From Pseudomonas sp. FP2196 (GTDB taxonomy: Bacteria > Pseudomonadota > Gammaproteobacteria > Pseudomonadales > Pseudomonadaceae): a stretch of DNA of 64,000 bases. Below the pieces are notes generated by a model, which was not told the DNA's origin, ran no database searches, and was given only the letters and a program-made list of their open reading frames with translations. The position numbers were made by a program, and so were the translations under genes. The first letter of the stretch is position 1. Every line of letters begins with the position of its first letter. Below, piece by piece: positions 1 to 64,000 of this stretch. The stretch spans positions 2,965,501-3,029,500 of the forward strand of contig NZ_CP117445.1 in the NCBI RefSeq assembly GCF_030687715.1. Direction: 5' to 3'.

Positions 1-128
1 GCCGTCAGCAGCGCTGGGGTGGTCAACAGACCGCCACCGCCGGCAATGGCGTCGATGAAACCGGCAACGAAAGCTACAAGGGCCAGAATGGCCAGGGTGG
101 TGAGGTCAACGCTGAGTTCGAAAGGCAT
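1..128 (-). CDS. TauE/SafE (TSUP) family permease, N-terminal fragment
   Basis: Only the first 42 or so codons are inside the window; the gene continues leftwards past the edge. The ATG lies at 126-128 on the complement. The reading frame gives a short acidic lead, then a hydrophobic helix ending in FIDAIAGGGGLLTTPALL. The glycine-rich turn after the first helix is typical of the TSUP family of anion or sulfite exporters (YfcA-like), which sit in the inner membrane. The substrate cannot be told from this fragment. Confidence 0.8.
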   Translation of the reverse strand, partial: MPFELSVDLTTLAILALVAFVAGFIDAIAGGGGLLTTPALLT

Positions 129-395
129 GGAATAGGCTTATTCGGCAGGGCGCAGGTCGGGGCTGCGGGAAGGGCGAACATGTTACTCATTTCCGGGTGT
201 TGCGGCGACCCGTCTGGCTTCATCGCGAGCGGGCGAAGGCCTGCAGTGGATCGAGTTGAACGCAGGACTTATATCCATTGACAATCATTGTAGGCGGGAG
301 ACTGCTCGCGATGGCGTCTGAACATTCAACCTATGTGTTGACTGACACACCGCTATCGCGAGCAGCCGAAGGCCTGCAATTGGATCTGTGTTGGT
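129..395. repeat. Intergenic stretch with degenerate REP-like units
   Basis: No gene is seen here. Two imperfect direct copies of a TCGCGAGC...CGAAGGCCTGCA unit lie near 220-245 and 352-378. An inverted CTGCTCGCGATGG stretch lies near 301-315. They resemble decayed members of the TCGCGAGCAGGCTCGC repeat family found intact elsewhere in the window. A short open frame over 278-478 looks like chance. Confidence 0.5.
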
Positions 396-875
396 TTACA
401 GGCCGAGGTCAGACAGCCCCGGATGATCATCCGGGCGGCGGCCCAGCGGCCAGTGGAACTTGCGTTCGCTTTCCTTGATCGGCATGTCGTTGATGCATGC
501 ATAGCGCTGGAACATCAGGCCGTTCTCGTCGAACTCCCAGTTTTCGTTGCCGTAGGAACGGAACCAGTTGCCCGAATCGTCGTGCCATTCATAGGCATAG
601 CGCACGGCGATGCGCGTATCCGAGTAAGCCCACAGTTCTTTGATCAAACGGTAATCCAGCTCCTTGGCCCATTTGCGGGTCAGGAAGGCTTTGGCTTCTT
701 CTCGGTTGTTGGCAAACTCGGCGCGGTTGCGCCACCGGGTGTCGAGGGTGTAGGCCAGCGATACCCGTTCCGGATCGCGGGAGTTCCAGCCGTCCTCGGC
801 CAGACGAACTTTCTCGATCGCCGATTCACGGTTGAAGGGTGGCAATGGCGGACGTACCTGGGCTGCAGTAGACAT
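396..875 (-). CDS. DUF1348 / NTF2-like (SnoaL fold) protein
   Basis: This 159-residue soluble protein has the pattern of the DUF1348 branch of the NTF2/SnoaL superfamily. It carries [21 protein letters not shown] early and a conserved YEWHD...[12 protein letters not shown] core ahead of NDMPI. Members are small cone-shaped alpha+beta proteins of mostly unknown role. An ATG at 875 is preferred over the longer open frame starting at 989 because it opens at the family's usual MSTAA... start. The gene lies 55 bases behind a TetR regulator on the same strand, so the two are probably co-transcribed and this protein may be the regulator's target. The biochemical function is not known to me. Confidence 0.85.
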
Positions 876-930
876 GTTCAGTCTCCCGATAAATTCAACG
901 TTTAAACAACTTGTCAGGCTTATTAAGGCG

Positions 931-1494
931 TTACAGGTCCAATAACTTACGCGCCATGCATTGCGCATTATCAGCGGCACTGTGATCACCCATCACAAGC
1001 GCTACGGTAATGGCGCCGTCAATCAGGATCAGCAACTGTTTGGCCAGCAGTTGCGGGTCCTCGGCGCCATGTTCGGTACACAGCTCGCACACATAGTCGA
1101 GCAGCTTCTGTTTGTGGTCTTTGGCGACCTGGCGCACCGGGTCCTGTGGATCGCCGGTTTCGCCGCTGGTGTTGATGAAGGCGCAGCCACGGAAACCTTC
1201 CGAAGCAAACCAGCCCTTGAGCACGGTAAACAGATTGAGCAAGCGATCGGCCGGGGTTTCGGCCTGATCGACGGCGCTTCGGTACCAGTGCATCCAGCGC
1301 ACGTCGCGACGCTGCAGGGCGGCAACGGTCAGTTCTTCTTTGTTGGCGAAATAACGATAGATGCTTTTTCTGGAGACGCCGGCGGTTTTCACCAGAAGAT
1401 CCATGCCGGTGGCCGCGATGCCACTTTTATAGATCAGCTTTTCGGTGACATCCAGAATGATGTCGCGTGTCGAGGTGTCAGTGATTTCGTTCAT
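931..1494 (-). CDS. TetR/AcrR family transcriptional regulator
   Basis: The 187-residue protein has a TetR N-terminal DNA-binding domain, with the recognition region [16 protein letters not shown] at about residues 37-52. A helical ligand domain follows, containing [10 protein letters not shown], typical of the TetR_C group that controls small oxidoreductases or efflux genes. The start at 1494 (MNEITDT) is chosen; a longer frame to 1542 would run through the operator. A perfect 14-base palindrome lies 12 bases upstream, which suggests autorepression. The DUF1348 gene follows on the same strand. The effector is unknown. Confidence 0.88.
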
Positions 1495-1506
1495 GTGGCG
1501 AACAGT

Positions 1507-1520
1507 AGAACGATCGTTCT
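1507..1520. promoter_or_regulatory. Perfect 14-bp palindrome, likely TetR operator
   Basis: AGAACGATCGTTCT reads the same on both strands and sits 12 bases before the TetR start codon. Palindromes of this size just upstream of tetR-type genes are usually the repressor's own operator. The binding itself is inferred. Confidence 0.65.
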
Positions 1521-1545
1521 CCTTTGGCAATGATTTTTTCAAATT

Positions 1546-1613
1546 AAAAGATCGCAGCCTTCGGCGGCTCCTGCATTGGCCCGTGTAGTCGCTGCCGAAG
1601 GCTGCGATCTTTT
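1546..1613. repeat. REP-type inverted repeat (AAAAGATCGCAGCC family)
   Basis: Two arms carrying the AAAAGATCGCAGCCTTCGGC core face each other (1546-1568 and 1591-1613) between the divergent tetR and pssA genes. The arms are nearly perfect complements and would form a long hairpin. The same core recurs at seven or more sites in this window. Confidence 0.85.
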
Positions 1614-1697
1614 GATCTCTTTATGGGCACTAACAAGACCCGAAGGATGCGATGGTGTAAGCTCTCGGGTTCTTCGGATTCGATCATTGCGAGCCCT

Positions 1698-3041
1698 ATG
1701 CCGTTGCTTTTCAAACGTTCTCTGCTGCCCAAACTGCGCAGCTTTCCGCTGACCGCCGAGGCCGTGACCATTCTGTCCGGTGCCGCCGAGTTCCGTCGTT
1801 GCCTGCTGGAGAAAATCGCCACGGCGACCCAGCGCATCTACATCGTCGCGCTTTATTTGCAGCAAGACGAAGCCGGTCAGGAAATCCTCGATGCCTTGCA
1901 CGCCGCCAAACTCAAGCGTCCCGAGCTTGAAATCGCCGTGGTGGTTGACTGGCTGCGCGCCCAGCGCGGTCTGATCGGCGCCGGTAAGCAGCCAGGCAAT
2001 TCGGCTTGGTATCAGGAAATGACCCGCACTCACGAAAGCGAAGTGCCGGTGTACGGCGTGCCGGTGCAGACCCGCGAATTGTTTGGCGTACTGCATTTGA
2101 AGGGCTTCGTAATCGACGACTGCGTGGTCTACAGCGGCGCGAGCCTGAATAACGTCTACCTGCACAAGTTCGACAAATACCGCTTCGACCGCTATCACGT
2201 TCTGCGCAGCCATGAGCTGGCGGACTCCATGCATCACCTGGTCAAGCACGGTCTGATCGAATCGAAAGCCGTGCATCGTCTTGACCTTCCCAATCTGCCG
2301 ACCACGCGCAGCCTGCGCAACGATATCGGCGATCTGCGCAGCCGCCTCAAGTACGCGACCTACGACACCAGCGCCGGCAGCACGAGCCGAGAAGGCCTGT
2401 CCGTCAGCCCATTGCTGGGCGTGGGCAAGAAAAACCCGTTGAACCGGGCAATTCTTGAGTTGATCGCCAGTGCGCAAAAGCAGCTGACCATTTGCACGCC
2501 GTACTTCAACCTGCCGCTGGGAGTGATCCGCGAAATCAATCGCGCGCTGGCCCGTGGGGTGAAGATCGACATCGTGGTCGGCGACAAGACTGCCAACGAT
2601 TTCTATATCCCGCCGAGCGAGCCGTTCAAGGTCATCGCCGCGCTGCCGTATTTGTACGAGATCAGCCTGCGTCGCTTCGCCAAGCGCCATCAGCGCAACA
2701 TCGACAGCGGGCAATTGAACCTGCACTTGTGGCGTGACGGCGACAACACCTATCACCTCAAGGGCATGTGGATCGATCAGCGCTATACCTTGCTGACCGG
2801 CAACAACCTCAATCCTCGGGCGTTCAGGCTGGATCTGGAAAACGCGCTGTTGATTGACGATCCAAAGGGCGAGTGGCTGGAGCCGCGTGCGCAGGAGCTC
2901 GAAAATATCTTCCGCCATACCACGCGAATCGAGAGCTTTAACAACCTGGAGACGCTGCCGGAATACCCGAGCGGGGTGGCGAAGTTTCTCAAGCGGGTGA
3001 GTCGGGTGCGGATTGAGCGGTTGCTTTACCGGATTCTATAA
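1698..3041 (+). CDS. pssA: CDP-diacylglycerol--serine O-phosphatidyltransferase (PLD type)
   Basis: The 447-residue protein makes phosphatidylserine from CDP-diacylglycerol and serine, the committed step to phosphatidylethanolamine. It belongs to the phospholipase D superfamily and shows both HKD motifs: HLKGFVIDD around residue 134 and HLKGMWIDQ around residue 353. Other PssA landmarks are IVALYLQQDE, VPVYGVPVQTRE and GDKTANDFYIP. It aligns by eye with enterobacterial PssA (about 450 residues) along its whole length. The ATG at 1698 (MPLLFKR) fits that length; the frame is open to 1623, but that extension overlaps the region next to the REP hairpin. It is monocistronic, with REP hairpins on both sides. 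Confidence 0.93.
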   Translation: MPLLFKRSLLPKLRSFPLTAEAVTILSGAAEFRRCLLEKIATATQRIYIVALYLQQDEAGQEILDALHAAKLKRPELEIAVVVDWLRAQRGLIGAGKQPGNSAWYQEMTRTHESEVPVYGVPVQTRELFGVLHLKGFVIDDCVVYSGASLNNVYLHKFDKYRFDRYHVLRSHELADSMHHLVKHGLIESKAVHRLDLPNLPTTRSLRNDIGDLRSRLKYATYDTSAGSTSREGLSVSPLLGVGKKNPLNRAILELIASAQKQLTICTPYFNLPLGVIREINRALARGVKIDIVVGDKTANDFYIPPSEPFKVIAALPYLYEISLRRFAKRHQRNIDSGQLNLHLWRDGDNTYHLKGMWIDQRYTLLTGNNLNPRAFRLDLENALLIDDPKGEWLEPRAQELENIFRHTTRIESFNNLETLPEYPSGVAKFLKRVSRVRIERLLYRIL

Positions 3042-3074
3042 CGCTTCAAGTTTTGTAGTGCCGCTGCAAGCGCT

Positions 3075-3165
3075 TTCGCGAGCAGGCTCGCTCCCACAGG
3101 GGATGTGTAGACCACAAATAATGTGATCGACACAAAACCAATGTGGGAGCGAGCCTGCTCGCGAA
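3075..3165. repeat. REP-type inverted repeat (TTCGCGAGCAGGCTCGC family)
   Basis: Perfect 24-base complementary arms (3075-3098 and 3142-3165) contain the cores TTCGCGAGCAGGCTCGCT and TGTGGGAGCGAGCCTGCT. They lie between the convergent ends of pssA and the efe operon and may also stop transcription from both sides. Confidence 0.9.
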
Positions 3166-3190
3166 GAGGCCATCCCAGACGCTACAAAAA

Positions 3191-4015
3191 TCAGTTCAGC
3201 CCCAATTTCCCACGCAACGTGGACAGGTCTTCCGCCAACGTATTCACCGGGCCAACCAGCGCCTTTCGGTCGTTGTCCTTGACCTTGTCGTACGTTTCAA
3301 AGCCACCGTCCTTGGTCTTGTACTTGGCCAGAACCTTGTCCACGGTGGCAAAGTTCTTGTCGACTTTGGCGACGAACGCCTTGTCCTGCTGCTCGATCTG
3401 CGGGCGGAACAGGTCGACAATTTTTTTCGCGCCGTCGATGTTGCCCTGGAAGTCGTAGAGGTCGGTGTGGCTGTAGCGATCTTCTTCGCCGGAGATCTTG
3501 GTCGCGGCGACTTCTTCCAGCAGCGCAGCAGCGCCGCCCACCACTTTCTCCGGCGGGAAGGTCAGGCCGGCGACGCGGGTTTGCAGGTCTTTGACGTCTT
3601 TGTTCAAGCCATCCGCCAGTGCGTCCAGGCCTTGGGTGCTTTTTTCCGAGAACAGCGAGTATTCGATGCGGTGAAACCCGGTGAAGTCTTCAGCTTTCAC
3701 GCCTTTTTCGTGGTCGTCGACGCGGGAGTCGATGGACGCATCGAGGTCACTGAACAGCTCGGCAATCGGCTCGATTGACTCGTAGTAAACGCGGGTCGGC
3801 GCATAGAGTTTTTGCGCTGTGGCCAAGTCGCCTTTCTTCACAGCGTCGGTGAACTGCTGGGTGTGGCTGGCCAGTTCATCGAGCTGTTCGGTGGCGTAAA
3901 TCTTGTAGTCCGAAACCGGCCCGACCAGATCCAGCGGTGCGGTGGCGGCGAAGGCTGACAGCGGGGTGTTGAGCAAACCAAGGGTCAGCAATAACGCGAG
4001 TGGCGTCTTTTTCAT
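3191..4015 (-). CDS. EfeM/EfeO-like periplasmic imelysin (M75) domain protein
   Basis: The 274-residue protein begins with a Sec signal peptide (MKKTPLALLLTLGLLNTPLSAFA). It consists of one M75/imelysin domain, with the family HxxE motif in GFHRIEYSLF around residue 116 and the EEDRYSHTDLYDF stretch further on. Unlike the EfeO encoded upstream it has no cupredoxin domain, so it resembles EfeM or Algp7-type metal-binding proteins. It is the last gene of the efeU-efeO-efeB operon, 27 bases behind efeB. A role in periplasmic iron handling together with EfeO and EfeB is inferred from context. It may be a paralogue of EfeO that lost its N-terminal domain. Confidence 0.88.
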   Translation of the reverse strand: MKKTPLALLLTLGLLNTPLSAFAATAPLDLVGPVSDYKIYATEQLDELASHTQQFTDAVKKGDLATAQKLYAPTRVYYESIEPIAELFSDLDASIDSRVDDHEKGVKAEDFTGFHRIEYSLFSEKSTQGLDALADGLNKDVKDLQTRVAGLTFPPEKVVGGAAALLEEVAATKISGEEDRYSHTDLYDFQGNIDGAKKIVDLFRPQIEQQDKAFVAKVDKNFATVDKVLAKYKTKDGGFETYDKVKDNDRKALVGPVNTLAEDLSTLRGKLGLN

Positions 4016-4042
4016 GGGGGTGGCTCCAGAGTCAGGATTGTT

Positions 4043-5341
4043 TTATGCCGCTGTTTTCGGTTGTGTGGCGTTGAGCAGCGAGCGACCGATGAAATCCTTG
4101 TCGCCGGTGACACCCGGAAGGGTGAAGAAGTAACCACCGCCGACGGGTTTGAGGTATTCCTCAAGCGGTTCGCCGTTGAGGCGGTTCTGCACGGTGATAA
4201 AGCCTTTCTCCAAATCGGCCTGGTAGCAGATGAAGAGCAGACCCATGTCGAGTTGGCCGTTCTTGTTCACACCGTTGGAATAGTTGAACGGCCGGCGCAG
4301 GATCAGGTTGGCCTGGCTCGCGGCAGTGCGCGGATTGGCCAGGCGGATGTGTGCATCGAGTTTGGTCAGTTTGCCGGCCGGATCCTTGCTGTAATCCGGG
4401 ACTTCGCTCTCGTGAGACCCACCCATCGGCGCGCCGGTACTCTTGACCCGGCCGAGAATGCTTTCCTGTTCCTGCAAAGGCGTACGGTCCCAGCGCTCAA
4501 CGAAGTTGCGGATGATCCGCACCGCTTGATAGCTGCCGTGGGCCGCCCACGCCGGTTCGTCGTTGCCCGGTTGCACCCAAACGATGTTATCCATGGCTTT
4601 GGCATCGTTGGAGTCGGGGTTGGCCGAGCCGTCACGGAAACCGAGGAAGTTGCGCGCCGATTGCGCCGGCACCCCGGGTTTGGACGGGGCCTGCGGCGGT
4701 ACGCTGCCTTCCTGTTTCCAGCGCACCAGCAGCAGGTCCGGGAGGTTTTTCACGATGTCGCGCAGGGCATGAATATTGGTGTCGGCGGTGTTGGAGCAGA
4801 ACTGCAAGCTCAGGTCGCCGTGGCAGCAATCAGCTTCCAGTGCATCGTTGGGGAAGCCGACCATGCGCTGCAGGCGTTTGGGTTTGGCGTCGGTCAGACC
4901 AAAGCGCTCATCAAACAACGACTCGCCCACCGACACGGTGATGGTCAGGTTGTCCGGAGTCACCACCGGGCCGAGGATGCCGGAGTCTGGCGGCGGCAGC
5001 TTCGGATCGATCTGCGCGACCGGGCCGCCCTTCATCAGGAACGCGATGCGCTCGTTGAGGGTGCGGAACAGTCGCTCCAGGTCTTCGCGATCACTGGCCA
5101 GTACGTCGAACGACACCAGCATGCCCGACGCCGGGCGCGGGGTGACGATGCCGGTTTGATGCATGCCGTGGAAGTCGTGGCGGTCTTCAGTCTTGTCGCT
5201 GCTCGGGGCTTCGGTGACTTGTGCCGGCGCGGCGGCCATGGCCGGGCAGCTCAGGGCCGATCCGGCCAGTGCGACACCGGCTGCGCCCATGCCCATCAGG
5301 ACGCGGCGACGTTGCAGGTTGAGTTGTTCTGAATCTTTCAT
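4043..5341 (-). CDS. efeB: Deferrochelatase/peroxidase EfeB (DyP type, Tat-exported)
   Basis: The 432-residue protein is a dye-decolorizing-type haem peroxidase that acts in the periplasm on iron uptake or haem iron release. A twin-arginine signal is visible ([13 protein letters not shown], residues 10-22), followed by a hydrophobic stretch and an AMAAAP cleavage region. The DyP signature GFRDG is at about residues 234-238, the expected proximal haem histidine is in [10 protein letters not shown] (about 331), and a distal arginine is in NLILRRPF (about 349). These positions match those known for E. coli EfeB. It is the third gene of the operon, between efeO and the second M75 gene. Confidence 0.94.
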
Positions 5342-5358
5342 CGGTGCTCGTCTTCTGC

Positions 5359-6558
5359 TTACAGGCCGGAGAGGCCGAGGGCTGGGTCGATTCCATCAAG
5401 CGCGTTTGCCAGGGCCTGGGCCTTGTCGGCGATCTGCTTGCGTTGTTCGCCGCTGACGCTGTCGTAGCTGGCGTAGCCGTCCTTGACCTTGAAGCTGTTC
5501 AGTTGGGTGTCGAAGTCCGCCAGGGCCTGATCTATTTTCGGCAACAGCTCGGCGGCGGACTTGCTCAGCATCGGCCGCAGCAGGTCGACGACTTTGTGCG
5601 CGGTTTGCAGGTTGGCAGCGAAACCGTTGAGATCACTGTGGCTGTAGCGTTCTTCTTCACCGCTGGCGGCGCGCACGTCGGCGAGGGTGTTGAGGTTGCG
5701 CACGACGATGTTGACCAGTTGCTCCGGAGGCAGCGACTGGGCGAGCAGTTGCTGTTTGAGCGTGGTGACGTCTGTCAGCAAGCGCTGAGAAGCGGGCGCG
5801 AGACCGTCAAGTTTGCGTTGCTGGAACAGGGCGTATTCGATCCGGTGGAAGCCGACAAAGGCTGGATCCTGCTCGCGTTTCTCGAAGTAATCGGCGCGGG
5901 CGTTGACGCTGTTGTCCAGTTCAGCCAGACGTTGCGCGGCAGGGGCCAGGCGTTGATAGGCCTCACGGGCAGGTAAGTACAGCGCCTGCGCCTCACTCAG
6001 GTCGCCGCTGGCGATCGCCTGGTCCAGTGCGGTGACCGCTTTGATCAAAGCGCTGCCCTGGCTGGCCAGATACACACGGAATTCCGACAACGGCCCGACG
6101 AAGGCGACCATCGACGGTTTGGCCTTGGCCGCAGCGTCGGAGGCCGCCGTCGGCGTCACGTGCAAAGTGCCGCGCGGATTGCTCAGCAGGCCGCACGTGA
6201 TCGCGTAGTCGCCGGGTTGCAGGTTGGCGTTGATCACCTGGCTCAGGCCCGGCGCAATGTTCTCGCGTTCTTCGACCACCAGCACGCCATCGAGGATTTC
6301 CCATTCCACCGCCCGCTCAGAGCGGTTGACGATGCGGAAACTGGCGCGGCCTGCTGGCACGGTCAGCGCATTCGGTTCGCAACTGCCCGGGTGAATGTTG
6401 ACCACCACTTCGTCGTGGTTGTGCTGACGTTTGGCCGCCGCCAGTTGCGAGGCATAGTAGAACAGGCCGCCGGCGGCGATCATCACGACCACAGAACCGG
6501 CCACTGCCCAGCGCAGGGCGCGAGGAGGCGTGGCCTGAGGGTTATTAGGCTTTGACAT
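5359..6558 (-). CDS. efeO: Iron uptake protein EfeO (cupredoxin plus M75 domains)
   Basis: The 399-residue protein has an N-terminal membrane anchor or uncleaved signal ([20 protein letters not shown]). A cupredoxin-like domain follows (about 45-130, with [17 protein letters not shown] and [14 protein letters not shown]). The C-terminal M75 domain carries the [11 protein letters not shown]xxE motif. This two-domain order is that of EfeO, which binds iron in the periplasm and hands it to the permease EfeU. The start at 6558 (MSKPNN) is used; the frame is open further upstream, but that part overlaps efeU. Eight bases separate it from efeU, so the genes are co-transcribed. Confidence 0.92.
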
Positions 6559-6566
6559 GGGGGCCC

Positions 6567-7412
6567 TTATTGGCTGGAAACGGAATTCGATTGCGCGGCG
6601 TTTTTGGCGGGCGCCGCCGGGAGGAAGAACATCACCAGCGCCACTACCAGATAAATCAGATAAGCACCGAGGGTGCTGACGGTTGGCGCATCCTGGTAAC
6701 CGAACATGCCGGCCAGCACCGAGCCCAACGGGCCGTCCATCGGCAGCGTCGCACTGAGGTCGAAGAGCACGGTTTGCAGGTGATTCCACAGCCCGGCTTC
6801 ATGCAGGGCCTGAACCGAATTGGCGAGAATCCCCGCGGCCACCACGAGAATGAACAACCCGGTCCATTTGAAAAATGCCGAAAGGTTCAGACGCATGCTG
6901 CCGGTGTAGATCAGAAAACCGACGACAATCGCCAGAAGCAGGCCGAGCAGGGCACCGATCGGCGCACCCGGGCCTTCGCTCTGCTGAAACACCGCGAGCA
7001 GGAAAAACACCGTTTCCAGGCCTTCACGCGCCACGGCGAAGAACACCATAGCGATCAACGCGATGACCTGATGTTTGGAAGAAGTCAGCGCTTCATCCAG
7101 CGAGGCGTGCAGAGAGTGCTTGATCGACCGTGCGACCTTGCGCATCCAGAACACCATCGAGCTGAGAATCCCCACGGCCACCAGCCCGACGATGCCTTCA
7201 AACAACTCCTGCTGCTTTTGCGGGAATTCAGCGCTGACCAATTCCAGGCCACCGCCGACCAGCAAGGCGAGTGCGGCGGCGAGAAATACCCCGATCCACA
7301 CAGCGGGCATCCATTGGCCACGGCCGGTCTGTTGCAGGTAGCTGGCGATGATGCCAACGATCAGCGCGGCTTCAATGCCTTCGCGCAGCATGATCAGGAA
7401 GGGGGCGAGCAT
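6567..7412 (-). CDS. efeU: Ferrous iron permease EfeU (FTR1 family)
   Basis: The 281-residue inner-membrane protein has seven or so hydrophobic helices and the two REGxE iron-binding motifs of the FTR1/EfeU family: REGIE at residues 10-14 and REGLE at about 129-133. It is the first gene of the operon efeU-efeO-efeB-M75. A good Fur box sits upstream, so iron repression is likely. Its length matches the family (about 275-285). Confidence 0.95.
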   Translation of the reverse strand: MLAPFLIMLREGIEAALIVGIIASYLQQTGRGQWMPAVWIGVFLAAALALLVGGGLELVSAEFPQKQQELFEGIVGLVAVGILSSMVFWMRKVARSIKHSLHASLDEALTSSKHQVIALIAMVFFAVAREGLETVFFLLAVFQQSEGPGAPIGALLGLLLAIVVGFLIYTGSMRLNLSAFFKWTGLFILVVAAGILANSVQALHEAGLWNHLQTVLFDLSATLPMDGPLGSVLAGMFGYQDAPTVSTLGAYLIYLVVALVMFFLPAAPAKNAAQSNSVSSQ

Positions 7413-7454
7413 TCGGCATCCAATAAGTCATTCGTAGAGGGTTACAAGTTGTAA

Positions 7455-7473
7455 CATAATGAAAGTCATTCTC
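7455..7473. promoter_or_regulatory. Fur box upstream of efeU
   Basis: CATAATGAAAGTCATTCTC matches 15 of 19 bases of the classical GATAATGATAATCATTATC Fur box. A weaker overlapping match (12 of 19) continues to 7490. It lies about 45 bases upstream of the efeU start on the complement, where a promoter is expected. Iron-dependent repression is therefore inferred. Confidence 0.75.
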
Positions 7474-7542
7474 ACATGACAATCATTGACATAAACCTGA
7501 ACGCAAGCTGAACAAACCCGAGTTTTTGCCCAGCACACTTCC

Positions 7543-7633
7543 CCCTGTAGGAGCTGCCGAAGGCTGCGATCTTTTGACTTTGGTTTTGAATAACAACAGC
7601 AAAAGATCGCAGCCTTCGGCAGCTCCTACAGGG
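7543..7633. repeat. REP-type perfect 33-bp inverted repeat
   Basis: The arms 7543-7575 and 7601-7633 are perfect complements of 33 bases around a 25-base loop. Both contain the GTAGGAGCTGCCGAAGGC core. This is the most symmetrical REP hairpin of the window. It ends only 17 bases before the ATG of the following AraC gene. Confidence 0.92.
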
Positions 7634-7650
7634 ATCTTTGGTGGGTTAAG

Positions 7651-8706
7651 ATGCCCGTCAGTCAAAAACAACAAGGCTCATCGCTGTCCATGTCGGAAAA
7701 AGACACCATCGCCGTTCAACTGGTGCGTGAAGCGCTGCTGCAAAGTTGTGCCCCGGGCGTGGCAACGGAAGAGGTCTTGGGCAAGGTCGGCATTGCGCCG
7801 TCTCTGCTGCACGCCGGAGATGGCCGAGTGCCGGCCTCGCAGTACGCCAAACTCTGGCGCTTGCTGGCCCGACGCGGTGATGACGAGTTCTTCGGTATGG
7901 ACCCGCGCCAGCTCAAGTCCGGCAGCCTGGAATTCCTCTGCCGTAGTGCGATGGCGCAACCGACATTGGCAATGGGGTTGAGCACCGGCCTGAGTTTCCT
8001 TTCATTGATGCTAGAACGCCTGCCGGCGCAACTGGTGCACCAGCAAAGTCTGGCGGAAATCGTTCTGCTCGAAGACGATCCCGAACCACGCCGCGCCTTC
8101 ACCTACTTCACCTACTGGATGATTGTCCACGGTGTGGCTTGCTGGCTGGCGGGGCGGCGGATTCCGATTCTGGCCATCGAGTTGCGTTGTCCGGAACCGG
8201 ACTTCACCGATGATTACCGGGTGATGTTCTCGGAAAACCTGCGGTTCGACCGACCGCGCACACGGATGATTTTCTCCGCCGACTGCCTCGATCTGCCGAT
8301 CAAACGTACGGCCGAGGAGCTAAAACGCTTTCTGGCCCATGCGCCAGCCAACATTCTGGTGAAGTACCGTGATCCGGAAAGCCTCGCCAGTCGGATCAAG
8401 CAGGATTTACGTCAGTTACCAGCGGAGCAGTGGCCGGAAACGGAGGCTTTGGCGCAGCAACTGTGCATGTCCGCCTCGACCTTGCGCCGACGTTTGGCAG
8501 AGGAAGGGCAGACGTATCAGGGACTCAAGGACAGTGTGCGCAAGGAGTTGGCGATTGTCTGGCTGGCGGAACCTTCGATCAGTTTTGTTGAAATTGCAGC
8601 ACGGTTGGGATTTGCCGATGCGAGTTCGTTCTACAAGGCGTTTCGCAAGTGGTCTGGGTCCAATCCCGGCCACTATCGCGCGCTGATCCTGAATGACCCC
8701 ACCTGA
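7651..8706 (+). CDS. AraC family transcriptional regulator (Arabinose_bd type)
   Basis: The 351-residue regulator has the long N-terminal ligand domain of the OruR/ArgR-like AraC group (about residues 25-210) and a C-terminal HTH_18 domain. The first helix-turn-helix includes LCMSASTLRRRLAEEGQTYQ and the second includes FVEIAARLGFADASSFYKAFRKWSGSNPGHYR. It points towards the acyl-CoA catabolic operon starting at 8960, separated from it by a REP hairpin, and is the natural candidate to activate it. The start may instead be the second ATG at 7690 (MSEKDT), because the first lies right against the REP element. The inducer is unknown; a short or branched acyl-CoA or acid is a guess. Confidence 0.88.
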   Translation: MPVSQKQQGSSLSMSEKDTIAVQLVREALLQSCAPGVATEEVLGKVGIAPSLLHAGDGRVPASQYAKLWRLLARRGDDEFFGMDPRQLKSGSLEFLCRSAMAQPTLAMGLSTGLSFLSLMLERLPAQLVHQQSLAEIVLLEDDPEPRRAFTYFTYWMIVHGVACWLAGRRIPILAIELRCPEPDFTDDYRVMFSENLRFDRPRTRMIFSADCLDLPIKRTAEELKRFLAHAPANILVKYRDPESLASRIKQDLRQLPAEQWPETEALAQQLCMSASTLRRRLAEEGQTYQGLKDSVRKELAIVWLAEPSISFVEIAARLGFADASSFYKAFRKWSGSNPGHYRALILNDPT

Positions 8707-8718
8707 AATGCATTCCTC

Positions 8719-8813
8719 CTGTAGGAGCTGTCGAAGGCTGCGATCTTTTGATCTTGACCTTTAAAAACAGGATCAAAAGATCGCAGCCTCGTTTCACTCG
8801 ACAACTCCTACAG
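8719..8813. repeat. REP-type inverted repeat
   Basis: Two facing copies of the AAAAGATCGCAGCC family lie between the AraC gene and the acyl-CoA operon. The right arm carries the variant CTCGTTTCACTCGACAACTC and so matches the left only in its core. Confidence 0.85.
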
Positions 8814-8902
8814 AAGGTGTGAGTCATTTTCGTAAGCTTGGCCAAACCAGTCAGCCACTTTGATGGCTTTGACCATTGCCCCAAGCCCCGCACAGCGCGA
8901 CT

Positions 8903-8952
8903 ATCCCTCTGTTGTTTACGGTTCCCCAACCTAATAAAAAACACAGAGGGAT
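8903..8952 (+). promoter_or_regulatory. Inverted repeat covering the Shine-Dalgarno of the acyl-CoA synthetase gene
   Basis: ATCCCTCTGT (8903-8912) and ACAGAGGGAT (8943-8952) are perfect 10-base complements 30 bases apart. The right arm contains the AGAGGG ribosome-binding site, eight bases or so before the ATG at 8960. It could be an operator or a leader hairpin that hides the ribosome-binding site. Only the symmetry is seen. Confidence 0.45.
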
Positions 8953-8959
8953 TCTGGCA

Positions 8960-10624
8960 ATGCGCGATTACTTGTCTGCCACTGAACAGTTCAACTATCA
9001 GCACACCGTGGATACCGCACTCAGCGGTACGCTTGAGGCGCTCAACGCCTGCGTCGAATGCTGCGACCGCCATGCATTGCCGGGGCGCATCGCGCTGTTC
9101 TGGGAAGGCCGCGACGGCGCTAGTGCGACGTACACCTTCAGCGACTTGCAGGACAAAGCCGCGCGTTTCGCCAATTTCCTCCTCGCTCAAGGCGTGCAGA
9201 AGGGTGACAAGGTCGCCGGCCTGCTGCCGCGCAACATCGAATTGCTCATCACCGTGTTCGCCACCTGGCGTATCGGCGCGGTCTATCAGCCGCTGTTCAC
9301 CGCATTCGGCCCCAAGGCGCTCGAACATCGCCTGAACAGCTCCGGCGCCAAAGTGGTGGTGACCGACGCCGTCAACCGTCCGAAACTCGCTGAAGTCGCC
9401 GATTGCCCGACACTGGTTACCGTTGGCGGCGCCAAGGGCCAGGGCATTGCCCGTGGCGACTTCAGTTTCTGGGCTGAACTGGCCAACTATCCCAACGTCT
9501 GTGAACCGGTGCTGCTGACCGGCGAAGCCCCGTTCCTGCTGATGTTCACCTCGGGCACCACCGGCCCGTCGAAAGCGCTGTCGGTGCCGCTCAAAGCCAT
9601 CGTCGCGTTCCAGAGCTACACCCGCGATGCCGTTGATCTGCGCCCCGAAGACGCGTTCTGGAACGTCGCCGATCCAGGCTGGGCCTACGGCATCTATTTC
9701 GGCGTGACGGGCCCGATGTCGATGGGCCACCCGATCACCTTCTACGATGGCCCGTTCACCCTCGAAAGCACCTGCCGGGTGATAAACAAATATGGCATCA
9801 CCAACCTCACCGGTTCGCCCACGGCGTATCGCCTGCTGATTGCCGGCGGTGACGAGTTCGCCAAGTCGATCAAGGGCAAGCTGCGCATCGTCAGCAGCGC
9901 CGGCGAGCCGCTGAATCCGGAAGTGATCCGCTGGTTCGCCGACAATCTCGACGTGGTCATTCACGACCATTACGGCCAGACCGAACTGGGCATGGTCCTG
10001 TGCAACCACCACGGCATCAACCACCCGGTCCATGTCGGCGCCGCCGGTTTCGCTTCGCCGGGCCATCGCATCGTCGTGCTCGACGAGCAGTACAACGAAC
10101 TCGGCGTCGGCCAGCCCGGCATCCTCGCCATCGACCGGCCGAAGTCGCCGATGTGCTGGTTCGGCGGTTACGAAGGCGCGCCGACCAAAGCCTTCGTCGG
10201 CGATTACTACCTGAGCGGCGACACCGTCGAGTGGAACCCGGACGGCAGCATCAGTTTCGTCGGCCGCAGCGACGATGTGATCACCACGTCCGGCTACCGC
10301 GTCGGCCCGTTCGACGTCGAAAGCGCGCTGATTGAACACCCGGCCGTGGTCGAAGCGGCAGTGGTCGGCAAACCGGACCCGGAGCGCACCGAACTGGTCA
10401 AAGCCTTTGTCGTGCTCAGCGCGCAATACCGCGCTGAACCTGCGCTGGCCGAAGAACTGCGCCAGCACGTGCGCAAGCGCCTCGCCGCGCATTCATACCC
10501 GCGTGAAATCGAATTTGTCAGCGAGTTGCCCAAAACCCCCAGTGGCAAATTGCAGCGCTTTATCTTGCGCAACCAGGAAATCGTCAAGGCTCAAGAGGCC
10601 GCGGCGCACAACGTTTCAGCTTGA
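8960..10624 (+). CDS. fadDx: Short/branched-chain acyl-CoA synthetase (AMP-forming)
   Basis: The 554-residue enzyme is of the ANL superfamily and activates a short-chain carboxylic acid with ATP and CoA. Visible motifs are the P-loop [11 protein letters not shown] (about 195-205), DHYGQTE, the YLSGDT and [16 protein letters not shown] hinge region, and the C-terminal acyl-adenylate lysine in [11 protein letters not shown]. The start at 8960 follows AGAGGG. It is the first gene of a five-gene operon matching the P. putida fadDx cluster, so substrates such as 2-methylbutyrate, butyrate or valerate are likely; the exact one cannot be read. The symbol is transferred by similarity of gene and context. 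Confidence 0.86.
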
Positions 10625-10640
10625 ATCCAAGGAAACAGTC

Positions 10641-11402
10641 ATGCAGATCGAGAACAAGGTTTTTATCGTCACTGGCGGCGCCTCCGGCCTCGGTGCCGCC
10701 ACCGCTGAATTGTTGGTGAATGCCGGCGCGAAAGTGATGCTGGTGGACATGAACGCCGAAGCCGTAGCCGCTCAGGCCCAGCGTCTGGGCGCGCAAAGCG
10801 TCGTCGCCGACATCAGCAACGAAGCCGCTGCCGAAGCGGCCGTGCAGGCGACCGTCAAGGCATTCGGCAGCCTCAACGGTCTGGTCAACTGCGCCGGCAT
10901 CGTCCGTGGCGAGAAAATCCTCGGCAAGAACGGCCCGCATGCACTGGCCAGTTTCGCTCAGGTCATTAACGTCAACCTGATCGGCAGCTTCAACATGCTG
11001 CGTCTGGCCGCAGCAGCCATCGCCGAGAGCGAAGCCAATGCCGACGGCGAGCGCGGTGTGATCATCAACACCGCCTCGGTGGCGGCGTTCGACGGCCAGA
11101 TCGGTCAGGCAGCCTACTCGGCGTCTAAAGGCGCCATCGCCAGTCTGACCCTGCCGGCCGCCCGTGAGTTGGCACGTTTCGGCATCCGCGTAATGACCAT
11201 CGCCCCGGGCATTTTCGAAACCCCGATGATGGCGGGCATGACCCCGGAAGTGCGCGATTCGCTGGCTGCTGGCGTACCGTTCCCGCCGCGCCTGGGCAAG
11301 CCTGCCGAATACGCCGCGCTGGTACGCCATATCATCGAAAACAGCATGCTCAACGGCGAGGTAATCCGTCTCGACGGTGCCTTGCGCATGGCCGCCAAGT
11401 AA
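10641..11402 (+). CDS. Type II 3-hydroxyacyl-CoA dehydrogenase (SDR)
   Basis: The 253-residue SDR has TGGASGLG at residues 11-18, NCAGI in the expected place and the YSASKG catalytic Tyr/Lys motif. The fold resembles the human HSD10 type of 3-hydroxyacyl-CoA or 3-hydroxy-2-methylbutyryl-CoA dehydrogenase, including the long insertion [11 protein letters not shown]. It would oxidise the hydroxy intermediate to the ketoacyl-CoA used by the thiolase next door. It follows the synthetase by 16 bases with GGAAA as ribosome-binding site. The isoleucine pathway is the most likely role, by context. Confidence 0.88.
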
Positions 11403-11414
11403 GGAGGATTTGTC

Positions 11415-12608
11415 ATGACTATTTCCAACGATCCGATTGTCATCGTCAGCGCCGTCCGCACCCCGATGGGCGGTTTCCAGGGCGAACTGAAAAGCCTCAC
11501 CGCGCCACAGCTTGGCGCTGCCGCCATCAAAGCGGCGGTTGAACGCGCCGGTGTGGCCAGCGATGCGGTCGACGAAGTGTTGTTCGGTTGCGTCCTGCCC
11601 GCCGGCCTCGGCCAGGCGCCTGCGCGGCAAGCGGCACTGGGCGCCGGGCTGGATAAATCGACCCGCTGCACAACGGTCAACAAGATGTGCGGCTCGGGCA
11701 TGGAAACCACCATTCTGGCCCACGACATGCTGATCGCTGGCAGCGCCGATGTGGTGATCGCAGGCGGCATGGAGAGCATGTCCAACTCGCCGTATCTGCT
11801 GGATCGCGCCCGCGCCGGTTACCGCATGGGCCACGGCCGCGTGCTCGATTCAATGTTCCTCGACGGCCTCGAAGACGCCTACGACAAAGGCCGGCTGATG
11901 GGCACTTTTGCCGAGGATTGCGCCGAAACCAATCACTTCAGCCGCGAGGCGCAGGACGCTTTTGCGATCGCCTCGACCACCCGCGCACAACAGGCGATCA
12001 AGAACGGTAGCTTCAAGGACGAAATCGTCCCGCTGACCGTGACTGTCGGTAAAGAACAGGTGCTGATCAGCCACGATGAGCAACCGCCGAAAGCCAAACT
12101 GGACAAGGTCGCCTCGTTGAAACCGGCGTTCCGCGAAGGCGGCACGGTGACGGCAGCTAACTCCAGCTCGATCTCTGACGGCGCGGCGGCACTGGTGCTG
12201 ATGCGTCAGTCGCAGGCGCAGAAACTCGGCCTGAAGCCGCTTGCCGTTATTCATGGTCATGCCGCATTCGCCGATACGCCGGGCCTGTTTCCAGTGGCGC
12301 CGATTGGTGCGATCAAGAAGCTGATCAAGAAAACCGGTTGGTCGCTGGGTGATGTCGATCTGTTCGAGGTCAACGAGGCGTTTGCCGTGGTTGCCATGGC
12401 CGCCATGAAGCACCTCGACATCCCGCATGAAAAGCTCAATGTACATGGCGGCGCTTGTGCGCTGGGCCATCCGATCGGCGCTTCGGGCGCACGGATTCTG
12501 GTGACACTGCTCTCGGCCCTGCGCCAAAGAAAGCTGAAACGCGGTGTCGTCGCCATTTGCATCGGCGGCGGCGAAGCCACGGCCATGGCCGTGGAATGCG
12601 TTTACTGA
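11415..12608 (+). CDS. fadAx: Acetyl-CoA C-acyltransferase (thiolase)
   Basis: The 397-residue thiolase has the nucleophilic cysteine at residue 92 (NKMCGSGME), the second signature GGACALGHPIGASGAR with the catalytic histidine, and the C-terminal CIGGGEATA cysteine. It would cleave a 3-ketoacyl-CoA such as 2-methylacetoacetyl-CoA into acetyl-CoA and a shorter acyl-CoA. It begins 12 bases after the dehydrogenase behind AAGGAGG, so it is in the same operon. It could also act as a biosynthetic-type acetyl-CoA acetyltransferase; the neighbours favour catabolism. Confidence 0.92.
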   Translation: MTISNDPIVIVSAVRTPMGGFQGELKSLTAPQLGAAAIKAAVERAGVASDAVDEVLFGCVLPAGLGQAPARQAALGAGLDKSTRCTTVNKMCGSGMETTILAHDMLIAGSADVVIAGGMESMSNSPYLLDRARAGYRMGHGRVLDSMFLDGLEDAYDKGRLMGTFAEDCAETNHFSREAQDAFAIASTTRAQQAIKNGSFKDEIVPLTVTVGKEQVLISHDEQPPKAKLDKVASLKPAFREGGTVTAANSSSISDGAAALVLMRQSQAQKLGLKPLAVIHGHAAFADTPGLFPVAPIGAIKKLIKKTGWSLGDVDLFEVNEAFAVVAMAAMKHLDIPHEKLNVHGGACALGHPIGASGARILVTLLSALRQRKLKRGVVAICIGGGEATAMAVECVY

Positions 12609-12620
12609 CACACACCTTCC

Positions 12621-12710
12621 CCCTGTAGGAGCTGCCGGAGGCTGCGATCTTTTGACTTTAGTTCGCAAAAAAAGATCAAAAGATCGCAGCCTTCTGCAGC
12701 TCCTACAGGG
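12621..12710. repeat. REP-type inverted repeat inside the operon
   Basis: Facing GTAGGAGCTGC...GATCTTTTGA arms lie between the thiolase and acyl-CoA dehydrogenase genes. A hairpin here could weaken expression of the two distal genes or stabilise the upstream mRNA; neither can be decided from sequence. Confidence 0.88.
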
Positions 12711-12743
12711 GATTGTGTTGTAACCCGGATTTAAGGATTCACC

Positions 12744-13871
12744 ATGATTCCCAACGAAGACCAAAACCAGATCCGCGACATGGCCCGGCAGTTTGCCGAG
12801 GAACGGTTGAAACCGTTCGCCGCCGAGTGGGATCGCGAACACCGTTTCCCCAAGGAAGCCATCGGCGAAATGGCCGGACTGGGCTTTTTCGGCATGCTCG
12901 TGCCGGAGCAGTGGGGCGGGTGTGACACCGGTTACCTGGCCTACGCCATGGCCCTGGAAGAAATCGCCGCTGGTGACGGCGCCTGCTCGACGATCATGAG
13001 CGTGCACAACTCGGTGGGTTGCGTGCCGATCCTCAAGTTCGGCAACGATGACCAGCGTGAACGTTTCCTCAAGCCGCTGGCCAGCGGCGCGATGCTCGGT
13101 GCATTTGCCCTGACCGAACCACAGGCCGGTTCCGATGCGAGCAGCCTTAAAACCCGTGCGCGACTTGAAGGCGATCACTACGTGCTCAATGGCTGCAAAC
13201 AGTTCATCACCTCCGGGCAAAACGCCGGGATCGTGATCGTGTTTGCCGTGACCGACCCGAGTGCCGGCAAACGCGGGATCACGGCGTTTATCGTGCCGAC
13301 CGATTCGCCAGGTTACAAAGTCGCCCGCGTCGAAGACAAACTCGGCCAGCACGCTTCGGACACCTGCCAGATTCTCTTCGAAGACGTCAAAGTGCCGGTG
13401 GCCAACCGATTGGGCGAGGAGGGCGAAGGTTACAAGATTGCCCTGGCCAACCTTGAAGGCGGGCGCGTCGGCATCGCTTCGCAATCGGTGGGCATGGCCC
13501 GCGCCGCGTTCGAAGCAGCCCGTGACTACGCCCGCGAGCGCGACACCTTTGGCAAGCCGATCATCGAGCACCAGGCCGTGGCGTTTCGCTTGGCCGACAT
13601 GGCCACGCAAATCGCTGTCGCCCGGCAAATGGTGCATTACGCTGCCGCCCTGCGTGACAGCGGCCAACCGGCGCTGGTCGAAGCGTCGATGGCCAAGCTT
13701 TTCGCTTCTGAAATGGCTGAGAAGGTCTGCTCGATGGCGTTGCAAACCCTCGGCGGTTACGGTTACCTCAACGACTTCCCGCTGGAGCGCATCTACCGCG
13801 ACGTGCGTGTCTGCCAGATCTACGAAGGCACCAGCGACATCCAGCGCATGGTTATTTCGCGCAATCTTTGA
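12744..13871 (+). CDS. Acyl-CoA dehydrogenase, short/branched chain
   Basis: The 375-residue FAD enzyme has the acyl-CoA dehydrogenase signatures [29 protein letters not shown] and the C-terminal [36 protein letters not shown], whose glutamate is the usual catalytic base. It would desaturate a 2-methylbutyryl- or butyryl-type CoA and pass electrons to ETF. It sits between thiolase and enoyl-CoA hydratase, and its counterpart in P. putida is the short-chain enzyme of the same cluster. Specificity is inferred. Confidence 0.9.
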
Positions 13872-13886
13872 TAAGGAATTTTGTTC

Positions 13887-14660
13887 ATGACTTACGAAAC
13901 GATTCTGCTGGAAACCCATGGCCGCGTTGGCCTGATCACCCTGAACCGGCCGCAGGCGCTGAACGCCCTGAACGCGCAACTGGTCAGCGAAGTGAACACC
14001 GCGCTCGATGGCCTGGAGGCGGATTCAAACATCGGCTGTATCGTTATCACTGGCTCAAAAAAAGCTTTCGCTGCCGGTGCTGACATCAAGGAAATGGCGG
14101 AGCTGACGTATCCGCAGATCTACATGGACGACCTGTTCAGCGACAGCGATCGCGTGGCCAATCGGCGCAAACCGATCATCGCTGCAGTCAACGGTTTCGC
14201 ACTCGGTGGCGGCTGTGAACTGGCGTTGATGTGCGACTTTATTCTGGCCGGCGACAACGCCAAATTCGGCCAGCCGGAGATCAATCTCGGTGTCTTGCCG
14301 GGCATGGGCGGCACCCAGCGCCTGACCCGCGCCGTGGGCAAGGCCAAGGCTATGGACATGTGCCTGAGCGGGCGTTTGATGGACGCGGTGGAAGCCGAGC
14401 GCTGCGGGATCGTTGCGCGGATCGTGCCGAGTGATGATCTGCTCGATGAAGCGCTGAAAGTTGCCGCGGTGATCGCCAGCAAATCGCTGCCGATTGCGAT
14501 GATGATCAAAGAAAGTGTGAACCGTGCGTTCGAGGTCAATTTGACCGAAGGCGTTCGGTTTGAGCGCCGGGTGTTCCATGCGGCGTTTGGCACGCAGGAT
14601 CAGAAGGAAGGGATGGCGGCGTTTGTGGCCAAGCGGCCGCCGGAGTTTACCGGTAAGTGA
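13887..14660 (+). CDS. Enoyl-CoA hydratase
   Basis: The 257-residue crotonase-fold enzyme has the oxyanion-hole motifs [15 protein letters not shown] and [16 protein letters not shown]. Both catalytic glutamates of true hydratases are present (GGGCELAL and [19 protein letters not shown]). It would hydrate crotonyl- or tiglyl-CoA. The ATG at 13887 is used, nine bases after AAGGA; a TTG at 13881 in frame is less likely. It is the last gene of the operon and ends ahead of a REP hairpin that probably limits read-through into the convergent genes. Confidence 0.92.
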
Positions 14661-14680
14661 TGCGTCGCCCCGGCTGACGC

Positions 14681-14757
14681 CTTCGCGAGCAGGCTCGCTC
14701 CCACATTGGTTCTGCGTTGTACGCAAATCTCCTGTGGGAGCGAGCCTGCTCGCGAAG
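14681..14757. repeat. REP-type perfect 25-bp inverted repeat
   Basis: The arms 14681-14705 and 14733-14757 (CTTCGCGAGCAGGCTCGCTC and complement) are perfect over 25 bases. They are followed at 14770-14813 by a half copy of the other family (GATCAAAAGATCGTAGCC). The pair lies between convergent operons. Confidence 0.9.
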
Positions 14758-14814
14758 CTTTTGAGGCCAGATCAAAAGATCGTAGCCTCGTTCCACTCCA
14801 CAGCTCCTTCAGGG

Positions 14815-15966
14815 TTAGAGCTGATAGTTTTTCAGTTCACGGGCAATCACCATCCGCTGAATCTCGCTCGACCCTTCATAGATCTGGGTAATCCGCGCAT
14901 CGCGGTAGTACTTCTCGACCGGATAGTCTTCCAGATACCCATACCCGCCATGAATCTGAATCGCTGACGAACAGACCTTCTCAGCCATTTCCGAGGCAAA
15001 CAGTTTGGCCTGTGAAGCCTCCGACAGACACGGTTTGCCCGCCGTGCGCAGCCGCGCCGCATGCAGGATCATCAGGCGTGCCGCATTCAATTGCATGTGC
15101 ATGTCGGCCAACAGGTTGGCGATGCTCTGGTGCTCGTTGATCGGTTTGCCGAACTGCACCCGGTCACGCGAATAAGCCAGCGCCGCTTCAAACGCAGCAC
15201 GGGCGATGCCCAAGGCTTGCGCGGCAATCCCGATGCGTCCGCCCTCAAGATTGGAAAGGGCAATCGCCAGGCCTTTGCCGCGTTCGCCGAGCAGGTTGGC
15301 CTCGGGAATGCTGCAGTTGTTCAGCGTCACTGCGCAGGTGTCGGAGGCGCGAATGCCCATTTTGTGTTCGGTGCGATCAACGATGAACCCTGGCGTTTCA
15401 GTGGGCACCAAAAACGCGGAAATACCTTTCTTGCCCAGATCCGGATCGGTCACCGCAAACACAATCGCCAGTTTCGCCCGTTTGCCGTTGCTGACAAACT
15501 GCTTGGCGCCGTTGATCACCCACTGACCGTCGCGCAGTTCTGCGCGAGTGCGCAAATTGTGCGCTTCGGAGCCGGCCTGGGGTTCGGTCAGGCAAAAGCA
15601 ACCGATGGTTTGGCCGCTGGCCAGGTCCGCCAGCCAGGTTTGTTTCTGCGCTTCGCTGCCGTAGTTGAGCACCGGACCGCAGCCAACGGAGTTGTGGATG
15701 CTCATGAACGCGCCGGTCGCGCCATCGCCGGCGGAAATTTCTTCCACGGCCAGCGCATAAGCGACGTAATCAACGTAGGTGCCGCCCCATTCTTCGGGCA
15801 CGACCATGCCCAGCAGCCCCAACTCGCCCATCTTCGCCACCAGGGCGTCGTCGATCCAGCCAGCCTTTTCCCAGGCTTGCGCGTGGGGCGCGATTTCGCC
15901 ACGGGCAAAGTCCCGGGCCATGTCGCGGATCATCACTTGTTCTTCAGTCAGTTCGAGATCGTGCAT
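14815..15966 (-). CDS. Acyl-CoA dehydrogenase (probable isobutyryl-CoA type)
   Basis: The 383-residue flavoenzyme shows [27 protein letters not shown] and the C-terminal [35 protein letters not shown] with the catalytic glutamate. It lies 3 bases behind a 3-hydroxyisobutyryl-CoA hydrolase-like gene on the same strand. This argues for valine catabolism, converting isobutyryl-CoA to methacrylyl-CoA, although other short acyl-CoAs are possible. It is a paralogue of the enzyme at 12744-13871. Confidence 0.9.
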
Positions 15967-15969
15967 GGC

Positions 15970-17076
15970 TCAGCTCCCGCTCTCATCAAAACCGTGGAAG
16001 AAACTCGCGACATCCGCAGCGTCCAGTGCGGCGAGAGTCGGCGGGTTCCAGCAGGGTGTCTTGTCTTTGTCGATCAGCAGGGCGCGGACACCTTCGATCA
16101 GATCACCACGGGCGAACCACTGGCGATCCAGGTGCAGCTCCAGAGCGAAACAATGCTCCAGGCTCAAGTGCCGGCCACGACGGAGCATTTCCAGGGTGAC
16201 GGCCATGGCCAGCGGCGAACGGGTTTCCAGCAGATCCGCCGTAGTGGTCGCCCATTCATGGCTGTCGGCAACGGTCACCGCGCGCAATTGTTCCACCATG
16301 CTCGGCACGTCCGGCAGGGCGAAGAAATGGTCGATGGCCGGGCGCAAGGCCTGGAGCGGCGCACCGGGCAAGGTTTGCACAGCGCTTTTGGCCAGCAGAC
16401 TCTGTAAATCCTTGAGCGGCGTGTCGTGCCATTCCAGGCTATCGAGTTGTTCATCGAGCGTGACGAGTTTGTTGCTGTCGATGTACCAATCGGCGAGGCC
16501 GCAATACAGCGCATCGGCCGCTCGAATCTGTACGCCACTGACGCCCAGATAAATCCCCAGCTCACCGGGGATGCGCGACAGGAAGTAGCTGCCACCGACG
16601 TCCGGGAAATAACCGATGGCCACTTCCGGCATCGCCAGACGGCTCTTCTCGGTGACCACCCGCAGATCGGCGCCTTGCACCAGGCCCATGCCACCACCAA
16701 GGACGAAGCCGTCCATCAGCGCCAGCACCGGTTTGCGGTAGTGGTGAATCGTCAGGTCGAGAGCGTATTCCTCAACGAAGAAATCTTCGTGCAGCGTGTC
16801 GCCGCTTTTGTAGCTGTCGTACAGGGAACGAATGTCGCCGCCGGCGCAGAACGCTTTTTCGCCAGCGCCGCGCAGTACGACGGCATGCACATTGGCGTCA
16901 GTCGCCCACGCGTCGAGTTGCTGTTGCAGCAGTCGAACCATGTCGAGGGTGATGGCGTTGAGACCGGCGGGGCGGTTGAGGGTCAGGTGACCGATGTGGT
17001 TGCGAACTTCGGCCAGCACTTCGTTTTGCGTGGCATCCATGGACAAAGTCCTCGGGGATGAAGCCTGAGCAGTCAT
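15970..17076 (-). CDS. 3-hydroxyisobutyryl-CoA hydrolase (crotonase family)
   Basis: The 368-residue protein is longer than ordinary enoyl-CoA hydratases and matches the HIBCH branch. It has KAFCAGGDIRSLYDS, DGFVLGGGMGLVQGADLRV and AMPEVAIGYFPDVGGSYFLSR, where the second acid is the hydrolase-type aspartate, plus a C-terminal helical extension ending FFHGFDE. It would hydrolyse 3-hydroxyisobutyryl-CoA in valine breakdown. The ATG at 17076 lies behind GGGAG; a GTG at 17079 is adjacent. It heads a two-gene operon with the acyl-CoA dehydrogenase. A perfect palindrome lies 37 bases upstream. Confidence 0.87.
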   Translation of the reverse strand: MTAQASSPRTLSMDATQNEVLAEVRNHIGHLTLNRPAGLNAITLDMVRLLQQQLDAWATDANVHAVVLRGAGEKAFCAGGDIRSLYDSYKSGDTLHEDFFVEEYALDLTIHHYRKPVLALMDGFVLGGGMGLVQGADLRVVTEKSRLAMPEVAIGYFPDVGGSYFLSRIPGELGIYLGVSGVQIRAADALYCGLADWYIDSNKLVTLDEQLDSLEWHDTPLKDLQSLLAKSAVQTLPGAPLQALRPAIDHFFALPDVPSMVEQLRAVTVADSHEWATTTADLLETRSPLAMAVTLEMLRRGRHLSLEHCFALELHLDRQWFARGDLIEGVRALLIDKDKTPCWNPPTLAALDAADVASFFHGFDESGS

Positions 17077-17112
17077 CACTAACTCCCTGCTTTTATTGTC
17101 TTTATTCGAGAA

Positions 17113-17126
17113 GCTCGCGCGCGAGC
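17113..17126. promoter_or_regulatory. 14-bp GC-rich palindrome upstream of the valine pair
   Basis: GCTCGCGCGCGAGC is a perfect palindrome 37 bases before the start of the hydrolase gene on the complement. The site could be an operator. It is also the type of sequence that arises by chance in GC-rich DNA, so the call is weak. Confidence 0.3.
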
Positions 17127-17223
17127 GTTAACGGATCGTAACAGTGCAAATTTGCCATGTACAACGGGGATATGTGCAGGGGCAGTCTGCGTTTTTGCAC
17201 TAAGTCATGGAATGCCACAACAG

Positions 17224-17310
17224 TGTAGGAGCTGCCGCAGGCTGCGATCTTTTGATCTTCTAAATCAGGATCAAAAGATCGCCGCCTCGTTTCACTCGAC
17301 AGCTTCTACA
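17224..17310. repeat. REP-type inverted repeat
   Basis: Facing AAAAGATCGC arms separate the HPP gene end from the hydrolase gene promoter. The right arm has the CTCGTTTCACTCGACAGC variant also seen at 8719-8813. Confidence 0.85.
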
Positions 17311-17324
17311 GGGGGAGAGGGGTG

Positions 17325-18011
17325 TCAGGAGAAGACTTCTACGATGCTACGCCGCTTGGCATGCCGTTCACTGGCATGGATCAGCCGTTCAAGATCCTCT
17401 GGCGTGACGTCGATGAACGCTTCCATGTCGGCCAAGGCCAGTTTCAGGTCTTCGGCGGTGATGGCCTGACTGTCGACCGGGGCAACTGCCGGCGCAGGTT
17501 CGGCGGGACGTTTTGGATAGCGAATGCGCGTCATGTTGTTGTAGGCCAACGCGCTCAGCAGCATGCACGTCGCGCCGAGCATCACGGGCTCCATGGCTTT
17601 CCAGTCCATGGCGATGGTTGCCGGGTCGGCCAGCACCAGGGTTAACGCCAATGCGCCGGCCGGCGGGTGCAGGCAACGCAGCCAGCACATCAGCACCAGC
17701 GCCATGCCCGCGGCCAGGCAGGCGCTGCCAAGGGTGCGACCGAGCACATGGGCGACCAGCAATGCCACGACGCCGGCGCACAGATAGCCGCCCAGAATCG
17801 ACCAAGGCTGAGCGAGCGCTCCGGACGACACGGCAAACAGCAACACCGCCGAGGCGCCCAGCGGACCGATCAGATGGTAGGCCACTTCATGGCCAAACAC
17901 CTGAGCACACAGCCACACGCTGAACAGCGTCCCCAACGACATGCCGATGGCGGCGCGGCTCCATTCGATGGGGCGGGTGTTGATGGCGGCGGGTAACCAG
18001 CGTGCGAACAT
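17325..18011 (-). CDS. HPP family membrane protein
   Basis: The 228-residue protein has about five hydrophobic helices and the eponymous motif in RCLHPPAGALAL around residue 115, then a soluble C-terminal tail of about 60 residues. HPP proteins are integral membrane proteins of uncertain role; a nitrite-transport role is known for plastid or cyanobacterial members. The start at 18011 (MFARWLPAA) is chosen over the longer frame because the extra 18 residues are not membrane-like. No partner gene is obvious beside it. Confidence 0.85.
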   Translation of the reverse strand: MFARWLPAAINTRPIEWSRAAIGMSLGTLFSVWLCAQVFGHEVAYHLIGPLGASAVLLFAVSSGALAQPWSILGGYLCAGVVALLVAHVLGRTLGSACLAAGMALVLMCWLRCLHPPAGALALTLVLADPATIAMDWKAMEPVMLGATCMLLSALAYNNMTRIRYPKRPAEPAPAVAPVDSQAITAEDLKLALADMEAFIDVTPEDLERLIHASERHAKRRSIVEVFS

Positions 18012-18140
18012 TTGAATCCGATCCTTGCAGCAAATTCGAGGCAAAAAAAAGGACTTGTCCGGCAATCCGGAAAGCCCTCGAAGTGTTCCAACATTGGGGG
18101 AGGAACGCGCACAGTTTGCCGATCAAACTCGATGCTGACA

Positions 18141-18180
18141 AATTCATATTAATGCAGCTTTAGTGCATTATTTATGAATT
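18141..18180 (-). terminator. AT-rich near-palindrome overlapping the MFS stop codon
   Basis: AATTCATATTAATGCA and TGCATTATTTATGAATT face each other around GCTTTAG, giving a stem of about 16 pairs. It spans the stop codon of the MFS gene (18168-18170) on the complement. It may end that transcript, though no clear U tract follows. Confidence 0.45.
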
Positions 18181-19346
18181 GAAGCGACGCGCCGCCCACT
18201 GACAAAACACAAATAGCCGCCCAACGCCGCCAGAGTACTCAGGGCATAGAACATGCTCGGGGCCGGCGTGTGCATCAGCAGGAACCCGCACATCACCGGG
18301 CTCAACGCGCCACCCAGTGCCGCCAGATTCTGCGCGCCGTAGTAGCTGCCGCGCAGTTCTTCCGGGGCGAGGGTGTCGACGAAAAGGAAGTCGGCCGGAT
18401 AGATGATCATCTCGCCCAACGTGAAGATGAACATCGCCACACACCAGCCGACAAGGCTGTCGGCCAGACTGAAACCGATCAGCCCGACAATGAACAGCGC
18501 GGTGCCGCCAGCAATCCAGTGGCGCAGGTGTTCGCGCTTGAGGAAACGACCGATCTGGTATTGCAGTAAAATCACCGTGATCGCGTTGCAGGCGAGCAGG
18601 GCGGCCATGGTGTCCAACGTCTGTTGGTGAGTGTGGGTGACCAGCAGGTATTGCGACAGATACAACGTGAAGCGCCCGTGCACCAAGGTGCTGAGCAGGC
18701 AACCGAGGACGAACAGGATCATCGTGCGGTCGTTTTTCAGAATGATCAGCGTCTTCAGAAAGCTTTGCGGTTGACCGACTGGCGATATCGGGTTCACCTC
18801 TTTGCTGGCACCGAGCAGCAGAAAGACACTGCCACAGGCAATCGCACCGGCAACGATAAACGGCGCTGACGGCTCAACACCGGCAATCACCACGCCGATC
18901 ATCGGGCCAACGGCATAACCGATGTTGGTCAACGTGTAGGTCAGCGAAAACGCCTTGACCCGTTGGCCCACCGGCAGGTTTTCACTAAGGATGGCCTTGG
19001 AGCAGATCAGGAACAGCGCCGAGGCGGTCTCGCTGATGATCAACACCAACGTCACCAGGTACAGGTTGTGCGCGAAGGTCAGCAGGATCAGGCCGATGCC
19101 GCTTGAGAGCATGGTCAAAATCAGCAACTGGCGCTTATCCAGTCGATCGATGATGTAGCCACCGTACAGCGACAACAGTGTGGCACTGAACACTGCGATG
19201 CCCAGCAAAAGGCCGACGTCCAGGGGATTGAGGTCGAGTTTGTTGCTGAGGAACAAGGTCAGCAATGGGCTGATCAGGGCGCGGCTGATGACGACGGTCA
19301 GCGAACTGATCATCAACCGGCGGATGAGGCGCGAGTAAGTGGCCAC
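18168..19346 (-). CDS. MFS transporter (12 TM)
   Basis: The 392-residue protein has about twelve hydrophobic helices. The major-facilitator loop motif appears as GGYIIDRLDKRQLL between helices 2 and 3, with TLGEMIIYPADFLFVDTLAPEELRGSYYG in the second half. This resembles MdtH/DHA1-type drug or metabolite exporters. The likely start is the GTG at 19346 (read MATYSRLIRR), after AAGGA. The frame is open back to 19442, but those residues lack a transporter-like start. The substrate is unknown. It stands alone between HPP and GNAT genes. Confidence 0.87.
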   Translation of the reverse strand: MATYSRLIRRLMISSLTVVISRALISPLLTLFLSNKLDLNPLDVGLLLGIAVFSATLLSLYGGYIIDRLDKRQLLILTMLSSGIGLILLTFAHNLYLVTLVLIISETASALFLICSKAILSENLPVGQRVKAFSLTYTLTNIGYAVGPMIGVVIAGVEPSAPFIVAGAIACGSVFLLLGASKEVNPISPVGQPQSFLKTLIILKNDRTMILFVLGCLLSTLVHGRFTLYLSQYLLVTHTHQQTLDTMAALLACNAITVILLQYQIGRFLKREHLRHWIAGGTALFIVGLIGFSLADSLVGWCVAMFIFTLGEMIIYPADFLFVDTLAPEELRGSYYGAQNLAALGGALSPVMCGFLLMHTPAPSMFYALSTLAALGGYLCFVSGRRVASIHK

Positions 19347-19466
19347 GAAAAGGTCAACGTCCTTATTTCTAATTCGAGTACAGGCGTCGCCATCCTCACC
19401 GGGCCCCGGCCCATCGGTCAAGCTGACATGCCCACAATTCACTGTGGCAGGGGAAATGCGTGTTTT

Positions 19467-19979
19467 TCAGGCGAGGAGCAGGCGCATGGCGCAGCGGCGT
19501 TCGCTCGGCAAGCCGTGGATGATTTCGGCTTTCAAGGCATCGAGCAAATGCGCCTCGGTTCCTTCTGGGGGCAGCAAAGTGAATCCCATGCGCTGATAGA
19601 ACGGCGCATTCCAAGGCAGATCGCGAAAGGTGGTCAGCGTCACGGCGGTCAACTGCTTCTGGCGCGCATGCTCAATGGCCGCCGAGACCAACGCCCGGCC
19701 AATGCCTTGTCCTTGAAAGTGCTGACTGACCGACAGTTCTTCGACATGCAACTGATGGTCGATTTCCAGCGCTCGCAGAAAACCCGCGAGTTGCCCATCG
19801 GCACTGTCTGCCACCCAAACGTACATCTGCTCGATGGCGCGCAAATGCTGCGTAGCGTCCGGCACCTCGGCATCGGCCAGCCAAGCCAGTTGCGGATCGA
19901 GACGAAACAGTTCGGCGGCCGAGCGTTCGATGGCGGGGAGGGCAGCCGCATCAGCAGGCTGTGCAAGGCGTATGGTCAT
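19467..19979 (-). CDS. GNAT family N-acetyltransferase
   Basis: The 170-residue protein has the GNAT fold, with the acetyl-CoA binding motif in SVSQHFQGQGIGRALVSAAIEHARQ (about residues 84-108) and the late NAPFYQRMGFTLL segment. The acceptor is unknown. Two adjacent ATGs at 19982 and 19979 are possible starts. No operon partner is evident: the MFS gene downstream begins about 120 bases further on. Confidence 0.88.
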   Translation of the reverse strand: MTIRLAQPADAAALPAIERSAAELFRLDPQLAWLADAEVPDATQHLRAIEQMYVWVADSADGQLAGFLRALEIDHQLHVEELSVSQHFQGQGIGRALVSAAIEHARQKQLTAVTLTTFRDLPWNAPFYQRMGFTLLPPEGTEAHLLDALKAEIIHGLPSERRCAMRLLLA

Positions 19980-19998
19980 CATCGTGGCTAAAAATTTC

Positions 19999-20130
19999 CT
20001 GTAGGAGCTGCCGCAGGCTGCGATCTTTTGACGCTGTTTGGGACGCAGTCCGTCCCCGGAGGCGTTCCCGCGCAGAGCGTGGGAACGATCAACAGGATCA
20101 AAAGATCGCAGCCTTCGGCAGCCCCTACAA
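19999..20130. repeat. Composite REP: outer AAAAGATCGC pair with a nested second hairpin
   Basis: The outer arms are GTAGGAGCTGCC...GATCTTTTG (19999-20031) and its complement (20098-20130). The loop holds an unrelated hairpin at 20063-20087, with arms CGTTCCCGCGC and GCGTGGGAACG around AGA. The right outer arm also supplies the stop codon and last codon of the glycosyltransferase gene ending at 20125. Confidence 0.85.
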
Positions 20131-21747
20131 GGGCTTCAGCCACAGCAATACATAGTCGTTTTTATCGAAGCGGCCGCTGAGTACCGGTTGCAGACCTTCC
20201 AGCGGCGTACCTTTGAGGGCCTGGAAGTCATTGCGATCCATCATCAGCCACGCCGGGCCCTTGAGCGTCTCCAGCTCCTGAGCGCTTTCGCTGAACTGCG
20301 GTTGCAGATCCTGCTCGACATTGACCATGAATTTAATCGCTTTCGCGTCCTTGCCCATGCCGTGCAGTACCAGTGGCGCAGGGTTTTGCTGAACCAGGGC
20401 AAATGCAGCGCGGCTGAAAGTCTGCGTGTCGTACAGACGTTGCTCAACGGGTTCAAATACCGCGACATACACCGTCCATAACGCCAACACTGAACACAGC
20501 GCCAGCACTTCAGCGCGCCATCTCGGTATCAAAAATCGCGACAAAGCCAGCAGTTGCAGCACGCCAAGGATGATCAAGATCACGCCGACATCGGTCAGTT
20601 GCTCGGGAAACCGTCGCTGGGCGTACAACAGACCGGCTATCAATAATCCCGGGGTCAACAGCCACACACCCAGCAGCAAACCGCGCAACCACCTGAACAC
20701 TTGTCCATGAAGCACCTGAAACGGGTACGCCGCAATGATTGCCGCCATGGGCAGCATCGGCAGCAGATAGCGAGCCTTCTTCGCCTGGGGAATCGACAGC
20801 CCGACCATCACGATCAGTCCCGCCGCCGCGCAATATTGCACCAGACGCAGGGCCGGCCCGCGCTGGTGCGGCTTGCTCAACCACGTGGCCGCGAGAGCCA
20901 GCAATGCCAGCGGATAGGCCAACGCGTAGTTACCCAGCGAACTGGTGAAGTAATACAAAGAACCACTGACGCCTTCGCTACCGTCCATGCGGCCCATGAA
21001 CTGCATGCGAATCACGTCTTGAAGAAATACTGGCCCGCCACTCAGTTTGGCGAACCACAGCAGCAGGCCCACACACGCCACCAGCAACACCGAAGCCAAT
21101 ACGCCAAATGCCAGCAACCGCGACCACTGTCGATTGAGCAGGTAATAGCTGCATAACATGCCGGTCGGCACCACCAGCCCGATCGGCCCGCGAATGCCGA
21201 AGCCGAGCAACAGCAAAACGAAAATCAGCGGCCAGCGCCGTCCGCCACCAAAGTGATCATGGGCATATCCCAGATAGAACACCGCAAACGCCACAGCCGC
21301 GAGCATCAAGTCCTGCGACACCGCCCGAACTTCAGTGACGAAGGTGCCGGTGAGCATCAGCAAGGCAATACTGATCAATGCCCAGCGCCGCGAGTAGGGT
21401 GTCAGCAGCCGATACATCAACGTTACGATCAGCGCACCGGCAACGGCGCTCGGTGCCCAAGCGGTGAAAGCGTTGACCGTGCCGAACGGCAACGACAGCA
21501 GCCAGATAAACAGCGTCGATGCGGCCGAATAGTCGGCATAGGGTTGACCGTACGTGGTCGGAAACACCGTCGGCCCGTGGCGCAACATCTCTTGAGCGAA
21601 CAGCACAAAGCGTGAATCGAACCCGATCGGGGCCTGCCAATAGACCCCGGCGACGAACAACAAGAACGCCAGCAGCCCCACGATCAGGGACTGCCGACGA
21701 GTCTCAGGCGACAACGTGATCAAGCGACGTCTGACCGGTGAGGCCAC
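20125..21747 (-). CDS. ArnT-like membrane glycosyltransferase (GT39/GT83 type)
   Basis: The 540-residue protein has about eleven to twelve hydrophobic helices. Its N-terminal layout matches lipid-linked-sugar transferases: an early periplasmic loop with GFDSRFVLFAQEML and YGQPYADYSAAS resembles the acidic and tyrosine positions of ArnT and protein mannosyltransferases. It lies last in the arn operon and overlaps ugd by 28 bases, so it is translated from the same message. A role in modifying lipid A or another envelope glycan is inferred. It is not simply a second ArnT, as overall similarity by eye is low. The 3' end runs into a REP repeat. Confidence 0.85.
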   Translation of the reverse strand: MASPVRRRLITLSPETRRQSLIVGLLAFLLFVAGVYWQAPIGFDSRFVLFAQEMLRHGPTVFPTTYGQPYADYSAASTLFIWLLSLPFGTVNAFTAWAPSAVAGALIVTLMYRLLTPYSRRWALISIALLMLTGTFVTEVRAVSQDLMLAAVAFAVFYLGYAHDHFGGGRRWPLIFVLLLLGFGIRGPIGLVVPTGMLCSYYLLNRQWSRLLAFGVLASVLLVACVGLLLWFAKLSGGPVFLQDVIRMQFMGRMDGSEGVSGSLYYFTSSLGNYALAYPLALLALAATWLSKPHQRGPALRLVQYCAAAGLIVMVGLSIPQAKKARYLLPMLPMAAIIAAYPFQVLHGQVFRWLRGLLLGVWLLTPGLLIAGLLYAQRRFPEQLTDVGVILIILGVLQLLALSRFLIPRWRAEVLALCSVLALWTVYVAVFEPVEQRLYDTQTFSRAAFALVQQNPAPLVLHGMGKDAKAIKFMVNVEQDLQPQFSESAQELETLKGPAWLMMDRNDFQALKGTPLEGLQPVLSGRFDKNDYVLLWLKPL

Positions 21748-23099
21748 TGTTGCAGCGGGATCGGCAACTTGCGCGATTCGCCACGGCCCATCGGGAAGTA
21801 CTGGAAGCCGTTGCGCGCCAAACGCTCGGCGTCATACAGGTTGCGACCGTCGAAGATCACCGGAGTGTTGAGACGTTGCTTGATCAGGTCGAAATCCGGG
21901 GCCTTGAACTGCTGCCATTCGGTGCAGATGATCAGTGCGTCGGCGCCGGGCAGCACCGATTCCGGGGTGCCCATCAGCATCAGTTTCGACTCGTCCGGGT
22001 AGAGGTTCTGGGTTTCCTGCATGGCTTCGGGGTCGAACGCGCGCACGCTGGCACCGGCCGCCCACAATTCCTCCAGCAGCACCCGGCTCGGCGCGTCGCG
22101 CATGTCGTCGGTGTTGGGCTTGAACGCCAGGCCCCACAAGGCAAAGGTCTTGCCGCGCAGTTCGCCTTGGTAGAACGCGTTGATGCGTTCGAACAGTTTG
22201 TGTTTCTGTCGTTGGTTGATCGCCTCGACGGCTTGCAGCAAATCGCTGGAGCAATGCGCCTGTTCGGCGCTGTGGATCAAGGCGCGCATGTCTTTGGGGA
22301 AGCACGAACCGCCATAGCCACAGCCCGGATAGATGAAGTGGTAACCGATGCGCGAATCTGCACCGATGCCCTGACGCACCGACTCAATGTCGGCGCCCAG
22401 ATGTTCGGCCAGTTCGGCGATCTGATTGATGAAGCTGATCTTGGTCGCCAGCATGCAGTTGGCGGCGTATTTGGTCAGCTCGGCACTGCGCAGGTCCATG
22501 AACATGATGCGGTCGTGGTTGCGGTTAAACGGCGAATACAGGTCACGCATCACGTCGCGCACCTCATCGCCCTCGCAGCCGATAACGATGCGATCCGGGC
22601 GCCGGCAGTCGGCGACGGCCGAGCCTTCCTTGAGAAACTCCGGATTGGAGACGATATCGAATTGCAGCAATCGGCCGACCTTGATCAGGGCCTTTTCGAT
22701 GTGCGTACGCAAGGTGTCGCCGGTACCCACCGGCACCGTGGATTTCTCCACCAGAATCAACGGTTGTTCACGGTGGCGGGCGATGGCGTCACCGACCGAG
22801 AGCACGTAACGCAGATCCGCCGAACCATCCTCACGGGACGGCGTGCCGACCGCGATAAACGCCACGCGTCCGTGCTGTACGGCAAGTTGTTCATCAGTGG
22901 TGAATTGCAGGCGTTTCGAATCCAGACCTTCGCGCACCAGGCTGGCAAGCCCCGGTTCGAAAATGCTGACATGGCCTTGCTGAAGTAGATCGACCTTCTT
23001 CTGATCGACGTCCATGCACACAACGTCGTGCCCGACCTCCGCCAACACAGCCGCCTGTACCAAGCCCACATATCCGCTACCAAATACTGTGATTTTCAT
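21720..23099 (-). CDS. ugd: UDP-glucose 6-dehydrogenase
   Basis: The 459-residue enzyme oxidises UDP-glucose to UDP-glucuronate, the starting sugar for aminoarabinose. The Rossmann motif [24 protein letters not shown] is at the N-terminus, and [14 protein letters not shown] carries the catalytic cysteine. [20 protein letters not shown] marks the C-terminal domain. The start at 23099 overlaps arnF by four bases. In P. aeruginosa the equivalent gene (pmrE) also closes the arn operon. The extra C-terminal tail ends in a basic stretch and overlaps the next gene. Confidence 0.94.
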
Positions 23100-23500
23100 G
23101 GAGCACTCCTGAGTTCGGGCGCACGAGCCGGACGCGTGTTGATAGTGATGACCCCGAGCATGACCAGCGCCACGCCCAGCGATTGAGTGAAACTGAAGGA
23201 TTCGTTGAACAGCGGCAGACTGGCGGCCAACAGGTACACCAGCGCATAACTGATGCTCAGCAACGAATAGGCACGGCCCAGCGGCAGATCGCGCAGGGCG
23301 CCGAGCCAGCAGAGCATCGACAGTGCATAGGCCAGAATCGCCGCGACGACCACCGCCAGTGCGCGTAGGTCGATGCTGTCGATAGTCAGCCACTGCTCGG
23401 GCGCCGGCAAACGGGTCATGCTCCAGCGCATGCCCAGTTGCGCGGCACTGACCAGCAGCACGCTGCCAATGGCGAAAGTGATTCCCCGGCGCTGATTCAT
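23096..23500 (-). CDS. arnF: Aminoarabinose-phosphoundecaprenol flippase subunit ArnF
   Basis: The 134-residue protein has four hydrophobic helices of the small multidrug resistance (EamA/SMR) type, with [34 protein letters not shown] in the middle. With ArnE it is thought to flip undecaprenyl phosphate-aminoarabinose to the periplasm. It overlaps arnE upstream and ugd downstream by four bases each. Confidence 0.92.
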
Positions 23501-23841
23501 GACTGTTGCCCCAGCAAAATCACACCGCCTATCACCAGCGCCACGCCCAGCCAGTGCTGACGGTCGATGGGCTCACGGAAGACAAAACGCGCAATCAAGG
23601 TGATCAGCACAAAGTTGAGGCTGAGCATCGGGTAGGCGATGCCGACGGGCAGGCGCTGCAACACCAGCAGCCAGACCAACAGACCCGAGCCGAGGGCGAG
23701 CAGGGCCAGCCACAGCCACGGCGAGCGGAGTTTTTCAGCCCAGGACGACTCGACACCGCGCCAACTCTCCACGGCGTATTTCTGCGCGACTTGGCCCAGG
23801 CACGTCAGCAGGCAGGCGACCAACAGCAGCAACAGACTCAT
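23497..23841 (-). CDS. arnE: Aminoarabinose-phosphoundecaprenol flippase subunit ArnE
   Basis: The 114-residue protein with four helices pairs with ArnF. It shows the SMR-like [19 protein letters not shown] stretch and the [18 protein letters not shown] last helix. It lies in the family's usual place between arnT and arnF, with four-base overlaps on both sides. Its size and position match the subunit known from enteric bacteria. Confidence 0.92.
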
Positions 23842-25490
23842 GACGCCTCCCGAGGGAGAATCATGATCACCAGATTGCCCTGCTCAAAGCGGACGCCGTC
23901 CTTTGGCAGTCTGTCGATTTCGTCCAGTTCGTCCTGCCCCTTGACGCGCATTACCACGCCGACCGAACCGCTGCGGCGGGCTTCGCGCATCCACTGTTGC
24001 ACTTGGTCGGGATCGACCCGTTGTTGAATGCCGTCAGGATAGGCAAGGCCATATTTCAATTCGCCTATCGTGTTGTACAACGCGACTTGCGGGGTTTTCA
24101 GGCGCCAGGCGAGGGCCGAGGCTGCGCCCAGATCGTTACTCAGCAAATGTGTGGTCTGCGCCAGTTCCGTGACGTGATGGCGAATGAACTGGTCAGGCAT
24201 CTTGTTGGCGACCACCGATTTGGGTAGTGCAGCCGGGAGTACGCCGACCAGCAGAAGGCTGCCCAGCGCTGGCGCCGCCCAGCATTGCAACGGCAGGAAG
24301 GCTTGCATCAGGTTGGCGATGATCCAGCCGATCAGGGCGATGAACAGCAGCACCAGGCTGTGCAGTTCGTGGTCGTACAGCGGCTTTTTCAGTTGCAGAT
24401 ACACCACGGCAATCAGCATCACCAAGCCCAGCAACAAGTTCAGCAGGCCATTGATACTCAGTGCCCGGCCTTGCTCCAGACGCAAGCGGTCAGCCAGGGC
24501 ATTACCCAGCAACAACGCCATCGGCAATAGGCACGGCAGGATGTAAGTCGGCAGCTTGCCGTTGCTCAGGCTGAAAAACAGCAGCGGCATCAGCAGCCAC
24601 AGCAGCAGGAAAACCACTGGCGGCTGAGTACGGCTCTGCCACGCCTGCTTGAACGCAGTCGGCAACAGACCGACCCACGGCAAACTGAACGCCACTAGCA
24701 GCGGCAGATAAAACCACCACGGCGCATCGTGCTGGGCATCGTCACCGGCAAAGCGGCGAATGTGTTCGTGCCAGAAGAAGAACCGCCAGTAATCAGGCTC
24801 CTGCGCATGCACGGCCAACACCCACGGCAGGCTGATGATAATCGCGATGGCAATCGCCAAAGGGCCAAACAGCAGCAGTTCACGCCAGCGTTTTTGCCAG
24901 ACCATCCACGGCAATGCGATCAGCACCGGCAGCAGCCAGGCAAGAAACCCTTTGGTCATGAAACCCATGCCGCAGGCCAGACCCAGCACAGCCCAAGCGA
25001 CGAGGCGCTGGCCGTTGCTGCGGCTGTCGACGGCAAACCACAGCGCCACCAGGCTCAGGTTGACCCAGAAGGTGAATTGCGGATCGAGATTGGCGTACCC
25101 GGCCTGACCGGCCACAATCGTGAAGCTCATGTAGAGCAGGGCGCAGATGAAGCTTTTACGCGGCTCGTTCCACAAGCGTCGGGCGATCAGGAAGCACAGC
25201 AACACACTCAAGCCGCTACTCAATGCCGACGCAAAACGCACGCCGAACAGGTTCTGCCCGAACAGTTCCTGACCGAGGGCGATCATCCAGTAACCGGCAA
25301 TCGGCTTCTCGAAATAGCGCAGGCTCATGAAATGCGGCGACACCCAGTTGCCGCTTAGCAGCATGTTTTGGCTGATCTGTGCGTAGCGGGTTTCGTCGGG
25401 AATCCACAGACCATGCGTGCCGAGCGGCAGCAAGTAAGCCAACAGGAAAAAACCCAACAGCAGCAGAGGCAGTGTCCAGCGTTTAGTCAT
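23838..25490 (-). CDS. arnT: Lipid A 4-amino-4-deoxy-L-arabinosyltransferase ArnT
   Basis: The 550-residue inner-membrane enzyme (GT83) moves aminoarabinose from undecaprenyl phosphate to lipid A phosphates on the periplasmic side. This lowers binding of polymyxin and cationic peptides. About twelve helices are visible, and the first periplasmic loop has [13 protein letters not shown] and [10 protein letters not shown], the conserved ArnT positions. The C-terminal soluble domain ends in an acidic/basic region. It overlaps arnD and arnE by four bases each. Confidence 0.95.
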
Positions 25491-26371
25491 GCGCCTTGCA
25501 CTCCCAGCCAGCCTTCACGGCCGTCGAGGGCACCGCGTTGTACGCGGCCCACGGGCAAGGTGTTGAAGAACTCGGGTAACAGGTCGCCCAGCGGTGTGAA
25601 ATCAATGTTTCGCTGGCGCGCATCGGCCAGCAGTTGACGAAAACCCTCAGCCATCAGAATCCCTTCCACTTCGGCGTGAATGGTGTAGACGTTGAGCTGT
25701 CGCGGGAGGAAGTGGTCGAGAATGAATTGGTTGAAGTCCCGCGCCGCGACGATGGGGCCGACAACTTCGTCGAAGGTCGGCAGATCCACCGGAATCTGCG
25801 GGGTGCCCGGCGTGCCGTCCGCCAGCAACGGCCGAAACAGGCGTGTCCCTCGGCAATCGCTGTTGTAGCGAAAGCCAAAGGCCTGCTTGGCTTCAATCAC
25901 ACGCTCGTCCGCCCGCCAACCGGCGGCGGCCGAGCATTGGACTTTGGCGCCGAGAATGTCGCTCAAGGTATCCACGCCCTGACGGATCTGCTCGATCAGT
26001 TGCGCATCGCTCCAGCGCCCGGCATTGGCCTGCCAGCCGTGGTGATCCCAGGCGTGCAAGCCAACTTCATGACCGGCATCCCGGGCCTGACGCATCAGGT
26101 GCCCGAGTTCGCGGCCAATCGGTTTGCCGGGCCAGGCAGTGCCGGCCAGCAGAATGTCCCAGCCGTAGAGGCCGGCCGCATTGGAACGGAGCATCTTCCA
26201 GAGGAACTGCGGGCGGATCAGGCGCCACAGATGCCGGCCCATGTTGTCGGGCCCGACACTGAAGAAAAACGTTGCCTTGATCTGCGCTTCATCGAGGATT
26301 TCCAGCAGGCGCGGCACACCTTCACGGGTGCCGCGAAAGGTGTCGACGTCGATGCGTAGACCGGCCTGCAT
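25487..26371 (-). CDS. arnD: 4-deoxy-4-formamido-arabinose-phosphoundecaprenol deformylase ArnD
   Basis: The 294-residue polysaccharide-deacetylase (NodB) domain protein has the metal-binding start [13 protein letters not shown], the [14 protein letters not shown] histidine motif and a late IHAEVEG. It removes the formyl group from the lipid-linked sugar on the cytoplasmic face. The start ATG shares one base with the arnA stop codon, so translation is coupled. Confidence 0.94.
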
Positions 26372-28362
26372 TACTTCTTGTCCGCGATTTCGAGCATCGC
26401 TTCACGCAGGAAGAAATCCAGGGTATTGCCGATGGTCTCGCGCATCTCAACGGTCGGCTCCCAGTTCAACAGGCGCTTGGCGTTGGCAATGCTTGGTTTG
26501 CGGTGTTCCACGTCCTGGTAACCGGCACCGTAGAACGCCTTGCTTTCGACGTCGCGGAAACCGGCGAACGGCGGGAAGTTGTGGCGCAGCGGGTGAGCTT
26601 CGAACTGACGCAGCAGCTCTTCGCCCAACTGGCGGATGCTCGCTTCGTTGTCCGGGTTGCCGATGTTGATGATCTGGCCGTTGCAGGCGTCGTTGTCGTT
26701 ATCGATGATCCGCGCCAGCGCTTCGACACCGTCGGCGATGTCGGTGAAGCAACGCTTCTGTTCACCGCCGTCGAACAGTCGGATCGGCGTGCCTTCCACC
26801 AGATTGAGGATCAGTTGGGTGATGGCGCGGGAACTGCCGATGCGCGCTGAATCGAGACGATCAAGACGCGGGCCCATCCAGTTGAAGGGGCGGAACAGGG
26901 TGAAATTCAGGCCCTTGGCGCCGTAGGCCCAGATCACCCGGTCGAGCAACTGCTTGGACACCGAGTAGATCCAGCGCTGCTTGTTGATCGGGCCGACGAT
27001 CAGGTTGGAGGTGTCTTCGTCAAAGTTCTTGTCCTGGCACATGCCATAGACTTCCGAGGTCGACGGGAAGATCACGCGCTTGTTGTACTTGACACAGTAG
27101 CGCACCAGTTTCAGGTTTTCTTCGAAGTCGAGTTCGAACACCCGCAGGGGATTACGCGTGTATTCGATCGGCGTGGCGATGGCCACCAGCGGCAGCACCA
27201 CGTCGCACTTCTTGATGTGGTACTCGATCCACTCGGAGTGAATGCTGATGTCGCCTTCTACGTAGTGGAAGTGCGGATGGCTGCGCAGACGGTCGATGGC
27301 GTCGGAGCCAATGTCCAGGCCATAGACTTCATAGCGATCATCGCGCAGCAGACGCTCTGACAGGTGATTACCGATAAAGCCGTTGACGCCGAGGATCAGC
27401 ACGCGGGTACGCCGTGGCGCACGGCCGGATTCGGCACCGCGCAGTAACGAGCCGTCGACCAGCCCCAGTTCGTTGGCCAATTGCGGGCCGCTGAGGAACA
27501 GACCGTTGTTGTTGTGCTGACCCGAGAGGATCACCAGCGAATCTTCACCGCAGGCAATGCGCAGCGGATCGACGCTGATCACTCGGCCCGGGGCCAGACC
27601 GTCGTTGCCTTTGACGACTTCGGCACTCCAGACGATCAGCTTGTGCTCGCCCACGGCGCAGAAAGCCCCCGGATACGGCTGGGTCACCGCACGAATCAGA
27701 TTGAACAGTTGCTCGGCGGGTTGCGCCCAGAGCAGTTTGCCGTCCGCCGGGGTGCGACGGCCGAACACCGTGGCTTGGGATTCATCCTGCGGGGTTTCGC
27801 TAATCCGGCCTTGCAGCATGGCGGGCAGTGCGTCACGCAACAGGTCGATAGCGGCGACGCGAAGTTTGCCGTGCAGGCTCAGCGCGGTGTCGCTGCGCTC
27901 AATGGCGACGCGCTGCTGGGCGATGATGGCGCCGGCATCGGCACGTTTAACCATGCGGTGCAGGGTCACGCCGGTTTCGGTTTCGCCGTTGACCAGCACC
28001 CAGTTCGCGGGGGCGCGGCCACGGTAGCGCGGCAGCAACGAACCGTGCAGGTTGAACGCGCCATTCTTGGCGAGGGCCAGCAGTGGCTCGCTCAGCAGGT
28101 TGCGGTAGTAGAAAGAGAACAGGTAGTCAGGGTCGAGTTTGGCGATGCGCTCGATCCACAACGGGTGGTTGACGTCTTCCGGGGCGTGCACCGGTATGCC
28201 TTTGTTGGCACACAGTTGCGCCACCGAACTGTAGAAAGTGTTTTCTTTCGGGTCATCCGCGTGAGTGAACACGGCGGCTATGTCATAGCCACTGTCGAGC
28301 AGGGCTTGAATGCCGGCGCAGCCAATATCGTGGTAAGCGAAGACAACAGTTTTTGCACTCAT
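26371..28362 (-). CDS. arnA: Bifunctional ArnA (UDP-Ara4N formyltransferase / UDP-glucuronate decarboxylase)
   Basis: The 663-residue fusion has an N-terminal formyltransferase (about 1-300; [19 protein letters not shown] carries the active-site Asn and His). The C-terminal SDR decarboxylase (about 315-663) has a [15 protein letters not shown]ossmann loop and the YSVSKQ catalytic Tyr/Lys. One domain oxidatively decarboxylates UDP-glucuronate and the other formylates UDP-aminoarabinose. Length and order agree with the family. It overlaps arnC by four bases. Confidence 0.96.
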
Positions 28363-29384
28363 GAGTGAACCTGACCGGTAGTAGAAGTAGAAGAAGAGAG
28401 CCCATCAACGGTGACGGCAGGCGCCGGGGTAACGGCGCGGCTGCGCAACACTTTTTCAATGAAGAAACGCGGGCGGGCGCGCACGTCGCTGTACATGCGG
28501 CCCAGGTATTCGCCGAGCAGGCCCATGCCGATAAACTGGCCGCCGGTGAACACGAACAGCACGGCGAACAACACGAACATGCCGTCGCCGGCCCAGCCGG
28601 AACCGAAAGCCAGGCGCATCAGGATCAGCGCGAAGGCAAACAGCAGACCGAGCCCGGCCATGGTGAAACCGACGATGCTCAGTAACCGCAGCGGGGTGGT
28701 GGTCATGCAGGTGATCAAGTCGAACATCAGGTTGATCAGGCGCATCGGGCTGTACTTCGAATCACCGTGTTCACGCTCGGCGTGGGCGACGACGATTTCG
28801 GTGGTGTGGCGGGCGAAGCTGTTGGCCAGGATCGGAATGAACGTGCTGCGTTCGCGGCAGGCGAGCATCGCGTCGATGATGGTGCGGCGGTAAGCACGCA
28901 GCATGCAGCCGTAGTCGCTCATGGCCACGCCGGTGGAGCGTTGCACGGCGAGGTTGATCAGCTTCGACGGATAGCGGCGCAGGGCCGAATCCTGACGGTT
29001 GCCGCGCACGGTGCCGACCACGTCGTAACCTTTTTCGGCTTCGGCGATCAGTCGCGGGATTTCTTCCGGCGGGTTCTGCAAATCGGCGTCGAGGGTAATC
29101 ACCACGTCGCCTTTGCATTGCTCGAAACCGGCCATGATCGCCGCGTGCTGGCCGTAGTTGCGGTTGAGGATGACCGCCACGAACGGACTGTCTTCACGGG
29201 TTGCAACGTCCTCCAGAAGAATGGCGGACTCATCGCGACTGCCGTCGTCCACCAAAACGATTTCATAGTCGTGACGCAGTAACCGGCAGGCCGCTTCGGT
29301 ACGGCGCAGCAACTCCGGCAGGCTTTCCTGCTCGTTGTAGACCGGGATGACGATCGACACGCAGCGGATCGGGTAAGGTTTCAC
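28359..29384 (-). CDS. arnC: Undecaprenyl-phosphate 4-deoxy-4-formamido-arabinose transferase ArnC
   Basis: The 341-residue GT2 enzyme has the nucleotide-sugar loop VDDGSRDES, the [10 protein letters not shown] metal-binding motif and two C-terminal hydrophobic helices that anchor it in the inner membrane. It loads the formylated sugar on undecaprenyl phosphate. It overlaps arnB and arnA by four bases each. The serine/threonine-rich tail ([12 protein letters not shown]) is longer than usual and probably unimportant. Confidence 0.95.
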
Positions 29385-30529
29385 GGGCGTTTATCCATAA
29401 GGGTGGCGATGGCGTCGACGACGCGGTCAAGGTCTTGATCGGTCATGTCAGGGAACAACGGAATCGAGCACAGCCGCGCCGAGTTCCACTCGGTGTTGGG
29501 CAGACACAGGCCGGAGTCACGCTGGCGATACCAGGTGTGCAGGTGGGTAGCGATGAAATGGATACCGGTGCCGATGCCCTGGTCCTGCAAACCTTTCATG
29601 AAGGCGTCGCGGTCCATGCCGCAGCGTTCGCTGTCGATGCGCAGGATGAACAGGTGCCAGGCGTGTTGCTGCGTGTAGTCGGGCAGGGCCAGTGGTTGCA
29701 CCGACAGGCCTTCGAGCTTTTGCCGATAGGCTGCGGCCAACTCGGTGCGGCGGGCATTGATCGCGTCGAGGCGTTCCAGTTGCACCAGCGCAATCGCGGC
29801 ATTGATGTCGGCCAGGTTGTATTTGAAACCCGGCTCCATGACTTGCGCCTGCGGCTTGCGGCCACCGGTCAGGCGGTCGTAGGCGTCGACACCGAGGCCA
29901 TGAAACTTGAGCATGCGCACGCGGTTGGCCAGGGCTTCGTCGTCGGTTACGAGCATCGCGCCTTCGGCACAGGTCATGTTCTTGATCGCGTGAAACGAAA
30001 AGATCGCCGTGCCCTGCGAACCGACATGGCGCCCCTTGTAGCGGGTGCCTGCGGCGTGGGCGGCGTCTTCGATCACTGCAATGCCATGCTTGTCGGCCAG
30101 GGCGTACAGCGGATCGAGATCGAAAGCGGCCCCGGCGTAATGCACCGGGATAATTGCTTTGGTACGCGGGGTAATGGCCGCTTCGATGCGCGCCGCGTCG
30201 GTCATCAGCGTGTCGCGGTCGACATCGACAAACACCGGTTTGGCGCCGAGCAGCGAGATCATGTTGGCGGTCGACACCCAAGTTTGCGACGGCGTGATGA
30301 CTTCATCGCCGGGGCCGATACCCAAGGCCAGCAGCGTGATGTGCATGCCGCCGGTGGCTGATGAAAGTGCTACGGCATGACGGCAGCCGACATAGTGGGC
30401 GAACTGTTCTTCGAGGGCCTGACATTTAGCGCCGGTAGTGATCCAGCCGGAGCGTAATACTTGTTCGACGGCAGTTATTTCTTCGTCGCCGATACTCGGC
30501 CGGGAAAACGGCAGAAACGCTTGACTCAT
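29381..30529 (-). CDS. arnB: UDP-4-amino-4-deoxy-L-arabinose aminotransferase ArnB
   Basis: The 382-residue PLP enzyme of the DegT/DnrJ/EryC1 family aminates the 4-keto pentose made by ArnA. The PLP lysine is in [16 protein letters not shown], preceded by [22 protein letters not shown]. The start at 30529 ([11 protein letters not shown]) matches the family; the open frame reaches 30667. It is the first gene of an eight- to nine-gene operon, and the promoter must lie in the 350 bases upstream. Confidence 0.95.
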
Positions 30530-30883
30530 AAGAACCTCGGGGCGACAGCCATCCTTCAGCCAATTATCTGAAAAACACTTGATTTCAATGGTTTGGGATA
30601 CCGGTCGGGGAATGCCTGATTGACTTTTGTGCCCCCGGACGGCAGGGTTGCAGGCCTTTCGGGGCAACCTGTTGTAATTAAGGTTATGCCCGTTTTTGTG
30701 AAAGGAACATGAAAAAACGGTCGGCTATTCGTCTATCTGTAAGTCATACAGCCATCGTTCAGACTTCTTCCGTTTATCGGCATATTTAGTGGAAAACTCC
30801 TACGGAAGAGTCGTTCTTTATATAAGTTTCTTTGCACTTTTAAGTTGTTTTGTTGAACTGTTTTCTATTCAAGGCCGTTTCGT
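30530..30883. promoter_or_regulatory. Divergent control region between arn operon and recombinase gene
   Basis: This 354-base gap holds no gene. It is A+T rich and must contain the arn promoter. Visible symmetry includes CCGTTTTT (30690-30697) facing AAAAACGG (30713-30720), and AACCT/AGGTT arms around 30666-30685. PhoP or PmrA boxes would be expected from knowledge of arn operons. A convincing direct repeat of either type was not found by eye. Confidence 0.4.
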
Positions 30884-31822
30884 TTGATTGACTTGTCGAG
30901 TACCCCATCCACCCCGACCAACACTAATCCGCTAACGCTTTATCTGGCCCGACTGGCGCCCTCCAGCCAATTGACCATGCGCTACGTATTGCAGGACGCT
31001 GCCGACCGTCTCGGTTTCGAAGAAGTGAATGTCGAGGAAATCCCTTGGCACGCGCTACAACCGGAGGACGTGGTGGCATTGGTCGCCGCATTGCGCGCCG
31101 ACGGTTATGCGCCGAATACCTCCTCGCTGTACGTCAACGCCGTGCGCGGCGTGATGAACGAAGCCTGGCGGATGAGCCTGATCAGCCAGGATCACCTGTT
31201 GAAGATGCGCTCGGTAAAAGGCATCGCCGGTACGCGGCTGTCCCAAGGACGCAATCTCAAGCGCACATTGATTCATGAATTGATGGAAGTCTGCGCCGCC
31301 GACCCGCGTCCGCAAGGGCTTCGCGACGCGGCGGTCATTGCATTGTTGTACGGCACGGGCATGCGCAAATCCGAATCGGTGGATCTGGACCTCAATCAGG
31401 TCGACTTCAGCGAGCGCAGCCTGACGGTCACTGCTAAAGGCAACAAGCAACTGATCAAGTACGCACCGGCCTGGGCGTTTGCCAAGCTCAATGCTTGGCT
31501 TGAGCTACGCCGCTCGCAGCTCAAGGAAGGCGAGAGCGACGACGCGTTTCTGTTCAACCGCATCCGCCGTGGCAGCCATATCACCCGTGAGCGCATCACC
31601 AAACACGCGATCTACTACATCGCCCGCCAGCGGGGCACGCAGGTCGGGGTGAAGATCATGCCCCACGATTTCCGCCGCTCGTTCATCACACGGGTGATAG
31701 AGGAGCATGACCTGTCAATCGCGCAGAAGCTCGCGCACCACAGCAATATCCAGACGACCGCCAACTACGATGTGCGTGATGACAACGAGCGGCGGCGGGC
31801 GGTGGATCGCTTCGACTTGTAA
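30884..31822 (+). CDS. Tyrosine recombinase / site-specific integrase (XerC-like)
   Basis: The 312-residue protein has a SAM-like N-terminal core-binding domain and a catalytic domain. The expected residues are visible: Arg in YGTGMRKSE, Lys in VTAKGNKQ, HDFRRS (H-x-x-R), HHSNIQTT and the nucleophile in TTANYD. The start is a TTG at 30884, nine bases after AAGG. No other phage or island gene is beside it; it is divergent from arnB and converges on pqiC with six bases between. It may be a resident chromosomal recombinase rather than a phage integrase. Its target site is unknown. Confidence 0.87.
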   Translation: MIDLSSTPSTPTNTNPLTLYLARLAPSSQLTMRYVLQDAADRLGFEEVNVEEIPWHALQPEDVVALVAALRADGYAPNTSSLYVNAVRGVMNEAWRMSLISQDHLLKMRSVKGIAGTRLSQGRNLKRTLIHELMEVCAADPRPQGLRDAAVIALLYGTGMRKSESVDLDLNQVDFSERSLTVTAKGNKQLIKYAPAWAFAKLNAWLELRRSQLKEGESDDAFLFNRIRRGSHITRERITKHAIYYIARQRGTQVGVKIMPHDFRRSFITRVIEEHDLSIAQKLAHHSNIQTTANYDVRDDNERRRAVDRFDL

Positions 31823-31828
31823 GCCGGG

Positions 31829-32383
31829 TCAGGACGGGGAAGGGCAGGTGCGCGCGTTGCCTGCTGCCGCCCGACTGATCTGCTCAGCCAGACGTTTGAC
31901 GTTGTTCTGTTGTGCGCTCACCAGGTCATCGATGCTCGGGCCCGAAGGGGTCCGCAGGGTCGAACGGCAGGTCAGCAGGCCAATGTCAGTGGCGCCGACA
32001 GGGCGCAGGCGCCATTTGGCGTCGATCAAACCGTATTGGCCGGGAATCGAATCGAAGCGTTGCACTTCGATACGCACCGAGACGTTGCCCTGGCCGCTGC
32101 TATTGCTTAATTGATCGCTCAGCGCACCGCGCAACTCATCGGCCAACGTCGCGCCCCACCAGTCGGTATCCAGAATGGCGAGGCCGCTGTTGCCTTGGCG
32201 GATGACGATTTGCGCCCGGTCGACCTGCGGCGGCACGCTGATGCCTTCAATCGGAATTTGTCCGCCAACGCGGGTATTGGCCAATTGCATCGGCATCAGG
32301 GTGTGAAAGCTGATCGGGTCGCTGCGGCAGGCGCCGAGTAGCATAAACGCAGCGAGCACGGTGATCTTCAGCGGTACAGCCAT
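31829..32383 (-). CDS. pqiC: PqiC-like outer-membrane lipoprotein (ABC-type transport auxiliary)
   Basis: The 184-residue lipoprotein has the lipobox LLGAC near residue 19 and the PqiC/YmbA (DUF330) pattern: an early YHTL-like SFHTLMP, VPPQVDRAQIVIR, then WGATLADELRGALSDQL. PqiC sits at the outer membrane and meets the PqiB needle in lipid transport. It lies 16 bases downstream of pqiB on the same strand and converges with the recombinase gene. Confidence 0.88.
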   Translation of the reverse strand: MAVPLKITVLAAFMLLGACRSDPISFHTLMPMQLANTRVGGQIPIEGISVPPQVDRAQIVIRQGNSGLAILDTDWWGATLADELRGALSDQLSNSSGQGNVSVRIEVQRFDSIPGQYGLIDAKWRLRPVGATDIGLLTCRSTLRTPSGPSIDDLVSAQQNNVKRLAEQISRAAAGNARTCPSPS

Positions 32384-32399
32384 GGGTAAGCTCCTGTGC

Positions 32400-34055
32400 T
32401 CAATTGCGTGGCGGTCCTTTCAGATCGATGGGCGCGGCGTTGTCGGGGCGGCCACGTATCAGTGATTCCGGATGGCGGCCCAGATAATCCGACAGTTCAC
32501 GCAGTGAGCGCGACATGCGCCCGAGTTCGTCGAGGGTTTCGGTGAGTTTCTCGCGTTGCGGCGAATCCTCGGCCAGGGTCGAGCTGGCGGACTGCAAGGT
32601 CTTGCTGACATCGGCGAGAGTGCTCTGCACACCCGGCAAGGTCTTGGCGTTGAACTGGGCGAGGCCTTTGCGCAGTTCGACCAGATTGCTGTCGAGGTTG
32701 TTCGCGATGCGGTCCACCGGCAACTTGTTGAGCTTGTCGACCACGGCTTCGAGTTTTTCCTGCAACTGTTCGAGGCTGCCGGGCACGGTCGGAATCACCA
32801 CCGGGCGGGCCATTGGGTCGAACGCGACTTTTTCGGCTTTCGGGAAGAAATCCAGTGCCACGTACAACTGGCCTGTCAGCAAGTTGCCACTGCGGGCCTG
32901 AGCGCGCAGGCCATTGTCGATAAAGGTGCCCATCAAGCGAATGCCGGCGGCTTCGTCGTTGGGGTCGTGTTTGAACGCGGTGAGCATTTTTCCGTAGGCC
33001 ATACCGAGGCGCTGCGGGTAAATGACGATGCCGACGTTCAGCGGGAAGCTGCGTTTTTTCGCATCGAAGTCCAGATTGATCGCCACCACCCGACCGATTT
33101 CCATGCCGAGGAATTCCACCGGTGCGCCGACCTTGAGCCCGCGCAGGGACTGGTCGAAGCGCAAACTCAAGTACTGCGACTTGCCGTTGGGTGGGGCGAG
33201 GGCGGTTTGCTGGTCTTCAAACAGTTCGAAGTCTTTGTCATCGGCGGCGGCCACGTCGTTGGGGCTGTAATCCGGCGCACGGAAGGCAATGCCGCCGACC
33301 AGCATCGACGACAACGATTCGGTTTTGACCTGGAATCCGTTGGCGCCGACGCTGACGTCGATGCCACTGGCGTTCCAGAACCGGGTGTTTTCGGTGACAA
33401 AGGCATCGTTGGGCGCATGAATGAACACTTCGATGTTCACGCCTTTACCGTCAGGCGCCAGCTCGTAAGTGACGACCTGGCCCACCGGAATCTTGCGGTA
33501 GTAGACCGGCGAACCGATGTCCAGTGAACCGAGATCCTGGGTGTGCAGCATGAAGCGCTTGCCCGGTTCGCCGTAGGTGATTGGCGGCGGGTTTTCCAGG
33601 CCTTTGAAATGTTTGGCTCGATTGTTGGCCTGACCGATATCGGCGCCGATGTAGTCGCCGGAGAGCAGGGTATCGATGCCTGACACACCGCCAGCGCCAA
33701 TGCGCGGTCGGACTACCCAGAACTGCGAGTCTTCGCGGGTAAAACTTTCGGCCTGTTTGGCCAGTTTGATGGTGGCGTTGACGCTCTTCTGGTCATTGCT
33801 CAACTCGACTTCGGTCACCTGACCGATCACCACATTGCGGTACTTGACCTCGGTCTTGTTGGCGACCAGACCGCTGCCCGTCTTGAAGTTGACGACGATG
33901 GCCGGCCCTTCCTGCATCACGTTGTGCACCACCAGCGATATACCTACCAGTACGGCAACGATCGGCACGATCCACACCAGCGATACGCTGAAACGGCGGG
34001 TTTTGATCGGGGCCTGGCCAGGTGCTCGTGGCTCGTCGGTGGCTGACGACTTCAT
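32400..34055 (-). CDS. pqiB: PqiB, MCE-domain lipid transport protein
   Basis: The 551-residue protein has one N-terminal transmembrane helix (SLVWIVPIVAVLVGISLVV) and three MCE domains in series. These start near PAIVVNFKTGSGL, YGEPGKRFMLHTQDLGSL and KSQYLSLRFDQSLRGL. A helical C-terminal region (about 430-530) would form the tube across the periplasm. The ATG at 34055 follows GAGGAGG; the longer frame is not needed. No pqiA lies next to it, although pqiA-pqiB-pqiC is the familiar order. Its membrane partner may be encoded elsewhere. Confidence 0.92.
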   Translation of the reverse strand: MKSSATDEPRAPGQAPIKTRRFSVSLVWIVPIVAVLVGISLVVHNVMQEGPAIVVNFKTGSGLVANKTEVKYRNVVIGQVTEVELSNDQKSVNATIKLAKQAESFTREDSQFWVVRPRIGAGGVSGIDTLLSGDYIGADIGQANNRAKHFKGLENPPPITYGEPGKRFMLHTQDLGSLDIGSPVYYRKIPVGQVVTYELAPDGKGVNIEVFIHAPNDAFVTENTRFWNASGIDVSVGANGFQVKTESLSSMLVGGIAFRAPDYSPNDVAAADDKDFELFEDQQTALAPPNGKSQYLSLRFDQSLRGLKVGAPVEFLGMEIGRVVAINLDFDAKKRSFPLNVGIVIYPQRLGMAYGKMLTAFKHDPNDEAAGIRLMGTFIDNGLRAQARSGNLLTGQLYVALDFFPKAEKVAFDPMARPVVIPTVPGSLEQLQEKLEAVVDKLNKLPVDRIANNLDSNLVELRKGLAQFNAKTLPGVQSTLADVSKTLQSASSTLAEDSPQREKLTETLDELGRMSRSLRELSDYLGRHPESLIRGRPDNAAPIDLKGPPRN

Positions 34056-34164
34056 CCGTGTCCTCCTCAAATAATTGGGCACTGAGCGTCAGGAACGCCA
34101 AAGCACCTCATCAATATAGAAGTGCTTGGCGATAGAGCAAATTCTCGGAGGATGTGAGTTTTTC

Positions 34165-34260
34165 CCGTAGGAGCTGTCGAGTGAAACGAGGCTGCGATCT
34201 TTTGATCTTGTCTGTTAAAACAACAATCAAAAGATCGCAGCCTGCGGCTGCTCCGACAGG
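34165..34260. repeat. REP-type inverted repeat
   Basis: Facing GTAGGAGCTGTCG and CAAAAGATCGCAGCC arms lie between the pqiB promoter region and the end of the polyamine oxidase gene. The left arm has the GTGAAACGAGG variant and so matches the right only in its core. Confidence 0.83.
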
Positions 34261-34269
34261 AGGGCAGTG

Positions 34270-36800
<2,531 letters not shown>

Positions 36801-36814
36801 ATTTGTGGTGTTAG

Positions 36815-38173
36815 TCAGACGCTCAGCATCAGGAATTCACGCTCCCACGAGCTGATCACGCGCTTGAAGTTTTCATGCTCGGCGCGTTTCACCGCGACGT
36901 AGCCGCGCACGAATTTTTCACCCAGGTATTGCGCAACGGTCTCGCACTCTTCCATCTGCGTCAGGGCCTCTTCGATGGTGATCGGCAGGCGCAGGTTGCG
37001 GCGTTCGTAGGCACGGCCTTGTACTGCAGCGCTCGGCTCGATGCCCTCGACCATGCCGATGTAACCGCACAGCAGGCTCGCGGCAATCGCCAGGTACGGG
37101 TTGGCATCGGCGCCCGGCAGGCGGTTTTCAACGCGCATGGCTTCAGGACTTGAGGTCGGCACACGCAAACCAACGGTGCGGTTTTCTTCGCCCCATTCGA
37201 CGTTGACCGGCGCTGAGGTGTCCGGCAGGAAGCGGCGGAATGAGTTAACGTTCGGCGCGAACATCGGCAGCACTTTCGGGATGTACTTCTGTAAACCACC
37301 GATGTAGTGCAGGAACAACTCGCTCATCTGCCCGTCGGCGTTGGCGAAGATCGGACTGCCCGTGGCGATGTCCACCACACTCTGGTGGATGTGCATGGCG
37401 CTGCCCGGCTCGTCGCCAATCGGCTTGGCCATGAATGTCGCCGCGACGTTGTGCTTGAGCGCAGCCTCACGCATGGTCCGTTTGAACACGGTGATCTGGT
37501 CAGCCAGATCCAATGCATCGCCGTGACGGAAGTTGATTTCCATCTGCGCCGGGCCGTCTTCGTGGATCAGCGTGTCGAGGTCCAGACCTTGCAACTCGCA
37601 CCAGTCGTAGACGTCTTCGAACAGCGGGTCGAACTCGTTGGCAGCATCGATGGAAAACGACTGTCGGCCACTTTCGGCGCGGCCCGAACGGCCCAGCGGC
37701 GCCTTGAGCGGCAAGTCCGGGTCTTCGCAGCGTTGGGTCAGGTAGAACTCCATTTCTGGCGCGACAATCGGCTTCCAGCCTTTGTCGGTGTACAGCTGCA
37801 AGACTTTCTTTAGCACGTTGCGCGGCGACAGTTCGATGGGATTGCCGAACTTGTCGAAGGTGTCGTGGATGACAATGGCGGTCGGCTCGATGGCCCATGG
37901 AATGACGTAGACCGCGTCGGCTACAGGCTTGCAGACCATGTCAATGTCGGCCGGGTCGAGCAGGTCGTAGTAGATGTCGTCGTCGACAAAATCCCCGGTT
38001 ACCGTTTGCAGCAGCACACTTTCCGGCAGGCGCATGCCTCGCTCATGCAGGAACTTGTTGGTCGGTGCGATCTTGCCGCGGGCGATGCCGGTCAGGTCGC
38101 TGACCACACATTCAACTTCGGTAATCTTGTGATCTTTCAGCCACGTGAACAGCTGATCGAAAGGGGCATTCAT
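36815..38173 (-). CDS. puuA: Glutamate--putrescine ligase (glutamine synthetase family)
   Basis: The 452-residue enzyme has the glutamine synthetase beta-grasp and catalytic domains: APEMEFYL, GPAQMEINFRHGDALDLAD, GSAMHIHQSV and NRTVGLRVP. Its length and N-terminus (ITEVECVVSDLTGIARGK) fit the PuuA/SpuI group that glutamylates putrescine rather than GlnA. It would start the gamma-glutamyl polyamine pathway whose next enzyme is puuB nearby. The start at 38173 is taken; the frame is open to 38281. It is divergent from an AraC-type regulator. Confidence 0.9.
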   Translation of the reverse strand: MNAPFDQLFTWLKDHKITEVECVVSDLTGIARGKIAPTNKFLHERGMRLPESVLLQTVTGDFVDDDIYYDLLDPADIDMVCKPVADAVYVIPWAIEPTAIVIHDTFDKFGNPIELSPRNVLKKVLQLYTDKGWKPIVAPEMEFYLTQRCEDPDLPLKAPLGRSGRAESGRQSFSIDAANEFDPLFEDVYDWCELQGLDLDTLIHEDGPAQMEINFRHGDALDLADQITVFKRTMREAALKHNVAATFMAKPIGDEPGSAMHIHQSVVDIATGSPIFANADGQMSELFLHYIGGLQKYIPKVLPMFAPNVNSFRRFLPDTSAPVNVEWGEENRTVGLRVPTSSPEAMRVENRLPGADANPYLAIAASLLCGYIGMVEGIEPSAAVQGRAYERRNLRLPITIEEALTQMEECETVAQYLGEKFVRGYVAVKRAEHENFKRVISSWEREFLMLSV

Positions 38174-38305
38174 AAAGACCTCGTTATTGGTTTTATAGAC
38201 GCCGGGGAGGGCGGGTTTCATCTTCCGCCCCTTCCCCTGTGGCGCGTTGACGACTATCTTGGGCGAGCCTTGCAGTTCCATCTATCCACTTTAAGCAGCA
38301 CCCAA

Positions 38306-38324
38306 GCGCACCAAAAGAGTGCGC
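38306..38324. promoter_or_regulatory. Inverted repeat next to the AraC ribosome-binding site
   Basis: GCGCAC and GTGCGC flank CAAAAGA, directly before the AAGG at 38325 of the AraC gene, in the gap shared with the divergent puuA. It could be an operator for either gene or a small leader hairpin. Confidence 0.4.
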
Positions 38325-38335
38325 AAGGTCACCCC

Positions 38336-39244
38336 ATGACAACGTGCAATCCGCTACAGGTTCAGGCTTTCAACACCGCTGATGTCTCCGAGCAAATCCG
38401 CGCCACGCCGGGTTGGGTCCAGCATTACCAGCAGATGTCGCCGGGGCATTTCGCCGGGCAGATCCGTTATCTGGATTTGCAGGGTGTCGAGGTTTACGAA
38501 GAGCAGATGAACACCCGGGTCGAGCAGAATTTCAGCGCGCCATCGGGTGCCCTGGCGTTCTGTTTTGATCGCAGCGACAACGCGCTGTACCTGCTCAATG
38601 AAGACAGCCGCAACATCTGGATCACCCCGGAGAACTATCAGGAAATTGCCGTAGTATTCGGCCCGGATTTTGTTCGCCAGCACGGCCTGGATGTGACGAA
38701 ACTCGAAGGTTTGTTCATGGCGCCGCTCAATGGTGGGCAGAATGCGCTGTTCAGTCGCTGGTTAAGCTCAACTCTCACGAAGTTGACGCAAGCTATTGAT
38801 TTACCTAGTAAAGAATCGCTAGCCCAGCAATTACTTGAAGATTGTTTGTTCATCCTCGATAACGCGCGTGTCGATCTTGACCGTGGCGGTTTGCAGCGGC
38901 GTACCGAAGAGCGAATGATCATGAAGCGGGTAGGTGAGTGGGCTGCCGACTCGCCGGAAGAGACGCTGAATTTGCTGGAGCTTTCGCACATCGCCGGGGT
39001 GCCATTGCGGCAACTGCAACAGGCGTTCAAGGCCTATACCGGGATGACGCCAAGCCACTGGTTGCGCCTGCGCCGTTTGAACAGCGCACACCGTGAATTG
39101 CTTAAACGCAGGCCGGCGGAAACCACGGTTGCTGAAGTGGCCATGCACTGGTCGTTCTGGCATCTGGGGCGGTTTTCCAGCAGTTATCAGGCACTGTTCA
39201 AAGAGCTGCCGAGCGAGACCCTCAAGCGCTCGCGAACAGCGTAG
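38336..39244 (+). CDS. AraC family transcriptional regulator
   Basis: The 302-residue protein has an N-terminal sensing domain (HFAGQIRYLDLQGVEVYEEQMN...) similar in layout to EutR-type AraC regulators, and a C-terminal double helix-turn-helix (about 200-300). The latter includes LSHIAGVPLRQLQQAFKAYTGMTPSHWLRLRRL and VAEVAMHWSFWHLGRFSSSYQALFKELPSETL. It is divergent from puuA, 162 bases away, so a role in amine or polyamine utilisation is plausible. The inducer is not readable. Confidence 0.88.
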   Translation: MTTCNPLQVQAFNTADVSEQIRATPGWVQHYQQMSPGHFAGQIRYLDLQGVEVYEEQMNTRVEQNFSAPSGALAFCFDRSDNALYLLNEDSRNIWITPENYQEIAVVFGPDFVRQHGLDVTKLEGLFMAPLNGGQNALFSRWLSSTLTKLTQAIDLPSKESLAQQLLEDCLFILDNARVDLDRGGLQRRTEERMIMKRVGEWAADSPEETLNLLELSHIAGVPLRQLQQAFKAYTGMTPSHWLRLRRLNSAHRELLKRRPAETTVAEVAMHWSFWHLGRFSSSYQALFKELPSETLKRSRTA

Positions 39245-39270
39245 CGAAGAAAAAGCCCTTTGTGTCCCAC

Positions 39271-39312
39271 GCGAAGTTAAATAGAATCAGTCTCATTTGA
39301 ATCTAACTTCGC
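39271..39312. promoter_or_regulatory. Fur box inside a 9-bp inverted repeat, before fecI
   Basis: On the complement 39279-39297 reads AATGAGACTGATTCTATTT. It matches 16 of 19 bases of AATGAGAATGATTCTCATT, a strong Fur-type site of the kind found at iron-starvation sigma genes. It is framed by perfect 9-base arms GCGAAGTTA (39271-39279) and TAACTTCGC (39304-39312). It lies 15-48 bases before the sigma factor ATG. Confidence 0.78.
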
Positions 39313-39326
39313 GCAGGGTCTCCTGG

Positions 39327-39836
39327 ATGATTGAAGCAGCGCCGGCCTCGGAGCAGAACCTGCACGACTTGTACCGCGAGCATCGCGGCTGGCTGGAAAC
39401 CTGGCTGCGGCGGCGCATGGGCAATGCCTGGGATGCGGCGGATCTGAGCCAGGACACCTTTATGCGCGTGCTGTGCAGCGCTCAACCCATTGCCGATATG
39501 CGCGAGCCGCGGGCTTATTTGCTGACCGTGGGCAAACGCTTGCTGAGCAATTTCTATACGCGCCGCAGCCTGGAAAAAGCCTATCTGCAAGCCTTGGCGC
39601 AATTGCCCGAGGAGAGCGTGCCGTCGCCAGAGCAGCGCTGGTTGTTGCTGGAAACCCTGCAAGCGCTGGATGAATTGCTCGATGGGTTGCCCCGAGCAGT
39701 GCGCCGGGCGTTTTTGTGGAGTCAGCTCGAAGGCCTCGGCTACCGCGAGATCGCTGAGCGTTTGCAGGTGTCTGAGCGAACAATAAAGCGTTATATGGCG
39801 CAGGCTTACGAGCATTGTTTGATGTTGGATCTATGA
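39327..39836 (+). CDS. FecI-like ECF sigma factor
   Basis: The 169-residue protein has sigma region 2 (LRRRMGNAWDAADLSQDTFMRVL, about 25-47) and region 4 (ALDELLDGLPRAVRRAFLWSQLEGLGYREIAERLQVSERTIKRYM). This is the compact form of iron-starvation sigma factors. The ATG at 39327 (MIEAAPAS) is used. A Fur site lies upstream and fecR overlaps the stop codon, so the three genes form a standard sigma/anti-sigma/receptor unit for a siderophore. The siderophore is unknown. Confidence 0.93.
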   Translation: MIEAAPASEQNLHDLYREHRGWLETWLRRRMGNAWDAADLSQDTFMRVLCSAQPIADMREPRAYLLTVGKRLLSNFYTRRSLEKAYLQALAQLPEESVPSPEQRWLLLETLQALDELLDGLPRAVRRAFLWSQLEGLGYREIAERLQVSERTIKRYMAQAYEHCLMLDL

Positions 39837-40783
39837 TCCGCGTTGCGCCCGATACAGAAGCGCGCGAAGTCGCACGCGCCGCCGCGCAATGGCTGGCGCT
39901 GCTTGAATCTGGCGAAGCGACGAATGACGATCACGCGCGCCTGCAAAACTGGCGCAGCAGCGATAGCCGCCATGAAAACGCTTGGCAGAAGATCCAGTTG
40001 TTGCGCCAACGGTTCAACAATCTACCGTCGGCATTGGCCATGGCCACGCTGGATCGCCCGGATCAGGCGCGCCGGGCAGCGCTGAAGCGCGCGCTCGGTC
40101 TGGCAGCGTTGGTGCCGGCAGCCTGGCTGATCAGTCGACAATTGCCGCTGGACGTCTGGCGCGCCGATCTGCACACCAGTACCGGTGAACATAAACGTTT
40201 GCCTCTGGCGGATGGCAGTGCTCTGCAACTGAACACCAACAGTGCGGTCAACGTGGATCTTGCTGACCGTCAGTTGAAGCTGGTGCGCGGCGAAATGGCG
40301 CTCAACGTTCCCGGCAGCTCAGCATTGGTGATTGAAGCCCAGTACGGTCGGATCAACGTCAGCCGCAGTGAGGTCTGTGTGCGACTCAACGAGCGTGATT
40401 GCACAGTCTCTGTCGTCAGCGGCTCGGTGCAGTTGCAGCCACTGCACGGGCCGGCGCTGATCTTGAATCAGGGCCAACAAGTCAGTCTGCAAGCGTCTGG
40501 CGCCGGGCCTGTTACAGCATTCGACGTCTTGATGCCGGGCTGGCGCGAGGGTGTATTGATGGCGCAGAACCAACCGCTGGGGGACTTTCTGCGCGAGTTG
40601 AGCCGTTATCGTTCAGGTCTGCTGCGCTGGGATCCTGCGCTTGAGGCGCTGCGCGTCACGGGTAGTTTCCGTCTCGACAATACCGACCAGGTGCTTTCAC
40701 TGCTGGCGGCGAGCCTGCCGATCGAAGTGCAGACACGCACCCGTTTCTGGGTTTCTCTCATGCCTCAGAAAAAAATTGGCTGA
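39833..40783 (+). CDS. FecR-like anti-sigma / sigma regulator
   Basis: The 316-residue inner-membrane protein has the DUF4880 N-terminal segment (AREVARAAAQWLALLESGEAT...HARLQNWRSS). A helix LGLAALVPAAWLISRQL follows, then a periplasmic FecR domain (HTSTGEHKRLPLADGSALQLNTNSAV) and a C-terminal STN-contacting part. The ATG overlaps the sigma factor stop. It would relay ferric-siderophore occupancy of the TonB receptor to the sigma factor. Confidence 0.93.
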   Translation: MIRVAPDTEAREVARAAAQWLALLESGEATNDDHARLQNWRSSDSRHENAWQKIQLLRQRFNNLPSALAMATLDRPDQARRAALKRALGLAALVPAAWLISRQLPLDVWRADLHTSTGEHKRLPLADGSALQLNTNSAVNVDLADRQLKLVRGEMALNVPGSSALVIEAQYGRINVSRSEVCVRLNERDCTVSVVSGSVQLQPLHGPALILNQGQQVSLQASGAGPVTAFDVLMPGWREGVLMAQNQPLGDFLRELSRYRSGLLRWDPALEALRVTGSFRLDNTDQVLSLLAASLPIEVQTRTRFWVSLMPQKKIG

Positions 40784-40850
40784 AGCCTGTCCCTTTTTTT
40801 CGCCTCGCTGGTCATTCCGGGCAAGTGAACAAAATCGAGAGCTTTTTCCA

Positions 40851-43253
40851 ATGCCCGCAGTCTTCCCAAGCCGTTTGCGTCCGTTGTTGCAGTTGAGCCT
40901 CCTGCTGAGCCTGAGTGCCGGCCCCTTGATGATCCAGTCCAGTTGGGCCGATGATTCTTCACGACGCAGTTATCAGGTGCCCGCTGGCAGTCTGAGTTCA
41001 GCACTGACAAGATTTGCCGGTTTGGCCGGGGTCAATCTGTCGGTGGATCCGGCATTGGTCAGCGGCCAGAGCAGCAAAGGTTTGACCGGTGAATATGGCG
41101 TGGAGGAGGGCTTCACTCAGTTGTTGCTGGGCTCTGGTTTGCAGCTGCAACCGGTGGGCGAGCATGCCTACACGCTGATTCCGGTGGCGGAGGGCGGTAG
41201 CCTGCAACTGGCACCGACCTCGATTCTCGGCGCCACCGATTCTTCGGGGGCCGACGTATTTGCCGGCGGCCAGGTCGCACGTCGAGGTTCGCAAGGGCTA
41301 TTGGGGTCTAAAGACTTCATGGAAACCCCGTTCAGCATGACCACTTACACCAGCGAGACGGTCAAGAATCAACAGGCCCGAACGCTCGGTGACCTGATCG
41401 CTACCGATCCTTCAGTGCGCGCGACCAACCCGGCGGGCGGGCGCTATGAACAATTCACCATCCGTGGCTTCAGCCTGTTCAACAGTGATGTTGCCTACAA
41501 CGGACTTTATGGCGTGCTGCCGACGTATACGATCGACATGGAAATGGCCGATCGCGTCGACATCCTCAAAGGCCCGAGCCAACTCATCAACGGCATTTCA
41601 CCGCGGGGCAGTGTAGGAGGGGGGATCAACATGGTGCCCAAACGCGCGACGGACCAGCCCATCACCTCGCTGACAGCCAATTACGCCTCGAACAACCAGG
41701 TCGGTGGCGCCGTGGATGTCGGGCGGCGTTTTGGTGAGGACAACCAGTTCGGCCTGCGCTTCAACGGTGTCAAACAGTCCGGTGATACCGAATGGGATCA
41801 CCAGAGTGTCGACCGCGATATGGCGGTGCTGGGGCTGGACTTTCGCGGTGAGCGGCTGCGGCTTTCCACTGACGTGGGTCACACCGAGCGCGATACCGAC
41901 GCACCGCAAGAGCGCGTGCAAGTCGCCGCTAATGCCAAGGTGCCGAACGCCAACGATGTGCGCGATAACTACGCGCAACCGTGGAGCCAGGCGCGGACCA
42001 AAGACACCTTCGGCACGCTCAACGCTGAGTTTGATGTCAGTGATTCGGTGATGATGTACGGCGGCGTCGGTGCCCGCAAAAGCAATCACGAATTCCTGCG
42101 GCATGCGGTTTCCGTGACCAACGATGCCGGCGATTTCAGCGTTCAACCGCGGGATTTCACCCGCGACGAGAATGTGCGCACCGCCACGGCAGGCGTGCGC
42201 AACTGGTTCCACACGGGGCCGGTGAGTCACGAAGTCAACCTGGCAGCCAGCTACTTTTATATGGATTTTGAAAACGGCGGCGCCCGTTATGCGGCGGGTC
42301 GCAGCAACCTGTATGACCCGGTGGAAATCGCAAAACCCGGCACGCCAACGCGGCAAGACGCCAAGGTCTACACCGAAAACCGTTTCAGTGGCGTCGCGCT
42401 GTCTGACACCTTGGGCTTTTTCGATGATCGCCTTTTGCTGACCCTCGGTGCTCGGTGGCAGCGAGTGAAGGTCGATGACTGGAGCGATGATGTAAAGGGC
42501 GACACGGCCTATGACGAAGAAAAGGTATCGCCATCGGGAGGCATTCTGTTCAAGGCGACGGACAAGTTGTCCCTGTACGCCAACTACATGGAAGGCCTGA
42601 GCCAGGGCAAGATCGCGCCTTCGACGTCGGTGAACGAGGACGAAATCTTTCCGCCATTCATTAGCCGTCAGGTTGAGGTCGGCGCCAAGTACGACGCCGG
42701 TGCGTATGCGTTGACGGCGGCAGTGTTCCGCATCAAGCAACCTGCGTATGAAACCAATGCGACGACGCGGGTGTTCGGCCCGAACGGCAAGCGGGAGAAC
42801 AATGGTGTGGAATTCAGCTTGTTCGGTGAGCCGTTGAAAGGGCTGCGCTTGCTCGGAGGCGTGATGTATATCGACAGTGAGTTGACGCATACCACCAACG
42901 GCACGTTCGATGGCAATCGCGCGCCGGCGACGCCCAAGTACAACGTCAACCTCGGCGCGGAATGGGACGTGCCGAACGTGCAGGGGCTGACGCTGACAGG
43001 ACGCGGCATCTACTCCAGTTCGCAGTATCTGGATCAGTCGAACGAGAAGGAGATCGACTCCTGGGAGCGGTTTGACGTAGGCACACGTTATGCGTTTAAA
43101 GTTGACGATAAGACCATCACTTTGCGCGCCAATGTGGAAAACGTACTGGATAAACGCTTTTGGAGTTCGGCCGGGGCTTCGGATGACAGCGAGCCGGGAT
43201 TGACGCTTTCGACACCAAGAACTTATCTGCTTTCGGCTACAGTGGATTTCTAG
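40851..43253 (+). CDS. TonB-dependent siderophore receptor with N-terminal signalling domain
   Basis: The 800-residue outer-membrane receptor has a signal peptide ending near SSWADDSS. The STN signalling domain follows (about 50-120; YQVPAGSLSSALTRFAGLAGVNLSVDPALVSGQ), then a plug starting near ETPFSMTTYTSETVKNQQARTLGDLIATDPSVR and a 22-strand barrel ending LLSATVDF, with the terminal aromatic residue. The STN domain fits control by the FecI/FecR pair just upstream. Family look-alikes are FhuE/FpvA/FoxA-type ferric siderophore receptors; the ligand cannot be told. The ATG at 40851 is chosen. Confidence 0.94.
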   Translation: MPAVFPSRLRPLLQLSLLLSLSAGPLMIQSSWADDSSRRSYQVPAGSLSSALTRFAGLAGVNLSVDPALVSGQSSKGLTGEYGVEEGFTQLLLGSGLQLQPVGEHAYTLIPVAEGGSLQLAPTSILGATDSSGADVFAGGQVARRGSQGLLGSKDFMETPFSMTTYTSETVKNQQARTLGDLIATDPSVRATNPAGGRYEQFTIRGFSLFNSDVAYNGLYGVLPTYTIDMEMADRVDILKGPSQLINGISPRGSVGGGINMVPKRATDQPITSLTANYASNNQVGGAVDVGRRFGEDNQFGLRFNGVKQSGDTEWDHQSVDRDMAVLGLDFRGERLRLSTDVGHTERDTDAPQERVQVAANAKVPNANDVRDNYAQPWSQARTKDTFGTLNAEFDVSDSVMMYGGVGARKSNHEFLRHAVSVTNDAGDFSVQPRDFTRDENVRTATAGVRNWFHTGPVSHEVNLAASYFYMDFENGGARYAAGRSNLYDPVEIAKPGTPTRQDAKVYTENRFSGVALSDTLGFFDDRLLLTLGARWQRVKVDDWSDDVKGDTAYDEEKVSPSGGILFKATDKLSLYANYMEGLSQGKIAPSTSVNEDEIFPPFISRQVEVGAKYDAGAYALTAAVFRIKQPAYETNATTRVFGPNGKRENNGVEFSLFGEPLKGLRLLGGVMYIDSELTHTTNGTFDGNRAPATPKYNVNLGAEWDVPNVQGLTLTGRGIYSSSQYLDQSNEKEIDSWERFDVGTRYAFKVDDKTITLRANVENVLDKRFWSSAGASDDSEPGLTLSTPRTYLLSATVDF

Positions 43254-43357
43254 AGCAGGAGGGAATATCGGCGATAATCGTCGATATTCATTTAACTACA
43301 CTAAATGAGCGTTTAGTTGAGCTAACAAAAAAATCCTCTAAATCAACGGAGCAGGCC
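43254..43357. promoter_or_regulatory. Symmetry elements between TonB receptor and cupin genes
   Basis: AATATCG (43264-43270) faces CGATATT (43282-43288), and ACTAAA (43300-43305) faces TTTAGT (43312-43317). The first may end the receptor transcript and the second may be an operator of the cupin gene. No stronger signal is visible. Confidence 0.35.
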
Positions 43358-43873
43358 ATGACTCAGCACAAACCAAACGCACAAGATCTGATTTCTGCGC
43401 TGAATCTGGAGCCACACGTTGAAGGAGGCTATTTTCGCAGGACCTATCAAGCCGACCATCGAGATCTCCTGCAAACCGATAACGGGCCACGCTACCTGAT
43501 GACGTCGATTTACTATCTGCTGACCGAGCAATCGCCCGTGGGCCAGTTTCATTTCAACCAGTCCGACATCCTGCATTATTTCCATTCAGGCGACGCCATC
43601 GAGTACAGCCTGATTCTGGCGGACGGCTCATTGCAGACGCTGGTGATGGGCAGCGATGTTTTGGCAGAACAACATTTGCAATTGCACGTACCGGGCGGAA
43701 TCTGGAAAGCTTCGCGACTACTAGAAGGATCGAACGGATTTGGCTTGATCAGCGAAGCCGTTTCACCAGGATTTGATTTCGCCGATATGCAGATGGGGAA
43801 CAGACTGAAACTCACGGCACAATTTCCACAGCATCGCGCGTTGATCGAAAAGCTGACGAGGGATCAGGATTGA
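43358..43873 (+). CDS. Cupin_5 (DUF985) family protein
   Basis: The 171-residue single-domain cupin begins QDLISALNLEPHVEGGYFRRTY, the characteristic opening of DUF985. It has the cupin strands FHFNQSDILHYFHSGDAIEYSLI and LLEGSNGFGLISEAVSPGFDFADMQMG. Members are sugar-epimerase-like beta barrels of unknown substrate. It follows GGAG and is transcribed away from the receptor gene. No operon partner is seen. Confidence 0.88.
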   Translation: MTQHKPNAQDLISALNLEPHVEGGYFRRTYQADHRDLLQTDNGPRYLMTSIYYLLTEQSPVGQFHFNQSDILHYFHSGDAIEYSLILADGSLQTLVMGSDVLAEQHLQLHVPGGIWKASRLLEGSNGFGLISEAVSPGFDFADMQMGNRLKLTAQFPQHRALIEKLTRDQD

Positions 43874-44229
43874 GAGTGGCAGATTTCAAGAGCTGCCAAG
43901 GCTTAAAGGAAAGCGGCTTCAGAGTGAGTACTGGAGATTCATGCTGTGTGTGTCGGTGCTAATCCTGAAACACTTTGTTACGTGTAATGTATATTATGTT
44001 AAATAAGGTGCTATGTCAGGGTGGAACTTTCTATACTTGTGCTTGAGGTCACGCGCCACCACTTTCCGATTTTTGCAGACGTTCAGGCTCTTCTCGTTGG
44101 ACGTCCTTCCTGACTTCGGTCCCTGATGTATGCAAGAAACTTTTGCCCCGTCTGTACAAGAACTCCAGCCAGATATACAGATATCGCTTTTGAGGCGTTC
44201 AAGCACGCCTCATCGATACAGCCGAGCGT
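43874..44229. other. Intergenic, A+T-rich boundary of the accessory region
   Basis: This 356-base gap separates the cupin gene from the unknown 772-residue gene. It holds no credible gene; a 70-codon open frame on the complement over 43994-44206 looks like chance. A TGGCAG/CTGCCA hairpin (43877-43898) follows the cupin stop. No repeat of the tRNA-Lys 3' end was found here, so an attachment-site copy is not visible. Confidence 0.5.
44191..44212 (-). terminator. Hairpin downstream of the unknown 772-residue gene
   Basis: TGAGGCG and CGCCTCA pair around an eight-base loop, 18 bases after the stop codon on the complement. No U tract follows on that strand, so it is only a possible terminator. 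Confidence 0.4.
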
Positions 44230-46548
44230 TTAACTGATGTCATTCGTTTGCGGCGGTAACAACCAATGTCGTTCGGTGGTCCATCCGAGAAAAACCTGAA
44301 CCCCCTCACTTTTCCGGCGGTTCAGGGTCAACGGGAGCCCGGAAGCTGCCACACGCAACCCCATAATTGCCGGTAGAAATCTCTCTCGGAATGCAATGGG
44401 TTGAGCCGCGAAATGAGCTTCGATGCTATCGATTGCGCAACGCCTCTCGGCGTCATCCTGCATGGATAAATAAAACACCATCTGGCGCCAGGCATAAGCG
44501 GTATTTTTGAGCATCACCAAGCTAGAGTGATAGAGCTTGATTTTCATCTGCTGCCGCATGCATATCCATTGGAAGCACTGCTGAGCAAGTGAGCCCAAGC
44601 GATGATGTAGCAGCGCTTTCAAACCGAGATCACCAAATAGAAGCGAAAGGTTTTGCGTCGTCAAAATCTGTTGTTGCTCGATGATCCTGCCGTTGGTTGC
44701 TGAATGCCATCCACCCAAGGTTGCATTAGCCCGCTGTGCGCACAGGTTCGCCAATGCATCACTGGTTTCCAAGTCACGCTGGAAATAGTTTCTGCTCTTT
44801 GATTTCGGCTTATCGGGAAGGATCGCCAGTTGGTTCGTGTCGATGTCGTAATAATGGGCGTAAAGGGTGCCATCTATCAACGAGGCTGCTCGCCTGGCTG
44901 CTTCCACGAATTTATTCGAAAAGGTTCCCATGAAAATGTCCGCCGCGACCTCCTCCACAAAAGGAAGATCCAGCTTCGCCGTGACAGCAAGCGAACCAAA
45001 CTCCTGAAGTAGCTTGTTCGGAAGGATTGCCTGAGGGAAAGCAGCGAGGGTTGTTGCCGAGGATTCGATCAAGGCTTGTCTGGCTCCCTCAACGGCGACA
45101 GTGTGTGCCTTTCGTTCACCTTCAACGGCCGCCACCCAAGGCAACTCACTGATTTTGACTTGGCTCTGTAGGTTGAGCAGCAGCAATGAACGGCGTCGCC
45201 GAAAAGCACGATACGTTGCGATAGACAACGTGCGCAGTGTCGTATCGCGAAATCCAGCACTGCAGATTTCGGCCGTCATCGCTGGCAGTACTCGCGCCAC
45301 GGTATCCCCAGATGTGATCAATCCCTTGTCAATCAACTGACTGATGGATCCCTTTCGACAGCGCTCGAGGCGTCGGCGAACTGCTGGTGGAATGGCGACA
45401 CCGGTTTTCAGCGAATGTGCCTTCGCCTCCTCATTGGTAATCGGTTCCAACAGGGACGAAAAATCAGAGATGCCTTCCGAGCTCGTATAGCTGGTCAGAC
45501 GCTCAGAAACCGCCTTGGCGATCAGATGATGCTCGGGCGCGGCCACCTGATGGCGCTGTATGGCTCGGCTCTGTAGATGATCTTCGGATTCGGGATGACC
45601 ATGTTTGCACACGAAATCATTGACGATCCGCCGAATACGTCCGACTTGACGCCCTGTCAGCGAGATTGGGTCACGGGAGCAGAGCCTTAGCAACGCGTAC
45701 AACTCCCCTACCCGGCCCCTGAAAGGTTCAACGTTGAGGATGTCATTGCTACCGGAGGCATCGAACTGACTACTTAGCGCATTCGCCTGCTCAAGCCAGC
45801 CTTCAGGATATTGCCGACAAGGCCAATCATCCTGGTACGTTAAGAGGAAGAGCGAGATAGCTGCATCGTAGAAAGGCAACCGGGTCACGACCACATGTTT
45901 TTGCACCGCAAGACGCTGCTGCGCAGGGAGTTTTGAAAGCAGCTTTTTGATATCGCCGACATCGAAGATCTGCACTTCCACCGCCGCGAGCGGTAGCCCG
46001 TCAGAAGCCATTGGAAAGAAACGCAGTTGCTCAAAAAAAGGTGCGATCGACTCAATCAGTCTGCGTGCTTCCTCCATGCGCTGCTGTCCCAACAGCCAAG
46101 CCACGTACAGTAGCGCTGCCTCTTCTGGTACATCGATCCGATAGTCGCTGTTCACCAGTTGCTTTTGCAGTGCTTCGATCCCCTCATCCGTAAGGTGCCA
46201 GGTGTTGAGATCAAGTCGTTCAAAACCAGGGCGGATGCCTGGGATTGAGGCGGCCAGCCGCCGTTCGTACTCGGTCAGTGCACCACCGGCCAGATACTGT
46301 CCAGTGGCAAGACCACCCGTGACTACCTCCAGTGTGACCCATTCAGGCACATCCACGAGTGGTATACGCGAGCCATACAGCGCGGTGCCCTGCACCATGT
46401 GTTCGACCACCTGCTGCCAGCGCTCAATTCGTTCACGCGCTTTCTCAGTGTCTAGACCCGATGCGGTCAATGCTCGAGATAACTGAAAGACCGCATAACC
46501 GGCGTTTATGCCGGCCACTGCATCCAATTCCCTATCGTGCCTGGACAT
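44230..46548 (-). CDS. Unassigned 772-residue protein directly behind tRNA-Lys
   Basis: I do not recognise the function. The protein is soluble by eye, with no signal peptide, no membrane helix and no evident nucleotide-binding loop or nuclease motif. The N-terminal third is helical and repeat-like (WQQVVEHM, ALYGSRIPLVDVPEWVTLEVVTGG, AALLYVAWLLGQQRMEEARRL). The middle has a basic stretch, AVRRRLERCRKGSISQLI...YRAFRRRRSLLLLNL. The C-terminal part has NGRIIEQQQILTTQNLSLLF and MLKNTAYAWRQMVFYL. The start follows AAGGA closely and overlaps a 12-base palindrome. It lies 25 bases behind the tRNA on the same strand and is more A+T rich than the flanking core genes, so horizontal gain is likely. A solitary defence or mobile-element protein is one speculation. 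Confidence 0.85.
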   Translation of the reverse strand: MSRHDRELDAVAGINAGYAVFQLSRALTASGLDTEKARERIERWQQVVEHMVQGTALYGSRIPLVDVPEWVTLEVVTGGLATGQYLAGGALTEYERRLAASIPGIRPGFERLDLNTWHLTDEGIEALQKQLVNSDYRIDVPEEAALLYVAWLLGQQRMEEARRLIESIAPFFEQLRFFPMASDGLPLAAVEVQIFDVGDIKKLLSKLPAQQRLAVQKHVVVTRLPFYDAAISLFLLTYQDDWPCRQYPEGWLEQANALSSQFDASGSNDILNVEPFRGRVGELYALLRLCSRDPISLTGRQVGRIRRIVNDFVCKHGHPESEDHLQSRAIQRHQVAAPEHHLIAKAVSERLTSYTSSEGISDFSSLLEPITNEEAKAHSLKTGVAIPPAVRRRLERCRKGSISQLIDKGLITSGDTVARVLPAMTAEICSAGFRDTTLRTLSIATYRAFRRRRSLLLLNLQSQVKISELPWVAAVEGERKAHTVAVEGARQALIESSATTLAAFPQAILPNKLLQEFGSLAVTAKLDLPFVEEVAADIFMGTFSNKFVEAARRAASLIDGTLYAHYYDIDTNQLAILPDKPKSKSRNYFQRDLETSDALANLCAQRANATLGGWHSATNGRIIEQQQILTTQNLSLLFGDLGLKALLHHRLGSLAQQCFQWICMRQQMKIKLYHSSLVMLKNTAYAWRQMVFYLSMQDDAERRCAIDSIEAHFAAQPIAFRERFLPAIMGLRVAASGLPLTLNRRKSEGVQVFLGWTTERHWLLPPQTNDIS

Positions 46549-46554
46549 ATGTCC
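46543..46554. promoter_or_regulatory. 12-bp palindrome over the start codon of the unknown gene
   Basis: GGACATATGTCC is a perfect palindrome that includes the ATG (46546-46548 on the complement). It could be an operator for autoregulation or a chance match around a ribosome-binding site. Confidence 0.3.
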
Positions 46555-46573
46555 TTCTGACCCTGCGATGTAT

Positions 46574-46648
46574 TGGGTCCGGGGGCTGGATTCGAACCAG
46601 CGCCCACCCGGTTAAGAGCCGAGTGTTCTACCGCTGAACTACCCCGGA
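46574..46648 (-). tRNA. tRNA-Lys (anticodon CTT)
   Basis: The complement folds as a complete cloverleaf. The acceptor stem is TCCGGGG/CCCCGGA, the D arm is GTTC/GAAC, the anticodon stem is CTCGG/CCGGG with loop CTCTTAA (anticodon CTT, 46614-46616), and the T arm is GCTGG TTCGAAT CCAGC. The gene encodes the CCA end. The base before CCA is C, which is unusual for lysine (normally A). It may therefore be a minor or diverged tRNA. It marks the right edge of the unknown 772-residue gene. Confidence 0.88.
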
Positions 46649-46793
46649 ACAGAGCGCACATTGTCTACTCGCAACGAACGAATGTGAAGACTGAAAACGT
46701 TGCCGCTCGTGACGCATACAGAGATTACTCCCGTTCGAAAATATTGGTGTAACTTCCTACAGGGCTTCGCGCGCTGCTTCACGACTGCGCGCC

Positions 46794-47585
46794 GGCGGCC
46801 TCAAGCCTGATGCGCAACCGTGGATCGTGGCCATTGAAAAACCCTGCCGGGGTGTGCGCGAAGTCATGGGCGTGATGGAACTCAGCGATGCCGCCATCGC
46901 AACGTCGGGGGACTATCGACAGTGGGTCGATATAGGTGGGCAGACCTACGCCCATACCATGAACCCGGTCACCGGCGCGCCACTGCGCAACTCATTGACG
47001 GCGGTCAGCGTGGTGGCGGCCTCATGCATGCTCGCCGATGCGTGGGCCACGGCGCTGCTGGTGCTGGGGGAAATCGAAGGCCCACGGTTGGCTCAGAAAC
47101 GCGGGATGGACGCGTTCACCGAGCGGGCTGACTTGGCGCGGGAACGCGCCGAACTGGCCAACGATCCAAAGGCGGAACACATTGAACTGGCGAACATTTA
47201 CATCCAGCGCGGCGTATCGCCCGAACTGGCTCATCAAGTGGCCGATCAATTGATGGCCCATGATGCGCTGGGGTCCCACGCGCGGGACGAACTGGGCATC
47301 AGCGAAACTCTCACGGCCAAACCGTTGCAGGCTGCCCTCGCCTCGGCCGCCAGTTTCGTGGTCGGCGCAGCGTTGCCGCTGGCAGTAACTTTCATCGCGC
47401 CCACAGACAGCGTTGTGCCTTGGATTTGCGGCATGTCACTGGTCTTCCTCGGCAGCCTGGGGGCCGTTGCAGCCAGGGCCGGGGGTGCCAGTGTAGTGAT
47501 CGGTGCCTGGCGCGTGACGCTATGGGGCGTGCTGGCCATGGGCATCACGGCGTTGGTGGGATCACTGTTCGGAGCTGTGGTTTAG
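46794..47585 (+). pseudogene. In-frame chimera of an ApbE C-terminal part and a VIT1-family C-terminal part
   Basis: Codons from about 46794 to 47107 encode the C-terminal half of an ApbE FAD:protein FMN transferase (VMELSDAAIATSGDYRQW, TYAHTMNPVTGAPL, AASCMLADAWATALLVLG). The frame then continues without a stop as the C-terminal two thirds of a VIT1/CCC1 iron or manganese transporter (FTERADLARERAELANDP, GVSPELAHQVADQLMAHDALG, then three helices). The ApbE start and the first VIT helices are missing. A deletion that joined two neighbouring genes explains this. The open frame can begin at a GTG (46827), but no good ribosome-binding site is seen, so a product is doubtful. Confidence 0.8.
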
Positions 47586-47669
47586 AACGCCGCCGCTTGA
47601 GCAACATCAACAAACGTCCACTTCAAATGGATTAACTTGACCTGACTTTCGCTGACCCAAGGATTCCCC

Positions 47670-48728
47670 ATGCCTGCCGAAGTGGATGTCGCGATTATTG
47701 GCGGTGGCCAGTCCGCACTCGCCGTGGCTTACTTCCTGCGCCGTACCGGGCGCTCCTTTGTGATTATCGATGCCGAAGCGGCACCGGGTGGCGCCTGGCG
47801 GCATAGCTGGGATTCCCTGCGACTGTTTTCACCGTCGACCTGGAGTTCCATCGCCGGTTGGATGATGCCTCCGGTCACTGACGGCTACCCAAGTCGCGAC
47901 AACGTACTCGATTACCTGCGCCAGTATGAGCAACGCTACCAATTTCCTGTCGAACGGCCCTACTGGGTCAACGCTATTGAACGTCAGGGCAATCACCTCA
48001 ACGTAAAAGCCCAGGGCCGCAGCTGGCTGGCCCGCACCGTGGTCAGCGCGACCGGCACCTGGCGCCATCCCTACCTGCCGCATTACCCCGGCAGCGAAAC
48101 CTTTACCGGCCAGCAATTGCATTCGGCCCACTACGTTAACGCCAAGCCGTTTGCCGGAAAAAAAGTCCTGGTGGTGGGCGGTGGCAACTCCGGTGCACAG
48201 ATCCTCGCTGAAGTCTCGCAAGTGGCCGATGCCACCTGGGTCACTCCGCAGCCGCCAGAGTTTCTTGCCGATGACGTTGATGGACGCGTGCTCTTCCAAC
48301 GCGCCACCGAGCGCTGGAAAGCGCAGCTGGCCGGCATCGACATTGAGAGACCGGTTGGCGGCTTGGGCGATATCGTGATGGTGCCACCAGTCGTCGAGGC
48401 TCGGGAGCGCGGCGTGTTGCACGCGGTTCGGCCGTTCCTGCGCTTCACCGAGACCGGCGTGACGTGGGCTGACGGCTCGCAAACGCCGGTCGACGCGGTG
48501 ATCTGGTGTACCGGCTTCCGCCCTGCCCTCGGCTATCTGGAATCACTGGGCGTGTGTACCGCCGACGGGCGTGTGGCCGTCAAAGGTACGCATTCGATTC
48601 AGGAACCGCGTTTGTGGTTGGTGGGCTATGGCGACTGGACAGGCGCCGCTTCCGCGACACTGATCGGCGTGACCCGAACGGCGCGCAGTACCGTTGAGGA
48701 AATTGAGCGGTTTTTGATGGAACAGTGA
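47670..48728 (+). CDS. NAD(P)-binding flavin monooxygenase (ArsO-like)
   Basis: The 352-residue enzyme has two Rossmann motifs, for FAD ([21 protein letters not shown] at the N-terminus) and NADPH ([18 protein letters not shown] near residue 167), and [14 protein letters not shown] late. This is the layout of small flavin monooxygenases and fits the ArsO-like group often found with arsenic genes; no ars gene is near. The substrate is unknown. It begins 85 bases after the ApbE/VIT chimera and may use the same transcript. Confidence 0.85.
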
Positions 48729-48810
48729 GTCGGCGCACCTCTGCTCAGGCAACGCTGATTGACATCAAAATCAACGTCCTTTATCAGCACTTCTGTGCAG
48801 GAGACGTAAA

Positions 48811-48906
48811 ATGAGCGTCGACGCACAATCTGATCAGGCGATATCCCTGAAAGCGAATACGGAAGCGCAATCCCTCAAGCTCGTTGAGATCCCTCTCAGG
48901 AATTAA
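48811..48906 (+). CDS. Possible 31-residue ORF, maybe a truncated gene start
   Basis: An ATG behind AGGAG at 48800-48804 opens a 31-codon frame (MSVDAQSDQAISLKANTEAQ...). It stops right where the SDR remnant of the opposite strand begins. The good ribosome-binding site suggests the 5' end of a gene cut by a rearrangement. No family is recognisable. Confidence 0.3.
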   Translation: MSVDAQSDQAISLKANTEAQSLKLVEIPLRN

Positions 48907-48912
48907 AAAGTT

Positions 48913-49100
48913 TTAATCAGCTTTGTTCTCAACCAGGCAATTGCCTCCATCCACCACGAGCAGTTCACCGGTGATGTAACTCGCTTCAGGTGAAGCCAGG
49001 AATACAACGGCTGCGGCCACTTCGTCTGGTCGCCCCGCTCTCCCGAGAGGCGTAGAACGTGCGGCCTTGACTTCATCTGGCGTGCTCGACCCTCTATATC
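48913..49100 (-). pseudogene. 3' remnant of an SDR gene
   Basis: On the complement one frame ending at 48913 encodes [20 protein letters not shown], then [18 protein letters not shown], the C-terminal signature of classical short-chain dehydrogenases. No Rossmann motif or Tyr/Lys pair lies upstream in any frame, so only the last 60 or so codons remain. The right limit is approximate. It marks the decayed zone. Confidence 0.75.
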
Positions 49101-49882
49101 TATGCCAAAAGCCGTGACCTCAATATTGATGACGCCATCTTGGCCTGCCAATTCGAATCGATTTTGGCTTTCCTGAACGGTTACGCCATTTGGGATCACA
49201 GGATTCTTTTCCGTAGATAGCTGGAAACTCTACAAAATTTCAGCTTCCGAGGGACGCCGATTGGGTTTCTCGGGATTTCGTACAGAGCCTAGGCCTTTCG
49301 AGATTCCTCGGTTACCAGGCCCAGGCCCAAGCTCAAGGGAATAAAGTGCTGATAGAAAAGGCATATGTCCCCTCCTCCTTAGCTCGCTGATACCCCTAAG
49401 GTTGCCGCGGTTGGTCAACCCAGATAAATGCGTAATATCACCGTGCCCGGTGCGAACTCCGATTTTTTGAATCGTAGACTTCGCGCTATGACTGCGGCGA
49501 GAAAGACTCAACCTGTTGGCATAAATAGAGCGCCACCGAAACAACCATATCACTCGACTATCTGAGGACGTTTGAAGGCACTACCTGACTGACCTTGAGA
49601 TCTGCTTGAACCCGCTTTCCTAAGTTTTTGATTCCTGTCGCGGAAGCCTGGACGCTGCATACTCTGCCGGCCATCAAAAAACGTGTCCATGCGTAGTTCA
49701 AATCGTCAGGACAAGTTAATTGTGAACACTTGTGCTACGCATCAGCGTTAACTCAGGTTCGTGCACACTAACGCCAAGTCCAAGGTGATGCCCTGGTCAT
49801 TGTGCCAAATGACTTGATCCAATTGGGAAGTTGGATTAGTAATCCATCTAGCCATCCTCCGCCACTCTGCAGAACGTCAAAC
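49101..49882. other. Decayed intergenic DNA without recognisable gene
   Basis: About 780 bases show no coding frame that can be assigned. Base composition is near 50 percent G+C by eye, lower than the core genes. Apart from the small open frame at 49230-49364, listed separately, stops are frequent in all frames. It is probably debris from past insertions and deletions beside the tRNA. Confidence 0.55.
49230..49364 (-). CDS. Possible 44-residue small protein with strong ribosome-binding site
   Basis: On the complement an ATG at 49364 is preceded by AAGGAGGAGGGG, the best ribosome-binding site in the window. It opens MPFLSALYSLELGPGPGNRG... to a stop at 49230. No family is recognised. The composition (Gly, Pro, Arg, Asn) does not suggest a membrane peptide. 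It may be a gene start fused to debris. Confidence 0.3.
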   Translation of the reverse strand: MPFLSALYSLELGPGPGNRGISKGLGSVRNPEKPNRRPSEAEIL

Positions 49883-50356
49883 CTATTGTCGGACTACTGG
49901 CTCAACCGCATTCACCTCATCTAACTGGTCGCTCATTCGGTGCAAGAAATCAATTAGCATCTCGATTTCATCATTGCTCAACGTAGCTAATAGCAGCCTC
50001 TCCCTCTCAAGGGCAGTCACCAACACTTCGTCATGCACCTTACGACCTGCGGATGTCAGAGATACGGTGTATCGACGAGCGTCTCCCGCATCGATCTCAG
50101 TCGACACATATCCGTCGTGCTCAAGCGACTTAAGCGCTCGACTGACAGCGCCTTTATCTAGGCCGATGGCCTGAACTACCCGATTAGCGCTGATGTGGTC
50201 TTCGACCGCAAGCATTGCTAACACCCTCCATTCAACTATCCCAATCCCGAAATGCTTGCGGTAGCAAGCTGACGCGCCGCTCGCCATCTTGTTAGTCAGG
50301 AAGGTAAGCAATGCAGGAACGTAGCGATCCAGATTCAGGGGAGAGGGTTGGGTCAT
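49883..50356 (-). CDS. MarR family transcriptional regulator
   Basis: The 157-residue winged-helix regulator has the MarR core: VEWRVLAMLAVEDHISANRVVQAIGLDKGAVSRALKSLEHDGYV and the wing DAGDARRYTVSLTSAGRKVH. The start at 50356 (MTQPSPLNLD) fits; the frame is open upstream. It is divergent from the VanB/VanA-like oxygenase genes, and a palindromic site lies 29 bases before its start. It is probably a repressor relieved by an aromatic acid. Confidence 0.9.
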   Translation of the reverse strand: MTQPSPLNLDRYVPALLTFLTNKMASGASACYRKHFGIGIVEWRVLAMLAVEDHISANRVVQAIGLDKGAVSRALKSLEHDGYVSTEIDAGDARRYTVSLTSAGRKVHDEVLVTALERERLLLATLSNDEIEMLIDFLHRMSDQLDEVNAVEPVVRQ

Positions 50357-50384
50357 GACGAACGGTTCCTGACAGTCAATAGAA

Positions 50385-50404
50385 TTGGTTGACACCGCAA
50401 CCAA
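50385..50404. promoter_or_regulatory. Inverted repeat, likely MarR operator
   Basis: TTGGTTG (50385-50391) and CAACCAA (50398-50404) are perfect 7-base arms around ACACCG. The site lies in the gap between marR and the divergent oxygenase genes, the usual place for a MarR operator. Confidence 0.6.
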
Positions 50405-50612
50405 AATGATTAGGATAAGAATCACACAACGATTCCGCGTCCGCATCATAAGCGCGCGGCAAAACAATAAAAAATCTCAAAGGTGCCGTGTCATGACTTG
50501 CCTGCTCCTACTTACCCCTTCTTGATCTCCAGACTTAGCGCATTTAGTCGGTAACGCCGGCTCAACATCAATTCGCTTTCAAACACTGCACACCCGCGGT
50601 GGGGTTACGCTC

Positions 50613-51566
50613 ATGCTAGAAGTTTATGTCTCTCGCAAAAAATCTGAAGCTGAAGGTGTATGCAGCTTCGAATTGATGGCTGCCAACGGCACAGAACTTC
50701 CCGCGTTCTCTGCGGGATCACATGTCGACGTGCATGTTGCCCCGGGCCTTACTCGGCAGTACTCACTGTGCAACGCCCCCCACGAGCGTGGCCGATACCT
50801 CATTGCCGTACTTAACGAGCCTGAGTCTCGTGGAGGATCCAGTGGTATGCACGCCAATATTACGGAAGGCTCAACACTCTCCATTGGCAGCCCCCGCAAT
50901 CTCTTCGATTTAGACCTCTCAGGCGAGCGCTATTTCTTGTTTGCAGGTGGCATCGGCATCACTCCGATAATTGCCATGGCTCATACGCTAATCGCAGCGG
51001 GTAAGCTCTTTGAGCTTCACTATTGCGGTCGATCTATTGAGCGACTGGCATTCCTTGAAATCCTGAGCGAATCACCCTTCGCTGATCATGTTCGAATTCA
51101 TGTCGACAATGGCCCGTCCCAACAACGCTTAGATGCTGCTCAGATCCTGGCGATTCCGATGCATGGTGATCAGCTCTACGTCTGCGGCCCGTCCGGCTTC
51201 ATGACTTATATTCAATCCACCGCGAAGGCTTCTGGATGGAGTGACCAGCAGATCAATCGGGAGGACTTCAGTGCTCCGTCTCAGGCTCTCGAAGGTGATC
51301 TGCCCTTTGAAATTGAGTTATCCCGCTCAGGCCGGGTGATCCAAGTTCCTGCACAAAAGTCCGCCCTTGAAGTGCTGCTTGAACACGACGTGGAAATCGA
51401 AAGTTCCTGTGAACAAGGCATCTGCGGTTCCTGCGTCACTCGAGTACTGGCTGGTGAGCCTGACCATCGAGATCAATACATGAACGCCTCGGAACATGCG
51501 CGAAACGACAGTTTCACTCCCTGCTGTTCCCGCTCTCACAGCCCACGTCTTGTGCTGGATCTGTAA
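50613..51566 (+). CDS. VanB-like oxidoreductase (FMN, NADH, 2Fe-2S)
   Basis: The 317-residue reductase is of the phthalate dioxygenase reductase type. It has an FMN-binding barrel (AGSHVDVHVAPGLTRQYSLCN), an NADH domain (FLFAGGIGITPIIAMAHTL, LYVCGPSGFM) and a C-terminal plant-type ferredoxin with CEQGICGSC and a later cysteine. It passes electrons from NADH to the Rieske oxygenase encoded 35 bases downstream. It looks like the vanillate O-demethylase reductase. The order reductase-then-oxygenase is the reverse of the common vanA-vanB order. Confidence 0.9.
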   Translation: MLEVYVSRKKSEAEGVCSFELMAANGTELPAFSAGSHVDVHVAPGLTRQYSLCNAPHERGRYLIAVLNEPESRGGSSGMHANITEGSTLSIGSPRNLFDLDLSGERYFLFAGGIGITPIIAMAHTLIAAGKLFELHYCGRSIERLAFLEILSESPFADHVRIHVDNGPSQQRLDAAQILAIPMHGDQLYVCGPSGFMTYIQSTAKASGWSDQQINREDFSAPSQALEGDLPFEIELSRSGRVIQVPAQKSALEVLLEHDVEIESSCEQGICGSCVTRVLAGEPDHRDQYMNASEHARNDSFTPCCSRSHSPRLVLDL

Positions 51567-51601
51567 CCCTAATAAGAAAATCCTGAGAATCGGAGATCGC
51601 T

Positions 51602-52678
51602 ATGAGTACGACACAACCTCAGTCCCTGGCTTACGAGATTAAAGCTCCTTCAGAGCTACCAAAGTTTCCACTCAATCAATGGTACGTCGCAGCTTTTTCG
51701 TGGGAGCTCAAAGACAAGCCAGTGGGTAGAACCTTGCTCAGCAAGCCCGTTGTTCTATTCCGCACTGCAGATGGTCAACCTGCTGCCCTGGAGGATCGGT
51801 GCTGCCATCGAGCACTGCCTCTCTCTCACGGCACCATAGAGGAGCAAGGCGTCCGCTGTGGCTATCACGGACTTTTGTTCAACACTAAAGGACAGTGTTT
51901 GGAAGTACCCGGGCAGGCCAAAATCCCTACTAAAGCCAAAGTTCCTGCTTATCACGTCCGTGAACGCGATCAGATCATCTGGATCTGGTTTGGTAGCACT
52001 GAGCAAATGGAGCCTACTTGCGAGCCTCAGGCATACGACATTCACACCAAGGGTGAATATCTTTTCGAAGGGGATGTCTACCACTACGATGCGCCCTACC
52101 AGCTTATCCATGACAACCTCCTGGACCTGAGCCATCTGGGCTACGTGCACCTGCGTACTATCGGCGGTAACGCGAAAATCCACATGAATGCCCAGATGCG
52201 TGTCGAAAGCGATGAGAACACTGTGAAGGTGACTCGCCACATGCTGGATTCGGTACCGCCACCTACTTACACCGCGGCCTACCCGTTCCAGGGCAAAGTT
52301 GATCGCTGGCAAGAAATCGAATTCCACGTCACACACCTCCGTATTTGGACGGGTGCCGCTGATGCCAACTCGGTGTCGCTCGAAGATCCAAAGCGCGGAG
52401 GGTTCCATATGCGTGGTTTCCACGGCGTGACTCCTGAAACGGAAACCTCCAGCCACTACTTCTGGACTATCGCATCCAATCCGAAGAGCAATACTGACGA
52501 AGTCATGGCGAAGGTCGTGGAACAGACAGCCATGACCTTTGATGAGGATAAGGTCGTTATCGAAGCTCAGTATCAGAACATGCTCCAATTCGGCCCCCGG
52601 CCAATGGTGGACATCCATGTGGACGTAGGAGCAAACCGTGCCCGAAAGATAATTGAGCAGCTTCGCCAAGCCTGTTGA
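51602..52678 (+). CDS. VanA-like Rieske oxygenase
   Basis: The 358-residue oxygenase has the Rieske motif C-x-H...C-x2-H in CCHRALPLSHGTIEEQGVRCGYHG. The mononuclear iron triad is in DNLLDLSHLGYVH. This places it with vanillate demethylase, toluenesulfonate methyl-monooxygenase and similar single-component oxygenases fed by a VanB-type reductase. O-demethylation or ring hydroxylation of an aromatic acid is likely, but the substrate cannot be read. The upstream MarR is divergent. A stem-loop at 52689-52710 follows the gene. Confidence 0.9.
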   Translation: MSTTQPQSLAYEIKAPSELPKFPLNQWYVAAFSWELKDKPVGRTLLSKPVVLFRTADGQPAALEDRCCHRALPLSHGTIEEQGVRCGYHGLLFNTKGQCLEVPGQAKIPTKAKVPAYHVRERDQIIWIWFGSTEQMEPTCEPQAYDIHTKGEYLFEGDVYHYDAPYQLIHDNLLDLSHLGYVHLRTIGGNAKIHMNAQMRVESDENTVKVTRHMLDSVPPPTYTAAYPFQGKVDRWQEIEFHVTHLRIWTGAADANSVSLEDPKRGGFHMRGFHGVTPETETSSHYFWTIASNPKSNTDEVMAKVVEQTAMTFDEDKVVIEAQYQNMLQFGPRPMVDIHVDVGANRARKIIEQLRQAC

Positions 52679-52688
52679 TGGTCAATCA

Positions 52689-52710
52689 AGAGGCCGCTAA
52701 AACAGCCTCT
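52689..52710 (+). terminator. Stem-loop after the VanA-like gene
   Basis: AGAGGC and GCCTCT pair around a 10-base loop just after the stop codon. No U tract follows, so termination is uncertain. The rest of the gap to 52929 shows no supported gene. Confidence 0.35.
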
Positions 52711-52929
52711 ATTCAGCAAGCTGTCGGCGGTGCCAGCCAGACTGCTGGGCAATTTATAGCGATATGCCGAATCGCGCTGAAGATGCCTTCTTCTGGCGCC
52801 AATTCACGAGACGATCGTTACTTGAAGTAACTAGCCAATTAAAACAAGAATCTATTCGCTTAAGTTATAAAGCTGTCTTGTCGCCGAGCATGAAGCATCC
52901 GATTGCTGTCAGATGTCTCCAATCAAGGC

Positions 52930-53385
52930 TCAAGTATTTTCTCGAAGTATATTTTTAATCAGCTTGGCAATAGGCGCCAGGTGCAAGCCCGCGAAAAGCG
53001 CAGTGATCTTCAGTACCTCCGCGCCGACATTACTTGATGCATTTTGCCACCTCTCGATTAAAGCGCCCAAGGCAAGCTCATAAATCTCGAGCCCCTGATC
53101 AGATAACTGCAGCGTAACTATGCGTCGATCTGGTTTCTCACGTCGACGGTGCACAAAGCCTAATTTTTCGAGCTTGTCGACCCTAAAAGCTACTTTGGAT
53201 GACATGACATTCAAATGCTGACTACATTGCTCCGTAGTCAGAGCAGTGCCTTGCGCTAAGCTATCAAGGATTCGAAAGTCTGTAAGTGACAGGTTTTGGC
53301 TAGCCACGACCTGCTCTATCCATTCGTCCACCGTTTTGTTAACGCTCTCAAGCACATTAAATGCGTCAATTAAATGTGTTTGCAC
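52930..53385 (-). CDS. MarR family transcriptional regulator (second)
   Basis: The 151-residue protein has the MarR winged helix (LTDFRILDSLAQGTALTTEQCSQHL, VMSSKVAFRVDKLEKLGFVHRRREKPDRRIVTLQLSDQGLEIYE). It converges on the Rieske oxygenase gene. The region upstream (53386-53676) is 290 bases long, shared with the divergent TetR gene, A+T rich and without a clear operator. It may sense the same aromatic compound as its neighbours. Confidence 0.88.
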   Translation of the reverse strand: MQTHLIDAFNVLESVNKTVDEWIEQVVASQNLSLTDFRILDSLAQGTALTTEQCSQHLNVMSSKVAFRVDKLEKLGFVHRRREKPDRRIVTLQLSDQGLEIYELALGALIERWQNASSNVGAEVLKITALFAGLHLAPIAKLIKNILRENT

Positions 53386-53676
53386 TCCTGCCTCCTACGC
53401 ACTGTACATATAACAAAGCTGAACGGCCACGCATCGAATGTTATTTCCCAAAGTCAATTGCCGGGCCCAAAAAAATCAAAAATGACATATCGACATGAAT
53501 AAACCAGGCACTCTAACAGTCATGCGCTTAATCAGTTATTACAAAAAGCCATAGTCACTATTCAAGTTCTGAATGCCTTTTTCTGACGTCTTTTGTTGAC
53601 CAGCAATGTCTTTGAAATTATAAATACCCACAGTTTCTATTGACGTTTTCCCGCTCAAAAACAATCAGAGCACTAT

Positions 53677-54297
53677 ATGGACTCCAAGCCCGATCACCTG
53701 AAATCCGCCAAGCTGCGTAGCAGATCCTCCATCGGGGCTGTTCGCAGTCCTCAGAGCACAGAGGCCATTCTTGAGGCTGCTGCAGCGATTCTCGAGGAGC
53801 GTGGGTATCGAGCATTTACTATGGATGCCCTGGTAGAACGGGCCGGTTCGAGCAAGCCTACGATCTACCGGTGGTGGAAAAACAAGGGCGCGTTGCTCAG
53901 GGATGTTTATGAACGCACCGCCCTGACCTTCGTGACACAACCGGACACTGGAGATTTGAATAAAGACTTGATCGTTCACCTGCGCTCACTTTGGAGTTGG
54001 TGGCGGACCTCAAGTGCGGGCGAAACATTACGTAGCCTGATTGCCGAGATACAGCACGAACCGCAGGCTCTGGAGGAGTTTAGAAAAGAGTTTTTGCCAC
54101 GTCGCGAGCGTACGTTAAGAAAGATTTTTGAACGCGCTGTAGAGTCGGGCGACATCGATGAAGGTCCAGCCGTCGAAAGCGCAGTCTCGCTACTTACCGG
54201 TATGTCGTGGCTTCATTTGGTAACGGCGAACCTCGATAACCTGGATGACATCGACCATTCGGTATCCGTAATCGTTAAAGGGCTAAGAGCCCGTTAA
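53677..54297 (+). CDS. TetR/AcrR regulator of the efflux operon
   Basis: The 206-residue regulator has a TetR DNA-binding domain (TEAILEAAAAILEERGYRAFTMDALVERAGSSKPTIYRWWKNKGALL, about 28-74) and a TetR_C_11-like ligand domain. It stands 93 bases before a tripartite efflux operon on the same strand, which it probably represses. A basic serine-rich lead of 25 residues precedes the domain. The effector is likely an exported aromatic. Confidence 0.9.
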   Translation: MDSKPDHLKSAKLRSRSSIGAVRSPQSTEAILEAAAAILEERGYRAFTMDALVERAGSSKPTIYRWWKNKGALLRDVYERTALTFVTQPDTGDLNKDLIVHLRSLWSWWRTSSAGETLRSLIAEIQHEPQALEEFRKEFLPRRERTLRKIFERAVESGDIDEGPAVESAVSLLTGMSWLHLVTANLDNLDDIDHSVSVIVKGLRAR

Positions 54298-54390
54298 GTC
54301 GTTTTTTTGTCCATAACGACACTGACAGTTTTTATTGAATCCTGCCCCATCTTTGGCCTGATTTCTATTTGCCGTAAGAGAACAAACGTA

Positions 54391-55899
54391 ATGAACAGTT
54401 GTAAAAACGAGGCGTCAGCGCACCCACGTTATGGGCTTCCCCTTGCCGCTCGATTCTCGGTAGCAGCATTGGTGGTACTGCTAAGCGGATGCTCCTTCAA
54501 TGATTTGAAGCCAGTCTCAAGCCTGCAACACCCCGGAAACGCCAGTGAAACCTTAGCCGATAGCGGGGTCACTCTCTCGCCATCTGCTTGGCCAACTCAA
54601 ACCTGGTGGAGCAGCTTCAACGACAAGCAACTGGATAATCTGGTTGAGGAGGCGCTGGCACAAAGCCCGACGCTGCGCTCCGCTGCCGCTCGCGTGCGCC
54701 AGGCGAGCGCGCTGGAAGCAATAGAGGGCGCGTCGCTGTTGCCGCATATCGACGCATCAGCGAGCACCACCCGTGAGCGATTCAGTTCAAATGGCACCAC
54801 CCCTGCCCCGGTTAAAGGCACCTGGCAAAATGTCGATCAGGCAACGCTGAATGTCGGTTACGAATTGGATTTCTGGGGAAAGAACCGCGAAGCGGTTGAA
54901 GCCGCTGTTGGACGCAGAAAGGCGCTTGAAGTCGATAGTCGCGCGGCATCATTGATTCTGTCATCGGCCGTTGTGCAGACCTATATCGCCCTGCAGGATA
55001 CGTACGAGCAGTTGGACGTTGCCCAGGCTTTGTTGAATCAGCAAATCGATATCGAAAAACTCACACAACAACGATTCACCGCTGAGTTGGGTAGTCAGAT
55101 CGATATCAAGCAATCACAGGCATCGCTTCCCGCCAGTCGCGCCAATATCGCGGCCTTGAAGGAAATGATCGAGCTGAACCAGAACAAGCTTGCCTCTTTG
55201 TTGGGCCAGGGGCCTGATCGAGGTAGATCGATCACCCGCCCTCACCTGCTAGCCAGCAACAACGTGATGATGCCCACCAACATTCCGGCCGAACTGGTGG
55301 GACACCGCCCCGATGTTGTTGCTCAGCGCTGGCGTGTAGAGGCGTCGGGGCATGAGATTGAAGTCGCCAAAGCTCGGTTTTATCCCAATGTGAATCTGAC
55401 AGCCTTCGTGGGTTTGCAAAGCCTTGCGTTCAGCACTTTCAACGATCACAGCAGCCGAATTCTGGGTGTGTCGCCCGCTATAAGTCTGCCCATCTTTGAG
55501 GGTGGGCGTTTGCGCGGCAATTTGAGTGCACAGAACGCGGCTTACGACCTCGCCGTTGAAAATTACAACCAGACCGTTGTCGATGCGCTTCGCGATATTG
55601 CCGATCAGTTGTCTTCGCTTCGTTGGCTGAAAGAGCGAATGGCGCAGCAAGTGGACGCGGTCAATACCGCGCAAGCCGCTTCCGATCTGGTCAACCTTCG
55701 TTACGGCGCAGGATTGGCAACCTATCTGCAAGTGCTGGCCACGGAGAATGCGACCCTGGCCCAGAAGCGCCAACTGGTGACGCTGGAGTCTCGCGCACTG
55801 TCGCTGCAAGCGAACCTGAGCCGAGCACTGGGCGGTGGCTATCGCCCGGAACTGCCTGTCACCTCCCCCGCAAATTCCACCGTAGTTGATAAATCATGA
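54391..55899 (+). CDS. Outer-membrane efflux lipoprotein (NodT/OprM family)
   Basis: The 502-residue protein has a lipobox LLSGCS near residue 35 and the two OEP repeats typical of OprM/NodT channels: WWSSFNDKQLDNLVEEALAQSPTLRSAAARVRQA, then TLNVGYELDFWGKNREAVEAA, and LPIFEGGRLRGNL in the second repeat. It forms the outer-membrane exit duct for the HlyD/MFS pair downstream. The ATG at 54391 is used since the frame before it has no signal. It overlaps the next gene by four bases. Confidence 0.93.
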   Translation: MNSCKNEASAHPRYGLPLAARFSVAALVVLLSGCSFNDLKPVSSLQHPGNASETLADSGVTLSPSAWPTQTWWSSFNDKQLDNLVEEALAQSPTLRSAAARVRQASALEAIEGASLLPHIDASASTTRERFSSNGTTPAPVKGTWQNVDQATLNVGYELDFWGKNREAVEAAVGRRKALEVDSRAASLILSSAVVQTYIALQDTYEQLDVAQALLNQQIDIEKLTQQRFTAELGSQIDIKQSQASLPASRANIAALKEMIELNQNKLASLLGQGPDRGRSITRPHLLASNNVMMPTNIPAELVGHRPDVVAQRWRVEASGHEIEVAKARFYPNVNLTAFVGLQSLAFSTFNDHSSRILGVSPAISLPIFEGGRLRGNLSAQNAAYDLAVENYNQTVVDALRDIADQLSSLRWLKERMAQQVDAVNTAQAASDLVNLRYGAGLATYLQVLATENATLAQKRQLVTLESRALSLQANLSRALGGGYRPELPVTSPANSTVVDKS

Positions 55900-57086
55900 C
55901 CTCCCCAACACCCTCTTCTTCTGACGCCTCCCGTTCACCCAAGTCATTTCGTCCGCAACTGCTGCTGATTGTCGCGATCGTGCTGCTCTTGGCCGTCCTG
56001 GGGAGCTGGTATTTTCTGGGGCTTGGCAGTGAGTCCACCGATGATGCCTACGTGGACGGTAATATCGTGCAGGTGACCTCTCAGGTCGGCGGAACAGTGA
56101 CCGTCATCAGCGCCGATAACACCGACCATATCGATGCCCACGCTCCGTTGGTCACGCTCAATGCAGTCGATGCCGAAATCCAGTATCAACGCACTCAGTC
56201 GAACCTGGCCCGAACCGTGCGACAGGCGCGTACCCAGTATTACCAGGTGCAACAACTGGAAGCTGAGGTCAGTCAGCGGCAGAACGACGTGCGCAAGGCT
56301 CGGGATGACGTTCGACGTCGCAGTCAACTTGCCGCAAGCGGCGCGGTGTCTCGGGAAGAGATCAGCCACGCCGAGGAAGTGCTGAAAAACGCGCTCGCTG
56401 GGCTCGACGGCACGCGGCATGCCTTGGCAGTGCGCCTGGCCATGGTGGATAACACCACGCTACGAACGCATCCCGACGTGCTGGTGGCTGCTGCCAATCT
56501 GCGTGATGCGTTTATTTCCCTGCATCGCACACAAATTAACTCGCCGGTTAGCGGCCTGATCACCAAGCGCAGTGTGCAGGTCGGCCAGCGCATCAGTCCC
56601 GGTGTTGCTCTGATGTCTGTCGTTCCGATCGATCAGGTTTGGGTGAACGCCAACTTCAAGGAATCGCAGATCGAGGACTTGCGAATCGGACAACCTGTGG
56701 AGTTGCACGCCGATGCCTATGCACGCAAGGTTATGTTTCACGGAACCATCGTAGGGCTGGATGCCGGGACTGGCAGCGCTTTTTCGTTGATGCCGGCACA
56801 AAACGCTACGGGCAACTGGATCAAAGTCACTCAACGCGTGCCGGTCCGTATCGCCCTGCGTCCTGACGAAATTGCCGCCAATCCATTGCGCTTGGGGCTA
56901 TCAATGAGGGTGTCCGTTGATACCACCGATACCAGCGGCGAGCGACTTAATAAAAAGACACCAGCGCAACCCGCCTACAGCACCGATATTTTTGAGAACG
57001 AACTCAAGGATGCAAATGACATCGTCGAACAAATAATCAGCGCCAACGAAGACCGTGGCCCCTCCTCCCAACTGTTGAAACCTTGA
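55896..57086 (+). CDS. HlyD/EmrA-type membrane fusion protein
   Basis: The 396-residue adaptor has one N-terminal helix (LLLIVAIVLLLAVLGSWYFLGLG) and the biotinyl-lipoyl start STDDAYVDGNIVQVTSQVGGTV. A coiled-coil hairpin follows (about 90-190), then INSPVSGLITKRSVQVGQRISPG and the beta-barrel VWVNANFKESQIEDLRIGQPVELHAD. It links the MFS pump to the outer-membrane duct. Four-base overlaps on both sides show a tight operon. Confidence 0.93.
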   Translation: MTSPTPSSSDASRSPKSFRPQLLLIVAIVLLLAVLGSWYFLGLGSESTDDAYVDGNIVQVTSQVGGTVTVISADNTDHIDAHAPLVTLNAVDAEIQYQRTQSNLARTVRQARTQYYQVQQLEAEVSQRQNDVRKARDDVRRRSQLAASGAVSREEISHAEEVLKNALAGLDGTRHALAVRLAMVDNTTLRTHPDVLVAAANLRDAFISLHRTQINSPVSGLITKRSVQVGQRISPGVALMSVVPIDQVWVNANFKESQIEDLRIGQPVELHADAYARKVMFHGTIVGLDAGTGSAFSLMPAQNATGNWIKVTQRVPVRIALRPDEIAANPLRLGLSMRVSVDTTDTSGERLNKKTPAQPAYSTDIFENELKDANDIVEQIISANEDRGPSSQLLKP

Positions 57087-58618
57087 CGAGTCAGCTCATG
57101 TATCGGAAAAACGCCGCTTTGCTGATCGCCGTCGGCCTTTTATGCGCGCTCGAATATCTTCAGGCCGGCATGATTGCTTTCGCCTCAGCGCCTATTCGCG
57201 GCGAAATAGACGCCAGCCCTGAAGAATTCACGTTGGTCGCCGCGCTTTATGCGTGTATCGCAGTCGTGGTTATTTCAAAACAGCGCTGGTTGGTTGAGCG
57301 ACTCGGCTGGCGCAATTTCATGTTGGGCTCGATCAGCATTTATGTGATGGGCGCCTTTGTGTGCGGCGTCAGCGATGATCTGACTTCGTTCACCGTTGGC
57401 CGCGTGATTATGGCGTTGGGAGGGGCGTCCTTCATGACGTCCGCTCGCTTGATGGTCAATCTTCTACCTCCCGGACCTGGGAGATTCGTAGGCGTCAAAG
57501 TGTTTGCAACCGGGCTTGCCAGCGGCACGGCAGCGGCCCCTTTTCTGTCATCGCTGGTAGTGGTCGAAGATACCTGGCATGCCATCTTCTGGCTGCTGAT
57601 GGCGGGGGCCGTCGTAGCGGGTTTTCTATGTACAAGGTTCTTGCCTGACACGGCAATCGAGGAGGATGAACGCTCGCCGTCCAGTCCAGGAAACATCTTG
57701 CTGTTGTCTGTCAGCACCTTCTTCCTGCTGTATGTGCTGCAGCGTTCTTACTACGACTTTTATAACGAATCAGTGATTCTTTTGGCATTCGCTTTGCTGG
57801 CGGCTTTGGGTGTTTACATCTTCTTCCATGCTGAGCATTCCAAGGACACACCGTTTCTCAAAGTCAGGGACTTGATGCAGTCGCGCTACATCCTCGGCGT
57901 TGCGTTGTTCTGCTTCACGTACATCGTTCTGGGCAGCAATAACTACATTTTGCCGTACTTCCTGCAAACCGCCCTCGGCTACTCGTGGGACACGATCGGG
58001 ACGTTTCAGGCGTTTGGTCTCGCCGGTGCATTATTGACGTGGATCGTAATGGCCTTCGTCATACCGAAGCATCCCGGACCGAAAAAGTTCTTTGTGGCCG
58101 GGTTTGCGGCCCTAATCAGCTTCGGCCTGCTTTTGTCATCGCTCACGCCTGACGCAAACATGTGGGCGAACATATTGCCCGCGCTGATACTCAATGGCTG
58201 CTTTGTAATGTTGGTGCTGGCTACCGCCGCCATGCAGACATTTCGCGATGTGACGCATCACGACACTTTGTTTGCCCATGCCTATCAAATAAAAAGCATG
58301 CTCGGGCAGATCGCCATGGCTCTCGGCACAACCGTTGCCACTTTATTTCTGCAATGGCGCACTACGCTGCAGTACAACAACCTAAATGGGCACTTCAGTT
58401 CAGCTGATCCAATTTACCAGGCAAACACGCAATTGCTGGCGCAGTCGCTAACGCCCGCCGTCGGCGTTGGGCCGGCCAATCAGATGTCGGTGATGACGCT
58501 TGCTCAAAGCCTGCATCAACAGGCAACCCTGGTGGCCTGCATGGAGTATTTCTGGATGATCATCCTGGTCGCCGGTATGGCGCTAGGTGTGTCCATGATC
58601 CAGAAGACCTTCAAATAA
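57083..58618 (+). CDS. MFS transporter, DHA2 (EmrB-like, 14 TM)
   Basis: The 511-residue inner-membrane protein has about fourteen hydrophobic helices and the DHA2 pattern, with ISKQRWLVERLGWRNFMLGSISIYVMGAF after helix 2 and GRVIMALGGASFMTSARLMVNL. It is the proton-driven pump of the tripartite EmrAB-TolC-like system encoded here. Given the nearby aromatic oxygenase genes, aromatic acids or fusaric-acid-like toxins are likely exports; this is inference. Confidence 0.92.
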   Translation: MTSQLMYRKNAALLIAVGLLCALEYLQAGMIAFASAPIRGEIDASPEEFTLVAALYACIAVVVISKQRWLVERLGWRNFMLGSISIYVMGAFVCGVSDDLTSFTVGRVIMALGGASFMTSARLMVNLLPPGPGRFVGVKVFATGLASGTAAAPFLSSLVVVEDTWHAIFWLLMAGAVVAGFLCTRFLPDTAIEEDERSPSSPGNILLLSVSTFFLLYVLQRSYYDFYNESVILLAFALLAALGVYIFFHAEHSKDTPFLKVRDLMQSRYILGVALFCFTYIVLGSNNYILPYFLQTALGYSWDTIGTFQAFGLAGALLTWIVMAFVIPKHPGPKKFFVAGFAALISFGLLLSSLTPDANMWANILPALILNGCFVMLVLATAAMQTFRDVTHHDTLFAHAYQIKSMLGQIAMALGTTVATLFLQWRTTLQYNNLNGHFSSADPIYQANTQLLAQSLTPAVGVGPANQMSVMTLAQSLHQQATLVACMEYFWMIILVAGMALGVSMIQKTFK

Positions 58619-58637
58619 TGCGTTTGTAACTCGTCCT

Positions 58638-58662
58638 GCGGTGCCCAGGTTCTGGGCGCCGC
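58638..58662. terminator. Strong hairpin between convergent genes
   Basis: GCGGTGCCCAG pairs with CTGGGCGCCGC around GTT, eleven pairs with one wobble. It lies between the convergent ends of the efflux operon and the AraC gene and probably stops both transcripts, although no U tract is present. Confidence 0.6.
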
Positions 58663-58666
58663 GCGT

Positions 58667-59641
58667 TCAAACGACGGCCATATGCTGCATGCGCCGCTTC
58701 AACGTATCCGAAGGCAATTCGGCGAACTGTCGGCGGTACTGTTCTGCAAATCTGCCCAAGTGGACAAATCCGTAATCAAGGGCCATTTCAGTAACGCTTC
58801 GCACATTGCAATCCGGATCGGCAAGGCATGCCTGGATGCGTGTCAGCTTCTGTTCACGGATGAACCGTTGCGGCGTGGTGTGCATGTGTCTTTCAAACAA
58901 GGTATACAACGAGCGCACACTCAGTTGCGCCTGATCCGCAAGGCTTTGGACGCTGATGTCTTGCTGCAGGTTACGACGGATGTAATCCACTATCCGCTCG
59001 AACGTGCTGTTGGTGCACGCCAGATGTTCACGCCTCACGTTATTGCGCATCAGGGTCAACATTTTACTGGCGACGATCTGCGCATAGTGCTCCTGGACAC
59101 GGGCCAGCGCGGCGCCGTCCTCGGCTTCAGTACAGATGGTGGCCATCAACGGCACAAAAGCCTGCAATTGATCCAGCGAATAACGATGTTGGAGAAAACG
59201 GATGCCTTCGCTCGGATACAGCCAGCGCTGCTCCTCGCAGATTGACTCGAGCAATCGTGCAGGCACCTTCAGGATGAATTTCTCGCAGTCGTGAGAGTAC
59301 GTCAGGTCAACCGGGTCGTCGGGATTGATAAGCAGCAACTCACCTGGCACCAGATGATGCACGCCGGCGGGCCCCCGCCAGAGACAGTCGCCACGCAGCA
59401 ATATCTGCAAATGAAAGATGTCTTGCAAGGCGTCGGAGACCACTCGGACGCTGGAACCGTAGCTGATCCGACAGAGATCCAGGCTGGCAAATTTGCGGTG
59501 ATTCAACTGAGCGCGGGCGTTGCTCTTGCGTGGTAATTGAATGCAATGGCTGCCGACATGCTGATTTACATATCCAGATACCGCATGGGGGTCGGCGTTC
59601 TTGAACACCTCGCTGCGCTCGCTTAGCAGGGGCATATTCAT
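58667..59641 (-). CDS. benR: XylS/BenR-type AraC regulator of benzoate catabolism
   Basis: The 324-residue regulator has the XylS-like N-terminal domain (GSHCIQLPRKSNARAQLNHRKFASLDLCRISYGSSVRV) and a double helix-turn-helix. The first contains VQSLADQAQLSVRSLYTLFERHMHTTPQRFIREQKL and the second VTEMALDYGFVHLGRFAEQYRRQFAELPSDTLKRR. It lies downstream of benD on the same strand but behind a terminator. Benzoate-responsive activation of benA via the TGCA-N6-GGATA pair is inferred. The ATG at 59641 is chosen; a GTG at 59650 and an ATG at 59635 are alternatives. An anthranilate-type AntR is a weaker possibility. Confidence 0.85.
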   Translation of the reverse strand: MNMPLLSERSEVFKNADPHAVSGYVNQHVGSHCIQLPRKSNARAQLNHRKFASLDLCRISYGSSVRVVSDALQDIFHLQILLRGDCLWRGPAGVHHLVPGELLLINPDDPVDLTYSHDCEKFILKVPARLLESICEEQRWLYPSEGIRFLQHRYSLDQLQAFVPLMATICTEAEDGAALARVQEHYAQIVASKMLTLMRNNVRREHLACTNSTFERIVDYIRRNLQQDISVQSLADQAQLSVRSLYTLFERHMHTTPQRFIREQKLTRIQACLADPDCNVRSVTEMALDYGFVHLGRFAEQYRRQFAELPSDTLKRRMQHMAVV

Positions 59642-59747
59642 GTCGGTCACTCTTATATTATTGTTATCAATCAGGCTTGAAACTCAGGCAAAGCTATAGG
59701 TACAGGCCTCTTGATTCTCTGTCACGATCACGCCGAATACCAATACG

Positions 59748-59785
59748 AAAAGAGTTGGACACCATACTCGACAGGTATCCAACTC
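59748..59785 (-). terminator. Intrinsic terminator after benD
   Basis: On the complement GAGTTGGATACC pairs with GGTGTCCAACTC (twelve pairs, one wobble) around a ten-base loop and is followed by TTTT. This is a good rho-independent terminator between benD and the regulator gene, so benR must have its own promoter. Confidence 0.75.
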
Positions 59786-59814
59786 GCTTTCCAACCTTCA
59801 CCCGACATCGGCAC

Positions 59815-60573
59815 TCAGCCCAAGTCGCCACCGCCAACCGGTAGCGTGACGCCGGTGATGTAGGAGGCTTCATCGGAAGCCAGGAACAAAATTGCGCCGA
59901 CCTGTTCATCAATCGTGCCGTAGCGTTTCATCAAGCTACTGTCCTTGGTCTGCTCGACGATCTGCGAGTACCAATGTTGTTCCTGTTCGGTGGGCACGGC
60001 GGTGTTACGGGGGATTCGACGTGGTGGTGCGTCTGTACCACCCGGAGCAGTTGCATTGACGCGCACACCGCGCCCGCCCGTTTCAAAAGCCAGGCAGGCC
60101 GTCAGCGCATTGATTCCGCCCTTGGCCGCGCCATAAGGTGCCCGATTGACTCCCCGGGTGGCGATAGACGAAACGTTGACGATCGCCCCGCTGCCTTGAG
60201 CCAGCATATGAGGCAAGGCGTTATGGCAGCACCAGAGAGTGGGAAACAGCGACCGACGTACCTCTGCCTCGATTTCGTCGGGAAGATAATGCTCGAAAGG
60301 CTTGGCCCAGATAGTGCCACCCACGTTGTTGATCAAAATGTCCAACCGGCCGAAGTGCTCAATGGCCTGGCTCACCACGCGCTGGCAATCGGCGTAGCGC
60401 TCCAGGTCAGCAGTCAACGCAAACACTTGCGCCGGCAGTTCGTGCACCAGTTCACTGCGATCCACAGCAACCACCCTTGCGCCTTCGAGCAACAGACGCT
60501 CGACGACGCCTCGACCAATGCCTTGCGCAGCGCCAGTGACCAGCGCGACTTTATTGTTGAATCTCATGCTCAT
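59815..60573 (-). CDS. benD: 1,6-dihydroxycyclohexa-2,4-diene-1-carboxylate dehydrogenase
   Basis: The 252-residue SDR has TGAAQGIGRG, the NNVGGTIW segment and the YGAAKGG Tyr/Lys pair typical of BenD/XylL. It oxidises benzoate cis-diol with NAD to catechol and CO2. It follows benC by 23 bases as the last gene of benABCD. An intrinsic terminator follows. The start ATG at 60573 has a second in-frame ATG two codons later. Confidence 0.95.
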   Translation of the reverse strand: MSMRFNNKVALVTGAAQGIGRGVVERLLLEGARVVAVDRSELVHELPAQVFALTADLERYADCQRVVSQAIEHFGRLDILINNVGGTIWAKPFEHYLPDEIEAEVRRSLFPTLWCCHNALPHMLAQGSGAIVNVSSIATRGVNRAPYGAAKGGINALTACLAFETGGRGVRVNATAPGGTDAPPRRIPRNTAVPTEQEQHWYSQIVEQTKDSSLMKRYGTIDEQVGAILFLASDEASYITGVTLPVGGGDLG

Positions 60574-60596
60574 GGCGACCTCGACATACCGCTTGC

Positions 60597-61610
60597 TCAG
60601 GCAGCACTGGCGGCAAATTTTTCGTAGTAGAAGTTGGCGGGAGAGATGCCCTGTTCACGAATGTAATGACTGACGGCCTCCACCATCGGAGGTGGCCCGC
60701 ACAGATAGATGTCTACGTCGCCGCCATTCAAATGCTCAGGCGCAATGTGCTGGGTGACGTAACCCCTTTGCGGCCACTCGCTCTGCGGATTTGCCACACA
60801 GGCACTGAACGTGAAATTGGGAATGCTCGCCGTCAGGGCCTTGAGGCGGTCCATTTCTACCAGGTCGAAATCGTTGGTGACGCCGTAAATCAGGTGTAAT
60901 GGGTGATCACTGCCTTGTTCGGCAATCGTCTCGAGCATTGCCGTAAACGGCGCAAGTCCAGTCCCGCCGGCCAGCATGAGCAGCGGCCGTTTGATCGGGC
61001 GCAGGTAAAAGCTGCCCAACGGACCCGCGAGGCTCATGTGATCGCCGACTTTGGCCAGCTCAGTGAGAAACTGGCTCATCAGACCGCCAGGAACATTGCG
61101 GATCAGGAAGCTTACGCGCCCCTCCTTCTGCACCGAGCTGAACGAGTACGCGCGTGTCTGGTTGCTGCCTGGCACTTGCAGATTGACATACTGACCCGGC
61201 AAGAACGTCAGGTCGGCGAGAGCATCGCCCTGGATGGACAGTGACAGCGTGCTGTCAGACAGTCGACGAACTTCCTGGATCGCCCCCTCATAAGTGGATT
61301 GCTGGGTCTTGCACACGTCGGACGACGCAGGAATGCTCACCACACAATCACTTTTCACCCGCATCTGGCAGGTCAGTACGAAACCTTCGCCTGCCTCCTC
61401 GGCAGTCAGGGCATCATCAATGTAATCCTCGCCGAGCTCGTACTCACCCGATTCGGCAAAACATTTGCAGGTTCCGCAAGCGCCATCGCGGCAGTCCAGC
61501 GGAATATTGATTCCTTGGCGGTACGCGGCATCGGCCACGGTTTCACTGGCCGTTGCGACAATGAAACGGGTTACGCCGTCTTCGAAATTCAGGGCAATCT
61601 TGTGGCTCAT
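60597..61610 (-). CDS. benC: Benzoate 1,2-dioxygenase electron transfer component
   Basis: The 337-residue reductase has an N-terminal plant-type ferredoxin (CRDGACGTCKC...LTCQ), an FAD domain with QTRAYSFSS and an NADH domain (LLMLAGGTGLAPFTAML, IYLCGPPPMVE). It passes electrons from NADH to the BenAB oxygenase. The gene is 61 bases behind benB and 23 before benD. Domain order is that of the class IB reductases, unlike the VanB type at 50613. Confidence 0.95.
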   Translation of the reverse strand: MSHKIALNFEDGVTRFIVATASETVADAAYRQGINIPLDCRDGACGTCKCFAESGEYELGEDYIDDALTAEEAGEGFVLTCQMRVKSDCVVSIPASSDVCKTQQSTYEGAIQEVRRLSDSTLSLSIQGDALADLTFLPGQYVNLQVPGSNQTRAYSFSSVQKEGRVSFLIRNVPGGLMSQFLTELAKVGDHMSLAGPLGSFYLRPIKRPLLMLAGGTGLAPFTAMLETIAEQGSDHPLHLIYGVTNDFDLVEMDRLKALTASIPNFTFSACVANPQSEWPQRGYVTQHIAPEHLNGGDVDIYLCGPPPMVEAVSHYIREQGISPANFYYEKFAASAA

Positions 61611-61671
61611 GACAAACCTCGCATGGCTGCGCGCCTCCCCACTCGTGGCGGGTTGCGCAACGCAGCCCGAT

Positions 61672-62160
61672 TCACAGGTGGTAGATATCGATGACCTGAC
61701 GGACGTAATCGTTTTTCAGTACCACTTTCTTGGCTTTGATCAGCGGCTGTTCTCCGCGCGTATCCAAGGTGTAGAAACTGGTACCGAAATAGCTGTCTAC
61801 GGTCTTGTAGCGAAAGCTCAGCGTGTGCCAGTTGAAACGCACCGCGCACTGACCTTCGCTCATCTCGGTGATCTCGATATTGCTCAGGTTATGGGAGGTG
61901 CGGGTGTCCGGAATGCTCGCGCTGGAGCGCTCGGTCTTGATCCGGAATATCCGATCCTCCAAGCCCTCACGACTGCCGTACCAAATCAGCGAAATTTCAC
62001 TTTGCGGATCTTCAGTCAGTTCGTCGTCGTCATCCCAGGACGGCATCCAGAACGTCGCATCGGCGGCATAGAGCTCCAGCCACTGATCCCACAGTTTGTC
62101 GTCAAGATAACGGGCTTCGCGAAAGAGGAAATCGCGCACTTGCTCATAGGAAGCGCTCAT
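61672..62160 (-). CDS. benB: Benzoate 1,2-dioxygenase small (beta) subunit
   Basis: The 162-residue beta subunit has the NTF2-like fold of ring-hydroxylating dioxygenases. Landmarks are [33 protein letters not shown] near the N-terminus and [10 protein letters not shown] and [15 protein letters not shown] further on. It forms the alpha3beta3 oxygenase with BenA and overlaps benA by four bases. It has no redox centre. Confidence 0.95.
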
Positions 62161-63521
62161 TGGACCTCCCGCGCAGGAATGTTGCCTGCCTGTTCGACGG
62201 CCACTGCTTGAAGCATGGTGTCTTTCCAGTATTTGTGCTGTTCCACGAACAGCCCCTCGTCTTCCGTGCGCACACCACTGAGCAACGGATGTAGATCGAT
62301 TTCCAGCGCCGCTTCATCAGGTCCTTCAACCCAGTGTTCGGCACCGCGTGACATATCGTTCCACGCAGTCGCGCTGCCTTGATAACCGATCTGGCAGGAA
62401 CGAAACTCCTCAAGGTCATCAGGCGTTGCCATGCCGCTGACGTTGAAAAAGTCTTCGTACTGGCGGATGCGTCGCGCACGGGCGTCTGCGCTTTCTCCCA
62501 CTGGGGCGATGCAGTAAATGGTGATTTCGGTTTGATTGACCGAGATGGGCCGAGCAATGCGAATTTGCGAACTGAATTGGTCCATTAAGTAGACATTCGG
62601 ATACAGGCACAGATTGCGCGAGTTCCCGATCATCCAGTCGGCGCGAGCCTGCCCAAAACCACTGACCAGTTCGTCACGGCGCTCATACAGAGGCCTGTCT
62701 TCCGGGTTGGCCCAGCGCGTCCAAAGCAGCATGTGGCCTTTGTCGAATGAATAGAAGCCACCGCCACTTTTTGCCCAGCCGCCTGCGCTCATGGTCGGGT
62801 TGACGTCGCCGGACTGACGCTCTTTACGCTGGTTCTGGGTGGCCGCGTAGTTCCAGTGCACCGAGCTGACGTGATAACCGTCCGCGCCATTTTCCGCGGT
62901 GAGCTTCCAGTTGCCCTCGTAGATGTAGCTGGAAGAACCACGCAGCACTTCCAGGCCGTCCGGGGACTGATCGACAATCATGTCGATGATCTTGGCAGAC
63001 TCTCCCAAGTGTTCGGCCAAAGGCACCACGTCAGCATTGAGACTACCGAACAGAAAACCCCGGTAGGACTCAAACCGGGCCACCTTGGTCAGGTCATGCG
63101 AGCCTTCGCAGTTGAAGCTTTGAGGGTATCCGGCATTGCTCGGATCTTTGACCTTGAGCAGCTTGCCTGAGTTGTTGAAGGTCCAGCCATGGAACGGGCA
63201 GGTATAGGAAGATTTGTTGCCGCGCTTGTGTCGGCACAGCATCGCGCCGCGATGACTACAGGCATTCAGGAAGGCGTTAAGTACGCCGTCCTTGTTCCGT
63301 GTGATGAAGATAGGCTGGCGCCCCATCTGCAGCGTGATGTAATCATTTTTCTGAGGGATCTGGCTTTCGTGTGCGAGGTACAGCCAGTTGCCTTCAAAAA
63401 TATGCTTCATTTCGAGGTCGAACAGGCGGGGATCGGTGAACATCTCGCGCTTGCAGCGGTAGATGCCCTCTTCACGGTTTTCCTCGAGCAAGGAATTGAG
63501 ATACTCGACGCCAATGGACAT
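62157..63521 (-). CDS. benA: Benzoate 1,2-dioxygenase large (alpha) subunit
   Basis: The 454-residue alpha subunit carries a Rieske cluster ([28 protein letters not shown], about 87-114) and the mononuclear iron site in [13 protein letters not shown]. It adds both atoms of O2 to benzoate to give the cis-diol carboxylate. The segment [28 protein letters not shown] is typical of BenA rather than AntA. The ATG at 63521 follows GGAGG. It is the first gene of benABCD and has two BenR/XylS-type sites upstream. Confidence 0.96.
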
Positions 63522-63582
63522 GGTCTGAGCCTCCGTTGTTGTTATTGGTAGGCTCAGTGTCACCGGCAATCCGTATCAGCAA

Positions 63583-63618
63583 TATCCGTTGCGTGCAGAC
63601 CGCTATCCGGTTTGTGCA
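63583..63618 (-). promoter_or_regulatory. Tandem BenR/XylS binding sites of the ben promoter
   Basis: On the complement TGCA-N6-GGATA occurs at 63604-63618 (TGCACAAACCGGATA) and at 63583-63597 (TGCACGCAACGGATA), separated by six bases. This is the known XylS/BenR direct-repeat architecture, 21 bases in period. The nearer copy ends 62 bases before the benA start and would overlap the -35 region; a -10 hexamer (GACACT) lies 21 bases further. Confidence 0.88.
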
Positions 63619-63756
63619 GAACAAACACGTTTCAGCTGAAGATCGCCATCGAATCGAATATATCGATAGTGATCATTCATAAATGCCATACATGCCGAAT
63701 GTGAAAATATCGTCAAATACGCTTCTATTTCAATTAGATAACCATTCGGAGCTGTT

Positions 63757-64000
63757 TTGTACCCTAATCTGCGTGAGCTAAAACTGGCTTCTTTGTCGTT
63801 GTTGCTGAAATTTGGATTTGTCTTCTTTTCGCTGGCGATGCTCTGGCTGGACATCGCCATCTTCCACACTCAAATTCTCGAGATATCGTTCACCGAAATC
63901 AGCCAAGAGTTGATGCTGTTCATTATCGCCGTATTGTTCTGGACGTTACCGACGAGCAAAGGCCATGCGGGATTCAAATCATTGGCCGGCGGTTTCTTTG
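63757..64000 (+). CDS. Putative inner-membrane protein, 5' part (runs off the window)
   Basis: The frame from a TTG at 63757, behind CGGAG, to the window edge reads LYPNLRELKLASLSLLLKFG..., with two hydrophobic helices (SLLLKFGFVFFSLAMLWLDIAIF and LMLFIIAVLFWTLP). No stop occurs up to position 64000. There is no ATG before the second half of helix one, so TTG is the likely start. The family is not recognised. It is divergent from benA. Confidence 0.6.
   Translation, partial: MYPNLRELKLASLSLLLKFGFVFFSLAMLWLDIAIFHTQILEISFTEISQELMLFIIAVLFWTLPTSKGHAGFKSLAGGFF

Follow-up and report, generated by a model that had tools for sequence, protein, structure and literature searches.

Introduction

In type III toxin–antitoxin systems such as ToxIN, an RNA gene composed of a repeat array is followed by a protein gene, and the distribution of these systems is patchy. 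Another pairing of protein and RNA is known from Salmonella, where Rsr/Ro60 is found with Y RNA in the rsr-yrlBA-rtcBA operon (PMC7790460). The cleavage treated in that article lies, according to one of its section headings, mostly within the anticodon loop, and its passages on YrlA describe the tRNA-like domain of this RNA as itself not cleaved by the nuclease concerned. Furthermore, tRNAs with non-canonical structures are described as allo-tRNA and selC* tRNAs (PMC7609411).

In this study, we analyzed a stretch of 64,000 nucleotides (hereafter the window) from the genome of Pseudomonas sp. FP2196 (6.24 Mb, single contig), in which a gene for a protein of 772 residues lies directly downstream of a tRNA-shaped RNA gene. 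Comparison with relatives shows the two to form a two-part module whose RNA has a conserved frame, a changing anticodon and an odd discriminator base. Like Rsr/Ro60 and its Y RNA in the sections of PMC7790460 that deal with them, the module combines a protein with a small RNA of its own that mimics tRNA and can stand beside RtcBA; at a locus from Undibacterium (L063), it shares a cluster with a Ro60-type gene. In contrast, profile comparison of the module protein with 14 Rsr sequences gave a probability of 0.2%, and no TROVE or vWA match was found by Pfam in 23 diverse members (E 0.01). YrlA is described in the same sections as containing a tRNA-like domain, whereas the module has a complete tRNA whose anticodon is exchangeable. 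The module also lies in or beside genes of the RtcR-RtcB-RtcA and Hen1-Pnkp repair systems at 5/80 loci; however, no such neighbour was found at the other 75, and the protein matches none of the known parts of these systems (Pfam). ToxIN resembles the module in its order of RNA gene and protein gene and in its patchy occurrence, but the module protein has no ToxN-like match and a tRNA shape takes the place of the repeat array. The allo-tRNA and selC* tRNAs are likewise bacterial tRNAs that deviate from the standard, in part with altered anticodons; in contrast to the module, the available text of PMC7609411 mentions no large helical partner and does not contain the word “operon”.

A large gene without assignable protein family

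The protein gene, delimited by ORF calling, occupies 44,230–46,548 on the minus strand. It reads from an ATG at 46,548 down to 44,230 and comprises 772 codons with zero internal stops, in agreement with the sequence-only reading of this DNA, which had reported a large intact gene; its end coordinate of 46,554 lay six bases beyond the true 46,548. The same reading had correctly placed the gene on the strand of a tRNA-Lys(CTT), with 25 bases (46,549–46,573) between the tRNA and the gene start, and its statement that no motif could be placed was borne out. No usable family match was obtained for the 772-aa protein in Pfam, NCBIfam, PADLOC or PHROGs, and none of 23 diverse relatives gave a Pfam match at E 0.01. 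The protein showed neither a synthetase-like match nor a match to a nuclease or other toxin family, and its best hits among the PADLOC 2023 defence models (E 0.0099 and 0.06) covered short stretches that do not represent a real match. The AlphaFold2 model (pLDDT 84.1, pTM 0.77) is all-helical and yielded no clear fold match.

A single-sequence search detected 795 relatives at E ≤0.001 among 8000 candidates scored, and a profile search detected 792. Among the matches listed, the readable names are hypothetical or uncharacterised protein, and most lengths lie between 750 and 810 residues; the closest named relative among the fetched loci belongs to Pseudomonas simiae CCUG 50988 (98% identity). 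Based on record titles, the family extends over Pseudomonadota, Actinomycetota, Planctomycetota, Acidobacteriota, Verrucomicrobiota, Myxococcota and other phyla. The contigs carrying relatives are mostly of the chromosome type, plus six plasmid records, and searches of phage records and viral contigs gave no relatives.

The G+C content of the gene, calculated in 500-base windows, ranges between 0.50 and 0.57, compared to 0.56–0.62 at 39.0–43.2 kb and 0.59–0.65 at 46.7–48.7 kb, so the gene is richer in A+T than these two stretches, as had been noted from the sequence alone. Just past its 3′ end, at 43.0–44.2 kb, the G+C content is lower still (0.47–0.50). Decayed genes had also been suspected on the far side of the tRNA. 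The ORF at 46,827–47,585, in which the C-terminus of ApbE is followed by the C-terminus of VIT1 (Pfam), fits this view and is probably a product of decay or deletion. Of the flanking ORFs, two were analyzed by Pfam (Cupin_5; ApbE/VIT1), and neither encodes an integrase; no direct repeat of the tRNA end of ≥14 bases was found in 43,300–47,600.

A tRNA-shaped RNA travels with the gene

The oddity of the gene lies in its tRNA. ARAGORN calls a tRNA-Lys(CTT) at 46,574–46,648 (minus strand), which takes in discriminator C73 and an encoded CCA; the body of the tRNA-shaped RNA comprises 71 bases (46,578–46,648) and is defined by ARAGORN, by Rfam RF00005 (67.9 bits) and by covariation. Across 54 distinct sequences, 99.6% of the paired cells in the arms are standard pairs, and two-sided changes occur in 14/21 pairs, a value matched by 0/500 shuffles. 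The elbow of D-loop and T-loop covaries as well: GG is found together with T55 in 62 cases, absence of GG with G55 in 8 and absence of GG with T55 in 2. On these comparative grounds, the RNA frame of arms and elbow is evidently under selection to stay tRNA-shaped.

A locus scan with one genome per species gave 377 loci with relatives of the protein, of which the best 80 were analyzed. In 72/80 of them, the protein gene is preceded by a tRNA-shaped gene of the same orientation (69 detected by ARAGORN; L064, L071 and L073 by a structural scan in which scores ≥24 were accepted and misses scored 18–20). Because it recurs in 72 of the 80 fetched relatives, the arrangement of gene and tRNA is more than chance. 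Two plasmid-borne relatives from Streptomyces (L087) and Curtobacterium (L088, 30% identity) both have the tRNA shape upstream, two copies differing in their loops occur at six loci, and ARAGORN gives two tRNA copies in L084, too. The eight misses comprise L032, whose contig starts with the gene, and seven loci that make up two neighbouring clades in the protein tree (L046, L052, L057, L062, L066, L068 and L078). A search for a scaffold copy elsewhere in these seven tRNA-less genomes found none, a weak negative given that the pattern recovered 2/3 positive controls and missed L063.

Among 398 Pseudomonas genomes, the protein is encoded at full length in 17, with an internal deletion in one (G033) and as short fragments in two (G228 and G176). 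Patchy presence, which the sequence-only reading had named as a sign to look for, was thus found, with 17 full-length genes and fragments in three more genomes. The scaffold pattern, which leaves the anticodon open and allows ≤3 mismatches, so that diverged copies could be missed, occurs in 18/398 genomes, once each and always directly upstream of the gene: in the 17 with the full-length protein and in G033. It is absent from the 378 genomes in which no match to the protein was obtained. At the G033 locus (L005/L006), the tRNA and both gene ends are kept and the middle of the protein gene is deleted. These distributions argue strongly that the tRNA belongs to the protein gene and that the pair is inherited or moved as a unit.

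A promoter-like block, TTCACA-17-GACAAT (46,660–46,688, minus strand), was recognised by comparison of Pseudomonas sequences. It is present in 20/23 of them (the window and 22 loci) with a spacer of 17–18 bases and the identical distance of 11 bases to the tRNA, one of the 20 having TGCACA for TTCACA; the exceptions are L010 and L011 (TTCACA with AACAAT) and L017 (TTCACT and AACAAT). Since the TTCACA-like and GACAAT boxes stop 11 bases short of the tRNA 5′ end, they suggest that the transcript starts at the tRNA, from this block. The 25-base spacer between tRNA and gene (46,549–46,573, minus strand) contains, by eye, a Shine-Dalgarno-like AAGGA. In some distant members, e.g. L058, L080 and L085, the tRNA ends within ~10 bases of the start codon (by eye). 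The palindrome GGACATATGTCC at the start of the window gene, for which an operator function had been considered, is kept in only one (L007) of nine relatives whose start region was inspected and is therefore unlike a conserved operator.

Variable anticodon loop and discriminator base

In the window, comparison with relatives places the anticodon loop CTCTTAA at 46,612–46,618 (minus strand), with the anticodon CTT at 46,616–46,614; positions 34–37 are hypervariable among relatives. The 65 seven-base loops, including that of the window, contain 21 anticodons, and eight further loci have six-base loops. All seven-base loops begin with C32 T33 (65/65), followed by the four variable positions and by A38 in 61/65. 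For two-copy loci, one copy was used for these counts and for the tree. Changes were counted on a quick protein tree, computed without bootstrap, of 74/80 loci and the window (75 rows, 67 with tRNA); for the six loci outside it, ORF picking gave no protein over 500 residues. On this tree, the anticodon state changes at least 35 times, with all six-base loops treated as one state. Loop positions 34, 35, 36 and 37 change 14, 21, 17 and 15 times, compared to 0 at positions 32 and 33, 2 at position 38 and 0 to 9 at stem positions. The unpaired positions 16, 20, 26 and 59 (our own numbering) change 13, 14, 16 and 16 times. Judged by these counts, the anticodon loop varies about as much as the least constrained tRNA positions, or more, and could simply be unconstrained. 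Shifts of the anticodon occur between proteins that are still 60–70% identical; in one pair of loci (L008 and L014), the upstream sequence is near-identical and the tRNAs differ at position 35 alone.

The variation nevertheless has an order. A34 is absent from all 65 seven-base loops and from all 27 distinct loops on the tree, and G37 accompanies G36 in all 11 tree rows having G36. Avoidance of A34 and a G37 after every G36 resemble the rules of decoding loops. Because A34 never occurs and G36 is always found with G37, the loop variation is, by these patterns, not random.

The discriminator base differs from that of most host tRNAs. Among the 72 loci with a scan match out of 82, N73 is C 49 times, T 20 times and G 3 times but never A, so that 69/72 module RNAs have a pyrimidine whatever the anticodon. 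In contrast, A is found in 38, G in 19, T in 7 and C in 3 of 67 tRNAs from the genome that contains the window. A pyrimidine at position 73 would be expected to hinder most synthetases. The CCA is encoded in 42/72 module RNAs. Judged by its discriminator base, the module RNA is probably not normally charged. We also considered the window tRNA as an ordinary host tRNA-Lys(CTT). The genome has Lys-TTT and no Lys-CTT besides the module tRNA, both host Lys-TTT tRNAs have A73 whereas the window RNA has C73, and among the 398 Pseudomonas genomes the scaffold, at ≤3 mismatches, is found only with the protein or its remnant; this candidate was rejected.

RNA-repair genes and other neighbours

No gene besides the tRNA is widely common to distant loci. 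Near and far ORF sets were compiled without the Pseudomonas loci, L032, L039, L043 and ORFs of <120 residues. Pfam analysis of the 110 closest of 232 near ORFs listed RtcB, RtcA, Pnkp and Hen1 among 165 families; PADLOC enrichment near the module was not visible (68 families in 110 near ORFs vs. 82 in 110 far ORFs).

RNA-repair genes adjoin the module at 5/80 loci, which cover three phyla and two unrelated repair chemistries. They were assigned by Pfam, and further ones were sought by BLAST with the proteins found. In Undibacterium (L063), the order is RtcR, a Ro60-type vWA protein, RtcB, RtcA, DUF6847, tRNA, protein and a second RtcB; in Chloracidobacterium (L036), RtcR, an ORF without known function, an intein-containing RtcB, RtcA, tRNA and protein follow each other. 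An intein splicing domain lies within the RtcB gene of this repair cluster (L036:6735–8684). In a tRNA-less locus from Planctomycetaceae (L046), RtcB is directly downstream of the protein. The two remaining loci belong to the second chemistry: Hen1, an ORF without known function, Pnkp, tRNA and protein all on one strand in Phycisphaeraceae (L075), and, in a member of Planctomycetota (L044), two tRNAs and the protein oriented divergently to a group of Pnkp, Thg1, a kinase-like ORF, RlaP and Hen1. BLAST found no RNA-repair gene at the other 75/80 loci, some of which have short flanks; an ambiguous match of 101 residues to the intein-bearing RtcB turned up in L068. Two Massilia loci (L072 and L082) have a gene for an EF-G-like translation factor, recognised by a motif and its sequence start, ~3 kb upstream of the module on the same strand.

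The five repair-adjacent loci compare to 0.37 expected (Poisson P 4.5e-5), a value that is post hoc, as one and the same set of loci served to notice and to test the pattern. The expectation assumes evenly spread repair genes, with gene fragments counted apart, and was derived from 50 carrier genomes (51 chosen, L082 left out), of which 44 contain RtcB and 15 contain PNKP_ligase. Within Pseudomonas, the association of RtcB with the module is not significant (10/17 genomes with the module and 164/381 without; Fisher P 0.22). The window's own genome gave no RtcB match, and no RNA-repair gene lies beside the window's locus.

Discussion

The tRNA shape, the odd discriminator, the shifting anticodon, the dedicated protein and the repair genes at five loci are most simply read as belonging to an RNA that serves as bait, decoy or sensor. 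With a probability of roughly 45%, we consider the pair to be an RNA–protein module of a tRNA-damage response, with a probably uncharged tRNA as bait, decoy or sensor for anticodon nucleases. The protein would grip the constant arms of the RNA and leave the anticodon loop exposed. Normally uncharged, the RNA would be the bait, decoy or damage sensor for ribotoxins or anticodon nucleases that attack such loops, and its anticodon would shift as these attackers shift. Where RtcR/RtcBA or Hen1-Pnkp stand alongside, the module may feed a repair response; elsewhere, including the window's genome, it would act without neighbouring repair genes. Binding of the RNA by the protein, its uncharged state and its action as bait or decoy are steps that we infer. 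If the analogy holds at all, the uncleaved tRNA-like domain of YrlA, as described in the relevant passages of PMC7790460, leans towards a decoy rather than a cleaved bait. More tentatively, the pair may represent a guide- or bait-like innate system, in which the constant tRNA frame, bound by its helical partner, carries an exchangeable anticodon head of three to four bases that sets the recognised anticodon nuclease (or codon or tRNA-binding factor) and which is coupled to RNA repair in several lineages.

Other readings explain part of the observations. The protein might be a toxin, which for instance binds or damages tRNAs, and the tRNA-shaped RNA an antitoxin that neutralises it by mimicry. 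A compact two-gene unit with the RNA first, its patchy occurrence on mostly chromosome-type contigs and six plasmid records, and the kept RNA next to the internally deleted protein gene of G033 would suit such a pair; addiction modules may keep an antitoxin in this way. However, the protein has no nuclease or toxin family and no clear fold match, seven members have no RNA, and a change of anticodon between proteins 60–70% identical would be left unexplained, which makes this reading rather unlikely. We regard it as unlikely, too, that the tRNA shape is a cis-acting leader, i.e. the binding site of the protein in its own mRNA for autoregulation, with an uncontacted anticodon that drifts. This would agree with an RNA end within ~10 bases of the start codon in L058, L080 and L085 and with a loop that changes about as often as positions 16, 20, 26 and 59; it does not account for the decoding-like absence of A34 and constant company of G36 and G37, for a promoter-like block positioned for transcription from the tRNA onwards, for a CCA encoded in 42/72 members, or for the six loci with two copies and different loops.

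Canonical arms in most members, the encoded CCA and loops that mostly obey decoding rules could also point to a working tRNA, charged for translation or as an aminoacyl donor to the protein, whose anticodon is free as charging ignores it. In this case, one would have to explain the pyrimidine N73 in 69/72 RNAs whatever the anticodon, unlike most host tRNAs, six-base anticodon loops in 8 loci, the replacement of T55 by G55 in 8/72 and a protein without synthetase-like match, and we consider it quite improbable. The sequence-only reading had viewed the gene as mobile cargo lodged at a host tRNA-Lys attachment site. Although patchy presence and the deviating composition of the gene speak for this idea, the tRNA is outside the host's common set and varies in its anticodon from relative to relative, neither a direct repeat of the tRNA end in 43,300–47,600 nor an integrase among the two flanking ORFs tested was found, and the absence of the scaffold from 378 Pseudomonas genomes without a protein match contradicts it; we therefore give it very little credence. 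An integration site at a host tRNA does not hold, as the scaffold travels with the gene, the anticodon changes and the host otherwise has Lys-TTT only. Of the defence or mobile-element function proposed from the sequence alone, the mobile cargo at a tRNA site thus falls away, whereas a defence-like role, in the wide sense of an RNA-damage response, is possible for other reasons.

The bait, decoy or sensor reading concerns a pair that is spread over many phyla but easy to miss, because its RNA counts as an ordinary tRNA in ARAGORN and the named protein entries are hypothetical or uncharacterised. We know of no described role for a tRNA that keeps its frame, changes its anticodon and has an odd discriminator, although an earlier description is possible. 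The module is widespread, carries no name in the libraries searched and is testable. If the RNA is indeed a bait, decoy or sensor, the pair would give directly testable access to the sensing of tRNA damage by bacteria, and some of the tRNAs counted in censuses may play no part in translation.
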